From: Pseudomonas sp. Os17
Lineage (GTDB): Bacteria; Pseudomonadota; Gammaproteobacteria; Pseudomonadales; Pseudomonadaceae
Reading direction: 5' to 3'
DNA length: 64,000 nucleotides
Assembly (NCBI RefSeq): GCF_001547895.1
Contig: NZ_AP014627.1
Span: 6,202,001 to 6,266,000, forward strand
Notes under the pieces: generated by a model
What the model was told of the DNA's origin: nothing
Databases searched by the model: none
What the model saw: the letters and a program-made list of their open reading frames with translations, nothing else
Made by a program: the position numbers and the translations under genes
Shown: piece by piece, positions 1 through 64,000 of the stretch
How positions within the stretch are numbered: position 1 is the first letter of the stretch
Layout: each line of letters opens with the position of its first letter

Positions 1-280
1 CATAGGCCGCATTGAACAGCTCAAGAGCGTGCTCGGCCTCGACATCGTCGACGTCCTGGGCCTCCAGGCTGTTGGCCAGGGCCCGGCGCACCAGCATCGG
101 CGCGCCATTGCCGACCCACTCGCGCACCGCGTCGATACCCGCAGGCTTGCGCCCCAGCTTGAGCAGCATCTGATCCACGGCGGCCGCGAGGTCCGGCACC
201 GAATCGACCAGAGTGCCATCCAGGTCGAACATCACCAGCCGCGGCAGACGCCCCGGGAACAGCTGCTCAAATGCGCTCAT
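1..280 (-). CDS. gph: Phosphoglycolate phosphatase, N-terminal part (cut by window)
   Basis: The gene begins at 280 and runs off the left edge, so only the first 93 or so residues are visible. They contain the HAD-superfamily nucleophile motif [10 protein letters not shown] about 18 residues in; its first Asp forms the phospho-aspartate. Gph dephosphorylates 2-phosphoglycolate in the cytoplasm. The start ATG overlaps the rpe stop codon (ATGA), so the two are translationally coupled. In Pseudomonas rpe-gph normally lies next to trpE, which would be just outside the window. The identification rests on the motif and on the conserved neighbourhood. Confidence 0.9.
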
Positions 281-951
281 GAGCGCGCCAGCGCCAGTTC
301 GGCGCGCATCTTCTCGATGACTTCCCGGTAGTTCGGCGCATTGAAGATCGCCGAGCCGGCAACAAAGGTGTCAGCGCCTGCTGCGGCGATCTCACGGATG
401 TTGCCGACGTTCACCCCACCGTCGATCTCCAGGCGGATATCACGGCCGGAGGCATCGATCAGGGCCCGTGCCTCACGCAGCTTGTCGAGGGTCCCAGGAA
501 TGAACTTCTGCCCGCCGAAACCCGGGTTGACGCTCATCAGCAGCACCATGTCGACCTTGTCCATCACGTACTTGAGCACGTCCAGCGGGGTTGCCGGGTT
601 GAACACCAGGCCCGCCTTGCAACCGCCTTCGCGGATCATCTGCAGGGAGCGATCCACGTGCAGGGTGGCTTCCGGGTGAAAGGTGATGTAGGTCGCGCCC
701 GCCTCGATGAAGTCGCCGATGATGCGGTCCACCGGGGTCACCATCAGGTGCGCATCGATCGGCGCGGTGATCCCGTACTTGCGCAGCGCCGAGCAGACCA
801 TCGGGCCGATGGTCAGGTTCGGCACATAGTGGTTGTCCATGACATCGAAGTGGACGATATCGGCACCGGCGGCCAGGACATTGTCCACTTCCTCGCCCAG
901 ACGGGCGAAGTCGGCGGAGAGAATCGACGGAGCAATAGCGAAGGGCTGCAT
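277..951 (-). CDS. rpe: Ribulose-phosphate 3-epimerase
   Basis: A TIM-barrel enzyme of 224 aa, the normal length, interconverting D-ribulose-5-phosphate and D-xylulose-5-phosphate in the pentose phosphate pathway. Family hallmarks are visible: [14 protein letters not shown] at the N-terminus, [12 protein letters not shown] (metal-site His and Asp), [15 protein letters not shown] and EIDGGV near the C-terminus. A longer reading upstream is open, but the ATG at 951 fits family starts and is preceded by an AAGG-type Shine-Dalgarno. It overlaps gph downstream by 4 nt. Confidence 0.96.
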
Positions 952-1031
952 GACGCACCTTTTTTGAGCGGAATCACGATGGCGCGCATTGTATACCTCA
1001 TGCTTTGGGGCGCACACCGTAACCGCGATGT

Positions 1032-2180
1032 TCAGTAAGCCGCGCGATAGATCTTCTCGATATCGGCGGAGCTCAGCTTGCGCGGATTGTTGCGCATCAG
1101 ACGCTCGATCCCCGCGGCCTCCACGGCCATGGCGGGAATTGCCTCTTCGGGCACGCCAAAGCTGCGCAAGCCACTGGGAATCTCCACCGCGGCGCACAGG
1201 GCGGTCATCGCCTCCACGGCCCGATCGGCGGCCTCGCCGGCACTCAAGTGCGCGGTCTGCACCCCCATGGCGTCGGCGATATCCTGCATACGCTCGACAC
1301 AGGCCATCTTGTTCCAGGTCATGACATAGGGCAGCAGCAAGGCATTGCTGACCCCGTGGGACATATGGAAACGGCCACCCAGGGGATAGGCCATCGCATG
1401 CACCGCCCCCACCCCGGCATTGCCGAAGGCCATGCCCGCCATCAGGCTGGCGGTGGCCATATCCTCCCGGGCCTGCAGGTTGGCCGGATTGGCAAAGGCC
1501 TTGGGCAGCGCCTTGACGATCAGCTTGATGGCGCCTATGGCCAGGGCATCCGTGATCGCGGAGGCACTCAGCGACAGATAGGCTTCAATCGCGTGCACCA
1601 GGGCATCGACGCCACTGGCGGCGGTCACGCTGCGGGGGCAGGTCAGGGTCATCTGCGGACTGACCAGGGCCACGTCCGGCAACAGGTAGTCGCTGACAAT
1701 GCCCTTCTTCAGTTGCGCGGCCCTGTCGGACAGTATCGCCACGTTGGTGACTTCCGAACCGGTGCCGGCGGTGGTGGGGATGGCGATCAGCGGCGGCCCC
1801 TTGCGCGGCACCTGATCGATGCCGAACAGGTCTTCCAGGGCGCCGTGATAGCCGGCATAGGCCGCGACACTCTTGGCAATATCGATGGCGCTGCCGCCCC
1901 CCAGCCCGATCAGACCGTCATGCCCGCCTTCGCGGTAAACCTGCATGCAGTCTTCGACGATGGCGATTTCCGGATCGGGCAGCACCCGGTCGAAGATCTC
2001 GTAATCGCGCTCCCCCAGATGGGCCAACGCCAGCGCCACCGTGCCCGACTCGAGCAGCGCGGCATCAGTGACGATCAGCGGGTTGTCGACATCCAGGCGG
2101 GTCAGCTCAGCAGCCAGTTGCTCGATGGCGGTACTGCCGGTGAGCAGCTTATGAGCGATCTTGAAAGAGGAAATACTCAT
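1032..2180 (-). CDS. Iron-containing (type III) alcohol dehydrogenase
   Basis: A 382-aa NAD(P)-dependent dehydrogenase. The nucleotide-binding GGGS lies near residue 95 and [10 protein letters not shown] near 136. Likely metal ligands are D192 and H196 (in [14 protein letters not shown]), H261 and H275 (in [15 protein letters not shown]). The family reduces or oxidises short-chain alcohols, lactaldehyde, butanol or 4-hydroxybutyrate; the sequence does not fix the substrate. It lies between rpe and the agt transporter operon on the same strand, a place where other pseudomonads known to me have no gene, so it looks like an insertion into a conserved block. It starts 142 nt after agtD ends, with a hairpin between. 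A role on hydroxy-acids or semialdehydes of GABA/5-aminovalerate catabolism is only a context guess. Confidence 0.9.
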
Positions 2181-2272
2181 GTGCGCAGCCTCTTATATAG
2201 AAGGTGGAAGCTGGCACAAGCGTAGACGTGGATTATCGGTTGTCGCCTATTCAGCGGACGAATGCCCTGCCG

Positions 2273-2310
2273 CCCCTCGCCCGGGAGCACAGTCAGTAGC
2301 CCGGGCGGGG
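2273..2310. terminator. GC-rich hairpin after agtD
   Basis: CGCCCGGG at 2278-2285 pairs with CCCGGGCG at 2300-2307, extended by C/G pairs on the outside around a bulged T. It sits just past the agtD stop on the minus strand and before the dehydrogenase gene. There is no clear T-run, so it may be a weak terminator or a 3'-end stabiliser. Confidence 0.45.
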
Positions 2311-2322
2311 AAAGCGAAGGGT

Positions 2323-3147
2323 TTACACCTGGGCGGTGCGCAGCTTCTCGCTGCGTCCGCGCAGCCATTCCAGGGTCAGCAGCAGAATCACCGAAAAGGC
2401 AATCAGCAGCGTCGCCGCCGCGGCAATGGTCGGGCTGAGGTTTTCACGGATGCCGCTGAACATCTGCCGTGGCAGGGTCGCTTGCTCCGGGCCGGCCAGA
2501 AACAGGGTCACCACCACCTCGTCGAACGAGGTGGCAAAGGCGAACAGCGCGCCACTGATGACCCCGGGCGCGATCAACGGCAAGGTCACCCGGCGGAAGG
2601 TGGTCAAGGGCGAAGCCCCGAGGCTCGCCGCGGCGCGCACCAGGTTATGGTTGAAGCCCTGCAGGGTCGCCGACACGGTGATGATCACGAAAGGCACCCC
2701 GAGCACCGCATGCACGATGATCAGCGAGAAGAAACTGTTGCCCATGCCCAGCGGCGCGAAGAACAGGTAGCTGGCGACACCGATGATCACCACCGGCACC
2801 ACCATCGGCGAAATCACCAGGGCCATGACCAGCGCCTTGCCGGGAAAGTCGCCACGGGTCAGGCCGATGGCCGCGAGCGTGCCGAAGACCATGGCCAGCA
2901 GCGTGGCGGCCGGGGCCACGATGATGCTGTTCTTCAAGGCCCGCATCCATTCGGCGGAGGCGAAGAAGTCCTGATACCAGTGCAGCGAGAACCCCTGCAA
3001 CGGGTACACCAGGAAGCTGCCCGAGTTGAACGACAGCGGGATGATCACCAGCACCGGCAACACCAGGAACAACAGGATCAAGCCGCAGAGAATCCGCAAG
3101 CTGTAGAACCAGACCCGTTCGACGGGAGACATGTAGGGGCTCAGCAT
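2323..3147 (-). CDS. agtD: ABC transporter permease (AgtD, PotC type)
   Basis: A 274-aa inner-membrane permease with about six hydrophobic segments, the first at residues 14-38. Its EAA-type loop for contact with the ATPase is near residues 173-192 (RAAASLGASPLTTFRRVTLP). It resembles PotC-type polyamine/opine/amino-acid permeases. It begins 13 nt after agtC and is the last gene of the operon agtA-agtB-agtC-agtD, the same order as P. aeruginosa PA0603-PA0606, reported to import GABA and 5-aminovalerate. The start at 3147 has a GGAG Shine-Dalgarno; a second ATG five codons on is possible. Confidence 0.88.
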   Translation of the reverse strand: MLSPYMSPVERVWFYSLRILCGLILLFLVLPVLVIIPLSFNSGSFLVYPLQGFSLHWYQDFFASAEWMRALKNSIIVAPAATLLAMVFGTLAAIGLTRGDFPGKALVMALVISPMVVPVVIIGVASYLFFAPLGMGNSFFSLIIVHAVLGVPFVIITVSATLQGFNHNLVRAAASLGASPLTTFRRVTLPLIAPGVISGALFAFATSFDEVVVTLFLAGPEQATLPRQMFSGIRENLSPTIAAAATLLIAFSVILLLTLEWLRGRSEKLRTAQV

Positions 3148-3160
3148 TTCGATTCTCTCC

Positions 3161-4408
3161 TTAGCTCAGGCGCAGGCGGCTGGCGCCCACAAGCCAGCTG
3201 TAGATCAGATAGAGCACGACGGTCGCCAGCAACAGCAGGCCGCCCAGGGCCGTGGCCATGCCCCAGTTGATGCTGGTGTTGGTGTAGAAGGCGACGAAGT
3301 AACTGACCATCTGATCGTTCGGGCTGCCCAGCAATGCCGGGGTGATGTAGTAGCCGATGGCCAGGATGAACACCAGCAGGCAACCGGCGCCGACCCCGGC
3401 GTAAGTCTGCGGGAAGTACACCCGCCAGAAGCTGGCGAACGGATGGCAACCCAGGGAAATCGCCGCACGCATGTAGGTGGGCGAGATGCCTTTCATCACG
3501 CTGTAGATCGGCAGGATCATGAACGGCAGCAGGATGTGCACCATGGAGATGTAGACCCCGGTGCGGTTGAACACCAGCTCCAGGGGCTTGTCGATCACCC
3601 CCATGGCCAGCAGCGCGCTGTTGATCAGGCCACCGGATTGCAGCAGCACGATCCAGGCCGCGACCCGCACCAGGATCGAGGTCCAGAACGGCAGCAGTAC
3701 CAGGATCATCAAGAGGTTGCTCTTGCGTGCCGGCAGGTTGGCCAGCAGGTACGCCAGGGGATAGGCCAGGGCCAGGCAGATGGCGGTGATCACCAGGCCC
3801 ATCCAGAAGGTCCGGGCGAAGATGTCCAGGTAGATGGCCTGGTCCGGGGTGGCCGGGGCCAGTTCGCCCAGATCATCAATGCGATGGTCCACCGCCGCCA
3901 GCAGGTAGTAAGGGGTCAGGCTGCTGGTGTTGCGACGGATCGCCTGCCAATAGGCCGGGTCGCCCCAGCGCTCGTCCAGGCTTTCCATGGCTTCTTTATA
4001 GGATTCGGGCTCGGCCTTGAACGGCAAGGCGCGGGCGGTCTTGGTCAGCAGGCTGCGGTAGCCGGCCAGTTCCATGTTCAGGCGCTTGGACAGGTCGCCC
4101 AGGGTCTGATTCTTGCGGGCGTCCGCCAGGTCTTCGCTCAAGGCCTTGTAGGCCCCTTCGCCGGGCAGGCCACGACCGTCCCAGGCACTCACGGCCGCCA
4201 CCGTGCGCGGCATGCCGCCGACCACTTCCGGGTTGCCGACGCTCTTGTACAGCAGCGCCACGATCGGTACCAGGAACACCAGCAACAGAAACAGCACCAG
4301 GGGCGCGATCAAGGCCTGCGCCTTCCAGCGGTTGACCCGCTCGGCACGGGCCAGCCGCTGCTTCAAGGTCGGGCCGGTGACCGCGTTCAGGGGAACGGTG
4401 ATGGTCAT
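3161..4408 (-). CDS. agtC: ABC transporter permease (AgtC, PotB type)
   Basis: A 415-aa permease. The first membrane segment (about residues 31-52) is followed by a long non-membrane insert of about 140 residues, probably periplasmic. The remaining five or so segments carry the ATPase-contact loop near RAAISLGCHPFASFWRVYFP. The large insert after the first helix is characteristic of this subgroup of PotB-like permeases and longer than in E. coli PotB. The start at 4408 is chosen because GGAG stands 8 nt before it and the peptide upstream has no family character. It partners AgtD. Confidence 0.88.
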   Translation of the reverse strand: MTITVPLNAVTGPTLKQRLARAERVNRWKAQALIAPLVLFLLLVFLVPIVALLYKSVGNPEVVGGMPRTVAAVSAWDGRGLPGEGAYKALSEDLADARKNQTLGDLSKRLNMELAGYRSLLTKTARALPFKAEPESYKEAMESLDERWGDPAYWQAIRRNTSSLTPYYLLAAVDHRIDDLGELAPATPDQAIYLDIFARTFWMGLVITAICLALAYPLAYLLANLPARKSNLLMILVLLPFWTSILVRVAAWIVLLQSGGLINSALLAMGVIDKPLELVFNRTGVYISMVHILLPFMILPIYSVMKGISPTYMRAAISLGCHPFASFWRVYFPQTYAGVGAGCLLVFILAIGYYITPALLGSPNDQMVSYFVAFYTNTSINWGMATALGGLLLLATVVLYLIYSWLVGASRLRLS

Positions 4409-4452
4409 GACAAACTCCGCGAATCGATCTTTCGAATACAAGCCACCAGGCG

Positions 4453-4543
4453 GCAGGAGCGGGCTTGGCCGCAAATCGAAGGGCATCCTTCAACATCAGG
4501 GTTGATGCTGATGACGCCTTCGCGAGCAAGCTCGCTCCTACAA
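4453..4543. repeat. REPIN (paired REP elements) between agtB and agtC
   Basis: Two oppositely oriented copies of the Pseudomonas REP core lie about 45 nt apart. One reads GGAGCGGGCTTGGCCGC (from 4456), the other is the inverted form with GCGAGCAAGCTCGCTCCTAC (4522-4541). This is the doublet called a REPIN. It lies inside the agt operon between the binding-protein and permease genes, where such structures often stabilise the upstream message. Confidence 0.8.
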
Positions 4544-4556
4544 CGGCAGGGGGTGG

Positions 4557-5600
4557 TTACTTGGCTGCCCAGGCGTTGAAGCGCTGTTCCAGCTGCTCGC
4601 CGTTGTCAGCCCAGAAGCTGACGTCGATCTGCACCTGGTTGGCGATGTTTTCCGGGGTGGTCGGCATGTCCTTGAGGATGTCCTTGGCCAGCAGCGGCAC
4701 GGCCTGGGTGTTGGCAGGACCGTAGGCGATGTTTTCCGAATAGGTTTTCTGCTGTTGCGGCTGGACCGAGTAGGCGATGAACTTCTTCGCCGCTTCGGCG
4801 CGAGCCTTGTCCAGGCCTTTTGGAATGGCCCAGGCGTCGAAGTCGTAGATGCCGCCGTTCCACACCACTTTCAGGTTGCTTTCCTTCTGCACTGCGGCGA
4901 TTCGGCCGTTGTAGGCCGAACTCATGACCACGTCGCCGGAAGCCAGGTACTGCGGCGGCTGGGCGCCAGCTTCCCACCACTGGATGTTGGGCTTGAGCTC
5001 ATCGAGTTTCTTGAAGGCACGATCCTGACCGTCCTTGCCGGCCAGCACCTTGTACACATCCTTGGGCGCGACGCCGTCGGCCATCAGGGCGAATTCCAGG
5101 GTGTACTTGGCGCCCTTGCGCAGGCCGCGTTTACCCGGGAATTTCTTGGTGTCCCAGAAGTCGGCCCAGCTGCTGGGGGCTGCTTTCAGCTTGTCGGCGT
5201 TGTAGGCCAGCACTGTGGACCAGACGAAGAAGCCCACGCCGCACGGCTGGATAGCGCCCTTGACGTAATCCTCGCTCTTGCCGAACAGCGCCGGGTCCAG
5301 TTGCTCGAACATGTCCTCGTCGCAACCACGGGACAGTTCAGGGGATTCCACTTCCACCAGGTCCCAGGACACGCTCTTGGTATCGACCATGGCCTTGATC
5401 TTGGCCATCTCGCCGTTGTATTCACCAGCGACGATCTTGCCGTTGCCCGCTGCTTCCCACGGTGCGTAGAAGGCTTTGACCTGAGCCGCCTTGTTCGCCC
5501 CGCCAAAGGACACCACGGTCAGGTCCGGGCCCGCCGCCATGGCGTGCGCCGCACCCATCATGCCCAATGCCAGGGCGGTGAATTTCAGGGATCTCAACAT
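4557..5600 (-). CDS. agtB: ABC transporter periplasmic binding protein (AgtB, PotD-like)
   Basis: A 347-aa extracytoplasmic solute-binding protein of the PotD/PotF class. A Sec signal peptide (basic MLRSLKF, then a hydrophobic core, cleavage near AHAMAA-G) covers the first 22-23 residues. The mature N-terminus LTVVSFGGANKAAQVKAF is typical of this class. It should capture the substrate for AgtC/AgtD. A REPIN separates it from agtC, consistent with a higher need for binding protein than for permeases. The predicted ligand (GABA/5-aminovalerate) comes from synteny with the P. aeruginosa agt locus, not from visible binding residues. Confidence 0.88.
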   Translation of the reverse strand: MLRSLKFTALALGMMGAAHAMAAGPDLTVVSFGGANKAAQVKAFYAPWEAAGNGKIVAGEYNGEMAKIKAMVDTKSVSWDLVEVESPELSRGCDEDMFEQLDPALFGKSEDYVKGAIQPCGVGFFVWSTVLAYNADKLKAAPSSWADFWDTKKFPGKRGLRKGAKYTLEFALMADGVAPKDVYKVLAGKDGQDRAFKKLDELKPNIQWWEAGAQPPQYLASGDVVMSSAYNGRIAAVQKESNLKVVWNGGIYDFDAWAIPKGLDKARAEAAKKFIAYSVQPQQQKTYSENIAYGPANTQAVPLLAKDILKDMPTTPENIANQVQIDVSFWADNGEQLEQRFNAWAAK

Positions 5601-5643
5601 TTATTGTGTTCTCCACGTGCAGGTTGGTGTTGCAGGGGGGCGA

Positions 5644-6768
5644 TCAATTCGCCTCTAGAAGCGGGTCAAGCGCGCGAACGTGCTCGACTTGCCAGCCAAG
5701 CGGCACCACGTCACCCACTGCCAGCGCAGGATCGAGCTCGGCAATCGGCTGTTTCACGAAGAAGTCGCTCTTGCCGCAGACTTCCAGGCGCACCCGGACG
5801 TGGTCGCCCAGATAGATGAATTCCGCCACCCTCCCGGAGAAGCGGTTGACGCAGCTTTCGCTGGAGCCGTTGAGGCTCACGCGCTCCGGCCGGATGGACA
5901 GGGTCACAGGCTCGCCGATGCGGCCGACGTTCACCGCCAGCGCTTCGACTTTCTCGCCACGCCCCAGCTCCACCACGCAGCGCTCGCCGTTATGGCTGTG
6001 CAGGCGGCCGTTGAGACGGTTGTTCTCGCCAATGAAGTTGGCGACGAAGGTGTTCTTCGGTTCTTCGTAGAGGGTCCGCGGCGGAGCGATCTGCTGGATC
6101 TCGCCCTGATGGAACACCGCCACCCGGTCGGACATGGTCAGGGCTTCGCCCTGGTCGTGGGTCACGTAGACCACGGTCACGCCCAGGCGCTGGTGCAGGT
6201 GCTTGATCTCCATCTGCATGTGTTCGCGCAACTGCTTGTCGAGGGCGCCGAGGGGTTCGTCCATCAGCACCAGCTGCGGCTCGAACACCAGGGCGCGGGC
6301 CAGGGCCACCCGCTGCTGTTGGCCGCCGGACAGTTGCGCCGGATAGCGCTGGGCGAAGGCATCGAGCTGGACCATGCTCAGCACGCGCTTGACCCGCTCG
6401 CTGATGTCGGTCTTGCCCAGGCCCCGCACCGACAGCGGAAAGCCGAGGTTCTCGGCCACGGTCATGTGCGGAAACAGGGCGTAGTTCTGGAACACCATGC
6501 CGATGTCGCGCTTGTGCGGCGGCACATTGTTGATGGCGCGGCCGGCCAGCTGGATCTCGCCGGCGGTCGGGGTTTCGAAACCGGCCAGCATCATCAGGCT
6601 GGTGGTCTTGCCGGAGCCGGACGGCCCCAGCAGGGTGAGGAACTCGCCTTTGCGAATTTCCAGGTTGAGGTCTTTGACGATCAGGTTCTCGCCGTCGTAG
6701 CTCTTCTGCACACCACGAAAACTGACCAGAACATCGTTGGCCCCAGCGCTTGAAACGACCTCGCTCAT
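5644..6768 (-). CDS. agtA: ABC transporter ATP-binding protein (AgtA, PotA-like)
   Basis: A 374-aa ATPase with Walker A GPSGSGKT near residue 48, Q-loop FQNYALFPHM, signature LSGGQQQR, Walker B LVLMDEP, the H-loop in YVTHDQGEA, and a C-terminal TOBE domain from about residue 275. This is the PotA/FbpC layout. It is the first gene of the agt operon. The ATG at 6768 is preferred over a GTG two codons upstream because AAAGG stands 7 nt before it. A perfect dyad about 110 nt upstream (6876-6893) may be the operator for AgtR. Confidence 0.9.
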   Translation of the reverse strand: MSEVVSSAGANDVLVSFRGVQKSYDGENLIVKDLNLEIRKGEFLTLLGPSGSGKTTSLMMLAGFETPTAGEIQLAGRAINNVPPHKRDIGMVFQNYALFPHMTVAENLGFPLSVRGLGKTDISERVKRVLSMVQLDAFAQRYPAQLSGGQQQRVALARALVFEPQLVLMDEPLGALDKQLREHMQMEIKHLHQRLGVTVVYVTHDQGEALTMSDRVAVFHQGEIQQIAPPRTLYEEPKNTFVANFIGENNRLNGRLHSHNGERCVVELGRGEKVEALAVNVGRIGEPVTLSIRPERVSLNGSSESCVNRFSGRVAEFIYLGDHVRVRLEVCGKSDFFVKQPIAELDPALAVGDVVPLGWQVEHVRALDPLLEAN

Positions 6769-6875
6769 ACCCACACCTTTTGTTTTAGACGGCTGTGGAG
6801 CAAGCCTAGTGGAGCGCGCAGGTCACGCAAATCGGGGCTCAGGAGAGATTCGCCTCAGCCGCCTGGAAGGTTGTC

Positions 6876-6893
6876 TGTAGGGATTGCCCTACA
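6876..6893. promoter_or_regulatory. Dyad upstream of agtA, candidate AgtR site
   Basis: TGTAGGG (6876-6882), ATTG, CCCTACA (6887-6893) is a perfect 7-bp inverted repeat in the agtR-agtA intergenic region. It has the size and symmetry of a site for a NarL/LuxR-type dimer such as the adjacent AgtR. Assignment to AgtR is inference. Confidence 0.45.
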
Positions 6894-6924
6894 AGGATGG
6901 CGGGATTGGGTAAGGGCAGTGGCC

Positions 6925-6955
6925 AGCGACACGCTGCAAGCGGCAAGAAACGGCA
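6925..6955. repeat. Fragment of a CTGCAAGC-type repeat
   Basis: CGCTGCAAGCGGCAAG resembles one arm of the larger imperfect inverted repeat seen between prkA and yeaH (23674-23776). It may be a decayed single arm of the same intergenic repeat family. The short length leaves chance similarity possible. Confidence 0.3.
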
Positions 6956-7029
6956 AAAGCCTGAGGGCGAGGATGTCGCAAATGGATAAGTGCCCTCCCC
7001 GGGAGGTGAAGAGAGCACTGGAGCAGGTG

Positions 7030-7659
7030 TCAGAGCAGCTTGTGCTCCATGGCGTACTTCACCAGCTCAGCGAGGGACGTGACGTTGAGCTTTTGCATCA
7101 ACCGCGCCTTGTGGGTGCTGATGGTCTTGCTGCTCAGCGCCAGTTGCTGGGCGATGTCGTTGACATTGGCCCCTTGGGCCAGGCGTTCGAAGACCGAGAA
7201 TTCGCGCTCGGACAGCAGCGAATGCAAGGGGCGGGCGTCGGTCAGACCGACTTCGAAGACCATGCGGTCCGCCAGATCCGGATCGATGTAGCGCCCGCCC
7301 GAGGCCACCTTGCGGATCGCGGTCAGCAGCAGCGACGGGTCGCTGTCCTTGGTGGCGTAGCCGGCAGCGCCGATCTTCAACGCCCGGGCGGCCATCTGCG
7401 CCTCATCGTGCATCGACAGCACCAGAATCGCCGGCGGGTTGTTCAGCGCGCGAATCCGCGGAATCGCCTCCAGACCGTTCACCCCGGGCATGGAGATGTC
7501 CAGCAGCACCACCTCGCAGCTCACCTGGCGCAGGGTTTCCAGCAGTTGCTCGCCGTTGCTCGCCTCCCCCACCACGGTGAGATCCTTGGCCAACCCGATC
7601 AGCTGCTTGATGCCCTCGCGGACAATGGTGTGGTCTTCGGCTACCAGTACACGGATCAC
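7030..7659 (-). CDS. agtR: LuxR/NarL-family response regulator AgtR
   Basis: A 209-aa two-component regulator. The receiver domain has the acidic pair E8/D9, phospho-acceptor D54 in VLLDISMPG and K104 in ATKDSDP. The C-terminal helix-turn-helix (about 145-205) contains LSEREFSVFERLAQGANVND and SKTISTHKARLMQKL, the NarL DNA-binding signature. It lies 13 nt after the sensor gene and upstream of agtA, as in P. aeruginosa PA0601. There it is reported to control GABA/5-aminovalerate uptake and to affect responses to peptidoglycan-derived signals. It probably activates the agt operon. Confidence 0.88.
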   Translation of the reverse strand: MIRVLVAEDHTIVREGIKQLIGLAKDLTVVGEASNGEQLLETLRQVSCEVVLLDISMPGVNGLEAIPRIRALNNPPAILVLSMHDEAQMAARALKIGAAGYATKDSDPSLLLTAIRKVASGGRYIDPDLADRMVFEVGLTDARPLHSLLSEREFSVFERLAQGANVNDIAQQLALSSKTISTHKARLMQKLNVTSLAELVKYAMEHKLL

Positions 7660-7672
7660 GCGCTTCTCCTCG

Positions 7673-10072
7673 TTATTGTTCTGGATCCAGGGGCACCCGG
7701 ACGCTCAAGGTGGTGCCTTCGCCCTGCTCGCTTTGCAGCACCAGGCTGCCGCCCATGATCAGCACCCGCTCGCGCATGCCCACCAGCCCAAAGGAGGTTG
7801 GCCGTGCCGAAGCGGTGTCGAAACCAAGACCGTCATCGCTGATGCTCATGCACAGTTCCGCGCCTTCCAGGGTCAGGGACAGTTCCACAGTATGCGCCTG
7901 GGCATGACGCATGACATTGGTCAGGGCCTCCTGGAGGATGCGGAACAGGCCGATGGCCTTGGCGTCGCTCAAACGCGGCAGGTTGTCCGGCACCTGCACC
8001 AGGCAGGGAATCTGGGTCCGTGCCTCGAACCGCCGGGCCTGCCATTCGATGGCCGAAGCAATGCCCGCATCGAGGATCGGCGGCCGCAGGGCGGTGGCCA
8101 CGTCTCGCACCAGCTGGAACAACTGGGCAATCAGGCGCTTCATGCTGTTGAGGCGCTCATGCAGGCCCGGGTCGAGCTGGGCATAGGCCAGCTCGCACAT
8201 GGACGTTTCCAGCTTGAGCACGGTAAGCATCTGCCCCAGTTCGTCATGGACTTCCCGGGCAATGCGGGCCTTTTCTTCCTCGCGCACGCTCTCCAGGTGC
8301 GCCGACAGCTCGCGCAATTGCTCCCGGGAGCTGGCCAGTTCCAGCTCGATGCGCTTGCTTTCGCTGATGTCCCAGACGATACCGTCCCAAACGAAGGCGC
8401 CGTCATCCAGGCGCCGGGTAATGGCCTTGATCTCGGCCCAGCGCTGCTGGCCCTGACGGGTCAGGATGCGGCCCTGCCAGGACCAGTCGCTGTCGGTATC
8501 CAGGGCCTGGTCCTGGGTCTGGTGGTAGCTGGCCTTGTCGTCCGGGTGCACCAGGCTGCGCAGGCCGGTGTCCCGGTGAGCCAATACCGCCGGTGGGTAG
8601 CCCACCAGGGTTTCGCTGCCTTCGCTGATGTAGGCAAAGTCGATCTGCCCGGTGACCGGCGCCCGTTCCAGGCGAAACACCAGGCCCGGAACGTTGGCGG
8701 CAATGCCCTGCAGGCGCGCTTCGCTTTCACGCAGGGCCGCCAGGGCCCGCCGGCGCTCGGTGACATCGTTGAGATAGACCACCAGGTACTCGCTGTCGCG
8801 AAAGCGCAGGAAGCTCAATGACACGTCCGCCGGCAGAATACTGCCATCAGCGCGCACACACTCCGTCTCGAAGCTTTGCACCCCCTCCTCGCTGGCCCGG
8901 GCCCGTTTCCACAGGTTGAGCCAACGATCCATGTGCAGGTTGGGTTCGAAATCGATCAACGGCCGGTCAATCACCCCGCCCGCCGGATAGCCGAGCATCT
9001 CCTCGGCGGCGCGGTTGGCGTAGCGCACGTGGCTGTCCCAGTTGACCCAGAGAATGCCCACGGTGCTCTGGTCGATGGAAAACTGCGTCAGGCGCAGGGC
9101 TTCCTCGCTGGCGGCGCGCAGGGCGATGTCCTCGCGAGCCGCCAACAGCCGCTGCTCCAGGGTGCGTTGCTGACGGCGCTGCCAGAAGACGATCGCCAGG
9201 CTGGCCAACAGCAGGATCACCAACAGCAGGCTGAGGTTCTGCCAGACGCCGGGGGACTGCCCCAGCCGCGGGTACTTGGGCTGCAGCCAGCGACTGTGGA
9301 GTTGTTCCAGATCCTTGGCCGGAATCGCATGCAGAGCTCTTTCGACGATGCTGGCCAGCTCCGGCCAGTCGCGCCGGGTCGCTACCCGCAACAGCTGCGG
9401 CAGGCCAATGTCGCCCACCACCGCCAGCCCGGCGAACTCCGCCTCCCCCGACAGGCGACTGAGCTGGGCCTCGTCCACAACCGCATAACGGGCCTGTTGG
9501 CTCAGCAGCAACTGCAGGGCCTGGCGCTCCAGGGGCACCCCTTGCAGGTTCAGATTGGGATAGGTCTGACGCAGGTAGTCGGCCACCGCGCTGGGCATCC
9601 GCACCGCGACCCGGGCCTGGCTGTCGAGCTTTTCCAGCTCGACTGCGCCCGCCCCCTTGCGCTCCCCCACCACCAGTTGCGGCACGCGCATGTAAGGGTC
9701 GCTGAACAGCCACAGGCGCAGGCCGGCAGGTGTCTGGGTCAGGCCCGGAGCCATGTCCACTTCGCCGTCGCGCAAGGCTCTTTCCAGTTGTGCCTGATCA
9801 GGGAAGTTGCGCCAGCTGAGCTCGATCTTCAGCGCCTGGGCCAACGCCTGCATCAGTTCGACGTTGGCGCCGGATAAACGCTGCAGGCGCCGGTCGTACT
9901 GAGCGAAGGGCGCCTGCAGCACCAGCCCCACGCGCAATTCCGGGTGCTGCTCAAGCCATTGCCGCTGCTCCTGGCTCAAGGCCGCCATGGGCCCGGGAGA
10001 CGTGGGCGCCGCCCAGCCTATCAAGGGAAGGCAGACACAGCCGATAAGCAAAAGGCAGCGAAAAAGCATCAT
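7673..10072 (-). CDS. agtS: Membrane sensor histidine kinase AgtS with solute-binding sensor domain
   Basis: About 799 aa. Order of parts: signal/first hydrophobic segment (residues 3-22); periplasmic SBP_bac_3-type domain (about 30-255); transmembrane helix (about 279-296); coiled linker; two PAS domains (about 320-435 and 445-570); HisKA_3 with phospho-acceptor H609 in REVHDELGQ; HATPase with SDDGLGFD and GLVGMRERV near the C-terminus. The ATG at 10072 is chosen because the MMLFRCLLL start gives a clean signal segment; an upstream TTG in frame is less likely. The periplasmic domain is built like an amino-acid binding protein, so it may read the ligand directly. It pairs with AgtR and is divergent from the DUF3530 gene. 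Confidence 0.88.
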   Translation of the reverse strand: MMLFRCLLLIGCVCLPLIGWAAPTSPGPMAALSQEQRQWLEQHPELRVGLVLQAPFAQYDRRLQRLSGANVELMQALAQALKIELSWRNFPDQAQLERALRDGEVDMAPGLTQTPAGLRLWLFSDPYMRVPQLVVGERKGAGAVELEKLDSQARVAVRMPSAVADYLRQTYPNLNLQGVPLERQALQLLLSQQARYAVVDEAQLSRLSGEAEFAGLAVVGDIGLPQLLRVATRRDWPELASIVERALHAIPAKDLEQLHSRWLQPKYPRLGQSPGVWQNLSLLLVILLLASLAIVFWQRRQQRTLEQRLLAAREDIALRAASEEALRLTQFSIDQSTVGILWVNWDSHVRYANRAAEEMLGYPAGGVIDRPLIDFEPNLHMDRWLNLWKRARASEEGVQSFETECVRADGSILPADVSLSFLRFRDSEYLVVYLNDVTERRRALAALRESEARLQGIAANVPGLVFRLERAPVTGQIDFAYISEGSETLVGYPPAVLAHRDTGLRSLVHPDDKASYHQTQDQALDTDSDWSWQGRILTRQGQQRWAEIKAITRRLDDGAFVWDGIVWDISESKRIELELASSREQLRELSAHLESVREEEKARIAREVHDELGQMLTVLKLETSMCELAYAQLDPGLHERLNSMKRLIAQLFQLVRDVATALRPPILDAGIASAIEWQARRFEARTQIPCLVQVPDNLPRLSDAKAIGLFRILQEALTNVMRHAQAHTVELSLTLEGAELCMSISDDGLGFDTASARPTSFGLVGMRERVLIMGGSLVLQSEQGEGTTLSVRVPLDPEQ

Positions 10073-10146
10073 CTGAAGTCTCACACCCTGACAAATACTG
10101 ACCAACCCATTAGGCTGCCGGAATTACTTCTGGCCTGGAATATCCG

Positions 10147-11136
10147 ATGCCCCTTGTCCACCGCTCGGCACTGCCTGCATTGTGCCTGTCGCTGATCCTG
10201 CCCTGGACCTTTTCTGCACAAGCCGCCGATCCGGCTCCGGAAACCAAGGCTCCCGAGGAACAACCGGCGCAACGCCAACCCCTGCCCGAGCGCAGCCAGG
10301 AAGACGCCAGCGCCCTGGCACGCCAGTTGCCGGCCCAGGAGCAGCAACAACTGCAAGCCGGCGGTGACACCTTCCTGGCCCTGTGGAAGCCGGCCAACAC
10401 CAGCGACCCCAAGGGCGTGGTGATTATCCTCCCCGGCGCCGGTGAAACCGCTGACTGGCCGCAAGCCGTGGCGCCACTGCGCAACAAATTGCCGGACACC
10501 GACTGGGGCAGCCTGAGCCTGACCCTGCCGGACATGCTCAGCGAAGCGGCCCAGCCGCGGGTAGTCGAGGCGGCTCCAGCCCCCACCGACAAGAGCAACA
10601 CCGCCAAGGACGCCAGCACTGAAGCCAAGCCCATCGAACAGGTGGCCGGCGGCGAAACCGACGTGGCCGACCGTGTCGTCGCGGAAAGTACCGAGGAACA
10701 GGTCAAGGCCGATGCCGAGCGTATCTTTACCCGGATCGACGCGGCCCTGGCCTTCGCCGAACAACAGAATGCGCGCAGCATCGTGCTTCTGGGCCACGGC
10801 ACGGGCGCCTACTGGGCTGCCCGTTACCTGAGCGAGAAGCAGCCCTCGCAAGTGCAAAAACTGGTGATGGTGGCCGCTCAAGCGCCGGCCAACGGCAAGC
10901 CCCAACTGGCGGAACTGACACCGACCCTGAAACTGGCCACTGCGGACTTTTTCTACGCCGACAAGAGCGCCGCACAGAAAGCCGCGCTGGAGCGGCTGCA
11001 AGCCAGCAAGCGCCTGAAGCATTCGAACTTCAGCCAGATCCCGCTCAAGGCCGTGCCGGGCAATGCTGCCGCCCAGCAAGAGCAATTGTTCCGCCGGGTC
11101 CGCGGCTGGCTGAACCCACAACCGACCGACAGCTGA
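10147..11136 (+). CDS. Exported DUF3530 protein (alpha/beta-hydrolase-like)
   Basis: A 329-aa protein with a Sec signal peptide (residues 1-27, cleavage near AQA-A), then a low-complexity Glu/Pro/Gln-rich stretch. The conserved part holds WKPANTSDPKGVVIILPGAGE, and later IVLLGHGTGAYWAARYL, which has the Gly-x-Gly-x-Gly nucleophile-elbow shape with His/Thr where lipases have Ser. The family is annotated DUF3530; its function is unknown to me. The same gene stands at this position in other pseudomonads (P. aeruginosa PA0599). The missing elbow Ser suggests it is not a standard serine hydrolase. Confidence 0.82.
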   Translation: MPLVHRSALPALCLSLILPWTFSAQAADPAPETKAPEEQPAQRQPLPERSQEDASALARQLPAQEQQQLQAGGDTFLALWKPANTSDPKGVVIILPGAGETADWPQAVAPLRNKLPDTDWGSLSLTLPDMLSEAAQPRVVEAAPAPTDKSNTAKDASTEAKPIEQVAGGETDVADRVVAESTEEQVKADAERIFTRIDAALAFAEQQNARSIVLLGHGTGAYWAARYLSEKQPSQVQKLVMVAAQAPANGKPQLAELTPTLKLATADFFYADKSAAQKAALERLQASKRLKHSNFSQIPLKAVPGNAAAQQEQLFRRVRGWLNPQPTDS

Positions 11137-11196
11137 AGACACCGGCCGCCATCGCCTGAGTAACGACGACGGCGGCGCGGCCCAGGCTTATCGATC

Positions 11197-11964
11197 TCAG
11201 CGAAAGTCCCGGCGCTGGCGGATCAGGGCATAAGCACTGTGCAGCTCCCGGGTCTTTTCCGTGGCCTCACGTATCTGCTCCGTACTGGCGCCACTGCCGG
11301 CAATCTTGTCCGGGTGATGGCGGCTGAGCAGTCGTCGATAGGCGCGCTTGATCTGCGATGGCTCGCTGGTGGCGGCGACCCCCAGCAGACGTAGCGCCTC
11401 CTGATAGGTCAACGGCGCTTCGGCCAGCGCGCGTCTTGCCGGACCATACTCCTGTGCCAGGGCCTGGATCTGCTCCGACGTCCAGCCCAGCCACTTGCCC
11501 CAGAGCTGGATCAGTTCACGCTCCGCCGGCCCTACCCGGCCATCGGCCCAGACCATGCGCCAGCAGGCACGCAGCACCCCTTCCGCAGCGTGGGGCTGGG
11601 CTTTGAGGCGCCGCAGATAGCCGCGCAGACGATCATTGCCCGACTTGCCCCGGTTGAACGCCGCTATGGCCCTGCGCTGTGCTGTTTCATTCATGTCCAG
11701 CGAGCGCATTTCCTGGCGTGCTTGCTGAATGTGCCCATCCACCACCCGACCGTCACTTTTCGCCAGGCGCCCCAACAGCACGAACAACAGTTCATCGTTG
11801 CGCAACGCAGAGGGTCCACCCAGACGCTCACGCACATGTGCCCAGCTGTGCAGTTGCAGACGCCGGTCCAGCGCCTGCCCCAACAACGCCCCAAGCATGG
11901 CCCCCGGAATGCTGGCAATTGCAAAACCCGCTCCGGCTCCGATCAGAGTCCCTGGCCACCACAT
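11197..11964 (-). CDS. djlA: DjlA-like membrane-anchored J-domain co-chaperone
   Basis: A 255-aa protein with one N-terminal glycine-rich membrane segment (residues 5-28, GAGAGFAIASIPGAMLGALLG). A TerB-type central region (about 48-170) follows, then a C-terminal J domain (about 190-250) with the essential HPD in LLSRHHPDK. This is the DjlA layout; it stimulates DnaK ATPase at the inner membrane. The start at 11964 lies 1 nt after the murU stop, the common reading; an earlier ATG at 11994 would overlap murU by 29 nt and lacks the anchor at the very N-terminus. It is probably co-transcribed with amgK-murU. Confidence 0.88.
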   Translation of the reverse strand: MWWPGTLIGAGAGFAIASIPGAMLGALLGQALDRRLQLHSWAHVRERLGGPSALRNDELLFVLLGRLAKSDGRVVDGHIQQARQEMRSLDMNETAQRRAIAAFNRGKSGNDRLRGYLRRLKAQPHAAEGVLRACWRMVWADGRVGPAERELIQLWGKWLGWTSEQIQALAQEYGPARRALAEAPLTYQEALRLLGVAATSEPSQIKRAYRRLLSRHHPDKIAGSGASTEQIREATEKTRELHSAYALIRQRRDFR

Positions 11965-11965
11965 T

Positions 11966-13662
<1,697 letters not shown>

Positions 13663-13792
13663 TACAAGGGTCTCCGACGGCGCTAGCCGTCAAGCGGGTC
13701 ATGCTTTATTATCCAGCATCTTTTTCAGACCATCGAGAGGCGTGCGGCCCACACCGCGGGCAGATGGCACGCAGGAAGCCCGGACTAATAAG
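13663..13792. promoter_or_regulatory. Divergent amgK/lptD intergenic region
   Basis: A 130-nt gap between divergent genes. It contains a perfect 6-bp hairpin (GACGGC at 13676-13681, GCCGTC at 13686-13691) and an AT-rich TTTATTATCC near 13705-13714 that could serve as a -10 for lptD. I saw no convincing envelope-stress (GAACTT-type) -35 box. Confidence 0.35.
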
Positions 13793-16618
13793 ATGGCATT
13801 GAAATCCCCCGCGTTTCGTAAAAAATTCCCGTTGCTGGTTACCGGCGGTTTGCTGGCCCTGCAACCTCTAGCCACTTCCTTCGTGGTCGCTGCGGAACAG
13901 TATGACTGCTCAGTCTCTGCTTCGGGTGGCTGGGCCTGTGCGCCGAAAACCAGCGCAGCCCAACTGCCTCCACGGCCGGTTCACGACGCCAACTCGGTCA
14001 GCTCCAGCGTTGCTACAGCGGCTGATGCCGGCGCTGCGGGCGAAGCAGCCAGCGGCGACAAGCCGACGCTGGTGACCGAAGCCAAAGGCCGTGGACTGAA
14101 ATCCCGCAGTGCGGACTACAGCCACCTCGACTGGGTGCCGCGTGAGAAGCTCACCGCCGCTCAATTGGCCGAGACTGGTCCTTACTGCTCTGGTTCCTAT
14201 ATCGAACCGATTCGTCCTGGCATGAATGACAAGACGAATAAAAGTGACGCCCCGACCTTTATCGGCGCCAAGGCCTCGCGTTATCAGCAGGAAGCACAAG
14301 TGGCGACCCTGGCCGGTGACGTGGTCATGCGCCAGGGCAGCATGCAGGTCGAGGCCGACGAGGCCAACCTGTACCAGGCCGAGAACCGTGGCGAACTGAG
14401 CGGCAACGTACGGATTCGCGACAACGGCACGCTGATGGTCGGCGACCACGCCGACGTGCAACTCGACACCGGTGAAGCCAAGGTCGACAACGCCGAATAC
14501 GTGATGCACAAGTCGCGGGTACGGGGCAGTGCGCTGTACGCCAAGCGTGCGGAAAACGCCATCATCCGCCTCAAGGATGGTACGTACACCACCTGCGAAC
14601 CGAACAGCAACGCCTGGCAGCTCAAGGGCAACAACATCACCTTGAACCCGGCCACCGGCTTCGGTACCGCGACCAACGTGACCTTGCGGGTCAAAGATAT
14701 TCCGGTGCTCTACACCCCGTATATCTACTTCCCGATCGACGACCGTCGCCAGTCCGGCTTCCTGCCACCGAGCATCAGTACTGGCAGCGACACCGGCTTC
14801 ATGCTGGTCACGCCGTACTACTTCAACCTGGCACCTAACTACGACGCCACGTTGTACCCACGCTACATGGCCAAGCGCGGCCTGCTGATGGAAGGCGAAT
14901 TCCGCTACCTGACCAAGAGCAGCGAAGGTCAGTTCGGCGCGGCTTACCTCAACGACGACGATACTGATCGCAGCAAGCAGACCGACTACGAAAAAACCCG
15001 CTACATGCTCAACTGGCAGCACAAGGGCGGGCTTGATTCGCGTCTGATGACCGAGGTCGACTACACCAAGATCAGCGATCCCTATTACTTCCAGGATCTG
15101 CAGACTGATCAGATTGGCGTGAAGTCCACCGACTATGTTAACCAGCAAGGCGTCGTGACCTATCGTGGCGACGACTACACCGCTCGCCTCAACGTACAGG
15201 CGTACGAGCTGGCCAGCGTATCCAACATTACGCCGTACAACAAACTGCCGCAGATCACTTTCAACGGTGCTCTGCCGTACCATCCGCAAGGTTTGGATTT
15301 CACCTATGAAACCGAGTTGGTGCGGTTTGAGCGGGATCTGCTCAATGGTAACTACACGGACAAAGACGGTGGCCCGTTCAACTCGAACGGCACAGTGGGC
15401 ACCCCACGCCTTGATACCAACGTTGCTGGTCTGGCACGTTCCAACGGCGACCGCCTGAACCTCAAACCCGGTGTCAGCCTGCCGCTGAACTGGAGTTATG
15501 GCTACCTGACACCGTCCCTCAAGTACATGTACACCCAGTACAATCTTGACTTGGACGCCCAAGGTAAAAATGACCTGGTGATTAACCGCAACCGAGCGGC
15601 AGCGCTTGGCGAGTCATACAAGAGCTCGCAGAATCGTGGCGTTCCAATCGCCAGCCTCGACGGTGGCCTGTACTTCGACCGCGACACTCAATGGTTTGGT
15701 AAAAACTACCGCCAGACCCTGGAACCCCGCGCGTTCTACCTCTATGTACCCGAGGAAGACCAGAAGGACATCCCGGTGTTCGATACCGGCGAATACACCT
15801 TCAACTACGCCTCGCTGTTCCGCGACAACCGCTTCTCGGGCTCCGACCGCGTCGGCGACGAGAACAAGTTGTCCCTGGGCGTAACCAGCCGCTGGATCGA
15901 GGACAACGGTTTCCAGCGTCAACGCATCAGCGTCGGCCAGGCTCTGTACTTCAAGGACCGCACCGTCCAGCTCCCGGGTATCGACTACCGCACCCGCGAC
16001 GACGCCAAGTCCAACGTCTCGCCTTACGCGCTTGAATACGAGTACCGCTACAACCGCGACTGGCGTACCACTGCCGACTACAACTGGGACCCGGACAGCC
16101 ACAGCCCGCGTTCCGGCAGTGCGATGCTCCACTACCAGCCTGAAGACAACCCGAACAAGGTCATCAACGCCGGCTATCGCTACCGCAACGACCAGATCCG
16201 CTATGACCAGAACAGCGGCACCTGGAAAATGGGTGGCGACTACGGCACTGCGGGCCAGCCTGGCTACGTGAAGGACTACTACAAGATCCAGCAGCATGAC
16301 TTCTCGGTGATCTGGCCGATCGTGCCGCAATGGAACGCCATCAGCCGTTGGCAGTACGACTACAACCGTAACCGCACGCTCGAGGCCTTCGGTGGTTTCG
16401 AATACGACAACTGCTGCTGGAAACTGCGCCTGATCAGCCGTTACTGGGTCAAGTATGACGAGTTCAGTCAGAACGCTCCGGAAAACGAGAAAGGCGACCG
16501 CGGCATCTTCCTCCAAATTGTTCTGAAGGGTCTCGGTGGCGTCATGGGCACCAAAGTAGAGAGCTTCCTCGACAAAGGCATCCAAGGTTATCGTGAACGT
16601 GAAGACCAAGCTTTCTGA
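13793..16618 (+). CDS. lptD: LPS-assembly outer-membrane protein LptD
   Basis: A 941-aa beta-barrel protein that inserts lipopolysaccharide into the outer leaflet together with LptE. A signal peptide (about residues 1-34, cleavage after VVAA) is followed by an N-terminal region, an LptA/OstA-like jelly-roll (about 165-290, with [20 protein letters not shown]) and the C-terminal barrel. Cysteines visible are C39 and C49 near the mature N-terminus, one near 139, C268, and the adjacent pair C874-C875 in DNCCW. These fit the family's long-range disulfides that switch on the translocon. The ATG at 13793 gives the canonical signal peptide. It overlaps surA by 26 nt. Confidence 0.96.
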
Positions 16619-17915
16619 TTGTCTGCGCCCGCTGATGCTGGGCGCGCTGTTCCTGAGTACCGCGGCCAGCGCCGCGGTGCAGTCCATCGACAAGGTCGTG
16701 GCCATCGTCGATAACGACGTGGTCATGCAGAGCCAGTTGGACCAGCGGGTTCACGAAGTCCAGCAAACCATCGCCAAGCGTGGCGGTGGCGTGCCACCTA
16801 CCAGCGTTCTGGAACAGCAAGTTCTGGAGCGCCTGATCGTTGAAAACCTGCAACTGCAGATTGGCGAGCGTTCCGGCATCCGCATCACCGATGAAGAGCT
16901 GAACCAGGCCATCGGCACCATTGCCCAGCGCAACAGCATGAGCATCGAGCAGTTCCGCGCCGCCCTGGCTCACGATGGCCTGTCTTATGAAGACGCGCGT
17001 GATCAGGTTCGCCGCGAGATGATCATCAGCCGCGTGCGTCAACGCCGTGTGGCCGAACGCATTCAGGTGTCGGAGCAGGAGGTGAAGAACTTCCTGGCCT
17101 CGGACCTGGGCAAGATGCAGCTCTCCGAAGAACTGCACCTGGCCAATATCCTGATCCCGACCCCGGAAAGCGCCAACTCCGAAGCGATTCAGAGTGCCGC
17201 CCGCCAGGCCATGGACGTGTACCAGCAACTCAAGCAAGGTGCGGACTTCGCCCAACTGGCGATTGCCCGCTCCGGCAGTGATAACGCCCTGGAAGGCGGC
17301 GACATGGGCTGGCGTAAAGCCGCTCAACTGCCTCCACCGTTCGACCGCGAACTGAGCGCAATGGCCGTTGGCGACATCACCCAGCCAGCACGCACCCCAG
17401 GCGGTTTCATCATCCTCAAGCTGCTGGACAAGCGCGGTGGCGGCAATCAGGTGCGTGACGAAGTGCATGTACGCCACATCCTGATCAAGCCAAGCGAAAT
17501 TCGCAGCGAAGAAGAGACCAAGCGCCTAGCGCAGAAGCTCTATGAGCGCATCGAAGCCGGCGAAGACTTCGCCGAACTGGCGAAAAGCTACTCCGAAGAC
17601 CCAGGCTCGGCACTCAACGGCGGTGATCTGAACTGGATCGACCCGAACGCCCTGGTACCGGAATTCCGCGAAGTGATGGCCAAGACCCCACAAGGTCAGC
17701 TGTCCAAGCCGTTCAAGAGTCCTTATGGCTGGCACGTACTGGAAGTCCTTGGCCGTCGCGCCACCGACAGCACCAGCCAGGCCCGTGAGCAACAAGCCAT
17801 GACCGTCCTGCGCAACCGCAAGTACGACGAAGAGCTGCAGACCTGGTTGCGACAGATCCGTGACGAGGCCTACGTCGAAATCAAACTGCCTGGCGCTGAA
17901 CAGGCGGCACAGTGA
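16593..17915 (+). CDS. surA: Periplasmic chaperone/peptidyl-prolyl isomerase SurA
   Basis: A 440-aa protein with a signal peptide (residues 1-28, cleavage near ASA-A). A SurA N-terminal chaperone domain (about 30-170) is followed by two parvulin (PpiC) domains, about 180-280 and 290-390; the second carries [16 protein letters not shown] and [13 protein letters not shown]. It escorts outer-membrane proteins such as LptD across the periplasm, which fits its place directly behind lptD. Translation starts at a GTG (16593) inside the lptD 3' end, suggesting coupling. Confidence 0.95.
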
Positions 17916-18901
17916 AACCCAGACGTTTCGCTTTGACACCCGGCGAACCGGCGGGTATAGGTCCTGACCTATGCCTGCTGCTCGCCTCGCAACCCCAGCC
18001 TTACCCCCTGATTGCCATTACCAGCCGCGACCTGCTCCTTGAGCGGGCCGCGCAACTGGGTGTGGCAGTCAATCTGCTGCCGGTGACCCTGGAGCAACTG
18101 CCGAATCAACCCGCCCCCGCAAACAGCCTGTATGTCTGGGACACCCCCCTGGGCAAACCGGTGGTCAGCGGCCAGCTGGACCAGGCCAATGCCGCCTTCG
18201 TCCTGGAAACCCTGACCCGCGCTGGCCAGGGCTGCCTGGATGGGCACTTTGCCGGCATGATCACAGCCCCCGTGCACAAGGGCGTGATCAACGACTCCGG
18301 AATCGCCTTTTCCGGGCATACCGAATTTCTCGCGGACCTGACCCACACCGAACAAGTGGTGATGATGCTGGCCACCCGTGGCCTGCGCGTGGCCCTGGTG
18401 ACCACCCACCTGCCCTTGCGGGAGATTGCCGACGCCATCACCGTCGAGCGCCTGGAGCGGGTCACACGGATCCTGCATGCCGACCTGCAGCATAAGTTCG
18501 GCATCCCCCAGCCACGCATCCTGGTGTGTGGGCTCAACCCTCATGCCGGTGAAGGCGGACACCTGGGCCGCGAAGAAATCGACATCATCGAACCCACCCT
18601 AGAGCGCCTGCGCAATGAAGGCATGGACCTGCGCGGTCCATTGCCAGCCGACACTCTGTTTACCCCCAAATATCTGGAGCACTGCGACGCAGTGCTGGCG
18701 ATGTACCACGACCAGGGCTTGCCCGTGCTGAAATACAAAGGCTTCGGCGCGGCCGTCAATGTGACGCTCGGCCTGCCGATCATCCGCACCTCCGTCGACC
18801 ACGGCACCGCCCTGGACCTGGCCGGCAGCGGCAAGATCGACACCGGCAGCCTGCAGGTCGCCCTGGAAACCGCCTACCAGATGGCCGAGAACCGTTTATG
18901 A
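17912..18901 (+). CDS. pdxA: 4-hydroxythreonine-4-phosphate dehydrogenase
   Basis: A 329-aa cytoplasmic enzyme of de novo pyridoxal-phosphate synthesis, oxidising 4-phosphohydroxy-L-threonine. Metal-site histidines are visible in [19 protein letters not shown] and [16 protein letters not shown]. The N-terminal [12 protein letters not shown] is the family signature. The start is a GTG overlapping the surA stop, and the stop overlaps the ksgA start (ATGA), so the whole lptD-surA-pdxA-ksgA run is tightly coupled. Confidence 0.96.
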
Positions 18902-19710
18902 GCGAGCAATACCAACACCGGGCGCGCAAGCGCTTCGGTCAGAACTTCCTGCACGACGCCGGCGTCATCGACCGCATCCTGCGGGCCATCCACGCCAAAC
19001 CCGAAGACCGCATGCTGGAAATCGGCCCGGGCCAGGGCGCCCTGACCGAAGGCCTGCTGGGCAGCGGCGCGCAGCTGGATGTGGTGGAGCTGGACAAGGA
19101 CCTGATCCCGATCCTCAACCAGCAGTTCGCCGGCAAGAGCAACTTCAACCTGCATCAGGGCGATGCCCTGAAGTTCGACTTCAACACCCTGGGCGCGGCG
19201 CCAAGCAGCCTGCGGGTGGTCGGCAACCTGCCCTACAACATCTCCACTCCGCTGATCTTCCACCTGCTGCAGAACGCCGGACTGATCCGCGACATGCACT
19301 TCATGCTGCAAAAGGAAGTGGTCGAGCGTCTGGCAGCCGGACCCGGTGGCGGTGACTGGGGCCGCCTGTCGATCATGGTCCAGTATCACTGCCGCGTGGA
19401 ACACCTGTTCAATGTCGGTCCCGGCGCCTTCAACCCGCCACCGAAAGTCGACTCGGCCATCGTGCGCCTGGTGCCTCATGCGGTACTGCCACACCCGGCC
19501 AAGGATCACCGACTGCTGGAACGCATCGTGCGCGAAGCCTTCAACCAGCGCCGCAAGACCCTGCGCAATACCCTCAAGGCCCTCCTCAGCAGCGCCGAGA
19601 TCGAAGCCGCCGGCGTCGACGGCAGCCTGCGCCCCGAGCAATTGGACCTGGCCGCCTTCGTGCGCCTGGCCGATCAGCTGGCCGACCAGCCCAAGCCTGC
19701 TGCCGACTGA
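18898..19710 (+). CDS. ksgA: 16S rRNA dimethyladenosine transferase
   Basis: A 270-aa SAM-dependent methyltransferase that dimethylates two adjacent adenines in helix 45 of 16S rRNA. SAM-binding motif I is [13 protein letters not shown] and the catalytic motif IV is GNLPYNIST. The N-terminal [11 protein letters not shown] is the family start. It is also called rsmA; ksgA is used here to avoid confusion with the CsrA-like RsmA that is the target of RsmY in this window. Confidence 0.96.
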
Positions 19711-19836
19711 GCGTTACCTCTGCCCGAGATCGGGTAGGACGCCGGACAGGATGTCTGGTTTACTACCCGGTACTTGACCTAGACTGACCTCCATCAGCTT
19801 TGTCCCGCGCCCCGCTTTGCTTTAAAGGCCTCTTGC

Positions 19837-20217
19837 ATGTCCGATCCTCGTTATCAGGTCGATGTCAGCGTCGTCACCCGCTTTCTGGCAGACCAATCGC
19901 AACCCGAGCAGAACCGCTTCGCATTCGCCTACACCATCACCGTTCATAACAATGGCTCGCTCCCGGCCAAGCTGCTGTCCCGGCACTGGGTGATCACCGA
20001 CGGCGACGGCCACGTGGAAGAAGTGCGCGGCGCCGGCGTGGTTGGCCAGCAACCGCTGATCGCCGCCGGCAAGAGCCACACCTACAGTAGCGGCACCGTG
20101 ATGACCACCCGGGTCGGCAACATGCAGGGCAGCTACCAGATGCTCGCCGAAGACGGCAAACAGTTCGACGCCATCATCGCGCCCTTCCGCCTGGCGGTCC
20201 CCGGAGCCCTGCACTGA
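19837..20217 (+). CDS. apaG: ApaG domain protein
   Basis: A 126-aa single-domain protein of fibronectin-type III fold. Family features are [24 protein letters not shown] and [20 protein letters not shown]. The molecular role is uncertain; it is co-inherited with apaH. Its stop overlaps the apaH start (TGATG). A 126-nt gap separates it from ksgA, long enough for its own promoter, though none was clear. Confidence 0.93.
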
Positions 20218-21086
20218 TGGCAACTTACGCTGTCGGCGACCTGCAAGGCTGCCTGGAGCCACTGCAGTGCCTGCTTGAACAAGTCGCCTTCGACCCGGCC
20301 CGGGATCGCCTGTGGCTGGTGGGCGACCTGGTCAACCGTGGCCCGCAGTCGCTGGAAACCCTGCGCTACCTGTACTCGATCCGCGATTCGCTGGTCTGCG
20401 TGCTGGGCAATCATGACCTGCACCTGCTGGCCGCCTGGCGCAACATCGAGCGCTTGAAAAAGTCCGACACCTTGCGCGAGATCCTCGAGGCCCCCGACCG
20501 CGAAGAACTGCTGCAGTGGTTGCGCCAGCAAAAACTTATGCACTACGACGAAGCCCGCCATGTGGCCCTGGTGCATGCCGGCATCGCCCCTCAGTGGTCG
20601 CTGAAAAAGGCCCTCAAATGCGCCGCCGAGGTGGAAGAGGCGCTGCGCGACGACAATCTCTTCGAACCCTTTCTGGACGGCATGTACGGCAACGACCCGG
20701 CGAAATGGGACAGTGACCTCAAAGGCGTGACCCGCCTGCGGGTCATCACCAACTATTTCACCCGCATGCGCTTCTGCACCAGCGAGGGCAAGCTCGATCT
20801 CAAGAGCAAGGAAGGACTGGATACCGCCCCGGCGGGCTATGCCCCCTGGTTCAGTCACAAGGAGCGCAAGACCCGGGACCTGAAGATCATCTTCGGCCAC
20901 TGGGCGGCCCTGGAAGGCCATAGCAACCAACCCGGCATTTTCGCCCTCGACAGCGGCTGCGTCTGGGGCGGCGCCATGACCCTGCTGAATGTCGACAGCG
21001 GCGTGCGCCTGACCTGTGATTGCGATGCTCAGGGACACGCCGCACACCCTTCCCCCAACCCCTTGCCTGTCTCGGCAAAGCGCTAG
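20217..21086 (+). CDS. apaH: Diadenosine tetraphosphatase (symmetrical)
   Basis: A 289-aa metallophosphatase that splits Ap4A into two ADP. The calcineurin-type metal motifs are in order: GDLQGC (residue 7 on), GDLVNRGP (about 36), GNHD (about 62), and HAGIAPQW near 120. It limits alarmone Ap4A during stress. It is coupled to apaG upstream; glpE begins 33 nt downstream. Confidence 0.95.
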
Positions 21087-21119
21087 TCGGCGCTGACTAT
21101 CAAGCTCCAGGAGCCCGCC

Positions 21120-21449
21120 ATGAGCGAATTCAAACGCATTCCCCCAGAACAGGCCCAGGCGCTGCGCGAGCAAGGTGCCGTGGTGGTGGACATCCGCGAC
21201 CCGCAAACCTATGCCCTGAGCCATATCAGCGGCTCGCAGCATCTGGATAATCACTCCATTTCCGACTTCATTCGCAACGCCGACCTGGACGCCCCGCTGG
21301 TGGTGGTCTGCTATCACGGAAACTCCAGCCAGAGCGCCGCCGCGTATCTGGTGAGCCAGGGTTTTTCCGATGTCTACAGCCTCGACGGCGGCTTCGAACT
21401 GTGGCGCAGCACCTACCCGACGGAAACCGCCCAAGGCGGCGCCGAATAA
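21120..21449 (+). CDS. glpE: Thiosulfate sulfurtransferase GlpE (rhodanese)
   Basis: A 109-aa single-domain rhodanese. The active-site loop is CYHGNSS, with the persulfide-forming Cys about two-thirds along, and [21 protein letters not shown] is the family N-terminal motif. It transfers sulfane sulfur from thiosulfate to cyanide or thiols in the cytoplasm. A Shine-Dalgarno CAGGAG precedes the start. It is the last gene of the apaG-apaH-glpE run. Confidence 0.94.
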
Positions 21450-21748
21450 TTTTTTTCCTCAGCTCCAGCCCGCGTACTACGTGGGCTGACGCGCCACCGG
21501 ACGAACGGTAGTGCGCAACTAATTCCCCATCTCGCCTTGACCTCCCGGATTCCGAACTATCCTTAGCCTCAGGCCATCCAAATCAGGGGAGAGCCGGTAC
21601 ACCGGCGAGTGGGTCATCGGTACTAGCTTTCAAGGTCGATAGCTTTGGAAGTGTTCTGGGGGGTAAACGGCAACTGGATTTTCAGTTGCTCGCCAGCACT
21701 TGACTGACTGATCCGACGCCGGCTCAACGTATCGAGCGAGGTGACGTC
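21450..21748 (+). promoter_or_regulatory. prkA promoter and long structured leader
   Basis: This 299-nt gene-free region holds, in order: a hairpin AGCCCGCG/CGTGGGCT (21467-21488) behind glpE; a candidate promoter with TTGACC (21537-21542) and CTATCCT (21557-21563), one base from the CTATACT -10 typical of sigma-S promoters; hairpin GCCGG-TACA-CCGGC (21593-21606); and a perfect hairpin GCAACTG-GATTTT-CAGTTGC (21670-21689). If the promoter is right, the transcript leader is about 180 nt. In E. coli the homologous yeaGH operon depends on RpoS. The prkA Shine-Dalgarno is GAGG before 21749. Confidence 0.5.
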
Positions 21749-23671
21749 ATGAGTATTTTTAGCCACTTCCAACAGCGCTTCGAATCCACACGCCAGGAAG
21801 AGTTCTCACTGCAGGAATACCTGGAGCTGTGCAAGAAGGACCGAAGCGCTTACGCATCCGCCGCCGAACGCCTGCTATTGGCCATCGGCGAGCCGGAACT
21901 GCTGGACACTTCGACCAACTCGAGGCTGTCACGAATCTTTTCAAACAAGGTGATCCGGCGTTATCCGGCCTTTGAAGACTTCCATGGCATGGAAGAATGC
22001 ATCGACCAGATCGTCTCCTACTTCCGACATGCCGCTCAGGGCCTGGAAGAGAAGAAGCAGATCCTCTACCTCCTGGGTCCGGTGGGCGGTGGTAAATCGT
22101 CCCTGGCCGAGAAGCTCAAGCAACTGATCGAAAAAGTGCCCTTCTACGCCATCAAGGGTTCCCCGGTCTTCGAATCGCCACTGGGGCTGTTCAACGCCAC
22201 GGAAGATGGCGCGATTCTCGAAGAAGACTTCGGCATTCCCCGGCGCTATCTCAACACCATCATGTCGCCCTGGGCCACCAAGCGCCTGTCGGAGTTTGGC
22301 GGTGACATCAGCCAGTTCCGCGTGGTGAAGCTGTACCCGTCGATTCTCAACCAGATCGCCGTGGCCAAGACCGAGCCCGGGGACGAGAACAACCAGGACA
22401 TTTCGGCACTGGTCGGCAAGGTGGATATCCGCAAGCTGGAAGAATTCCCGCAGAACGATGCCGATGCCTACAGCTACTCCGGGGCACTGTGCCGGGCCAA
22501 CCAGGGCCTGATGGAATTCGTCGAGATGTTCAAGGCCCCCATCAAGGTGCTGCACCCATTGCTGACCGCCACCCAGGAAGGCAACTACAACAGCACCGAG
22601 GGGCTGGGGGCGATCCCCTTCACCGGCATCCTGCTGGCCCACTCCAACGAATCGGAGTGGCACACCTTCCGCAACAACAAGAACAACGAAGCCTTCATCG
22701 ACCGGATCTATATCGTAAAGGTGCCTTACTGCCTGCGCGTCACCGATGAGGTGAAGATCTACGACAAGCTGCTGTTCAACAGCTCCCTGGCCAAGGCCCA
22801 TTGCGCCCCCGACACCCTGAAAATGCTGGCGCAGTTCACTGTGCTGTCGCGCCTCAAGGAGCCGGAGAACTCCAACATCTACTCGAAGATGCGGGTCTAT
22901 GACGGTGAAAACCTGAAGGACACCGATCCCAAGGCCAAGTCGATCCAGGAATACCGCGACAGCGCCGGCGTAGATGAAGGGATGAATGGCCTGTCGACCC
23001 GGTTCGCTTTCAAGATCCTGTCGAAAGTCTTCAACTTCGACCCCCATGAAGTGGCGGCCAACCCGGTGCACCTGCTGTACGTGCTGGAACAGCAGATCGA
23101 GCAGGAACAGTTCCAGGCGGAAACTCGCGAGCGTTACCTGCGCTTCCTCAAGGAATACCTGGCGCCGCGCTACATCGAGTTCATCGGCAAGGAGATCCAG
23201 ACCGCTTACCTGGAGTCCTACAGCGAGTACGGCCAGAACATCTTCGACCGCTACGTGCTCTATGCGGACTTCTGGATTCAGGATCAGGAATACCGCGATC
23301 CGGAAACCGGCGAGATCCTCAATCGCGTGGCCCTCAACGAGGAGCTGGAGAAGATCGAAAAACCGGCCGGTATCAGCAACCCGAAAGACTTCCGCAACGA
23401 GATCGTCAACTTCGTCCTGCGTGCCCGGGCCAACAACAACGGCAAGAACCCCACCTGGCTCAGCTACGAAAAACTGCGGGTGGTCATCGAGAAGAAAATG
23501 TTCTCCAACACCGAGGACCTGCTGCCGGTCATCAGCTTCAACGCCAAGGCCAGCAAGGAGGATCAACAGAAACACAACGACTTCGTCACACGAATGGTCG
23601 AGCGCGGCTACACCGACAAACAGGTTCGGCTGCTGTCCGAATGGTATCTGCGGGTCAGAAAATCGCAGTGA
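21749..23671 (+). CDS. prkA: PrkA (YeaG-type) serine protein kinase / AAA protein
   Basis: A 640-aa protein with an AAA-type N-terminal domain (Walker A GPVGGGKSS near residue 112) and the C-terminal PrkA kinase-like domain. The family is conserved with yeaH and spoVR; in enterobacteria it acts in nutrient-stress and stationary-phase adaptation. Its kinase activity has been reported, and related proteins have been proposed to work as AAA proteases, so the biochemical role is unsettled. It is the first gene of a three-gene operon with a long leader. Confidence 0.93.
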   Translation: MSIFSHFQQRFESTRQEEFSLQEYLELCKKDRSAYASAAERLLLAIGEPELLDTSTNSRLSRIFSNKVIRRYPAFEDFHGMEECIDQIVSYFRHAAQGLEEKKQILYLLGPVGGGKSSLAEKLKQLIEKVPFYAIKGSPVFESPLGLFNATEDGAILEEDFGIPRRYLNTIMSPWATKRLSEFGGDISQFRVVKLYPSILNQIAVAKTEPGDENNQDISALVGKVDIRKLEEFPQNDADAYSYSGALCRANQGLMEFVEMFKAPIKVLHPLLTATQEGNYNSTEGLGAIPFTGILLAHSNESEWHTFRNNKNNEAFIDRIYIVKVPYCLRVTDEVKIYDKLLFNSSLAKAHCAPDTLKMLAQFTVLSRLKEPENSNIYSKMRVYDGENLKDTDPKAKSIQEYRDSAGVDEGMNGLSTRFAFKILSKVFNFDPHEVAANPVHLLYVLEQQIEQEQFQAETRERYLRFLKEYLAPRYIEFIGKEIQTAYLESYSEYGQNIFDRYVLYADFWIQDQEYRDPETGEILNRVALNEELEKIEKPAGISNPKDFRNEIVNFVLRARANNNGKNPTWLSYEKLRVVIEKKMFSNTEDLLPVISFNAKASKEDQQKHNDFVTRMVERGYTDKQVRLLSEWYLRVRKSQ

Positions 23672-23673
23672 TG

Positions 23674-23776
23674 CAGCTGCAAGCTTCTAGCTACGAGTTG
23701 CAAGCGCGATGCTGCGGAGCCCTCCCGGGCCCCGCCGCTACGCCGCTTGCGGCTTGAGGCTTATGTCTTGAAGCTC
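23674..23776. repeat. Imperfect inverted repeat between prkA and yeaH
   Basis: The left side (AGCTGCAAGCTTCTAGC ... GTTGCAAGCGCG) and the right side (CGCCGCTTGCGGCTTGAGG ... CTTGAAGCT) are approximate reverse complements around a GC-rich centre containing CCCGGG. The style matches an intergenic repeat common in fluorescent pseudomonads. The transcript could fold into a long hairpin between the two cistrons. Confidence 0.6.
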
Positions 23777-23789
23777 CCCGGAGGGGCCC

Positions 23790-25061
23790 ATGAGCTATGT
23801 GATCGACCGACGTCTCAACGGCAAGAACAAGAGCACGGTGAACCGCCAGCGCTTCCTGCGGCGTTACCGTGACCATATTAAAAAGGCCGTCGAAGAGGCC
23901 GTCAGCCGCCGCTCCATCACCGACATGGAGCACGGCGAACAAATCAGCATTCCCGGGCGGGATATCGACGAACCGGTGCTGCACCACGGCCGTGGCGGCA
24001 AGCAGACCGTGGTCCATCCCGGGAACAAGGAATTTACCGCCGGCGAACATATCGCCAGGCCTCAGGGCGGCGGCGGTGGCGGCGGCCGCGGCAAGGCCGG
24101 CAACTCCGGCGAAGGCATGGACGAATTCGTCTTCCAGATTACCCAGGAAGAATTCCTCGAGTTCATGTTCGAAGACCTGGAACTGCCCAACCTGGTCAAA
24201 CGCAACCTGACCGGCACCGACACCTTCAAGACCGTGAGAGCGGGGATCAGCAACGAAGGCAACCCGTCGCGGATCAACATCATCCGCACCTTGCGCTCGG
24301 CCCACGCCCGACGCATTGCCCTGTCCGGCAGCAGCCGGGCCAAGCTGCGGGAGGTGAAAGAAGAGCTGGAACGCCTGAAACGCGAAGAACCGGACAACTT
24401 CGGCGATATTCAGGAACTTGAAGCAGAAATCGAACGCCTTAGCGCGCGCATTCATCGCGTGCCTTTTCTCGACACCTTCGACCTCAAGTACAACCTGTTG
24501 GTGAAACAGCCCAACCCCAGCTCCAAGGCGGTGATGTTCTGCCTGATGGACGTCTCCGGCTCCATGACCCAGGCCACCAAGGACATTGCCAAACGTTTCT
24601 TCATCCTTTTGTACCTGTTCCTCAAGCGCAACTACGACAAGATCGACGTGGTTTTCATCCGCCATCACACCAGTGCCCGTGAAGTGGACGAGGAAGAGTT
24701 CTTCTATTCCAGGGAAACCGGCGGGACCATTGTCTCCAGTGCCCTGAAACTGATGCAGGAGATCATGGCCGAGCGCTATCCAAGCAACGAATGGAACATC
24801 TACGCCGCACAGGCTTCCGACGGCGACAACTGGAACGATGACTCGCCCATCTGCCGCGACATCCTGATCAACCAGATCATGCCTTTCGTGCAGTACTACA
24901 CCTACGTGGAGATCACTCCACGAGAGCACCAGGCCCTGTGGTTCGAATACGAACGTATCGCCGAGGCCTTCTCCGACACGTTCGCCCAGCAACAATTGGT
25001 TTCGGCCGGCGATATCTATCCGGTCTTCCGTGAACTCTTCCAGCGCAGGTTAGTGACATGA
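23790..25061 (+). CDS. yeaH: YeaH/UPF0229 (DUF444) von Willebrand A-like protein
   Basis: A 423-aa protein. A basic N-terminal part is followed by a glycine-rich linker ([12 protein letters not shown], near residue 91), a helical charged stretch (about 180-225) and a VWA-like domain with a MIDAS-type motif DVSGSMT near residue 254. The family always sits with prkA and spoVR and is thought to act in the same stress pathway; no enzymatic activity is known. The start has a strong GGAGG Shine-Dalgarno. The stop overlaps spoVR (ATGA). Confidence 0.93.
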
Positions 25062-26620
25062 CCGCCAGAGAGCAGAAGCGCCAACCTATCTCCACCGGCT
25101 CGGAATGGACGTTCGAGCTGATCCAGGCCTACGACCGCGAAATCAGCCGTATCGCGGCTCGCTATGCCCTGGATACCTACCCCAACCAGATCGAAGTGAT
25201 CACCGCCGAGCAGATGATGGATGCCTATGCCTCGGTTGGCATGCCCTTGGGTTATCACCATTGGTCCTACGGCAAGCACTTTCTCAGCACCGAAAAGTCC
25301 TACAGCCGCGGGCAGATGGGACTGGCCTACGAGATCGTGATCAACTCAGACCCTTGCATCGCCTACCTGATGGAGGAGAACACCATCTGCATGCAGGCCC
25401 TGGTCGTTGCGCATGCCTGCTATGGCCACAACAGCTTCTTCAAGGGCAACTACCTGTTCCGCACCTGGACCGATGCCAGCTCGATCATCGATTACCTGGT
25501 GTTCGCCAAGCAGTACATCATGCAGTGCGAGGAGCGCCATGGCATCGATGCCGTGGAGGATCTGCTGGACTCCTGCCATGCCCTGATGAACTACGGCGTC
25601 GATCGCTACAAGCGGCCTTACCCGATCTCCGCCGAGGAAGAACGGCGCCGCCAGAAGGACCGGGAAGAGCACCTGCAGAAACAGATCAACGATCTGTGGC
25701 GTACCATTCCCAAAGGCGCGGACAAATACAGCGACAAGGACAATGCTCGCTTCCCCGCCGAGCCTCAGGAAAACATCCTGTACTTCATTGAAAAGCACGC
25801 ACCCCTGCTGGAGCCCTGGCAGCGGGAGATCGTGCGCATCGTGCGCAAGATCGCCCAGTACTTCTACCCGCAGCGCCAGACCCAGGTAATGAACGAGGGC
25901 TGGGCAACCTTCTGGCACTACACCCTGATGAATGACCTGTATGACGAAGGCCTGGTGACCGACGGCTTCATGATGGAATTCCTCGCCTCCCATACCAGCG
26001 TGGTTTACCAGCCGGGCTTCGACAGTCCTTACTACAACGGCATCAACCCCTACGCCCTGGGCTTTGCCATGTACCGGGACATCCGCCGCATATGCGAGGA
26101 ACCCACGGAAGAGGACCGCCGCTGGTTCCCGGAACTGGCTGGCACCGACTGGCTGTCGAGCATCAAATTCGCCATGAGCAGCTTCAAGGACGAGAGCTTC
26201 ATCCTGCAGTACCTGTCACCCAAGGTGATCCGTGATCTCAAGCTGTTCAGCATCATGGACGACGACCAGAAGGACGACCTGCTGGTGCCGGCGATCCATG
26301 ACGAAAGCGGCTATCGGATCATCCGCGAAACCCTGGCCGCGCAATACAACCTGGGCAACCGGGAACCCAACGTGCAGATCTGGAGCATCGACCGCCGCGG
26401 CGACCGCTCACTGACCCTGCGCCACCAGCAACATGATCGCAAACCCCTTGGCGACTCCACCGACGAGGTACTCAAGCACCTGCACCGCCTGTGGGGCTTC
26501 GACATTCACCTGGAAACCCTGCAGGGCGATCAAGTGGTGAAAACCCATCACGTCCCGCCAAGAAGCGATCACAACGAAAACGACTACGGTCGGCTGGACC
26601 TGGCAGTCATCCACCTCTGA
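25058..26620 (+). CDS. spoVR: SpoVR family protein (YcgB)
   Basis: A 520-aa cytoplasmic protein. The SpoVR family is named after a Bacillus spore-cortex protein but is widespread in non-sporing proteobacteria, always with PrkA and YeaH. Conserved-looking stretches include [20 protein letters not shown] near the N-terminus, [16 protein letters not shown], and [21 protein letters not shown] in the middle; the latter two are rich in His/Glu and could bind metal, which is inference. It is coupled to yeaH. The operon ends at the terminator at 26634-26685. Confidence 0.93.
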
Positions 26621-26633
26621 GTCCAACAACAGT

Positions 26634-26685
26634 CCTCCGTCAGCGCGACACAAGAGTTATTCTGTCGCGCTAACGGAGGTTTTTT
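26634..26685 (+). terminator. Intrinsic terminator overlapping the cca ribosome-binding site
   Basis: CCTCCGT (26634-26640) pairs with ACGGAGG (26673-26679) and AGCGCGACA (26642-26650) pairs with TGTCGCGCT (26663-26671), with one C/A mismatch. This makes a 16-bp stem followed by six T (26680-26685). It is a strong terminator for prkA-yeaH-spoVR. The 3' arm ACGGAGG is also the only Shine-Dalgarno for cca, six bases before its ATG at 26686. Confidence 0.88.
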
Positions 26686-27915
26686 ATGCGGATTTACAAA
26701 GTCGGCGGCGCAGTACGCGATCGCTTGCTGGGCAGGCCGGTCACCGATATCGATTGGGTGGTAGTCGGTGCCAGCGCAGAAGACATGATCGCTCAGGGCT
26801 TTCGCCCGGTTGGCGCCGATTTTCCGGTGTTTCTGCACCCCAAGAATGGCGAGGAATACGCCCTGGCCCGAACCGAGCGCAAGAGCGGACGGGGTTACGG
26901 CGGATTCACCTTCCACGCCAGCCCGGAAGTCACCCTGGAAGAAGACCTGATTCGCCGCGACCTGACGATCAACGCCATGGCCGAGGATGATCAGGGTGTC
27001 GTGACCGACCCATATAACGGCCAGAAGGATCTTCAAGAACGGCTGTTACGTCATGTTTCCCCGGCATTCGCCGAAGATCCCCTTCGAGTACTGCGGGTAG
27101 CGCGATTCGCCGCGCGCTATGCCGGCCTGGGTTTCAGGGTGGCCGCAGAGACGCTCGAACTGATGCGAGAACTCAGTGAGTCAGGCGAGCTGCAGGCCCT
27201 CACCGCGGAGCGCAGCTGGAAGGAGATTTCCCGGGCCCTGATGGAAGAACAGCCCCAGGTCTTCATCCAGGTGCTCCGGGACTGCGGTGCCCTGGCGGTG
27301 CTGATGCCCGAGGTCGACGCCCTGTTCGGCGTTCCCCAGCCAGCCGCGCACCATCCGGAGATAGACACCGGCCTGCACACCCTCAGCGTTTTGCAGCAAG
27401 CGGCACTGCACCATCAGCCCCTCTCGGTACGCTGGGCCTGCCTGCTGCACGACCTGGGCAAAGGCCTTACCCCCGAGCAGGAGTGGCCACGGCACATCGG
27501 ACACGAACACAAGGGTCTGGAGCTGATCAAGGCCGTCAGCGAGCGGTTCAAGGTGCCACGGGAATGCCAGGAACTGGCATTGCTGGTAGGCCAGTACCAC
27601 ACCCACGCCCACAAGGCGCAGGAACTGAAGGCCTCGACACTGCTAGAGCTGCTGCAAAGCTTTGACGTGTTCCGTCGCCCGCAGCGCTTCGAAGAGTTCA
27701 TTGCCGCTTGCGAGATGGATGCCCGCGGACGGTTGGGATTGGAGTCGCGCCCCTACCCCCAAGCGGACTATCTGCGCGGCGCGGCCAATGTGGCCCGGGC
27801 AGTGGCGGTCCAGCCGTTGCTTGAGCAAGGCTTCAAAGGCCCGGCACTGGGCGAAGCGCTGAGACTGGAACGACTGAAAGCGCTCAAGGCCTACAAGGAG
27901 CCGCCCACACCTTGA
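26686..27915 (+). CDS. cca: Multifunctional CCA-adding tRNA nucleotidyltransferase
   Basis: A 409-aa enzyme that builds and repairs the 3' CCA of tRNAs. The N-terminal nucleotidyltransferase signature [10 protein letters not shown] is followed by the catalytic DID (residues about 21-23) and [10 protein letters not shown]. The C-terminal HD domain (HDLGKG near residue 255) marks the class with added phosphodiesterase/phosphatase activity. Its Shine-Dalgarno lies inside the terminator hairpin of the previous operon, so translation should depend on a transcript starting within or after that hairpin. Confidence 0.95.
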
Positions 27916-27920
27916 GCCCC

Positions 27921-27946
27921 GCGGGCAAGGCACAAGCCTTGCCCGC
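27921..27946. terminator. Hairpin between convergent cca and folK
   Basis: GCGGGCAAGGC (27921-27931), ACAA, GCCTTGCCCGC (27936-27946) forms a perfect 11-bp stem in the short gap between convergent genes. There is no T-run on either side, so it may act as a bidirectional transcript-end structure. Confidence 0.6.
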
Positions 27947-27967
27947 CTCACGAGCCGAGGCTGGGGA

Positions 27968-28483
27968 CTAAAGCCCGGGAGGCGTCAGTTGCCGGCCCCG
28001 CCATTCGAACGGCACCGGCGCCAACACCTGATCGATCTGCGCTTCATGCCAGAGCGCCGCCAGGCTCTTGCCGGCCAGCGGATGCACTCGCTCAGGGGCC
28101 ATCAGCGACAACGGCCAAAGCACGAAGGCATTCTTCAGGATCTCTGCCCGAGGCAGGATCAGACCATCGAAATTGCCGGTCAGATCGCCATACAGCAGCA
28201 CATCGATGTCCAGCGGCAAGCCTTTGCGGTCCGGAGCATAGCGGCCGTTGTCCGCCTCGATGAACTTCAAGCGCCGATCCAGTTCAATCAACGGCAGATC
28301 GGTATAGCCCGACACCACCAGATTGAAGAACGGGCCGCTCTTGATCCCCACCGGCTGGCTCTCGAACACCGCCGAGCAACGCATATCCACCAGAAAGCCG
28401 GCCAGGGCATCAAGCCCGGCGCACAGGTGAACTTCACGCTCGATATTGCTACCGAGCCCCAGAAACACCTGAGTCAGCGACAT
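27968..28483 (-). CDS. folK: 2-amino-4-hydroxy-6-hydroxymethyldihydropteridine pyrophosphokinase
   Basis: A 171-aa enzyme that transfers pyrophosphate from ATP to the hydroxymethylpterin in folate synthesis. The N-terminal VFLGLGSNIERE and the central block LPLDIDVLLYGD with RAEILKNAFVLWPL are family motifs. The ATG at 28483 gives the standard N-terminus; it overlaps the end of folB by 10 nt, so the two consecutive folate genes are coupled. The paralog cluster elsewhere in the genome (folK beside panB) is not in this window. Confidence 0.92.
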   Translation of the reverse strand: MSLTQVFLGLGSNIEREVHLCAGLDALAGFLVDMRCSAVFESQPVGIKSGPFFNLVVSGYTDLPLIELDRRLKFIEADNGRYAPDRKGLPLDIDVLLYGDLTGNFDGLILPRAEILKNAFVLWPLSLMAPERVHPLAGKSLAALWHEAQIDQVLAPVPFEWRGRQLTPPGL

Positions 28484-28827
28484 CCGCGCTCGATCTCCAC
28501 GCCCACGCCCGCGGCAGCCGGAACGGCACCCGGCTTGGTCAGTTTCAAATGCAGCCACGGAATATGGAATTCGCTCATCAGCACTTCGGCAAGACGCTCG
28601 GCAAAGGTTTCCACCAACTGGTACTGGGCCTGCTCGGCAAACGCCTGGATCCGCGTGGAAACGCTGGCGTAATCCAGCGCCAGCGTCAGATCATCCCCAG
28701 CGGCGGCCGGGCGATTATCCCAGGCAAAGCTCAGATCAAGACGCAGGCACTGTCGGATGCCACGCTCCCAGTCGTAGGCTCCAATCACGGTGTCCACTTC
28801 CAGTCCTTCGATAAACACTCTGTCCAA
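28474..28827 (-). CDS. folB: Dihydroneopterin aldolase
   Basis: A 117-aa enzyme converting dihydroneopterin to hydroxymethyldihydropterin, the substrate of FolK. The N-terminal [20 protein letters not shown] is typical. No ATG fits this N-terminus; the likely start is the TTG at 28827, with GGAG 8 nt upstream. An ATG eight codons earlier (28851) would add MSCCGEEC and is a weaker choice. The gene is divergent from plsY. Confidence 0.9.
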
Positions 28828-28901
28828 GCACTCTTCTCCGCAGCACGACAAGGGCGCAATGCGCCGTTAGAATCAGGGCGTCCTCGCCCGGAATAGTTAG
28901 C

Positions 28902-29471
28902 ATGTTTTGGTTACTGGCGATTCTCGCCTACCTGCTTGGCTCTCTGTCCTTCGCCATTTTGCTCAGCCGCCTGACGGGTAATCCCGATCCGCGAATGAGT
29001 GGCTCGGGTAATGCCGGCGCCACCAACATGCTGCGCCTGGCCGGCAAGAAACTCGCAGTCCTGACCCTGCTGGGGGATCTCTGCAAGGGCTTGGTGCCCG
29101 TGCTGATCGCGCACCTTGCGGGACTCTCGCTGCAACAACAGGCCTGGGTCGGACTCTACGCCGTCCTTGGCCACCTGTTCCCTTTGTACTTCCGCTTTCG
29201 CGGCGGCAAAGGTGTCGCCACCGCCGCCGGCATGCTGCTGGGGCTTTATCCTCCAGCCGCCCTGCTGGCCGTCGCCGCCTGGGCGCTGACCTTCTACCTC
29301 ACCCGTACCAGCTCACTGGCCGCCCTGATCGCCACGCCCCTGACCCTGCCGCTGCTGGCCTGGCAGGCGCCCGAAGCGCTGCTGCCGATGAGCGTACTGA
29401 CGCTGCTGATCGTCTGGCGCCATCGCGGCAATCTACGCGACCTGTTTGCCGGCCGCGAACGGCATTTCTAA
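28902..29471 (+). CDS. plsY: Glycerol-3-phosphate acyltransferase PlsY
   Basis: A 189-aa inner-membrane enzyme with five predicted membrane segments. It transfers the acyl group from acyl-phosphate to glycerol-3-phosphate, the first step of phospholipid synthesis. Family motifs are visible: [11 protein letters not shown] (about residue 37), [14 protein letters not shown] (about 100) and a third around [20 protein letters not shown] at 28866-28872 is a plausible -10. It converges with tsaD. Confidence 0.95.
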
Positions 29472-29516
29472 GTCCTCGACGATCAAAAGACTCAAGCTTA
29501 CGCCGCCGCGCACCCT

Positions 29517-30542
29517 CTAAAGGGCCGACAACTGCTCCATCGGCCAACGCGCCTGCACAGTGATTGCCAGGCTTTCCTGCTGCCCGGCCTGCAAACGCTG
29601 ACAACCGGCAAAGGCGATCATCGCGCCGTTATCGGTGCAGAACTGGGGGCGAGCATAGAACACATTGCCGCTCATCTCCGCGAGCATCTTTTCCAGAGCC
29701 TCGCGCAAGGCCTTGTTCGCGCTCACGCCCCCGGCGATCACCAAGCGCTTGAGGCCGGTCTGCTTCAGTGCGCGCTTGCACTTGATGGTCAAAGTCTCCA
29801 CCACTGCCTGCTGGAACGCGAGGGAGATGTCGCAACGGGTTTGCTCACCGTCGTCTCCAGCGCTGACGCACTGCTGCCAGGTGTTGAGGGCAAAGGTCTT
29901 CAAGCCGCTGAAACTGAAATCGAGGCCAGGACGATCGGTCATCGGCCGGGGGAAGACAAACCGCCCCGGTACGCCTTGAGTGGCCAGACGCGCAATTTCA
30001 GGGCCGCCGGGATAATTCAGACCGATCATCTTCGCGGTCTTGTCGAACGCCTCGCCCGCCGCATCATCCAGCGTCTCGCCCAGCAGCTCGTATTGGCCGA
30101 TGCCATCGACCCGAACCAGCTGGGTATGACCGCCGGACACCAACAACGCGACGAACGGGAATTCCGGTGGCTGCTCTTCCAGCATTGGCGCCAGTAGGTG
30201 ACCTTCCATGTGATGCACGCCCAGGGCTGGAATGCCCCAGGCGAACGCCAGCGCCTGGGCGCAGGAAGCCCCGACCAGCAGCGCGCCGACCAAGCCGGGA
30301 CCGGCCGTATAGGCAATGGCATCGATCTCGGTGGGCACACAGTCGGCCTCAGCCAGAACCTGACGGATCAGCGGCAGCATGCGCTTGACGTGATCACGGG
30401 AAGCCAGCTCCGGCACCACGCCGCCGTAGACGCGGTGCAGGTCGATCTGGCTGAACAGCGCATCGGCCAAAAGGCCGCGCTCGCTGTCGTAAAGCGCGAC
30501 GCCGGTTTCGTCGCAGGAGGTTTCTAATCCCAGTACTAGCAT
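29517..30542 (-). CDS. tsaD: tRNA threonylcarbamoyladenosine synthase subunit TsaD
   Basis: A 341-aa ASKHA-fold protein that transfers threonylcarbamoyl to A37 of ANN-decoding tRNAs, with TsaB, TsaC and TsaE. The metal-binding HMEGH is near residue 111. [15 protein letters not shown] starts the protein and VSGGHTQLV is conserved. It is divergent from rpsU, the usual arrangement. A TATTAT on the minus strand at 30586-30581 is a possible -10. Confidence 0.96.
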
Positions 30543-30742
30543 GGGTTTGCGCCTTGTAGAGGCTGAATTCGAAGGCGCGCATAATAGTCGCCACTCCCGC
30601 GCCCGACCAGCGGTTTTCGATCAGAGGCTTTGCATTCCGAGCGTTGAGGGGTTAACATCCGCAACCCTTAAAAACCGACGACCTCAGCCGCGATTTTTGC
30701 GACGAGAACGTTGACCCCGGTAATGAATGAAGGTAGCTCTGG

Positions 30743-30958
30743 ATGCCAGCCGTCAAAGTTAAAGAGAACGAACCCTTCGACGTAGCTCTGCGTCGTTTCA
30801 AGCGCTCCTGCGAAAAAGCCGGTGTTCTGGCTGAAGTTCGTAGCCGCGAATTTTACGAGAAGCCGACTTCCGAGCGTAAGCGCAAAGCAGCTGCTGCTGT
30901 TAAGCGTCACGCCAAGAAAGTTCAGCGCGAACAGCGCCGCGCCGTACGTCTGTACTAA
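30743..30958 (+). CDS. rpsU: 30S ribosomal protein S21
   Basis: A 71-aa very basic protein with the S21 signature [23 protein letters not shown] and a basic C-terminal helix. It is the first gene of the macromolecular synthesis operon rpsU-dnaG-rpoD. It has an A-rich leader after tsaD; a GGGTT/AACCC pairing near 30650-30668 lies in the leader. Confidence 0.97.
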
Positions 30959-31439
30959 TACACAGACGTTCGCTGCAAGCTTCTGCCAAGCCCGGCCCTC
31001 AGCCGGGCTAATGGCATTTGCGGAATACGCTTGATGCTTCACCGTCGAAGCCGCCCATGCGACCCAGACGAATCTGCTTCACCACGTCAGACCTGGCTCT
31101 TGCCAGCGGTGCACGTCTTTTCTGACGAGCCTTCCAAGGCTACTGACGAGCACACCCTTACTGATTCCTACAGACGATCAGCCCAAGGCGCACTTCTCCG
31201 GCGCCCGCTTAATGAGCTATCCGAGGCCACCCAAAGGCCACTGTCGGACTCAGCGCAATACCTTCAAATAGTCGAATACTGATAGAAACTAACGTCAGTG
31301 GACGTTCGGCAGATACACTTCCCGACTGCGATCACGCCGAAAACCCGGACCGAGCCGCGCAACCTTCACGCCTCGCTGCATCCGGTCTTTCGACAGCGTC
31401 GCCAGGGCTATTTTTTCCCGCAGTGATGACGAGAACGCC
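30959..31439 (+). other. rpsU-dnaG intergenic region with hairpin
   Basis: In this 481-nt stretch I found no believable gene. It holds a hairpin AGCCCGGC-CCTCA-GCCGGGCT (30989-31009), in the place of the classical attenuating terminator after rpsU but with no T-run. Further on is a short AGCCTT/AAGGCT pairing near 31124-31137. P. aeruginosa has a GatB/YqeY-type gene here (PA0578); nothing like it is visible. The region may hold an internal promoter for dnaG-rpoD, though no clear box was seen. Confidence 0.6.
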
Positions 31440-33413
31440 ATGGCCGGGCTCATTCCCCAGAGCTTTATTGACGACCTTCTGAACCGCACCGACATCGTCG
31501 ATGTCGTCAGCTCGCGCCTGCAGATCAAGAAAGCCGGCAAGAACTACACCGCCTGTTGCCCGTTCCACAAGGAAAAGACCCCTTCCTTCAGCGTCAGCCC
31601 CGACAAGCAGTTCTACTACTGCTTCGGCTGTGGCGCGGGCGGCAACGCCCTCGGCTTCATCATGGACCACGACAACCTGGACTTCCCCCAGGCCGTCGAG
31701 GAACTGGCGAAAGCCGCCGGCATGGAGATTCCCCGCGAGGAAAGCACTCGCGGCCAGCGCAAACCCCGACAGCCCACGGACTCCCCGCTCTATCCCCTGC
31801 TCACTGCCGCTGCCGACTACTATCGCCAGGCCCTGAAAAGCCACCCGGCACGCAAGGCGGCGGTGGACTACCTCAAGGGACGCGGCCTCACCGGCGAGAT
31901 CGCCCGCGACTTCGGCCTGGGCTTCGCCCCGCCCGGCTGGGACAACCTGTTCAAGCATCTGAGCAGCGACACCCTGCAGCAAAAAGCCATGATCGACGCC
32001 GGCCTGCTGATTGAAAACGCCGAGACCGGCAAACGCTATGACCGCTTTCGCGACCGGGTGATGTTTCCCATCCGCGATACCCGCGGCCGGATCATTGCCT
32101 TTGGCGGCCGGGTGCTGGGGGACGACAAACCCAAGTACCTGAACTCCCCGGAAACCCCGGTGTTTCACAAAGGCCAGGAACTCTACGGCCTGTACGAGGC
32201 CCGCAAGAACAACCGCAACCTCGACGAAATCATCGTCGTCGAGGGCTACATGGACGTGATTGCCCTGGCCCAGCAAGGGCTGCGCAATGCCGTCGCGACC
32301 CTGGGCACCGCCACCAGCGAGGAACACCTCAAGCGCCTGTTCCGCATCGTGCCCAACGTACTGTTCTGCTTCGACGGCGACCAGGCCGGACGCAAGGCCG
32401 CCTGGCGCGCCCTGGAAGCCACCCTGAGCTGCCTGCAGGACGGACGCCGCGCACGCTTCCTGTTCCTTCCGGAAGGCGAAGACCCGGACACCCTGGTGCG
32501 TTCCGAAGGCACCGACGCCTTCCGCGCGCGGATCAATCAGCACGCGCAGCCGTTGGCGGATTACTTTTTCCAGCAACTGATCGACGAAGCAGACCCGCGC
32601 TCTCTGGAAGGCAAGGCCCACCTGGCCACGCTGGCTGCGCCGCTGATCGAAAAGATCCCTGGCGCCAACCTGCGCACCCTGATGCGCCAGCGCCTCAGCG
32701 AGATCACCGGCCTGACCAGCGAAACCGTCACGCAACTGGTCCACAACGCCGCGCCGGAAGCGCCGCCAGCCTACGACGCCGGCATTGATTACGACGCAAT
32801 GCCGGATTACGCCGACTACCATGAGCCCCACCAGGAAACCTACGTCCCTCAACAGGAGTGGACGCCGAAGAAAAATGGCGGCGGCAAGAAGTGGGAAAAC
32901 AAGCCCTGGGACAAGAACGGCAAGGGCAAGCGCCAGGGCGATCGCGACCAGCCCAGGGGCCCGCGGGTCCCGGCAGCGGTGGAGCCTCCGACACTGGCAG
33001 CCCTGCGTACCTTGCTGCATCACCCGCAGTTGGCAGAAAAAGTTGAAGATGCCGGGCACTTTGCCGATGACGACAACATCAATACACAGTTGCTGGTCGC
33101 CCTGATCGAAGCCGTGCAGAAAAATCCTAAGCTACGCTCTATTCATCAGTTGATGGCGCGCTGGCACGGCACTCAGCAGGGCCACCTGCTGACTGCCCTG
33201 GCAGAAAAAGAGTGGTTGATCGACGGAGATAACCTTGAACAACAGTTTTTCGACACCATTAATAGCTTGTCCGCTCGCCAACGCGAGCGTGTTTTAGACC
33301 AACTTCTCAGGAAATCGCGTCAAAGCGAGCTCAGCAGCGAAGAGAAAATTCAGCTGGTTGAGCTTTTAAAACGCAATGTTCCCGCATCGAACCCGACCTC
33401 AACTGGCGCGTGA
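31440..33413 (+). CDS. dnaG: DNA primase
   Basis: A 657-aa primase. The N-terminal zinc-binding domain has C40, H43, C61 and C64 (CCPFHKEKTPSF ... CFGCG). The TOPRIM catalytic core has VVEGYMDVIALAQQG and DGDQAGRKAA. A Lys/Gly/Pro-rich linker (about 455-515, KNGGGKKWENKPWDKNGKGK) leads to the C-terminal DnaB-binding domain. The start lies after an AT-rich TATTTTTTCCC with only a weak Shine-Dalgarno (GAGAACG), consistent with the low expression of primase. Confidence 0.97.
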   Translation: MAGLIPQSFIDDLLNRTDIVDVVSSRLQIKKAGKNYTACCPFHKEKTPSFSVSPDKQFYYCFGCGAGGNALGFIMDHDNLDFPQAVEELAKAAGMEIPREESTRGQRKPRQPTDSPLYPLLTAAADYYRQALKSHPARKAAVDYLKGRGLTGEIARDFGLGFAPPGWDNLFKHLSSDTLQQKAMIDAGLLIENAETGKRYDRFRDRVMFPIRDTRGRIIAFGGRVLGDDKPKYLNSPETPVFHKGQELYGLYEARKNNRNLDEIIVVEGYMDVIALAQQGLRNAVATLGTATSEEHLKRLFRIVPNVLFCFDGDQAGRKAAWRALEATLSCLQDGRRARFLFLPEGEDPDTLVRSEGTDAFRARINQHAQPLADYFFQQLIDEADPRSLEGKAHLATLAAPLIEKIPGANLRTLMRQRLSEITGLTSETVTQLVHNAAPEAPPAYDAGIDYDAMPDYADYHEPHQETYVPQQEWTPKKNGGGKKWENKPWDKNGKGKRQGDRDQPRGPRVPAAVEPPTLAALRTLLHHPQLAEKVEDAGHFADDDNINTQLLVALIEAVQKNPKLRSIHQLMARWHGTQQGHLLTALAEKEWLIDGDNLEQQFFDTINSLSARQRERVLDQLLRKSRQSELSSEEKIQLVELLKRNVPASNPTSTGA

Positions 33414-33427
33414 GGTCATAGCTCGGG

Positions 33428-33433
33428 TATAAT
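33428..33433 (+). promoter_or_regulatory. Perfect TATAAT upstream of rpoD
   Basis: TATAAT at 33428-33433 lies in the 67-nt dnaG-rpoD gap, about 48 nt before rpoD. The matching -35 region is poor, so this would be a weak or alternative-sigma promoter giving rpoD some independence from the operon. Confidence 0.4.
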
Positions 33434-33480
33434 CCTCGGCTTGTTTTTTGCCCGCCAAGACCTTCAGTGGATAGGGTGTT

Positions 33481-35328
<1,848 letters not shown>

Positions 35329-35332
35329 GCCC

Positions 35333-35365
35333 AAGACCCCCAGCCCAGCTGGGGGTTTTGCTTTT
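35333..35365 (+). terminator. rpoD terminator
   Basis: ACCCCCAGC (35336-35344), CCA, GCTGGGGGT (35348-35356) followed by TTTTGCTTTTT. It closes the rpsU-dnaG-rpoD operon. Confidence 0.92.
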
Positions 35366-35439
35366 TGCAGATCCTCGCTCTCCCTCGCCGCATAGCCCGT
35401 CTACACTCGAAACATTCCCCGTGCCATAACGAGACGGTT

Positions 35440-38400
35440 ATGCCCAGACTGTCGGCCATGCTACTGCTGGCGCTGCTTACCTGGACGGCAACGGCTGGCG
35501 CGCTGACTCTCACCGATGAAGAACGTGGCTGGCTCAAGGCTCACCCGCAACTGCGCCTGGGGGTAGATGCCTCCTGGCCGCCATTCGAATATCGAGACGA
35601 GGAAGGTCGCTACCAGGGCCTTGCAGCGGACTACATCCACCTGATCCAGGAACGCCTGTCGGTGAGCCTGACGCCCATCGAGCCCGCCAGCTGGACCGAG
35701 GTGCTCGAGGACGCCAAGCAGGGCAAGCTGGACCTGCTGCCCGGGATCATGTCGACCCCGGAGCGCCAGAGCTACATGGCGTTCACCCGCCCCTACCTTG
35801 ATTTCCCCATCGTCATCCTCGCCCACAGCGGCGGTGCGCAACCGCGCAACCTTCAGGACCTTTACGGCCTGAAAGTGGCCGTGGTGGAAAACTACGCCCC
35901 CCACGAACTGCTGCGCACCCATCATCCGGACCTGAACCTGGTCGCCCTGCCCAACATCAGTTCCGCACTGCAGGCCCTGGCCACCGACGAAGTGGACGCC
36001 GTGGTCGGTGACCTGGCCTCCAGCGTCTGGAGCCTGCGCCAGCTCAAGCTCGAGGGCCTGTATGTCAGCGGCGAAACCCCCTATCGCTACCAGTTGGCGA
36101 TGGGCGTCCCGCGCGACAGCAAGATCCTGGTTGGCATTCTCGACAAGGTGCTGGCTGACCTCAGCCCCGATGAAATCAGTGCCATTCAGCAACACTGGGT
36201 CGGCAGCGTGCTCGACCATCGAACCTTCTGGTCCGACGTGCTGCTCTACGGGCTGCCCGGGCTGCTCCTGCTGGTCACCGTGCTCGCGGTGGTGATCCGT
36301 ATCAACCGCCGCCTGAGCTCGGAGATCTCCCGCAGGGTGGCCCTGGAACAGGAGCTGCGCAGCAGCGAATACCACTATCGCAGCCTGGTGGAGAGCCTGT
36401 CCGCCATCGCCTGGGAAGCCCGCGTCAGCGACTTCACCTACAGCTACGTCTCGCCCCACGCCGAAGCGCTGCTGGGCTATCCCCTGGCTCACTGGCTGGT
36501 TCCCGGGTTCTGGCGCAACATCATCCACCCCGCCGACCTGACCCGGGCCCAGGCGTTCTGCGACCACGAGGTCCAGGCCGGGCGCGACCACAGCCTCGAC
36601 TACCGGGTGATCACCGCCGACGGTCGCTGCCTCTGGGTACGCGACATCGTCAGCCTGATCGAGCACGGCCAGGAACCGGTGATGCGCGGGCTGATGATCG
36701 ACATCAGCGAAGCCAAGCACACCGAAGAAGCGCTACGCCTGTCCGAGCAGAAGTTCGCTTCGGTGTTCCAGCAGTGCCCGGACATCCTGGTCATCGCACG
36801 CCTGTCCGACGGCTGCCTGCTGGAGGTCAACAAGGCCTTCGAGGAACAGATCGGCCTGAGTGCCGAAACGGTCATCGGCCAGACCGCCACCGAGCTGAAC
36901 ATCTGGGGGATCCCGGGGGTCGGCCCCAGCCTCTTGCAGCGCTTGCAGGCCGGCAGCATCCGCAACCTGGAGATGCCCTTTCGCCGCCACGGTGGCCAGC
37001 TGTTCACCGGGCTGATCTCCGCCGAGCCCTTTGACCTCGACACCACCCCGGCGCTGGTGGTGGTGGTGCGCGACATCAGCCAGCTCAAGGAAACCCAGCA
37101 GCAACTGCAGACCTCCGAAGAGAAGTTCGCCAAAGCCTTCCACGCCTCCCCGGACGGACTGCTGTTGAGCCGCCAGCGCGATGGCCTGCTGATCGAGGTC
37201 AACGAGGGCTTCAGTCGCATCACCGGCTTCAATAGCGCCGTGTCGCTGGACCGCTCGACCCTGGAACTGGGGATCTGGGTCAATCTCAACGAACGCAAAC
37301 AGATGCTCGATCTGCTGCAACGCGACGGCTACGTCCGTGACTTCCGTTGCCATATTCGCCGCAACGATGGCCAGATCCGCCTTTGCGAGCTGTCCAGCCG
37401 GCCGCTGCCCATCGGCGAAGAAGACTGCATGCTGACCATCGCCCGGGACATTACCGATCGCCAGCAAATGCAGGAAAAACTGCAACAGGCCGCCACAGTG
37501 TTTGAAAGCACCGCCGAGGGCGTGATGATCACCGATACCCAGCAGCGCATCAGCGCGGTCAATCGGGCCTTCAGCGAAATCACCGGCTACAGCGAAAGTG
37601 AAACCCTGGGCCAGACCCCGCGCCTGCTGGCATCGGGGCTGCACGACAGCGCCTTCTACGCCGCGATGTGGCATCAACTGACCCTGGAAGGCCACTGGCA
37701 GGGCGAGATTTCCAACCGTCGCAAGAACGGCGAGCTCTACCCCAACTGGTTGACCATCAACGCCGTGCGCAACAAGGAGCGGCAGATCACCCATTTCGTG
37801 GCGGTATTCGCCGATATCTCCAGCCTCAAGCACGCCCAGGCACGGCTCGACTATCAGGCCCACCACGACCCCCTGACCGGCCTGCCCAATCGCACCCTGT
37901 TCGAAAGTCGCCTGCTGGCCGCGCTCAACGGCCAGCAGGACAGCGGCGGCCAGGGCGCGGTGCTGTTCCTCGACCTGGATCGCTTCAAGCACATCAACGA
38001 CAGCCTCGGCCACCCGGTGGGCGATCTGCTGCTCAAGGGCATCGCCGTGCGCCTCAAGGAACAGCTACGAGACATCGACACCGTGGCTCGCCTGGGCGGG
38101 GACGAATTCATCATCCTGCTGCCCGGGCTGCACCAGGCCAGCGATGCCGACCACATCGCCACCAAGTTGCTGAACTGCTTCACCGCGCCGTTCCAGGCCG
38201 GTGAACATGAGTTCTTCATCAGCGCCAGCATCGGCACCAGCCTCTACCCCAAGGACGGTTGCGACGTCGCCACCCTAATCAAGAACGCCGATGCCGCCAT
38301 GTACCGCTCCAAGGCCAAGGGCCGCAACCGCGTGGAACGCTACACCCGCGACCTGACCGCCCAGGCCAGCGAGCGGGTGGCCCTGGAACACGAACTGCGT

Positions 38401-39183
38401 CGGGCCATCGAACGCGATGAGCTATCGCTGTACTTCCAGCCCAAGATCAGCCTCAGCAGCCACGAACTGGTGGGCGCCGAGGCGCTGATCCGCTGGCACC
38501 ACCCCACCTTCGGCGATGTCCCGCCCGAGCACTTCATTCCCCTGGCCGAAGAAAACGGCATGATCCTGCTGATTGGCGACTGGGTCCTGGAACAGGCCTG
38601 CCAGCACCTGCATAGCTGGAACCAGCACTACGAGCACTTCGGACCGCTGTCGGTGAACCTGGCCGGCGCCCAGTTGCGCCAACCCAATCTCCTGGGCCGC
38701 ATCGAACAACTGCTGCGCGACTACGACCTGCAGCCCGGGTTGCTGCAACTGGAGATCACCGAGAACTTCATCATGAGCCAGGCCGAAGAAGCCCTGGAGG
38801 TGTTGCACCAGCTCAAGCGCCTGGGGGTGCAACTGGCCATCGACGACTTCGGCACCGGCTACTCGTCCCTGAGCTACCTCAAGCGCCTGCCCCTGGACTT
38901 CCTCAAGATCGACCAGTCCTTCGTCCGTGGCCTGCCGGACGACCCCCACGACGTGGCCATCGTCCGCGCCATCATCGCCCTGGGTCGCAGCATGCAATTC
39001 ACGGTGATCGCCGAAGGGGTGGAAGACCATGACCAGCAGACCTTCCTCGCCCAGGAAGGCTGCGAGCAGATCCAGGGCTACATCGTCAGTCTGCCCCTTG
39101 AGGCAGATGAGTTCTGTGCGGCCTTCCTGCGGATCCGGGTTTCCGATTTTTCGGATAGCACAGCCGAGAAACCATCGTTATAA
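35440..39183 (+). CDS. rmcA: RmcA-like sensor with VFT, PAS, GGDEF and EAL domains
   Basis: A 1247-aa membrane c-di-GMP protein. Order: signal peptide (1-20), periplasmic Venus-flytrap SBP_bac_3 domain (about 25-255), transmembrane helix (268-291), four PAS domains (about 305-425, 430-550, 555-680, 685-795), GGDEF (motif GGDEF at 886-890) and EAL (motif EAL at 1014-1016, with DDFGTGYSSLSYL and LEITEN intact). Both catalytic motifs are present. P. aeruginosa RmcA (PA0575), at the same position beside rpoD and of matching length, is a phosphodiesterase tuned by redox state, and its periplasmic domain is reported to bind arginine. The start at 35440 gives the signal peptide. Confidence 0.9.
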   Translation: MPRLSAMLLLALLTWTATAGALTLTDEERGWLKAHPQLRLGVDASWPPFEYRDEEGRYQGLAADYIHLIQERLSVSLTPIEPASWTEVLEDAKQGKLDLLPGIMSTPERQSYMAFTRPYLDFPIVILAHSGGAQPRNLQDLYGLKVAVVENYAPHELLRTHHPDLNLVALPNISSALQALATDEVDAVVGDLASSVWSLRQLKLEGLYVSGETPYRYQLAMGVPRDSKILVGILDKVLADLSPDEISAIQQHWVGSVLDHRTFWSDVLLYGLPGLLLLVTVLAVVIRINRRLSSEISRRVALEQELRSSEYHYRSLVESLSAIAWEARVSDFTYSYVSPHAEALLGYPLAHWLVPGFWRNIIHPADLTRAQAFCDHEVQAGRDHSLDYRVITADGRCLWVRDIVSLIEHGQEPVMRGLMIDISEAKHTEEALRLSEQKFASVFQQCPDILVIARLSDGCLLEVNKAFEEQIGLSAETVIGQTATELNIWGIPGVGPSLLQRLQAGSIRNLEMPFRRHGGQLFTGLISAEPFDLDTTPALVVVVRDISQLKETQQQLQTSEEKFAKAFHASPDGLLLSRQRDGLLIEVNEGFSRITGFNSAVSLDRSTLELGIWVNLNERKQMLDLLQRDGYVRDFRCHIRRNDGQIRLCELSSRPLPIGEEDCMLTIARDITDRQQMQEKLQQAATVFESTAEGVMITDTQQRISAVNRAFSEITGYSESETLGQTPRLLASGLHDSAFYAAMWHQLTLEGHWQGEISNRRKNGELYPNWLTINAVRNKERQITHFVAVFADISSLKHAQARLDYQAHHDPLTGLPNRTLFESRLLAALNGQQDSGGQGAVLFLDLDRFKHINDSLGHPVGDLLLKGIAVRLKEQLRDIDTVARLGGDEFIILLPGLHQASDADHIATKLLNCFTAPFQAGEHEFFISASIGTSLYPKDGCDVATLIKNADAAMYRSKAKGRNRVERYTRDLTAQASERVALEHELRRAIERDELSLYFQPKISLSSHELVGAEALIRWHHPTFGDVPPEHFIPLAEENGMILLIGDWVLEQACQHLHSWNQHYEHFGPLSVNLAGAQLRQPNLLGRIEQLLRDYDLQPGLLQLEITENFIMSQAEEALEVLHQLKRLGVQLAIDDFGTGYSSLSYLKRLPLDFLKIDQSFVRGLPDDPHDVAIVRAIIALGRSMQFTVIAEGVEDHDQQTFLAQEGCEQIQGYIVSLPLEADEFCAAFLRIRVSDFSDSTAEKPSL

Positions 39184-39184
39184 T
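39179..39184 (+). promoter_or_regulatory. -10 box of the tRNA gene, overlapping the rmcA stop
   Basis: TATAAT at 39179-39184 overlaps the rmcA stop codon and is followed by a GC-rich discriminator (CCGCCGCC), typical of stable-RNA promoters under stringent control. The -35 region inside rmcA is poor. Confidence 0.5.
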
Positions 39185-39198
39185 CCGCCGCCTGCTGA

Positions 39199-39275
39199 GG
39201 GCCTATAGCTCAGTTGGTTAGAGCAGAGGACTCATAATCCTTTGGTCCACGGTTCAAGTCCGTGTGGGCCCACCA
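39199..39275 (+). tRNA. tRNA with CAU anticodon, probably tRNA-Ile2
   Basis: 77 nt with encoded CCA. Acceptor GGGCCTA pairs with TGGGCCC. D-stem is GCTC/GAGC, anticodon stem GAGGA/TCCTT (one mismatch at its outer end) with loop CTCATAA, T-stem CACGG/CCGTG with loop TTCAAGT. The anticodon CAU could mean elongator Met or lysidine-modified Ile2. C4-G69 and C5-G68 are the base pairs that TilS uses to tell tRNA-Ile2 from tRNA-Met, which favours Ile2. Automated annotation of this locus in other pseudomonads often says tRNA-Met. Confidence 0.9.
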
Positions 39276-39280
39276 AATTG

Positions 39281-39303
39281 AAAGCCGCGCAATGCGCGGC
39301 TTT
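39281..39303 (+). terminator. Terminator after the tRNA
   Basis: AAAGCCGCGC (39281-39290), AAT, GCGCGGCTTT (39294-39303). The same 23 bases occur as an exact reverse complement at 42320-42342, at the other end of the LysR/PfpI segment. Confidence 0.85.
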
Positions 39304-39383
39304 CGCGCTTCTACGGTTCGAAAGACCTCGAATTAAAATCTGCTAACCGTCCACAAAACGTCCACATCAGCCGCTTGAATCGC
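39304..39383. other. AT-richer scar-like sequence downstream of the tRNA
   Basis: A short stretch between the tRNA terminator and the LysR gene. It contains GAATTAAAATCTGC and two copies of the phrase CGTCCACA (39350-39357 and 39360-39367). Its composition differs from the flanks, and it lies where integrases commonly insert. No open frame remains. Confidence 0.35.
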
Positions 39384-40289
39384 TCAGGCTTGGGTGTTAT
39401 CCAGGATGAACTCGATCAGCGCCCGGGATGCGGCTGACAATTGCCGGTGAGGCGGGTAAATAATCGAGAACGGCCGACTGCGCCCACTCAATTGCGCAAG
39501 TATTTCCACCAATTGCCCGCGCTGAATTTTGTCCCGGACGATGAAATCATAGGTCTGGCAGATGCCCAGACCGCTTTCCGCCAGCGAAACGATCCCCAGA
39601 ACATCATCCGAAACCTCCACATTGGCTTGCGGCAGCCATTCGATATTTTTCCCGTCAAGACAGAACAACCACGATCCGACCTTGCCACTGCTGGGCATGA
39701 TGAATGGCAGACAAACGTGCTCGCCTAACATCTCAAGCGTCGTAGGGATGCCGGCGCGAGCCAGGTATTGGGGAGACGCGACGAGGCAAAGCCGCGCATC
39801 TTCCAGTTTGCGGCCCACCAGACCACTGTCCGGCAACTGCCCCAGACGAATCGCCAGATCGTAGCCTTCGGCGACTAGGTCGACATTGCGATTGGTGATG
39901 CTCAGTTCCACCCGCACAGCCGGGTATTGCCGGGCAAACTCACTGAGCAGCGGTGGCAGACGATGATGCCCGTAAGTCGTTGGGACGCTCATCCGAACGC
40001 GCCCGCTCAACTCGCCTTCCTGGCCGCAAATATTGCGCTCCGCCTCTTCAATCTGTGAAAAGGCCAAACGGGTTTGTTCCAGGTACAACTTGCCGGCGTC
40101 TGTCAGGCTGAGCCTTCGGGTAGTACGTCGCAACAATTGCACGCCAAGGCGCGACTCGAGCCTCGTCAACGCCCGGCTGAGCACCGAAGGCGTGGTCGCC
40201 AGGGCAGTGGCAGCAGCACTGACAGTGCCCTGCTCCACCACGCGAATAAAGGCTTCCACATCCCCAAGATGGTCAAATCTACGCGCCAT
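39384..40289 (-). CDS. LysR-family transcriptional regulator
   Basis: A 301-aa regulator. The N-terminal winged helix-turn-helix (residues 4-63) has FIRVVEQGTVSAAATALATTPSVLSRAL, and an effector-binding domain follows from about 90, opening with GRVRMSVPTTYGHHRLPP. It is of the CrgA/DhcR type that often controls a neighbouring divergent gene. It is divergent from the exported DJ-1/PfpI gene across a 116-nt gap with an inverted repeat at 40307-40321. Codon use looks less GC-biased than the core genes around it, consistent with an accessory origin. Confidence 0.9.
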   Translation of the reverse strand: MARRFDHLGDVEAFIRVVEQGTVSAAATALATTPSVLSRALTRLESRLGVQLLRRTTRRLSLTDAGKLYLEQTRLAFSQIEEAERNICGQEGELSGRVRMSVPTTYGHHRLPPLLSEFARQYPAVRVELSITNRNVDLVAEGYDLAIRLGQLPDSGLVGRKLEDARLCLVASPQYLARAGIPTTLEMLGEHVCLPFIMPSSGKVGSWLFCLDGKNIEWLPQANVEVSDDVLGIVSLAESGLGICQTYDFIVRDKIQRGQLVEILAQLSGRSRPFSIIYPPHRQLSAASRALIEFILDNTQA

Positions 40290-40306
40290 TATTGCCTACA
40301 AAGTCC

Positions 40307-40321
40307 AAATGAATTCCATTT
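40307..40321. promoter_or_regulatory. Inverted repeat in the LysR/PfpI divergent promoter
   Basis: AAATG (40307-40311), AATTC, CATTT (40317-40321) forms a perfect dyad in the AT-rich gap between the LysR gene and the first PfpI gene. It is a candidate operator. Confidence 0.4.
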
Positions 40322-40405
40322 TAGGTAGTTTATCGCCAAATCATACATCAATAGAGTATCCAGGCAGGGGCGGCAACCGTTCGCCCGATAAATTCTGGAC
40401 ACGAC

Positions 40406-41248
40406 ATGAGAAAACTGACCCGTATTGCATTAGCCATGGCCCTCGCCAGCACCAGCCTGGCAGCCAGCGCTGACAACGTGCTTGTGGTGCTTTCCGATTC
40501 GGCGAAGCTCGATTTGAAGGACGGCAAGGTCTTTGCCACCGGCTTCTACCTGAACGAGCTTTTGCAACCGGTAAAGATGCTGCTCGACGCGGGCCATAAC
40601 GTCACCTTTGCTACCCCGAACGGCAACGCGCCGACAGTGGACAAAACGTCCATCGATAAAATGTACTTCAACAACGATGAGGCAGCGCTTCAGACCTATA
40701 AGAACTTGCTTGATCAACTGAAACTGACCTTGCCGGAACAGTCACCGGTCATCAGCCTTTCTCGGGTAGAGCAGATTGGTTATGCGCACTTTGATGCGGT
40801 CTACATTCCCGGCGGCCACGCCCCCATGCAGGACCTGCTCCACAGCCGTCAGCTGGGTCGCTTGCTGGCGAATTTCCATGGACAAGACAAGACCACCGCA
40901 CTCGTCTGCCATGGCCCGATCGCCCTGCTGTCGACCTTGCCTGACGCCGAAAAATTCACCCGCCAACTCCAGAGTGCGAAACCTGAGAGGGGCAGCGCCG
41001 ACTGGATTTATGCGGGCTACAAGATGACCGTTATCAGCAATAAGGAAGAGGAAGAAGCCAAAGGTCTGCTCAACGGTGGTGTTATGAAGTTCTACCCGCA
41101 AACCGCGCTGGAACAAGCCGGTGGGGTGTACCGCAGCAACACTTCCAATTGGACGCCTAATGTGGTCATCGATCGCGAGTTGATCACTGGCCAGAATCCA
41201 GCCTCGGCCATTGAGGTCGGCAAGGCACTGCTCGATCGATTGAAATAA
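40406..41248 (+). CDS. Exported DJ-1/PfpI family protein
   Basis: A 280-aa protein. A Sec signal peptide (residues 1-22, cleavage near ASA-D) precedes a class-I glutamine-amidotransferase-like DJ-1/PfpI domain. The nucleophile elbow is at C168 in LVCHGPIALL, and the earlier YIPGGHAPMQDL matches the GGHG-type motif of Hsp31/glyoxalase III proteins. The family includes glyoxalases, deglycases and chaperones; the substrate is unknown here. An exported member is unusual. It pairs with a second, cytoplasmic member downstream. Confidence 0.88.
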   Translation: MRKLTRIALAMALASTSLAASADNVLVVLSDSAKLDLKDGKVFATGFYLNELLQPVKMLLDAGHNVTFATPNGNAPTVDKTSIDKMYFNNDEAALQTYKNLLDQLKLTLPEQSPVISLSRVEQIGYAHFDAVYIPGGHAPMQDLLHSRQLGRLLANFHGQDKTTALVCHGPIALLSTLPDAEKFTRQLQSAKPERGSADWIYAGYKMTVISNKEEEEAKGLLNGGVMKFYPQTALEQAGGVYRSNTSNWTPNVVIDRELITGQNPASAIEVGKALLDRLK

Positions 41249-41310
41249 CACGACTGCAGCACTGCGCCCTCCCTCGACCCCGGTTTCTGACGGGTATTTG
41301 GAGCACTGTA

Positions 41311-41367
41311 ATGAAACCTCACACTGTCCTTATTACTGGTGCGTCAGTCGGTAAAGCGACTTTCTAA
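41311..41367 (+). pseudogene. N-terminal remnant of a short-chain dehydrogenase
   Basis: An ATG with a good GGAG Shine-Dalgarno (about 41300) opens an 18-residue frame. It begins MKPHTVLITGASVGKATF and then stops. TVLITGAS is the first beta-strand and glycine-rich turn of the Rossmann fold of SDR enzymes, which normally continue SSGIG and run to about 250 residues. Nothing further of the fold is visible downstream, so most of the gene has been deleted. Confidence 0.7.
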
Positions 41368-41469
41368 CGACAACATTTGCGGCTCAGCCGCTCCAGCGAA
41401 TTCCCCGACTGTGCCAGTGGGCACTGCCACCGGCATTGCTCCTTCAGCTTGAACTCTAGAGAAAAAATC

Positions 41470-42183
41470 ATGACGCCCTCATCCGCAAACCAACACAAAC
41501 CACTGTTGATGGTCCTCACCAGCCACGCCAGCAAAGGCGATGGTGGCGAGCCGACTGGCTTTTACCTCGCCGAAGTCACCCACCCGCTTGCCGTACTCGA
41601 AGCGGCCGGCTTTACAATCGAGTTCGCCTCGATCCAGGGCGGCGAACCTCCGGTCGATGGTCTCGACCTGAATGATGTCACCAACGCACGCTACTGGAAC
41701 GACAGTCGCTTTCGCGCCGCCATTGCCAACACACAACGCCTGGACGCCCTGGATGCGTCGAAGTACGCCGCTATCTTCTTTACCGGCGGCCACGGTGCGA
41801 TGTGGGATTTCCCGACTAGCCCTGCCGTGCAAAGCATGACCCGCGACCTCTTCGAAGCCGGTGGTGCAGTGGCCGCAGTCTGTCACGGCCCCGCGGCACT
41901 GGTGAACGTGACGCTCAGCGATGGCAGCTACCTGGTTGCCGGCAAAAACCTCAGTGCGTTTACCGACGACGAAGAACGTGCGGTCAAGCTCGACAACATC
42001 GTGCCTTTCTTGCTGGCCAGTACCCTGAGTGCGCGTGGTGCGCATCATCACGGCGCAGCAAACTGGACTGCCAACGTGGTGGTCGATGGTCGGCTCGTCA
42101 CGGGACAAAACCCTCAATCCGCCACCGGAGTGGGTGAAGCGCTACGCGATCTGCTGCTCGTTCAGCCAAGCTGTTATCGCTGA
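41470..42183 (+). CDS. Cytoplasmic DJ-1/PfpI family protein
   Basis: A 237-aa protein without a signal peptide. The nucleophile elbow is at C138 in AVCHGPAALV, and FFTGGHGAMWDFP is the Hsp31/glyoxalase III-type motif. It opens LLMVLTSHASKGDGGEPTGFYLAEVTHP, typical of the methylglyoxal-active branch (HchA/YedU-like, DJ-1/PfpI). The ATG at 41470 is chosen because the upstream reading has no family similarity; its Shine-Dalgarno (AGAGA) is weak. It probably shares a transcript with the exported paralog and the broken dehydrogenase. Confidence 0.88.
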   Translation: MTPSSANQHKPLLMVLTSHASKGDGGEPTGFYLAEVTHPLAVLEAAGFTIEFASIQGGEPPVDGLDLNDVTNARYWNDSRFRAAIANTQRLDALDASKYAAIFFTGGHGAMWDFPTSPAVQSMTRDLFEAGGAVAAVCHGPAALVNVTLSDGSYLVAGKNLSAFTDDEERAVKLDNIVPFLLASTLSARGAHHHGAANWTANVVVDGRLVTGQNPQSATGVGEALRDLLLVQPSCYR

Positions 42184-42318
42184 TGCAGAATTAACCCGGA
42201 TGCCGACTTAACGCTGCACCATTAGTGGTCAGCTCAAATTCAGACCTGCTAATACTGACAACGCCAAGGCAGGCCCCTGGGCACCACCGCCATCGCCAGC
42301 CATTTCTTGCCCCCATGA

Positions 42319-42343
42319 AAAAGCCGCGCATTGCGCGGCTTTT
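42319..42343. terminator. Bidirectional terminator between PfpI and PQQ-dehydrogenase genes
   Basis: AAAAGCCGCGC (42319-42329), ATT, GCGCGGCTTTT (42333-42343): a perfect 11-bp stem with A/T tails, able to serve both convergent genes. Its core is the reverse complement of the tRNA terminator at 39281-39303. Confidence 0.85.
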
Positions 42344-42363
42344 CACTGTGTCGCCGGCTGTCC

Positions 42364-44739
42364 TTATTTGGGCAGCGCGTAGGCAATCACATAGTCACCG
42401 CGATCGGTCGACTGCCGTGCGCCACCGGCCGTGAGCAGGATGTACTGGCGCCCGGTCTTGGGCGATACGTAAGTCATCGGCCCCGACTGACTGCCCACTG
42501 GCAGGCGCGCTTTCCAGATTTCGTTACCGTTGCCGGTATCGAAGGCCCGCAGGTAGAAGTCCTGGGTGCCGGCGAAGAACAGCAGGCCGGATTGGGTCGC
42601 CAGGGACGCGCCCAGAGTCGGCATGCCAATCGGGATCGGCAGGTGCATGCGAATCCCCAGCGGGCCGGTGTCCTGCACGGTGCCCACCGGCACCTGCCAC
42701 ATCAGTTTGCGGGTCTTCAGGTCGATGGCCGACATGGTGCCGAACGGCGGCTTCTGGCACGGAATGCCCACCGCCGAGAGGAAGCGCTGGCGCATGGCGC
42801 CGAACGGCGTGCCTTCCTGGGGCACCACGCCCATTTCGATGCCACTGGCACCGGCGCCAATCTGCTCCCGAGGGATCATGTAGTTGGCCAGGCCCAGGCG
42901 CATGTCGTTGACGAACATGTAGTGGCTGGTCGGATCCACCGACACGCTGCCCCAGTTCATGCCACCCAGGGAGCCGGGGAACTGCAGTGCGTGATCCAGG
43001 CCAGGCGGGGTGTACACGCCCTCATGGCGCATGCCCTTGAATTGGATGCGGCACAGCAGCTGGTCGAACGGAGTCGCGCCCCACATGTCGGACTCGGTCA
43101 GCGTCTGATTGCCAATCGACGGCATTTCCACCGAGAACGGCTGGGTCGGCGAATAACGCTCCCCCGGCACATTGCCCTGGGGCACCGGACGCTCTTCGAC
43201 CCGGGCAATCGGCTTGCCGGTTTCGCGGTTGAGCAGGAAGATCTCGCCCTGTTTGGTGACCTGGGCCAATGCCGGTTGCACGCCGCCCTTGTCGTCCGGA
43301 ATGTCGTACAGCAGCGGCTGCGCCGGCAGGTCGAAATCCCAGAGGTCATGGTGGGTGGTCTGGAAATGCCAGCGCACCTGGCCGGTCTTCACGTCGAGGG
43401 CGACGACCGAGGAGCTCCACTTGTCATCGAACTCGCTGCGCTGACCGCCGAAGAAATCCGGCGTGGCGTTGCCGGTGGGCAGGTACACCAGGCCCAGCTT
43501 GGCGTCATAGGACATCGCCGACCAGACGTTCGGGGTGCCACGGGTATAGGTTTCACCCGCCGGCGGACGTTTGGTGGTGGCCGGGTTGCCCGGGTCCCAG
43601 GCCCACATCAGCTCGCCGCTGCGCACATCAAAAGCCCGCACCACGCCTGGCGGCTCGCCCGTGGAGAAGTTGTCCGCCACCCGGCCGCCCACGATAACTA
43701 CAGTGCCCGCCACCAGAGGCGTCGAGGTTTGCTGGTAGTAACCCGGCTTGATCTCGCCCATGTCGGTTTTCAGATCGACCGTGCCCTGGTGGCCGAAGTC
43801 TTCACAGGGCTTGCCGGTTTCGGCATCGAGCGCAATCAGGCGCGCATCGCCGGTCGGTAGGAACAGGCGCCTGGTGCAAGCCGCAGGAGCAGCGGCGGGC
43901 GCCGAGGACTGGCTTACCGGGACCGCGGAGGCGTCGAAATAGCCCAAGCCACGGCAGCGCTGCCAGTTGGGTGCATAGCCTTGCGGGTCGAACTTCCAGC
44001 GCTCGGCGCCGGTGTCGGCGTCCAGGGCGAACACCTTGCCGTAGGCGGTGCAGGTGTAGACGGTATCGCCGATCTGCAGCGGGGTGTTCTGGTCTTCGGC
44101 GCCGGCGCCGGTGCTTTGGGGCAGGTCACCGGTGCGGAAGGTCCAGGCCACTTGCAGTTGGCCGATATTGCCCTTGTTGATCTGGTCCAGGGCAGCAAAG
44201 CGGTTGCCCGCCGTGGTATTGCCCCAGTGGGCCCAGTCTTTCTGCTGCTCGGCGGGAGCCACCGGCTGGATGGCCGGTACGCTGTCGGCCTTGACCACAT
44301 GGGTCGGCACGAACATGTAGGCCAGGGTCGCCACTATGCCAACGCCCAGCAGCCCCGCCAGCCCATGAGCCGCACGCCCGGCGCGGGCACCGGAGGCGCG
44401 CATCAGGGTCGGATAGATCAGCGCCACCACCAGGCCGATCACGGCAAAGGTCAGCACCCGCGAAACCAGCGGCCAGTATTCCAAGCCGGCATCCCAGACC
44501 GCCCAGATCGCGGTCAGCACCAGGGCCACGCCGTACAGCCTGGCGCCACGAGGATTGGCCCGGGCAATCAGAATGCCGGACACCAGCATCGCCAGGCCCA
44601 TCAACAGGAAATAGGCGCTGCCTCCCAGACTCAGGAGATAGCCACCGCCTCCCGCCAGGCCCAGCCCGATCAGGGCAATCAGAATGCCCAACCCCGCCAG
44701 GAGCCATCGGCTGCCGGTGGCAGCCCCCGTGTTTTTCAT
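42364..44739 (-). CDS. Membrane-bound PQQ-dependent dehydrogenase (glucose/quinate/shikimate family)
   Basis: A 791-aa protein. About five N-terminal membrane helices (residues 1-150) anchor a periplasmic eight-bladed propeller with PQQ-enzyme repeats. Active-site features of the family are in DLWDFDLPAQPLLYD and GGMNWGSVSVD. It would oxidise a polyol, sugar or quinate/shikimate in the periplasm and pass electrons to ubiquinone. It could be glucose dehydrogenase (gcd), but pseudomonads carry several paralogs and this one lies away from the usual glucose genes, so no symbol is given. It sits a few kb from the PQQ genes and is divergent from the Lrp-type regulator. Confidence 0.9.
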   Translation of the reverse strand: MKNTGAATGSRWLLAGLGILIALIGLGLAGGGGYLLSLGGSAYFLLMGLAMLVSGILIARANPRGARLYGVALVLTAIWAVWDAGLEYWPLVSRVLTFAVIGLVVALIYPTLMRASGARAGRAAHGLAGLLGVGIVATLAYMFVPTHVVKADSVPAIQPVAPAEQQKDWAHWGNTTAGNRFAALDQINKGNIGQLQVAWTFRTGDLPQSTGAGAEDQNTPLQIGDTVYTCTAYGKVFALDADTGAERWKFDPQGYAPNWQRCRGLGYFDASAVPVSQSSAPAAAPAACTRRLFLPTGDARLIALDAETGKPCEDFGHQGTVDLKTDMGEIKPGYYQQTSTPLVAGTVVIVGGRVADNFSTGEPPGVVRAFDVRSGELMWAWDPGNPATTKRPPAGETYTRGTPNVWSAMSYDAKLGLVYLPTGNATPDFFGGQRSEFDDKWSSSVVALDVKTGQVRWHFQTTHHDLWDFDLPAQPLLYDIPDDKGGVQPALAQVTKQGEIFLLNRETGKPIARVEERPVPQGNVPGERYSPTQPFSVEMPSIGNQTLTESDMWGATPFDQLLCRIQFKGMRHEGVYTPPGLDHALQFPGSLGGMNWGSVSVDPTSHYMFVNDMRLGLANYMIPREQIGAGASGIEMGVVPQEGTPFGAMRQRFLSAVGIPCQKPPFGTMSAIDLKTRKLMWQVPVGTVQDTGPLGIRMHLPIPIGMPTLGASLATQSGLLFFAGTQDFYLRAFDTGNGNEIWKARLPVGSQSGPMTYVSPKTGRQYILLTAGGARQSTDRGDYVIAYALPK

Positions 44740-44909
44740 GTCAAACCTCTGCCATTTGTAAAACTAGGCTGCGAGAATGTACTAACTGGTTACTTATGAC
44801 AACTTGTCGCAGGCTATTTGTTTCAAAAATAGTCCCGATGGCGAAAGCTCAGTCCCTGGCCAGAACAGACAATCGGCAGCAGCAGCCAGGGTTTGCCCGA
44901 GGCTGTAAC
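44740..44909. promoter_or_regulatory. Divergent PQQ-dehydrogenase/Lrp region
   Basis: This gap is AT-richer than its flanks. It has an imperfect dyad CTATTT (44814-44819) / AAATAG (44827-44832) and a TGACAACTTGTC patch at 44797-44808. Either could bind the adjacent Lrp-type regulator. No clear -35/-10 pair was identified. Confidence 0.35.
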
Positions 44910-45407
44910 ATGCTCGCTCCCTCGATAGCCGTGCTGGAGCCCCCCTTGTCCGATAGCCGCCCTCCCGTTCTTGATGAAGTCGATCGCCAACTGATCGCCG
45001 CCCTGCAGATCAATGCCCGCGAAAGCGTGGCCATGCTGGCCCGGCAGCTGGGTATTGCCCGCACCACCGTGACTTCGCGTCTGGCGCGCCTGGAAAAGAC
45101 CCGGGTCATCACCGGCTACGGCGTGCGCCTGGGTCAGAGGGTGGTCGACGGCGGCTTGCAGGCGTATGTGGGGATCAAGGTCCAGCCGCGCTCCGGCAAG
45201 GAAGTGCTGCGGCGTCTGAGCGGCATGGCTCAGGTCCAGCAACTGTGCGCGGTGAGCGGCGAGTTCGATTACGTGGCCTGGCTGCGCACCGACTCGCCGG
45301 AACAGCTGGACCAATTGCTGGACCAGATCGGCAGCGTCGACGGCGTGGAAAAGACCACCACCTCGATCATCCTCAGCAGCAAGATTGATCGCGGGCATGC
45401 GCTCTGA
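44910..45407 (+). CDS. Lrp/AsnC-family transcriptional regulator
   Basis: A 165-aa regulator. After a short N-terminal tail, a helix-turn-helix (LDEVDRQLIAALQINARESVAMLARQLGIARTTVTSRLARL, about residues 20-60) is followed by a RAM ligand-binding domain (about 80-160, with VQQLCAVSGEFDYVAWL). The ATG at 44910 has GAGG 7 nt upstream and yields a normal length; an earlier start would add an unstructured 38 residues. It precedes davB on the same strand, as in P. putida (PP_0384 to PP_0382), so it is the likely lysine-responsive regulator of davBA. Confidence 0.9.
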   Translation: MLAPSIAVLEPPLSDSRPPVLDEVDRQLIAALQINARESVAMLARQLGIARTTVTSRLARLEKTRVITGYGVRLGQRVVDGGLQAYVGIKVQPRSGKEVLRRLSGMAQVQQLCAVSGEFDYVAWLRTDSPEQLDQLLDQIGSVDGVEKTTTSIILSSKIDRGHAL

Positions 45408-45542
45408 AGCCCCACAGCTGAAAGCGCTCCATCGTCAATCTGAATCATCTATTCGTCAGGTTGATAAATAACAATGCATAACGACGACAGTTTGCGTCTT
45501 ATTTACGTGTTTCCCCCTCTCTAGAATGGCTGCCATCTTTTC

Positions 45543-45564
45543 CTATACTCAGCACTCTGCTGAG
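45543..45564 (+). promoter_or_regulatory. Candidate davBA promoter with dyad
   Basis: CTATACT at 45543-45549 matches the sigma-S-type -10 consensus exactly and contains a good TATACT. It overlaps the dyad CTCAGC (45548-45553) / GCTGAG (45559-45564), which would sit at the transcription start. No -35 is visible, as is usual for sigma-S promoters. The davB ATG is at 45584. Confidence 0.5.
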
Positions 45565-45583
45565 CCGCCCGCCAAGGTCAGCC

Positions 45584-47266
45584 ATGAACAAGAACAATCG
45601 CCATCCTGCAGACGGTAAAAAACCGATCACCATCTTCGGCCCGGATTTTCCTTTCGCCTTTGACGACTGGATCGAGCACCCCGCCGGCCTGGGCAGCATC
45701 CCCGAAGCCCAGCACGGCACCGAAGTGGCCATCGTCGGCGCGGGTATCGCCGGCCTGGTCGCCGCTTACGAACTGATGAAGCTGGGCCTCAAGCCGGTGG
45801 TCTATGAAGCGTCGAAAATGGGTGGCCGCCTGCGCTCCCAGGCCTTCGAAGGCGCCGAAGGCATCATCGCCGAACTCGGTGGCATGCGCTTTCCGGTGTC
45901 GTCCACGGCCTTCTATCACTACGTCGACAAGCTCGGCCTTGAGACCAAGCCCTTCCCCAACCCGCTGACCCCGGCGTCGGGCAGCACGGTCATCGATCTC
46001 GAAGGCCAGACCCACTACGCCCAGAAACTCGCCGACCTGCCGGCCCTGTTCCAGGAAGTCGCCGACGCCTGGGCCGACGCCCTGGAGGACGGCTCGCGCT
46101 TCAGCGAGATCCAGCAAGCCATCCGCGATCGCGACGTGCCGCGCCTCAAAGAGTTGTGGAACACCCTGGTGCCGCTGTGGGACGACCGCACGTTCTACGA
46201 CTTCGTCGCCACCTCCAAGGCCTTCGCCAAGCTGTCGTTCCATCACCGTGAAGTGTTCGGCCAGGTGGGCTTCGGCACCGGCGGCTGGGACTCGGACTTC
46301 CCCAACTCGATGCTGGAAATCTTCCGCGTGGTGATGACCAACTGCGACGATCACCAGCATCTGGTGGTCGGCGGCGTCGAACAGGTGCCCCTGGGCATCT
46401 GGCGCCACGTGCCGGAGCGTTGCGCCCACTGGCCGGCCGGCACCAGCCTCAGCTCGCTGCACCATGGCGCGCCACGCACCGGAGTCAAGCGCATTGCCCG
46501 GGCCGCCGACGGCCGCTTCAGCGTCACCGACAACTGGGGCGATACCCGGGAATACGCGGCGGTCCTGACCACCTGCCAGAGCTGGCTGCTGACCACCCAG
46601 ATCGAATGCGAAGAGTCGCTGTTCTCGCAGAAGATGTGGATGGCCCTGGACCGCACCCGCTACATGCAGTCGTCGAAGACCTTCGTCATGGTCGACCGGC
46701 CGTTCTGGAAGGACAAGGACCCGGAAACCGGCCGCGACCTGATGAGCATGACCCTCACCGACCGCCTGACCCGCGGCACCTACCTGTTCGACAACGGCGA
46801 CGACAAGCCGGGGGTGATCTGCCTGTCCTACTCGTGGATGAGCGACGCCCTGAAGATGCTCCCGCAGCCGGTGGAAAAGCGCGTGAAGCTGGCCCTGGAC
46901 GCCTTGAAGAAGATCTACCCGAAAGTCGACATCGCCAGCCGTATCATCGGCGACCCGATCACCGTGTCCTGGGAGGCCGATCCGCATTTCCTCGGTGCCT
47001 TCAAGGGCGCGCTGCCGGGCCATTACCGCTACAACCAGCGCATGTACGCGCACTTCATGCAGGACGACATGCCGGCCGAACAGCGCGGCATCTTCATCGC
47101 CGGCGATGACGTGTCCTGGACCCCGGCCTGGGTCGAGGGCGCGGTGCAGACCTCGCTCAACGCCGTGTGGGGCATCATGAAGCACTTCGGCGGCGCCACC
47201 CATCCCGAGAACCCGGGACCGGGGGACGTGTTCCACGAAATCGGACCGATTGCCCTGGCGGACTGA
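45584..47266 (+). CDS. davB: L-lysine 2-monooxygenase
   Basis: A 560-aa flavoenzyme of the amine-oxidase family. The FAD-binding dinucleotide fold VAIVGAGIAGLVAAYELMKLG lies at about residue 48, and EGAVQTSLNAVWG near the C-terminus is the FAD C-terminal motif. The length equals the characterised P. putida DavB, which converts L-lysine and O2 to 5-aminovaleramide and CO2. Similar proteins are often annotated tryptophan 2-monooxygenase, but the paired amidase and the regulator argue for the lysine enzyme. It is the first gene of davBA. Confidence 0.93.
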   Translation: MNKNNRHPADGKKPITIFGPDFPFAFDDWIEHPAGLGSIPEAQHGTEVAIVGAGIAGLVAAYELMKLGLKPVVYEASKMGGRLRSQAFEGAEGIIAELGGMRFPVSSTAFYHYVDKLGLETKPFPNPLTPASGSTVIDLEGQTHYAQKLADLPALFQEVADAWADALEDGSRFSEIQQAIRDRDVPRLKELWNTLVPLWDDRTFYDFVATSKAFAKLSFHHREVFGQVGFGTGGWDSDFPNSMLEIFRVVMTNCDDHQHLVVGGVEQVPLGIWRHVPERCAHWPAGTSLSSLHHGAPRTGVKRIARAADGRFSVTDNWGDTREYAAVLTTCQSWLLTTQIECEESLFSQKMWMALDRTRYMQSSKTFVMVDRPFWKDKDPETGRDLMSMTLTDRLTRGTYLFDNGDDKPGVICLSYSWMSDALKMLPQPVEKRVKLALDALKKIYPKVDIASRIIGDPITVSWEADPHFLGAFKGALPGHYRYNQRMYAHFMQDDMPAEQRGIFIAGDDVSWTPAWVEGAVQTSLNAVWGIMKHFGGATHPENPGPGDVFHEIGPIALAD

Positions 47267-47364
47267 GCAACGGGCCATGGCGCGCGGCAAGTCCCTGGCA
47301 GGGCTTATCGCCGCCTGCGCCAGCCGCTACAGTGGTCGGCCAGTCAGTCAGAGGAGTGAAGACC

Positions 47365-48159
47365 ATGCACGTCGCCTTGTACCAGTGCCCGCCCGCGCCA
47401 CTGGATGTGGCCGGTAACCTGCAGCGCCTGCACCGGGTGGCCATGGAGGCCACGGATGCCGATTTGCTGGTGCTGCCGGAGATGTTCCTCAGCGGCTACA
47501 ACATCGGCGCCGAAGCGGTCGGCGCCCTGGCCGAGGCCCAGGACGGCCCCTCGGCCCAGCGCATCGCCGCCATCGCCCAGGCCGCCGGCACGGCGATTCT
47601 CTACGGCTACCCGGAGCGCAGCAGCGACGGCCAGATCTACAACGCCGTGCAGTTGATCGACGCCCAGGGCCAGCGCCTGTGCAACTACCGCAAGACTCAT
47701 CTGTTCGGTGATCTGGATCACTCGATGTTCAGCGCCGGTGCGGATGACTTCCCCCTGGTGGAGCTCAACGGCTGGAAGCTCGGCTTCCTGATCTGCTACG
47801 ACATCGAATTTCCGGAGAACGCCCGACGCCTGGCCCTGGCCGGTGCCGAGCTGATCCTGGTGCCGACGGCAAACATGATTCCCTACGACTTCGTCGCCGA
47901 TGTGACGATTCGCGCCCGGGCCTTCGAAAACCAGTGCTATGTGGCCTACGCCAACTACTGCGGCCGGGAAGAGCAGATCCGCTATTGCGGCCAAAGCTCC
48001 ATCGCCGCCCCCGACGGCAGCCGGATCGCCCTGGCCGGGCTGGACGAAGCCCTGATCATCGGCACCCTGGATCGTACGCTGATGAACCAATCCCGGGCGC
48101 TGAACCGCTACCTTGCCGATCGTCGCCCCGAGCTATACGACGACCTGAGCAAGCGCTGA
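47365..48159 (+). CDS. davA: 5-aminovaleramide amidase (nitrilase superfamily)
   Basis: A 264-aa carbon-nitrogen hydrolase, the same length as P. putida DavA. The catalytic triad is visible as Glu in VLPEMFLSGYN, Lys in YRKTHLFGD and Cys in GFLICYDIEFPE. It hydrolyses 5-aminovaleramide to 5-aminovalerate and ammonia, the step after DavB. The ATG at 47365 has a GAGGAG Shine-Dalgarno. pqqF begins 48 nt downstream on the same strand, so read-through into the PQQ genes is possible. Confidence 0.93.
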   Translation: MHVALYQCPPAPLDVAGNLQRLHRVAMEATDADLLVLPEMFLSGYNIGAEAVGALAEAQDGPSAQRIAAIAQAAGTAILYGYPERSSDGQIYNAVQLIDAQGQRLCNYRKTHLFGDLDHSMFSAGADDFPLVELNGWKLGFLICYDIEFPENARRLALAGAELILVPTANMIPYDFVADVTIRARAFENQCYVAYANYCGREEQIRYCGQSSIAAPDGSRIALAGLDEALIIGTLDRTLMNQSRALNRYLADRRPELYDDLSKR

Positions 48160-48207
48160 TCCGCCCATATCCGCTAGCATGGGCGCCTCTCTGTTCTGGA
48201 AGTGCTC

Positions 48208-50670
48208 ATGCCCGCGCTGAACCACCCCCTGCCTCACTTGCAAACCCTGGCCAACGGCCTGCGGGTGTCCCTGCGTCATGCCCCTCACCTGAAACGTTGC
48301 GCCGCGGCACTGCGGGTCTGCGCCGGCAGCCACGATGCGCCGGCGGCGTGGCCGGGGCTGGCGCACTTTCTGGAGCACCTGCTGTTTCTCGGCACCGAGC
48401 GCTTTCCTGCCGAACAGGGGCTGATGGCCCATGTGCGAAACCAGGGCGGACAGCTCAATGCCAAGACCTGTGAGCGAGCGACCGAGTTCTTCTTCGAGCT
48501 GCCGCCCAGTGCTCTTGCCGCCGGCCTGGAACGCCTGTGCGACATGCTCGCCCACCCGCGCCTGGACCTTGATGACCAGCGCCGGGAGCGGGAAGTGCTG
48601 CACGCGGAATTTATCGCCTGGTCCCGGGATCAGGCGGCGCAGCGTCAGTTCGCGCTGTTCGACGGTCTGTCTGGCGCTCATCCGCTGCGGGCCTTCCATG
48701 CCGGCAACCGTTACAGCCTGAACCTGGCCAGCCGCGGTTTTCAGCAAGCGCTTCAGCAGTTTCATCAAAAGTTTTACCAGGCCGGGCAAATGACCCTGAG
48801 CCTGGTCGGCCCCCAGCCTCTGGAAGAACTTCGCGAACTGGCCGAACGCTACGGTGCGACTCTGGCCCAGGGCCGGCATCTTGAGCAGCGCCGACCTCCC
48901 GCGCTGTTGCCGAGCGGCACCCGCAGCTATCAACAGCTCGAGGCACAACGCCTGGACCTGCTGTTCGCCTTCGAACAACTGCCCGACGGCGCAGCACCCG
49001 CCCTGGACTTTCTCTGTACCTGGCTGCAATCGGCCAAGCCGGGAGGGCTGCTTGCCGGGCTCCAGCAACGCCAGTTGGCCCAGGGCCTGAAGGCACAGAC
49101 GCTGTATGAATTTGCCGGGCAGGCCTTGTTGCACCTGCAGGTGACCCTTAGCACCCGGGCAACGACAGCCGCGGCCCAGGTCAGCGAGCTGCTCGGAGAC
49201 TGGCTGGGCTTCTTCAGGGCCCAGGACGATTGGCCCGAGCTGCGGGAGGAATATGCCTTGCTGCAACAACGCCCGTTGCAGGTCGCCAGTGCTCTGGCAT
49301 TGGCCCAGCGGGATAGCCGCCAGAGCATCGGTGAGCTGAATGCGCAGGGGCTCGCGGCGCTCAAGGCGGTGCTTGCGCAGTTGCAGCCCCAGGTTGTGGA
49401 TAACTTCAGCAGCGAATGGCGCCTGCCAGCGGCCAACCCTTTCCTGCGCAGCGCTGCCGAGGCGCCGCGGGCGGGACTGATTCGTGGACAGACCAGTGCA
49501 CACCGCGGGCTGCGCACCTTCGCGCAGGATCGCTCGCGAAGCCGCCGAGAAACTTCGGCACTGCACCTGAGCCAAACCCTGCCCACGGACGGTCATGAAG
49601 GGGCCCTGATTCTGCGTTGGCGCCTGGCCTCGCCCGCTCCGGCCGGCTTGCACGAACGGCTGCAGCACAGCCTCGCGCCCCTGCGCAGCGACGCCGCCCA
49701 GGCCGGTGTGCAATTGAGCTTTGCCAGCGCTGGCGAAGACTGGTTGCTGACGCTCAGCGGCCTGCAGCCCCCCCTGCCGGCGGTGCTGCAACAGGCCTTG
49801 ATACAACTGACCCAGCCCGTCGACTCGTTCTGGCAGAAGAACCCTGCCGCCCCGGACGAAGCACCGTTGATGCCAATCCGGCGGCTGCTCAAGGCCTTCA
49901 GCGAGCAGCCACAAGCCACCGACGCCCGCTGCACGCAGGCATCGGATCTGCAAGCACTGTGGGCCGACGCCCGCTGGGATGGCCTGGCCCTGGGGTTGCC
50001 CGCAGGCATTCAGGAGGCCCTTGGTCGAGTGCTGCAGCGGATGCCCGGCAGTGCAGATGCCGGGCTCTGCCAGCCGCCGGCAGCCGAGGCCGTCCGCCGC
50101 TGGCAGAGCCTGCCCGGGGATGCCGGGGAACAGGCGCTGTTGCTGTTCTGCCCCACGCCCGGCCCGCAACTGGCCGATGAAGCGGCCTGGCGCCTGCTGG
50201 GCCAGCTCTGCCAGACGCCGTTCTATCAACGCCTGCGGGTGGAGTTGCAGCTGGGCTATGCGGTGTTCAGCGCCGTGCGCCAGCGCAACGGCCAGACCGG
50301 CCTGCTGTTCGGCGTGCAATCGCCCAGCGCGACGCTCAGCGAAATCCTTCAGCACGTGGAGCAATTTCTCCAGCAATGGCCGGAGCATCTGCGCACACTC
50401 GACGAGGCGTTCTGGAACGAACAGCGACAGGCTTTGGCCCAGCAGTTCCAGGCCTCGCTGCTGCCCCTGGAACAGGCTGCGCAATGGCTCTGGCAGGCGC
50501 GACTGGCCGGCCATCCGTCGGATTACCTGACGCAACTGCACGCCAGCATCCTGGCCCTCACGCCCGACACCGTGATTCAGGCCGCCCAGGCCCTGCAGGC
50601 GGCGGCCGGTGGCTGGACACTACTGGCCACCGGGCCTTGCCCGGGAGCCCCTTGGCAAGTGGCGCAATGA
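48208..50670 (+). CDS. pqqF: PqqF zinc protease (M16 family)
   Basis: An 820-aa insulinase-type metalloprotease. The inverted zinc motif HFLEH (H53, E56, H57) is in LAHFLEHLLF, with the distal acidic residues in CERATEFFFEL. In PQQ synthesis PqqF, with its partner PqqG or an equivalent protease, cuts the cross-linked PqqA peptide to release the Glu-Tyr precursor. The ATG at 48208 is used; a GTG two codons earlier is also possible. It heads the pqq cluster pqqF-pqqA-pqqB-pqqC-pqqD-pqqE, the typical Pseudomonas order. Confidence 0.93.
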   Translation: MPALNHPLPHLQTLANGLRVSLRHAPHLKRCAAALRVCAGSHDAPAAWPGLAHFLEHLLFLGTERFPAEQGLMAHVRNQGGQLNAKTCERATEFFFELPPSALAAGLERLCDMLAHPRLDLDDQRREREVLHAEFIAWSRDQAAQRQFALFDGLSGAHPLRAFHAGNRYSLNLASRGFQQALQQFHQKFYQAGQMTLSLVGPQPLEELRELAERYGATLAQGRHLEQRRPPALLPSGTRSYQQLEAQRLDLLFAFEQLPDGAAPALDFLCTWLQSAKPGGLLAGLQQRQLAQGLKAQTLYEFAGQALLHLQVTLSTRATTAAAQVSELLGDWLGFFRAQDDWPELREEYALLQQRPLQVASALALAQRDSRQSIGELNAQGLAALKAVLAQLQPQVVDNFSSEWRLPAANPFLRSAAEAPRAGLIRGQTSAHRGLRTFAQDRSRSRRETSALHLSQTLPTDGHEGALILRWRLASPAPAGLHERLQHSLAPLRSDAAQAGVQLSFASAGEDWLLTLSGLQPPLPAVLQQALIQLTQPVDSFWQKNPAAPDEAPLMPIRRLLKAFSEQPQATDARCTQASDLQALWADARWDGLALGLPAGIQEALGRVLQRMPGSADAGLCQPPAAEAVRRWQSLPGDAGEQALLLFCPTPGPQLADEAAWRLLGQLCQTPFYQRLRVELQLGYAVFSAVRQRNGQTGLLFGVQSPSATLSEILQHVEQFLQQWPEHLRTLDEAFWNEQRQALAQQFQASLLPLEQAAQWLWQARLAGHPSDYLTQLHASILALTPDTVIQAAQALQAAAGGWTLLATGPCPGAPWQVAQ

Positions 50671-50826
50671 TCATTACCGGCGCTGCAATGAGCTTTCTTA
50701 AGATTTGCAGGCAACCTTTTGCGGGAATTTAGTAAGATAGCCCCCTAAGCATCTGAACATCTCCCGCCGGAGGTGGACTATATGTATAGGCAATACCCGT
50801 CCCACCCACCTCAAAGGAGCATTTTT
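50671..50826 (+). promoter_or_regulatory. pqqA leader with upstream in-frame start and pairing arms
   Basis: The 156-nt leader has TAAGAT (50733-50738) as a possible -10. Then comes GGAGGTGG (50769-50776), a strong Shine-Dalgarno placed 5 nt before an ATG at 50782. That ATG is in frame with pqqA (15 codons upstream, no stop between). GAGGTGG (50770-50776) can pair with CCACCTC (50806-50812), just before the pqqA Shine-Dalgarno AGGAG (50815-50819). The arrangement could couple or switch translation between the two starts. Confidence 0.55.
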
Positions 50827-50901
50827 ATGACCTGGTCCAAACCTGCTTACACCGACCTGCGTATCGGCTTCGAAGTCACCATGTACTTCGCCAGCCGCTG
50901 A
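50827..50901 (+). CDS. pqqA: PQQ precursor peptide PqqA
   Basis: A 24-residue ribosomal peptide, [24 protein letters not shown] with the Glu16 and Tyr20 that become PQQ in the E-x-x-x-Y arrangement. PqqE cross-links these two side chains while PqqD presents the peptide. The start has AGGAG 7 nt upstream. An upstream in-frame ATG at 50782, with a stronger Shine-Dalgarno, would give a 39-residue form. A terminator follows at once, so pqqA is probably made in excess over pqqB-E. Confidence 0.95.
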
Positions 50902-50930
50902 TTTCTGCCTCTGGCCGAAACACGCAGCGC

Positions 50931-50961
50931 AACGCCTCGGCCCGTCCGGGGCGTTTTTATT
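50931..50961 (+). terminator. Terminator/attenuator between pqqA and pqqB
   Basis: AACGCCTCGG (50931-50940), CCCGT, CCGGGGCGTT (50946-50955) with one T-G wobble, followed by a T-run. It would end most transcripts after pqqA and allow partial read-through into pqqB-E. Confidence 0.85.
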
Positions 50962-51004
50962 TTCAGTTGCCCACCTTGTTCACGTCGTCACCCCGGGAGT
51001 GTCC

Positions 51005-51916
51005 ATGTTTGTCCAGATTCTAGGTTCCGCCGCCGGCGGTGGTTTTCCGCAGTGGAACTGCAACTGCGTGAACTGCGCAGGGTTTCGCGACGGCAGCCTG
51101 CGGGCCCAGGCCCGCACCCAATCGTCCATCGCCATTTCCGATGACGGGGTGAACTGGGTACTGTGCAACGCCTCCCCGGACATCCGCGCCCAACTGCAGG
51201 GCTTCGCCCCCATGCAACCGGGCCGGGCCCTGCGCGATAGCGGAATCGGCGCCATCATCCTGATGGACAGCCAGATCGATCACACCACCGGCCTGCTCAG
51301 CCTGCGTGAAGGCTGCCCGCATCAGGTCTGGTGCACCGACATGGTCCACGAAGACCTGAGCACCGGCTTTCCGCTGTTCAAGATGCTCAGCCACTGGAAC
51401 GGCGGCCTGAACTGGAACCGCATCGAACTGGACCAGAGCTTCAGCATCCCCGCCTGCCCCAACCTGCGCTTCACGCCGCTGCCCCTGCGCAGCGCGGCGC
51501 CGCCCTATTCTCCGCACCGTTTCGACCCGCACCCGGGGGACAACATCGGCCTGATCGTCGAAGACCTGCGCAGCGGCGGCAAACTCTTCTATGCCCCGGG
51601 CCTGGGCAAAGTCGATGCGCCCCTGCTGGAGATCATGGCCGCCAGCGACGTGCTGCTGGTGGACGGCACCCTGTGGGAAGACGATGAAATGCAGCGCCGT
51701 GGCGTCGGCACCCGCACCGGCCAGGAAATGGGCCACCTGGCGCAGAACGGTCCCGGCGGCATGCTCGAGGTGCTGGAGCAACTGCCCCGCCAGCGCAAGG
51801 TGCTGATCCACATCAACAACACCAACCCGATCCTCGACGAAGACTCCGCCGAACGTGCCGAACTGGTACGTCGAAAGGTGGAAGTGGCTTACGACGGAAT
51901 GAGTATTGAGCTGTAG
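51005..51916 (+). CDS. pqqB: PqqB metallo-beta-lactamase-fold hydroxylase
   Basis: A 303-aa protein starting [20 protein letters not shown], the standard PqqB N-terminus, with GGAG 5 nt before the ATG at 51005. The metallo-beta-lactamase-like metal site is suggested by [14 protein letters not shown]. PqqB is an iron-dependent hydroxylase acting on the excised Glu-Tyr intermediate before PqqC. The stop codon lies inside a hairpin that precedes a REP element. Confidence 0.95.
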
Positions 51917-51966
51917 GCCATATCGCCTACAAGCTCGCTTTGCGTAGGAGCGGGCTTGCCCGCGAA
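51912..51966. repeat. Hairpin plus REP element between pqqB and pqqC
   Basis: TGTAGGC (51912-51918) and GCCTACA (51925-51931) form a perfect 7-bp hairpin across the pqqB stop codon. A REP core, GTAGGAGCGGGCTTGCCCGCGAA, follows at 51944-51966. Such intercistronic structures commonly stabilise the upstream message or cut downstream expression. Confidence 0.75.
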
Positions 51967-51990
51967 AGGACAGCCCCCCGGAGAACACAC

Positions 51991-52743
51991 ATGACCGACA
52001 CCCCCCTGTCCCCTGCCGAGTTCGAGCAGGCACTGCGCGCCAAGGGCGCCTATTACCACATCCATCACCCCTATCACGTGGCGATGTATGAAGGCCGGGC
52101 AAGCCGCGAACAGATCCAGGGCTGGGTCGCCAACCGCTTCTACTACCAGGTGAACATCCCCATGAAGGATGCGGCGATCCTCGCCAACTGCCCGGACCGG
52201 GAAGTTCGCCGCGAGTGGATCCAGCGCCTGCTGGACCACGACGGCGCCCCCGGTGAGGACGGCGGCATCGAGGCCTGGCTGCGCCTGGGCCAGGCGGTGG
52301 GCCTGGACCCGGAGCAACTGCGTTCCCAGGAACTGGTACTGCCCGGGGTGCGCTTCGCCGTGGACGCCTACGTCAACTTCGCCCGCCGCGCCAGTTGGCA
52401 GGAGGCCGCCAGCAGCTCGCTGACCGAGCTGTTCGCCCCACAGATCCACCAGTCGCGCCTGGACAGCTGGCCCCAGCATTACCCGTGGATCGACCCGGCC
52501 GGCTACGAGTACTTCCGCACCCGACTGGGCCAGGCCCGGCGCGATGTGGAACACGGCCTGGCCATCACCCTGCAGCACTACACCACCCGTGCCGGCCAGG
52601 AACGCATGCTGGAAATTCTCCAGTTCAAACTGGACATCCTTTGGAGCATGCTCGACGCCATGAGCATGGCCTATGAACTGAACCGCCCGCCTTATCACAG
52701 CGTTACCGATCAGCGGGTCTGGCATAAAGGGATCCCTCTATGA
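51991..52743 (+). CDS. pqqC: Pyrroloquinoline-quinone synthase PqqC
   Basis: A 250-aa all-helical oxidase with no metal or cofactor, carrying out the final ring closure and eight-electron oxidation to PQQ. Family features include [14 protein letters not shown] and [20 protein letters not shown]. The ATG at 51991 gives the known length for fluorescent pseudomonads; the Shine-Dalgarno is GGAG. Its stop overlaps the pqqD start. pqqC is widely used as a phylogenetic marker in this genus. Confidence 0.96.
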
Positions 52744-53015
52744 GTTTCGACCGCAGCAAGACCCCACGCTGGCGCCCCGGCTACCGCTTCCAGTACGAAC
52801 CGGCGCAAAAGGGCCACGTGCTGCTGTACCCGGAAGGCATGATCAAGCTCAACGACAGCGCGGCACTGATCGGTGGCCTGATCGACGGCGAGCGGGACGT
52901 GGCGGCGATCATCCAGGAGTTGGAGGTGCAGTTCCCCGGAGTGGCCGAGCTCGGTGACGATATCGAGCAGTTCATGGAGGTCGCCCGTGCCCAGCACTGG
53001 ATCGAACTCGGCTGA
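52740..53015 (+). CDS. pqqD: PqqD peptide chaperone
   Basis: A 91-aa winged-helix RiPP recognition element that binds PqqA and brings it to PqqE. It contains [20 protein letters not shown], the family's beta-strand and helix, and ends within the start of pqqE. It overlaps pqqC (ATGA) upstream and pqqE by 29 nt downstream, so C-D-E are translated together. Confidence 0.95.
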
Positions 53016-54153
53016 AGCCGTCGTGCCCGACAAACCGCCAGTCGGCCTGCCACTGTGGTTGCTGGCCGAGCTGACTTACCGCTGTCCGCTGCAATGCCCC
53101 TACTGCTCCAATCCCCTGGATTTCGCCGAGCAGGGCAAGGAGCTGAGCACCGAGCAATGGATCAAGGTGTTTCGCGAGGCGCGGGAGATGGGCGCCGCGC
53201 AGCTGGGCTTTTCCGGCGGTGAGCCTCTGGTGCGCCAGGACCTGGCCGAACTGATCGGCGAGGCGCGCAAGCTGGGTTTCTACACCAACCTGATCACCTC
53301 CGGCATCGGCCTCACCGAACAGAAGATCAGCGACTTCAAGAAAGCCGGCCTGGACCACATCCAGATCAGCTTCCAGGCCAGCGACGAGCAGGTGAACAAC
53401 CTGCTGGCCGGCTCGAAGAAAGCCTTCGCGCAGAAGCTGGAAATGGCCCGTGCGGTCAAGGCCCACGGTTACCCGATGGTGCTGAACTTCGTCACCCACC
53501 GGCACAACATCGACAGAATCGACCGCATCATCGAGCTGTGCATCGCCCTGGAAGCCGACTTCGTCGAGCTCGCCACCTGCCAGTTCTACGGCTGGGCCCA
53601 GCTCAACCGCGTCGGCCTGCTGCCGACCAAGGAGCAGCTGGTGCGCGCGGAATGCATCACCAACGAGTACCGCGCCAAGCTGGAAGCCCAGGGCCATCCC
53701 TGCAAACTGATCTTCGTCACCCCGGACTACTACGAAGAGCGCCCCAAGGCCTGCATGAATGGCTGGGGCAGCATCTTCCTCACCGTGACCCCGGACGGCA
53801 CCGCCCTGCCCTGCCACGGCGCGCGGCAGATGCCGGTGCAGTTCCCCAATGTGCGCGACCACAGCATGCAGCACATCTGGTACGACTCCTTCGGCTTCAA
53901 CCGCTATCGCGGCTACGACTGGATGCCCGAGCCGTGCCGCTCCTGCGACGAGAAGGAAAAGGACTTCGGTGGCTGCCGCTGCCAGGCCTTCATGCTCACG
54001 GGGGATGCCAGCAATGCCGACCCGGTGTGCAGCAAATCGGAACACCACGGGATGATTCTCAAGGCCCGCGAAGAATCCGAAACCGCCACCCAAACCATTG
54101 AGCAACTGGCCTTTCGCAATGAACGAAACTCACGCCTCATCGCCAAGGGTTGA
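52987..54153 (+). CDS. pqqE: PqqA peptide cyclase PqqE (radical SAM)
   Basis: A 388-aa radical-SAM enzyme that makes the Glu-Tyr C-C bond in PqqA. The SAM cluster motif is CPLQCPYC (CxxxCxxC) about 35 residues in; C-terminal cysteines in a SPASM-like domain include [10 protein letters not shown] and [19 protein letters not shown]. The GTG at 52987 is chosen because GGAGG stands 6 nt before it inside pqqD; an upstream ATG at 52954 is in frame but lacks a good site. The C-terminus overlaps the next gene by 35 nt. Confidence 0.95.
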
Positions 54154-55951
54154 GCCCTTCAGCGCCAACCAGGCCACCGCCGCCGGAACCGATTTTGCCG
54201 AACTGCAACTGACGCCCCACGGCCTGTTCTGGAATGAATACCGTCCCGCAGACGCCAGTTGCCGGATCTGGCATTGGCAGCAAGGCCAGGCCCGTTGCCT
54301 GACCCCGGCGGGTTTCAGCGCCCGCAGCCGGGTCTACGAATACGGCGGCGGCGCCTTCTGCATCAGCGGCGAACACCTGGTGTTCGTCAATGACGCGGAC
54401 CAGCAGCTGTATCGCCAGCCCCTGGCCGGCGGCGCGCCAGAAGCCCTGACCCGGGGCGCTTGCCGCTACGGAGATCTGCAGGCTCACGCCGAGCAGGTCC
54501 TGGCCGTGGAAGAGTGCGCCAACGAGCACCGGCTGGTGGCCATCGACCTCCACGACGGGGGTCGGCAGCTGCTCGCCGCCGGGGCCGACTTCTATGCCGC
54601 TCCGACCTTGAGCGCCAACGGCCAACGCCTGGCCTGGATCGAATGGGATCGCCCTCATCAGCCCTGGACCTGCACTCGCCTGATGCTCGCCGAGCGCCAA
54701 GGCGACGGCACCTGGGGTGAACCGCGCTGCGTAGCCGGGGACGGCGAGCAGGAATCCCTGCAGCAGCCACGCTTCGACCAGGACCAGCAACTGTACTGCC
54801 TGACCGATCGCCAGGGTTTCTGGCAACCCTGGGCCGAATCCGGCAGCGGCTTGCGGCCGCTGCCCTGTGCCGCGGCCGATCACGCTCCAGCGCCCTGGCA
54901 GCTGGGCTGCAGCACCTGGATGCCCCTGGGCGGTGACGCCTGGTTCGGCAGCTGGACCGAGAATGGCTTCGGCCGTCTCGGCCTGCACCACGCCGACGGT
55001 GCGCAACAGGACTTCAGCGGCGACTACAGTCGCTTTCGCGGCCTGGCGCTGGATCAGCGCTACCTGTATTGCATCGCCGCCTCCCCCGTCAGCCCCTCGG
55101 CCGTGATCACCATCGAGCGGGAAACCCGGCAGGTACAGGTACTGGCCGGCGGCGTGGCGCCGCTGCCGGCGGAACACATCAGCCGTCCGCAAACCCTGTG
55201 CTACCCCAGCGGCGATGGCCAGGCCCATGGTTTCTTCTATCCGGCCATGAACGGGGTCAAGCGACCGCCCCTGGTGGTGTTCATCCACGGAGGTCCGACC
55301 TCGGCCTGCTATCCGATACTCGATCCGCGCATCCAGTTCTGGACCCAGCGCGGCTTCGCCGTGGCCGATCTGAACTACAGGGGCAGCAGCGGCTATGGCC
55401 GGGCCTATCGCCAGGCCCTGCACCTGCGCTGGGGCGAAGTGGATGTGGAAGATGCCTGCGCGGTGGTGTCCTACCTGGACCAGCAAGGGCTGATCGACCC
55501 ACGGCAGGCATTCATCCGTGGCGGCAGCGCGGGGGGCTATACCACCCTCTGTGCCCTGGCTTTCGCCAAGGTGTTCTGTGCCGGCGCCAGCTTGTACGGG
55601 GTCAGCGACCCCATTGCCCTCAGCCGTTCCACGCACAAGTTCGAGGGCGACTATCTGGACTGGCTGATCGGCGATCCGCAGCAGGACCGGCAGCGCTATC
55701 TGGCCCGCACACCGCTGCTGCACGCCGGCGACATCCGCGTCCCGGTGGTGTTTTTCCAGGGCGAGCTGGACGCCGTGGTGGTGCCGCAACAAACCCGCGA
55801 CATGCTCAAGGCGCTCAAGGACCAGGGCATTGCCGCCGAGGCGCATTACTACCCGGATGAACGCCACGGCTTTCGCAAGGCGGACAACCAGGCTCACGCC
55901 CTGGAGCAGGAGTGGCGGTTCTATCAGAAGGTGCTGCAGGCGCAGCCTTGA
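54119..55951 (+). CDS. S9 prolyl-oligopeptidase family peptidase
   Basis: A 610-aa serine peptidase. An N-terminal beta-propeller-like region (residues about 1-355) is followed by the alpha/beta-hydrolase catalytic domain, with [11 protein letters not shown], the nucleophile in [10 protein letters not shown], Asp in [11 protein letters not shown] and His in DERHGF. It overlaps pqqE and so belongs to the same operon. In several pseudomonads this gene is called pqqM and is proposed to help degrade PqqA or its remnants; that role is not shown by the sequence. The start ATG at 54119 was chosen; a TTG at 54098 is also open. Confidence 0.88.
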
Positions 55952-55992
55952 GCAAGGCCCGCCCGTTCCAGCGCAACGGGCGGGCCGGACCA

Positions 55993-56151
55993 TCAGCGTT
56001 TGGCGATGATGTAGACCGCGTGGACGATACCGGGGATGTAGCCACACAGGGTCAGCAGGATGTTCAGCCAGAAAGCGCCGCCAAAGCCCACTTGCAGAAA
56101 TACCCCCAGGGGCGGCAAGAGAATGGCGAAGATGATGCGGATCAAGTCCAT
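55993..56151 (-). CDS. YqaE/Pmp3-family small membrane protein
   Basis: A 52-aa protein of two membrane helices: MDLIRIIFAILLPPLGVFLQ, then LNILLTLCGYIPGIVHAVYII. The PPLGVFLQVGFGGAFWLNILLT block is the Pmp3/UPF0057 signature. The family is linked to membrane potential, salt and stress response, with no enzyme function. The ATG at 56151 has an AGGAG Shine-Dalgarno. It is convergent with the S9 peptidase and probably independent of the pqq operon. Confidence 0.9.
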   Translation of the reverse strand: MDLIRIIFAILLPPLGVFLQVGFGGAFWLNILLTLCGYIPGIVHAVYIIAKR

Positions 56152-56382
56152 AGGGCAGCTCCTGTTGGAAATCGGCTCGGTTGAGCCTTGCCTGCAATCG
56201 ACCCCGGCTGCGGGCCAGGGTTCAGAACAATCACCCGCCAGCCCGCAGGGCGGTCTTGTTGCAGTGGCTCTGCCCCAATGGCATTCAGCCGATGACAGCG
56301 ACGGCCCGGGTCGATAGGCGCAACGAGCCAGCAAGCGACCGAGGTTTCAAGGGCCACACCGGACGCTGAACAACACGGAGAC
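56152..56382. other. Intergenic region between Pmp3 peptide and aminotransferase terminator
   Basis: About 230 nt without a believable gene. It contains a small hairpin GGCTC-GGTT-GAGCC near 56168-56181 and should hold the promoter of the Pmp3 gene, but I could not pick out clear -35/-10 boxes. Confidence 0.4.
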
Positions 56383-56419
56383 AAAAAAACGCCCCGTGCG
56401 AAAAATCGGACACGGGGCG
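56383..56419 (-). terminator. Terminator after the aminotransferase
   Basis: On the minus strand CGCCCCGTG, a 12-nt loop (TCCGATTTTTCG) and CACGGGGCG are followed by seven T. The arms are 56390-56398 and 56411-56419 on the plus strand. A strong intrinsic terminator for the minus-strand aminotransferase/MOSC transcript. Confidence 0.92.
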
Positions 56420-56424
56420 ATGCG

Positions 56425-56506
56425 TTATACCGCGAGACGGTTCAGGAATTCAGTCAACGTGAGGTGGCAGCAAACCTCGGTGAAGCGCGCCGGATCGGCC
56501 TGGATA
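56425..56506 (-). other. Possible displaced C-terminal tail or small reading frame
   Basis: Immediately after the aminotransferase stop (56507) the other frame encodes a coding-like 26-residue stretch from SDIQADPARFTEVCC to FLNRLAV. It ends six bases before the terminator. Removing one G from the five-G run at 56518-56522 (minus strand) would fuse it to the aminotransferase. It may be a true tail lost by frameshift, or chance. Confidence 0.3.
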
Positions 56507-57790
56507 TCAGACCACCACCCCCTTGCGGCATTGCAGTTGTGCAGTGCGCACCCGGGAGAACGCCCGGGCCAGGCGCAGCAGCATTTCATCGATATTGCCC
56601 TTGCTGACACTCAGGGCCGGGGTGAAGCGCAGGCAGTCCGGTTGCGGGGCACTGAGCAACAACCCTTCGAGCAGCGCCGCCTTGACCACCGCCTCAGCCG
56701 AGGCGTCGGCCAGGCTCATGCCCCAGAGCAGTCCATGGCCACGCACTTCGCCCTGTGCATAACGGCTCGCCAGGCGCGTCAGCCCCTGCCCCAGGTACTG
56801 GCCATGGGTGCGCACCTGCTGCAGAAAGCCGTGCTCCTGCAGACTGTCCAGCACCGCCAGGCCGGCCGAAGTCATCAGCGCATTGCCGTGATGCGTGCCG
56901 TCCAGTTCGCCCGCTTCGAAACAGCAGGCCTTGCCCCGCGCCAGCAGCGCCGCCAGCGGCACGCCGCCGCCCAGGCCCTTGCCCAAGGCAATGATGTCGG
57001 CGCGCACGCCATACAACTGTTCGGCCAGCAGCGTGCCGCAGCGGCCGATGCCGGTCTGCACCTCATCGAGAATCAACAGGATGCCCAGCTCACGACACAG
57101 ACGTTCCACGCCCTTGAGGTAGTGTTCAGTCGCTGGAATGACCCCGGCCTCGCCCTGGATCGGCTCCAGCATGATGGCCACGGTTTGCGCATCCACTGCC
57201 GCGTGCAAAGCGGGCAGATCATTGAACGGCACCTGGCTGAAGCCCGGCAGCTGAGGCTCGAAGCGATTGCCCGGGGCACCACGCCCCGCCGCCGACAGCG
57301 CGGCAAAACCCCGACCATGACAACTGCGACTGGCGGTGATGATGCCGGCCGCGCCGCCTCGGTGCAGTTGTCCCCACTTGCGGGCCAGCTTGATCGCGGC
57401 CTCGCAGGCTTCGCTGCCACTGCTCAACAGATAGGCCTGGTCGCTGCCGGTGCTGCGGCACAGGCGATCGGCAAGCTTGAGCATGCCGCGGTTGTAGAAA
57501 CCCGAGCCGGGGTTGATCAGCGACTGGGCCTGGGCGGCCAGGGCATTGACCACGACCGAAGGGCTATGGCCCAGGCTGTTGGCGGCTCCGGCCTGGGTGA
57601 AGTCAAGATAGGTGCGGTCATTGCTGTCCCATAACCAGGAACCCTGGCCACGGACGAACACCGTCTGGGGACGCGGCACGCTGGGCATCAGGCACTCACT
57701 GGCACAGCCATCGTCCGCGGCAGCCAGACAGGGCTCGACGGCCAGATCCTCCAGACTGGGCGGGGTACGGCGCAGATTGAACAGATTCAT
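56507..57790 (-). CDS. Class III pyridoxal-phosphate aminotransferase
   Basis: A 427-aa PLP enzyme of the acetylornithine/ornithine aminotransferase family. The motif LILDEVQTGIGRCG precedes the PLP-binding Lys in IIALGKGLGGGVPLAALL; LLSSGSEACEAAIKLARK contacts the phosphate. The conserved core ends near FTPALSVSKGNIDEMLLRLARAF, after which 17 residues lead to the stop. In some pseudomonads a gene of this type follows the pqq operon and is called pqqI; its role in PQQ synthesis is unproven. It starts 4 nt inside the MOSC gene's end. Confidence 0.88.
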   Translation of the reverse strand: MNLFNLRRTPPSLEDLAVEPCLAAADDGCASECLMPSVPRPQTVFVRGQGSWLWDSNDRTYLDFTQAGAANSLGHSPSVVVNALAAQAQSLINPGSGFYNRGMLKLADRLCRSTGSDQAYLLSSGSEACEAAIKLARKWGQLHRGGAAGIITASRSCHGRGFAALSAAGRGAPGNRFEPQLPGFSQVPFNDLPALHAAVDAQTVAIMLEPIQGEAGVIPATEHYLKGVERLCRELGILLILDEVQTGIGRCGTLLAEQLYGVRADIIALGKGLGGGVPLAALLARGKACCFEAGELDGTHHGNALMTSAGLAVLDSLQEHGFLQQVRTHGQYLGQGLTRLASRYAQGEVRGHGLLWGMSLADASAEAVVKAALLEGLLLSAPQPDCLRFTPALSVSKGNIDEMLLRLARAFSRVRTAQLQCRKGVVV

Positions 57791-58485
57791 GCCCGCAAGC
57801 CCTCCAGGGGCAGTCCCAACAAGCGCGAGGACCAGTCCTCGACACGACCGGTGCGCAGGCGCTTGATGGCAATATCGCGCCAGCGCGAGGACAGCGCGGG
57901 GCAGTCAATCAGGGTTTTCAGACCGACAGGCTCCAGGGGCTCCCGGAAAAAACAGCGTAGGGCCCAGGCCACGGTCAGGCCGGGATAACTGCGCTGGATC
58001 AGTTCCAAGGGTTCGTCCGCCTGGACGAAGCCGGGTTTGAGCACCCGGTAGAACCAGCCACAGCGGCCATTGTCCTGGGCCTGCTGGGGCAGATTGACCA
58101 GCCCCCAGCGCCGGCTCAGGCGGTAGCAGGGGGAACGGGGCTGACTGACCTGCAACAACGCACCGCCCCAGCGGAACATGTCCCCCAGGCACACCTGCTC
58201 TTCGGTCAGGCCGCGGGTCGAGAGATTTTCGCCAAAGGCCGGGGCCGACCAATCGAACTGTGGATAACGTTTGCGCCAGTGGGCGTAGTGCTCGGCGGGA
58301 TAGTGATGCAGGGCCCGTTCAGGACCGCTATGAAAGCGCGGATCACCCTGCTCATCGCTGCCCAGGCCTTGTGGCCACAACCAGAGACGGTTTGCAACCG
58401 GGTGCTTGTCGGTATCTATGACCAGACCCTGGCCGAGATTTTTTGCCTTGCCTATGTAAACACCATCGACGTAAACGGTATTCAT
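57787..58485 (-). CDS. MOSC-domain protein (YiiM-like)
   Basis: A 232-aa protein with a MOSC domain (about residues 20-165). The conserved Cys lies in QPRSPCYRLSRRWG, and a C-terminal 3-alpha-like domain follows. YiiM-type MOSC proteins accept molybdenum or sulfur and take part in detoxifying N-hydroxylated compounds; the substrate here is unknown. It is coupled to the aminotransferase (ATGA overlap) and divergent from the LysR gene. Confidence 0.88.
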   Translation of the reverse strand: MNTVYVDGVYIGKAKNLGQGLVIDTDKHPVANRLWLWPQGLGSDEQGDPRFHSGPERALHHYPAEHYAHWRKRYPQFDWSAPAFGENLSTRGLTEEQVCLGDMFRWGGALLQVSQPRSPCYRLSRRWGLVNLPQQAQDNGRCGWFYRVLKPGFVQADEPLELIQRSYPGLTVAWALRCFFREPLEPVGLKTLIDCPALSSRWRDIAIKRLRTGRVEDWSSRLLGLPLEGLRA

Positions 58486-58517
58486 CGCCCTTCTTGGCCC
58501 TGTAAGCCTTGTGAATA

Positions 58518-58535
58518 GGCGCTAGACTAGGCGCC
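58518..58535. promoter_or_regulatory. Dyad between MOSC and LysR genes
   Basis: GGCGC (58518-58522), TAGACTAG, GCGCC (58531-58535) is a perfect 5-bp inverted repeat in the 102-nt divergent gap. It is a candidate operator for the LysR protein that follows. Confidence 0.4.
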
Positions 58536-58587
58536 TTGCGGGCTCCGGGCCATTTCGATTTTTAAGCTTTTTCGATAAGAAATACTT

Positions 58588-59517
58588 ATGGATTTTAAGC
58601 AACTGCGTTATTTCGTCGCGGTGTATGAAGAAGGCCACGTGGGCCGTGCTGCAGAGCGCCTGTCGATCTCACAACCGGCACTGTCCCAGCAGATCCGCCA
58701 ACTGGAGCAGAACCTCGACGTCAGCCTGTTTGAACGCAGCAGCAAGCGGCTCTTGCCGACCCTGGCCGCCCACACCCTCTACAATCACGCCCTGCCCCTG
58801 CTCGATGGCCTGCAACAGGCCCGCGAAGCCTTGCGCAACTTCAAGGGCCAAGCCCTGCGCACCCTGGCCATCGGCGTACTGCAAACGGTGCACACCAGCC
58901 TGGTGCCGCAGATGCTCGAACGGGTACGCAAAGCCCAGCCCCATCTGGTGGTGCAGATCTACGAACTGACGGGCCTGGAGATCGAACGGCGCTTGCTCAA
59001 TGGCTCGCTGGACATCGGCATCAGCTACCTGCCGCCACGCCAGCCCGGCCTGCATGGCGTTCCGCTCTATGAAGACGAGCTGACACTGGTCATCCCCGCG
59101 CAACACCCGTTGCGCGAATTCAAGAAGGTGTCCATGAGCCAGGCGGCGGAACTGCCGATGTTGCTACTGGGAGAGGAGTTTCAGGTGCGCCAGATCTGGC
59201 AGGCACAACTGGCCAATCTGGGACGGCGCCCGCAGGTACAGGCGGAACTGAACAATATGGCCGGCATCCTCGACAGCCTGCCCCACACCCAGCTGGCCAC
59301 CGTGCTTCCGGGGCGTTCGCAACAGCAGCACAGCAACAGCGAATTGCTGTGGAAGCCCTTGAGCGAACCCAGGGTGCCATTGAAAGTCGGATTGGTCTGT
59401 CGCGATCTGCAGCGTCAGCAGGGGACGCTGGAATTGCTGCGAACCTTGCTGGAAGACTCGATGAGCACCCACGACGGACGCCTGGGCACAACGGTGGTGC
59501 CGGACATCCTGGGCTGA
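58588..59517 (+). CDS. LysR-family transcriptional regulator
   Basis: A 309-aa regulator of the CynR/BenM type. The N-terminal helix-turn-helix DFKQLRYFVAVYEEGHVGRAAERLSISQPALSQQI begins at residue 2, and an effector-binding domain follows from about 90. A regulator in this place is called pqqH in some strains. Divergent orientation suggests it controls the MOSC-aminotransferase pair and possibly itself. It is followed by a terminator shared with RsmY on the other strand. Confidence 0.9.
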   Translation: MDFKQLRYFVAVYEEGHVGRAAERLSISQPALSQQIRQLEQNLDVSLFERSSKRLLPTLAAHTLYNHALPLLDGLQQAREALRNFKGQALRTLAIGVLQTVHTSLVPQMLERVRKAQPHLVVQIYELTGLEIERRLLNGSLDIGISYLPPRQPGLHGVPLYEDELTLVIPAQHPLREFKKVSMSQAAELPMLLLGEEFQVRQIWQAQLANLGRRPQVQAELNNMAGILDSLPHTQLATVLPGRSQQQHSNSELLWKPLSEPRVPLKVGLVCRDLQRQQGTLELLRTLLEDSMSTHDGRLGTTVVPDILG

Positions 59518-59544
59518 ACTCGCCGGAATAAAAAAGCCGGGCAA

Positions 59545-59667
59545 AAGAAAACCCCGCCGAAGCGGGGTTTTGCAGACTGTTTCCCTGACATCCTTTTCAC
59601 TCCACCATCCTGGCGGAATCCTACGTGTCCGTGTTGTTGCTTTGCGCTTCCTGCGCGACGTCCATGT
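59545..59667 (-). ncRNA. rsmY: RsmY small RNA (Gac/Rsm regulator)
   Basis: A ~120-nt minus-strand RNA between the LysR gene and an acyl-CoA dehydrogenase. It carries at least eight GGA motifs, several as AGGA, including GCGC-AGGAA-GCGC, where the motif sits in a hairpin loop; this element is shared with P. aeruginosa RsmY. It ends in the terminator hairpin at 59548-59571. RsmY titrates the translational repressors RsmA/RsmE and so releases secondary-metabolite, exoenzyme and biofilm genes. The predicted length (about 118-123 nt) equals the RsmY of P. protegens CHA0. The start near 59667 follows a -10-like TAATCT (59678-59673); the exact base is an estimate. Confidence 0.9.
59548..59571. terminator. 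Shared terminator of RsmY and the LysR gene
   Basis: AAAACCCCGC (59548-59557), CGAA, GCGGGGTTTT (59562-59571): a perfect 10-bp stem with A/T tails on both sides. It ends RsmY on the minus strand and can stop LysR transcription on the plus strand. Confidence 0.93.
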
Positions 59668-59722
59668 GAAGTAGATTAGCCTCAGCCGTCATCTACCGAT
59701 ATGGACGATCAGCAGCACGTTA

Positions 59723-59740
59723 TGTAAGAGATTACTTACA
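59723..59740 (-). promoter_or_regulatory. GacA upstream activating sequence for RsmY
   Basis: TGTAAG (59723-59728), six bases, CTTACA (59735-59740) equals the published GacA UAS consensus TGTAAGN6CTTACA. It is centred about 65 bases upstream of the predicted RsmY start, the position expected for GacA activation. Only one such site was noticed in the window. Confidence 0.92.
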
Positions 59741-59754
59741 AAGTCCCTTGCCCG

Positions 59755-61533
59755 TTAAAACTGCTCAGCCGGCAGCAGGAACAGCGATTCGCTACCCGCT
59801 TTCACCGAGGCGGTCAGGGAGTGAATACGCGGCAGCAGACGTGCAAAGTAGAACCGTGCAGTCCCCAGCTTGCTGGCATAGAACGCCTCTTCCTGCTCCT
59901 TGCCCAGGGCCGCCTTGGCCATCAACGCCCACATGTAGGCATAAGCGGTGTAGCCAAACACCTGCAGGTATTCCACCGATGCCGCACCAATTTCATTCGG
60001 GTTGCTGATCGCTCGATCCAGCAACCAGGCGGTCAGCTCATCCAGATTGTCCAGAGCCGCATTCAACGGCCGGGTGAACTCTGCCAGCTGCCCATCGGCC
60101 GTCGCGGTGAAATGGCGGATCTCATCGGCGAACAGGCGGTAGAAAGCCCCGCCGCTGCCCACGATCTTGCGCCCCACCAGGTCCAGGGCCTGGATGCCGT
60201 TGGTGCCTTCGTAGATCTGGGTGATCCGCACGTCGCGCACCAGCTGTTCCTGGCCCCATTCACGAATGTAGCCGTGCCCACCAAAGATCTGCTGGCCATG
60301 CACCGTGGTTTCCAGGCCCAGGTCGGTGAGGAATGCCTTGGCCACGGGGGTCAGCAAGGCCACCAGGCTTTCCGCCCGCTGGCGGGTCTGGGCGTCCTCG
60401 CTGAACTTGGCGGTATCGAGCTGCATCGCCACATAGGTGGAAAATGCCCGACCGCCTTCGTTGGCGGCCTTCATGGTCAGCAGCATGCGCCGTACGTCCG
60501 GGTGCACGATGATCGGATCGGCGACCTTGTCCTTGGCTTGCGGCCCGGTCGGCGCACGACTCTGCAGACGGTCACGAGCATACTCGACAGCGTTCTGATA
60601 GGAGCGCTCACCGGTGGCCAGCCCCTGGATACCCACGCCCAGGCGCTCGTAGTTCATCATGGTGAACATCGCCGCCAGGCCCTTGTTCGGCTCGCCGACC
60701 AGGTAACCAATGGCCTGATCGAAGTTCATCACGCAGGTGGCCGAAGCCTGGATCCCCATCTTGTGCTCGATCGAACCGCAGCTCACCGGGTTGCGCTCGC
60801 CCAGGCTGCCATCGGCGTTGACCAGGAACTTGGGCACCAGGAACAGGGAAATCCCCTTGGGACCGGCCGGGGCGTCCGGCAGCTTGGCCAGCACCAGATG
60901 GATAATGTTTTCCGTCAGGTCGTGCTCACCACCGGTAATGAAGATCTTGGTCCCGCTGATGGCGTAGGCTCCGTCGGCCCGGGGTTCGGCCTTGGTGCGA
61001 ATGATGCCCAGGTCGGTACCGGCATGGGGCTCGGTCAGGCACATGGAACCGGCCCAGACACCGGCATACATGTTCGGCAGGTAAGTGGCTTTCAGCTCTT
61101 CGCTGGCGTGGGCGTTGATCGACAGGCAGGCGCCCGCCGTCAGCATCGGATACAGACCAAAGGCCAGGCTCGCGGAGTTGACCATTTCCTCGACCTGGGC
61201 GGAAACCGCCTTGGGCATGCCCATGCCGCCAAACTCAGGATCACCGCCCACACCCACCCAACCGCCTTCGGCATAGGTCTGATAGGCCTGGGGGAACCCC
61301 TGGGGAGTGGTGACCGCGGTGTCGTTCCAGTGACAGCCTTCCTCGTCGGCAGCGCGGCTCAGCGGAGCGATACTGCGGGCAGTGACCTTGCCCGCTTCCT
61401 CCAGAATCGCCTCGACCGTCTCGGCATCCACAGTCTCAGCCAATGCCGGTAACTGGGCCCAGAGTTTGGCGACCTCGAAAACTTCATTGAGGACGAAGCG
61501 CATATCGCGCAGGGGCGCTTTGTAGTCAGCCAT
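59755..61533 (-). CDS. Acyl-CoA dehydrogenase (FadE type)
   Basis: A 592-aa FAD enzyme of fatty-acid beta-oxidation. The N-terminal KAPLRDMRFVLNEV is the leader domain of the large FadE-like class. The central part has MCLTEPHAGTDLGIIRTKA (substrate/FAD contact), and IFGGHGYIREWGQEQLVRD, YEGTNGIQALDLVGRK is the C-terminal core. The ATG at 61533 gives the normal N-terminus. It is a paralog of the next gene (about 590 aa each, same layout), like the adjacent fadE pair of P. aeruginosa. Chain-length preference cannot be told. Confidence 0.92.
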   Translation of the reverse strand: MADYKAPLRDMRFVLNEVFEVAKLWAQLPALAETVDAETVEAILEEAGKVTARSIAPLSRAADEEGCHWNDTAVTTPQGFPQAYQTYAEGGWVGVGGDPEFGGMGMPKAVSAQVEEMVNSASLAFGLYPMLTAGACLSINAHASEELKATYLPNMYAGVWAGSMCLTEPHAGTDLGIIRTKAEPRADGAYAISGTKIFITGGEHDLTENIIHLVLAKLPDAPAGPKGISLFLVPKFLVNADGSLGERNPVSCGSIEHKMGIQASATCVMNFDQAIGYLVGEPNKGLAAMFTMMNYERLGVGIQGLATGERSYQNAVEYARDRLQSRAPTGPQAKDKVADPIIVHPDVRRMLLTMKAANEGGRAFSTYVAMQLDTAKFSEDAQTRQRAESLVALLTPVAKAFLTDLGLETTVHGQQIFGGHGYIREWGQEQLVRDVRITQIYEGTNGIQALDLVGRKIVGSGGAFYRLFADEIRHFTATADGQLAEFTRPLNAALDNLDELTAWLLDRAISNPNEIGAASVEYLQVFGYTAYAYMWALMAKAALGKEQEEAFYASKLGTARFYFARLLPRIHSLTASVKAGSESLFLLPAEQF

Positions 61534-61677
61534 GGCAAACCTCGCAGGATCTAAACAAGCGGACCGCAACGGGCCCATTGACGAAAAGCCGAGTGTACCC
61601 GAACAACTTTTGCGACACATAGGGTCAACTAGTGACTTTATTGTTATTTTTGGTCACAGCCATGAATACGCAAGACA

Positions 61678-61698
61678 AAGCCCGCGCGAAGCGGGCTT
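61678..61698 (-). terminator. Terminator after the upstream acyl-CoA dehydrogenase
   Basis: AAGCCCGC (61678-61685), GCGAA, GCGGGCTT (61691-61698); on the minus strand it is followed by a T-rich run (TTGTCTT). It closes the gene at 61719-63515 and implies a separate promoter for the gene at 59755-61533, in the following ~145 nt. That gap also has GTGAC/GTCAC arms near 61632-61656. Confidence 0.82.
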
Positions 61699-61718
61699 CA
61701 TCCGGGCATCCCGGCTAT

Positions 61719-63515
61719 TTACAGAGCGAACCAATGCGCCGGGAGCTGCATCAGGCAATCACTGCCGGCGTCGATCGCCGCCAGATGCGAAGCGGTACGC
61801 GGCAACAGGCGCTTGAAGTAGAACTCACAGGTCGCCAGCTTGGCGCGGGCAAAATCGCTGTCCCCCTGCCCGGCATCGAGCTGTTGCTGAGCCGCCAGGG
61901 CCATGCGCAGCCAGAGATAGGCCAGGACGATGTAACCGCTGTACATCAGGTAATCCAGGGCCGCCGCCCCCACTTCGTCCGGGTTCTTCAGCGCGGCCAT
62001 GCCGATCCGGGTGGTCAACTCGCCCCACTGCCGGTTCAAGCCATCAAGTTGCGCAATATAGGCCTTGAGCTGAGGATGCTCGGCATGGGCCCCACAGAAC
62101 CTGTGCACGATCTTGGTGAACCCCAGCAACAGCTTGCCCTGGCTGCCCAGAACCTTGCGCCCCAGCAAGTCCAGAGCCTGGATGCCGTTGGTGCCTTCAT
62201 AGATCAGGGCGATACGACAATCGCGCACCAGTTGTTCCATGCCCCATTCACGAATGTAGCCGTGACCGCCAAACACCTGCATGCCGTGGTTGGTCACTTC
62301 AAGGCCGGTCTCGGTCATGAACGCCTTGCAGATCGGGGTCAGGAACGCCAGGAGGTTCTCGGCATCCTGACGCTGGGCCGGGTCGGTGTTCAGGTGGGCC
62401 ACGTCCAGCAACTGGGCGGTGAAATAGGCGAGGGCACGGTTGCCCTCGTTGAAGGCTTTCATGGTCAACAGCATGCGCCGCACATCCGCATGGACGATGA
62501 TCGGATCCGCCGCCTTGTCCGGGGACTTGGGCCCGCTCAGGGAGCGCATCTGCAAACGATCGTTGGCGTAGCGGACCGCGCCCTGGAAACTGGCTTCCCC
62601 CAGGCACAAGCCCTGCATCCCGGTGCCCAGGCGCGCGTGGTTCATCATGGTGAACATGCAGTTCAGGCCCTTGTTGGCCTCGCCCAGCAGAAAGCCCCTG
62701 GCCCCGTCGAAGTTCAATACGCAAGTGGCCGAGGCCTTGATCCCCATCTTGTGCTCGATGGAGCCGCAACTCAGCGCATTGCGCTCGCCGGCCTCTCCTG
62801 CCGCATCCGGCAGGAACTTGGGCACGATGAACAGGGAAATGCCCTTGGTCCCGGCCGGTGCGTCCGGCAGCTTGGCCAGCACCAGATGAATGATGTTCTC
62901 ACTCATGTCGTGCTCGCCGGCAGAGATGAAAATCTTGCTCCCCGACACGGCATAGCTACCGTCGGCCTGGGGTATGGCGCGGGTCTTGATCAGCCCCAGA
63001 TCCGTGCCGCAGTGGGCCTCGGTCAGGCACATGGTGCCGGTCCATTGCCCGGCGGTGAGTTTGCGCAGGTACAACTGTTTCTGCTCATGGCTGCCATGGG
63101 CATGAATCGCCGACATGGCGCCATGGGTCAGCCCCGGGTACATGCCCCAGGAGGTGTTGCTGGAACCCACCATCTCGCCGATCACCAGTCCCAGGGACTG
63201 GGGCAGCCCCTGGCCGCCATAGGCCGGATCGGCGGCCAGGCCATGCCAGCCGCCTTCGACGTATTGCGCGAAGGCCTGCTTGAAGCCCTTGGGGGTGGTC
63301 ACTGCGCCATTGTCAAAATGGCAGCCTTCCTCGTCGCCCGAGCGATTCAGCGGGGCCAGGACGCTCTCGCAGAACTTCGCGCCTTCCTCAAGGATCGCGT
63401 GGACCATGTCCGGGCTGGCATCGCTGGCACCCAGCGCGGCATAGCCGGCATGAAAGTCAAAGACGTGATCGATCAGAAAGCGCATGTCGCGCAGGGGAGC
63501 TTGATACTCGGGCAT
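61719..63515 (-). CDS. Acyl-CoA dehydrogenase (FadE type), paralog
   Basis: A 598-aa enzyme with the same layout as its neighbour: PEYQAPLRDMRFLIDHVF at the N-terminus, MCLTEAHCGTDLGLIKTRA, then VFGGHGYIREWGMEQLVRDCRIALIYEGTNGIQALDLLGRK near the C-terminus. The two differ enough to suggest different chain-length ranges. It has its own terminator, so the pair is probably not one transcript. The start at 63515 fits the family N-terminus. Confidence 0.92.
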   Translation of the reverse strand: MPEYQAPLRDMRFLIDHVFDFHAGYAALGASDASPDMVHAILEEGAKFCESVLAPLNRSGDEEGCHFDNGAVTTPKGFKQAFAQYVEGGWHGLAADPAYGGQGLPQSLGLVIGEMVGSSNTSWGMYPGLTHGAMSAIHAHGSHEQKQLYLRKLTAGQWTGTMCLTEAHCGTDLGLIKTRAIPQADGSYAVSGSKIFISAGEHDMSENIIHLVLAKLPDAPAGTKGISLFIVPKFLPDAAGEAGERNALSCGSIEHKMGIKASATCVLNFDGARGFLLGEANKGLNCMFTMMNHARLGTGMQGLCLGEASFQGAVRYANDRLQMRSLSGPKSPDKAADPIIVHADVRRMLLTMKAFNEGNRALAYFTAQLLDVAHLNTDPAQRQDAENLLAFLTPICKAFMTETGLEVTNHGMQVFGGHGYIREWGMEQLVRDCRIALIYEGTNGIQALDLLGRKVLGSQGKLLLGFTKIVHRFCGAHAEHPQLKAYIAQLDGLNRQWGELTTRIGMAALKNPDEVGAAALDYLMYSGYIVLAYLWLRMALAAQQQLDAGQGDSDFARAKLATCEFYFKRLLPRTASHLAAIDAGSDCLMQLPAHWFAL

Positions 63516-63606
63516 GGTGGTTTCTCCGGCAGCAGATCAGCCCAACCTACTGCCGTCGCCCTCAGCCTGCCAATGACGCTGCAGTCGCTGAATGCACCGT
63601 CATCAG

Positions 63607-64000
63607 TCAACCCGCAGCGGTATCCATGCGCACCGCACCGCGGCGGTTCTGCCCGAACGCCATGACACAGTTACGGCCAGCACCCTTGGCGCTATAGAGC
63701 GCCTGGTCGGCGGCCTTGAGCACTTCCTCGGGGGTCCGGTGCTCCATCAGCCGCTCGGCGACACCGATACTGATGGTCACCGAAACACTGGATGCTCCCG
63801 CCGCGCCACGGCGCTGGCGCCCCTGTTGGTCATCCTGGGGACGGCTGTCCTGGTTGCGCAGCTGAATGTTGTAGGTGGCAATGATCTCGCGAATCATCTC
63901 CAGGTGCGGCATGCATTCATCCAGGGTCTTGCCGGCGAACACCACGGCGAACTCTTCCCCGCCATAGCGATAGGCCCGCCCGCCGCCGGTGACTTTCGAC
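63607..64000 (-). CDS. Diguanylate cyclase, C-terminal part (cut by window)
   Basis: The last 131 or so residues of a protein entering from the right edge. They hold the GGDEF-domain active site as GGEEF (in YRYGGEEFAVVFAG, about 63928-63942), followed by SVTISIGVAERL and ADQALYSAKGAGRNCV, the conserved C-terminal end. GGEEF is a catalytically competent variant, so it is a likely active c-di-GMP synthase. The sensory part lies outside the window. Confidence 0.9.
   Translation of the reverse strand, partial: SKVTGGGRAYRYGGEEFAVVFAGKTLDECMPHLEMIREIIATYNIQLRNQDSRPQDDQQGRQRRGAAGASSVSVTISIGVAERLMEHRTPEEVLKAADQALYSAKGAGRNCVMAFGQNRRGAVRMDTAAG

Follow-up and report, generated by a model that had tools for sequence, protein, structure and literature searches.

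In pseudomonads that protect plants, the Gac/Rsm cascade directs the production of antibiotics and exoenzymes, and RsmY is among its main switches. This RNA and the Rsm promoters are reportedly the subject of Valverde 2003, Kay 2005 and Humair 2010. In relatives of the strain considered here, rsmY is activated by GacA, and the RNA sequesters RsmA and RsmE through its GGA motifs (PMC2375449, PMC3973561, PMC13187841). An example is P. protegens Pf-5, in which the expression of an rsmY-lux fusion was lower in a gacA mutant and the function of RsmY required the GGA element (PMC13187841). Mapping of GacA by 3D-seq in P. aeruginosa gave significant sites at rsmY and rsmZ only, and these were also the only ones on which 3D-seq and native-level ChIP-seq agreed; the 1,125 sites of an earlier GacA ChIP-seq under overexpression were doubted by the same authors (PMC9159945). 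Another method gave two further candidate GacA targets (PMC9927353). A figure legend of PMC4353343 covers several Pseudomonas strains and describes their rsmY regions together with the upstream activating sequence (UAS) and a regulator gene.

The locus described here lies near one end of a 64 kb stretch of DNA, referred to as the window, in which a preliminary description had placed an RsmY under a GacA box. The stretch is read as rsmY, the gene of a probably GacA-activated RNA of ~118 nt that would titrate RsmA/RsmE, with a probability of about 0.98; its transcription, GacA dependence and protein binding are assigned by analogy. The features of the locus are collected in Table 1.

Table 1. 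Features of the rsmY locus in the window
Feature	Position	Strand	Remarks
LysR-type regulator, convergent with rsmY	58588..59517	+	nearest NCBIfam model CynR, below its cut-off
Hairpin terminator, symmetric A4/U4	59548..59571	-	covariance model, fold, alignment
RsmY small RNA, 118 nt, eight GGA	59548..59665	-	RF00195 125.5 bits, full model
Stem-loop 2, CCGCC-AGGAU-GGUGG, GGA in loop	59602..59616	-	94.1% of cells paired
Stem-loop 1, GCGC-AGGAA-GCGC, GGA in loop	59644..59656	-	all four pairs paired in 17/17 sequences
Linker from GacA box to RNA start, 57 nt	59666..59722	-	contains the -10-like TAATCT
GacA upstream activating sequence	59723..59740	-	exact TGTAAG-N6-CTTACA in minus-strand reading, TGTAAGTAATCTCTTACA
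Acyl-CoA dehydrogenase, PF12806 C-terminal domain, upstream of rsmY	59755..61620	-	start codon uncertain

RsmY match, promoter and RNA structure

What was observed directly is the sequence, its match to the model, the box with its spacing, the conservation of the locus and the presence of partner genes in the genome. The Rfam scan of the 64 kb window gave RsmY and one tRNA as matches over a cut-off and nothing else. The minus strand at 59665-59548 scores 125.5 bits (E 2.3e-31) with the RsmY model (RF00195), whose gathering score is 57, and the match covers positions 1-121 of 121 with uncut ends. The name given to the RNA under the GacA box is therefore borne out, and the covariance search that had been proposed yields a full-length match, ending at 59548. 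The 5′ end is placed by the model at 59665 instead of near 59667, and 59665 is the likely start of the RNA. That annotation of proteins alone would miss the gene was an overstatement, since a plain Rfam scan finds it and published work already describes such regions (PMC4353343). At the scale of the genome, RsmY exceeds the cut-off at one place, and the only other match, at the rsmX locus, has 48.7 bits and falls below it; both statements apply to the 150 of 514 candidates scored.

Weaker matches around the same hairpin were set aside. A plus-strand match of the RsmY model at 59461-59571 (22.4 bits) stays below the cut-off and fits best at the symmetric terminator; the same hairpin is part of weak matches to rimP and istR, which are below their own cut-offs. 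Three phage records match 34-40 bases only, and none spans 80% of the 232-base query. These matches fall at query positions 186-228 of 232, about 59575-59533, which corresponds to the terminator hairpin and its edge.

The promoter region follows the order claimed earlier, from the GacA box through the -10-like box and the GGA-bearing RNA to the terminator. An exact TGTAAG-N6-CTTACA is present at 59740-59723, as had been stated, and is the only one in the window, while 0 of 100 shuffles contain one. The whole 6.89 Mb genome holds this pattern at two places and a backward-read control pattern at one. Because the control also matches once, the box alone is not decisive, and what decides is its position in front of an RsmY, at a distance of 57 nt from the RNA. 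The -10-like TAATCT was matched by eye at 59678-59673 on the minus strand, in agreement with the preliminary description. The promoter scan found no sigma-70 hexamer pair at rsmY, and the lack of such a pair is usual in activator-dependent promoters.

The RNA contains exactly eight GGA motifs in 118 nt, where eight or more had been reported. Stems 1 and 2 each present one of them in the loop, and the Rfam structure leaves most of the rest unpaired. This number is far from chance: at least eight GGA occur in 43 of the 127,764 frames of 118 nt on both strands of the window, at three places, one of which is rsmY. The other two are 33557-33678 (+) and 28766-28883 (-), at which the Rfam scan gave nothing over a cut-off.

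Folding of the single sequence gives -43.9 kcal/mol (z -3.18). In this fold stem-loop 2 is longer and bases 4-9 pair with 74-79, which leaves fewer GGAs exposed than in the Rfam structure. Across the 17 aligned sequences, 98.4% of the 322 cells of the three stems pair, compared with 39-58% in slid versions of the alignment. Three pairs are changed on both sides, including two in stem-loop 2, a number reached by 12 of 500 shuffles; the support from covariation is modest, because many stem columns are invariant. The terminator noticed earlier is recovered by the covariance model and the fold as the hairpin CCCCGC-UUCG-GCGGGG at 59567-59552, flanked by A4/U4. A simple terminator scan leaves this hairpin unlisted and lists another one at 59558-59540, with a count of 1 that equals the shuffle level (mean 1.1). 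Judging from the symmetric A4/U4 flanks, the terminator is possibly shared with the convergent LysR gene.

The distribution of RsmY was followed in 57 genomes: the genome of the window, 35 others of the genus and 21 from other genera of the order. RsmY passes the cut-off in 35 of the 36 genus genomes and in 0 of the 21 outside the genus; the remaining genus genome has a size of 3.7 Mb and a best match of 34.9 bits. Matches below the cut-off were found in 3 of the 21 non-genus genomes and 2 of 14 control genomes, and they indicate how weak matches are to be read without affecting the 125.5-bit match. Of 298 genus genomes, the own one included, 297 were matched in a nucleotide search with the whole region; the weakest of these matches (E about 1e-4) may reflect short pieces. 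Among 29 fetched relatives, the GacA box before rsmY is exact in 22 and carries one mismatch in 7. All 29 keep the RNA 56-58 nt from the box, and their GGA motifs number from 6 to 11.

Linker, neighbouring genes and state of the gene copy

The linker differs from that of most relatives. The sequence GGATCC lies between the box and the -10 in 24 of the 29 wider and 28 of the 29 nearest fetched relatives, two sets with four genomes in common. It is absent from the rsmY linker of the own genome, of P. protegens FD6, of Pseudomonas sp. Fl4BN1 and of one more relative (L038), and the spacing is unchanged. A 50-base exact piece covering the promoter and the RNA start is present in two named genomes, FD6 and Fl4BN1, according to a search that possibly omits records very similar to that of the window. 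The RNA and the linker of FD6 are identical to those of the window; one base in the box spacer and the flanks outside the gene differ, and no functional difference is seen. The Fl4BN1 linker has a single change. Because the 7.3 kb around rsmY are 88.9% identical to FD6, the window belongs to a close relative of FD6 and not to FD6 itself. From this pattern it might be proposed that the P. protegens clade replaced the GGATCC element and that rsmY there receives a second input different from that in the rest of the genus, a proposal that we consider unlikely.

The genes on both sides of rsmY had also been named before. The assignment of a LysR-type protein at 58588..59517 holds. The other neighbour, called FadE, is indeed an acyl-CoA dehydrogenase with PF12806, but the two FadE models listed for it score far below their cut-offs. 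Its stop codon occupies 59755-59757, so the gap to the UAS (59741-59754) is 14 nt instead of the 15 nt given earlier. The gene forms a tandem pair of PF12806 acyl-CoA dehydrogenase genes on the minus strand, at 59755-61620 and 61719-63515. In the 1.5 kb fetched on either side of rsmY in 29 relatives, the LysR gene was found in 20, the acyl-CoA dehydrogenase gene in 26 and both in 19; one of the nine sequences lacking LysR (L021) ends at a contig edge. The suggestion that rsmY ties the region to the control of secondary metabolism went too far: RsmY acts in trans, and its position is therefore uninformative on the regulation of the neighbours.

The position of the acyl-CoA dehydrogenase gene leads to another explanation, in which a large part of the rsmY RNA is read-through from this gene and would thereby be coupled to fatty-acid metabolism. 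The gene is on the same strand, the gap to the box is short, no terminator is listed between them, and the neighbour is kept in most relatives, as counted above. The conserved box and spacing suggest, however, that rsmY has its own promoter, and the GacA dependence of an rsmY promoter fusion in P. protegens Pf-5 (PMC13187841) argues in the same direction. Read-through as a major source is thus very improbable, and minor read-through from the acyl-CoA dehydrogenase gene into rsmY may occur.

Still less credible is a decayed or silent copy of rsmY. Such a state might be suspected from a linker that lacks the GGATCC kept by 24 of the 29 wider and 28 of the 29 nearest relatives, but every element from the box and its spacing through the -10, the GGA motifs and the stems to the terminator is intact, and the linker itself recurs unaltered in FD6 and with its single change in Fl4BN1. 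In addition, the genome has no second RsmY above the cut-off among the 150 of 514 candidates scored, and the rsmY of P. protegens Pf-5 is functional (PMC13187841).

Gac/Rsm partners and a second GacA-like box

The GacA orthologue of the genome is 58% identical to E. coli UvrY and scores 315 bits with NF007018 (UvrY/SirA/GacA) against a cut-off of 280. It adjoins uvrC (TIGR00194, 522 bits), which is the same arrangement as in E. coli. The window itself contains a response-regulator frame at 7033-7656 on the minus strand (G000:C1:6209033-6209656) with 38% identity to UvrY; the better UvrY match is the gene adjoining uvrC, located elsewhere in the genome. There are two CsrA-family genes in the genome. 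RsmZ is present with 125 bits and eight GGA (150 of 239 candidates scored), and RsmX with 106 bits and six GGA at G000:C1:4748098-4748210 (150 of 1619 candidates scored). Both are GGA-rich RNAs of the same group as RsmY and differ from it in their upstream regions. The GacA box of RsmZ is imperfect, with two mismatches, while in the 130 nt upstream of RsmX the best box, 58 nt away from the RNA, has four mismatches; the 3.1-kb rsmX locus holds no GacA box within three mismatches. That the locus in the window encodes RsmX or RsmZ rather than RsmY has a negligible chance: the rsmX model does match it with 32.2 bits, but this is below the cut-off of 56 and compares with 125.5 for RsmY, RsmX and RsmZ have genes of their own at other places in the genome, and the locus is absent from the RsmZ search matches listed (150 of 239 candidates scored).

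The second exact TGTAAG-N6-CTTACA of the genome (G000:C1:1155323-1155340; L003 1501-1518) precedes the listed algD start (GTG) by 405 bp. The gene product matches the solved enzyme 1mfz with 664 bits and is GDP-mannose 6-dehydrogenase; NCBIfam names the gene only as nucleotide-sugar dehydrogenase. The box stands at the edge of a conserved block of ~250 nt that extends in the direction opposite to algD. In 29 aligned sequences, the own one included, it is exact in 7, with one mismatch in 6, two in 15 and three in 1. Conservation is 0.90 in the spacer and 0.92 in the arms, compared with 0.86 and 0.70 in the 100-base flanks. By eye, the spacer of the rsmY box varies more freely than that of the algD box; the algD site may therefore serve another regulator. 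The algD box may then be a look-alike recognised by an alginate regulator; judged from the sequence, it could also be a direct GacA target, or it could have arisen by chance, the backward control having one genome match as well. The conserved block prompted the idea of a new Gac-type RNA beside algD, which was set aside: only 7 of the 29 sequences have the exact box, its spacer is conserved like the arms, and the Rfam scan of the 3-kb algD locus returned just two weak matches to plant microRNAs, both scoring far under the cut-off. The block may nevertheless contain an unknown RNA. In the parts of the literature available, a search on GacA or TGTAAG at algD in Pseudomonas gave nothing beyond a general review.

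Comparison with described RsmY systems

By analogy with the close relatives, the rsmY of the window is probably transcribed in a GacA-dependent manner, and its RNA would bind RsmA/E and influence the regulated traits. Phosphorylated GacA would bind the palindromic box at 59740-59723 and activate the rsmY promoter, which has a -10-like box and no clear -35. An RNA of ~118 nt would be made from ~59665 to 59548, where transcription would stop at the strong hairpin terminator. RsmA and RsmE, proteins of the CsrA type, would then be captured by the GGA motifs of RsmY and taken away from their target mRNAs. As a result, the freed mRNAs for secondary metabolites and exoproducts would become available for translation.

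Nothing in the rsmY of the window departs from the GacA/Rsm picture of its relatives. RsmY is familiar from close relatives, the copy looks intact, and the locus provides one more conserved example of rsmY without a new principle. The RsmY of P. protegens (CHA0, Pf-5) is a GacA-activated, GGA-bearing RNA with RsmA and RsmE as partners, and the RNA of the window, known here from its sequence, appears to be of the same kind. The RsmY of P. fluorescens SS101 resembles it in its 118 nt, eight GGA motifs and upstream UAS, and differs in the UAS spacer, which is CATTCT in SS101 and TAATCT in the window (PMC4353343). The legend on the rsmY regions in the same paper names a transcriptional regulator pqqH/cynR3/dnr, and in the window the regulator gene beside rsmY is of the LysR type.
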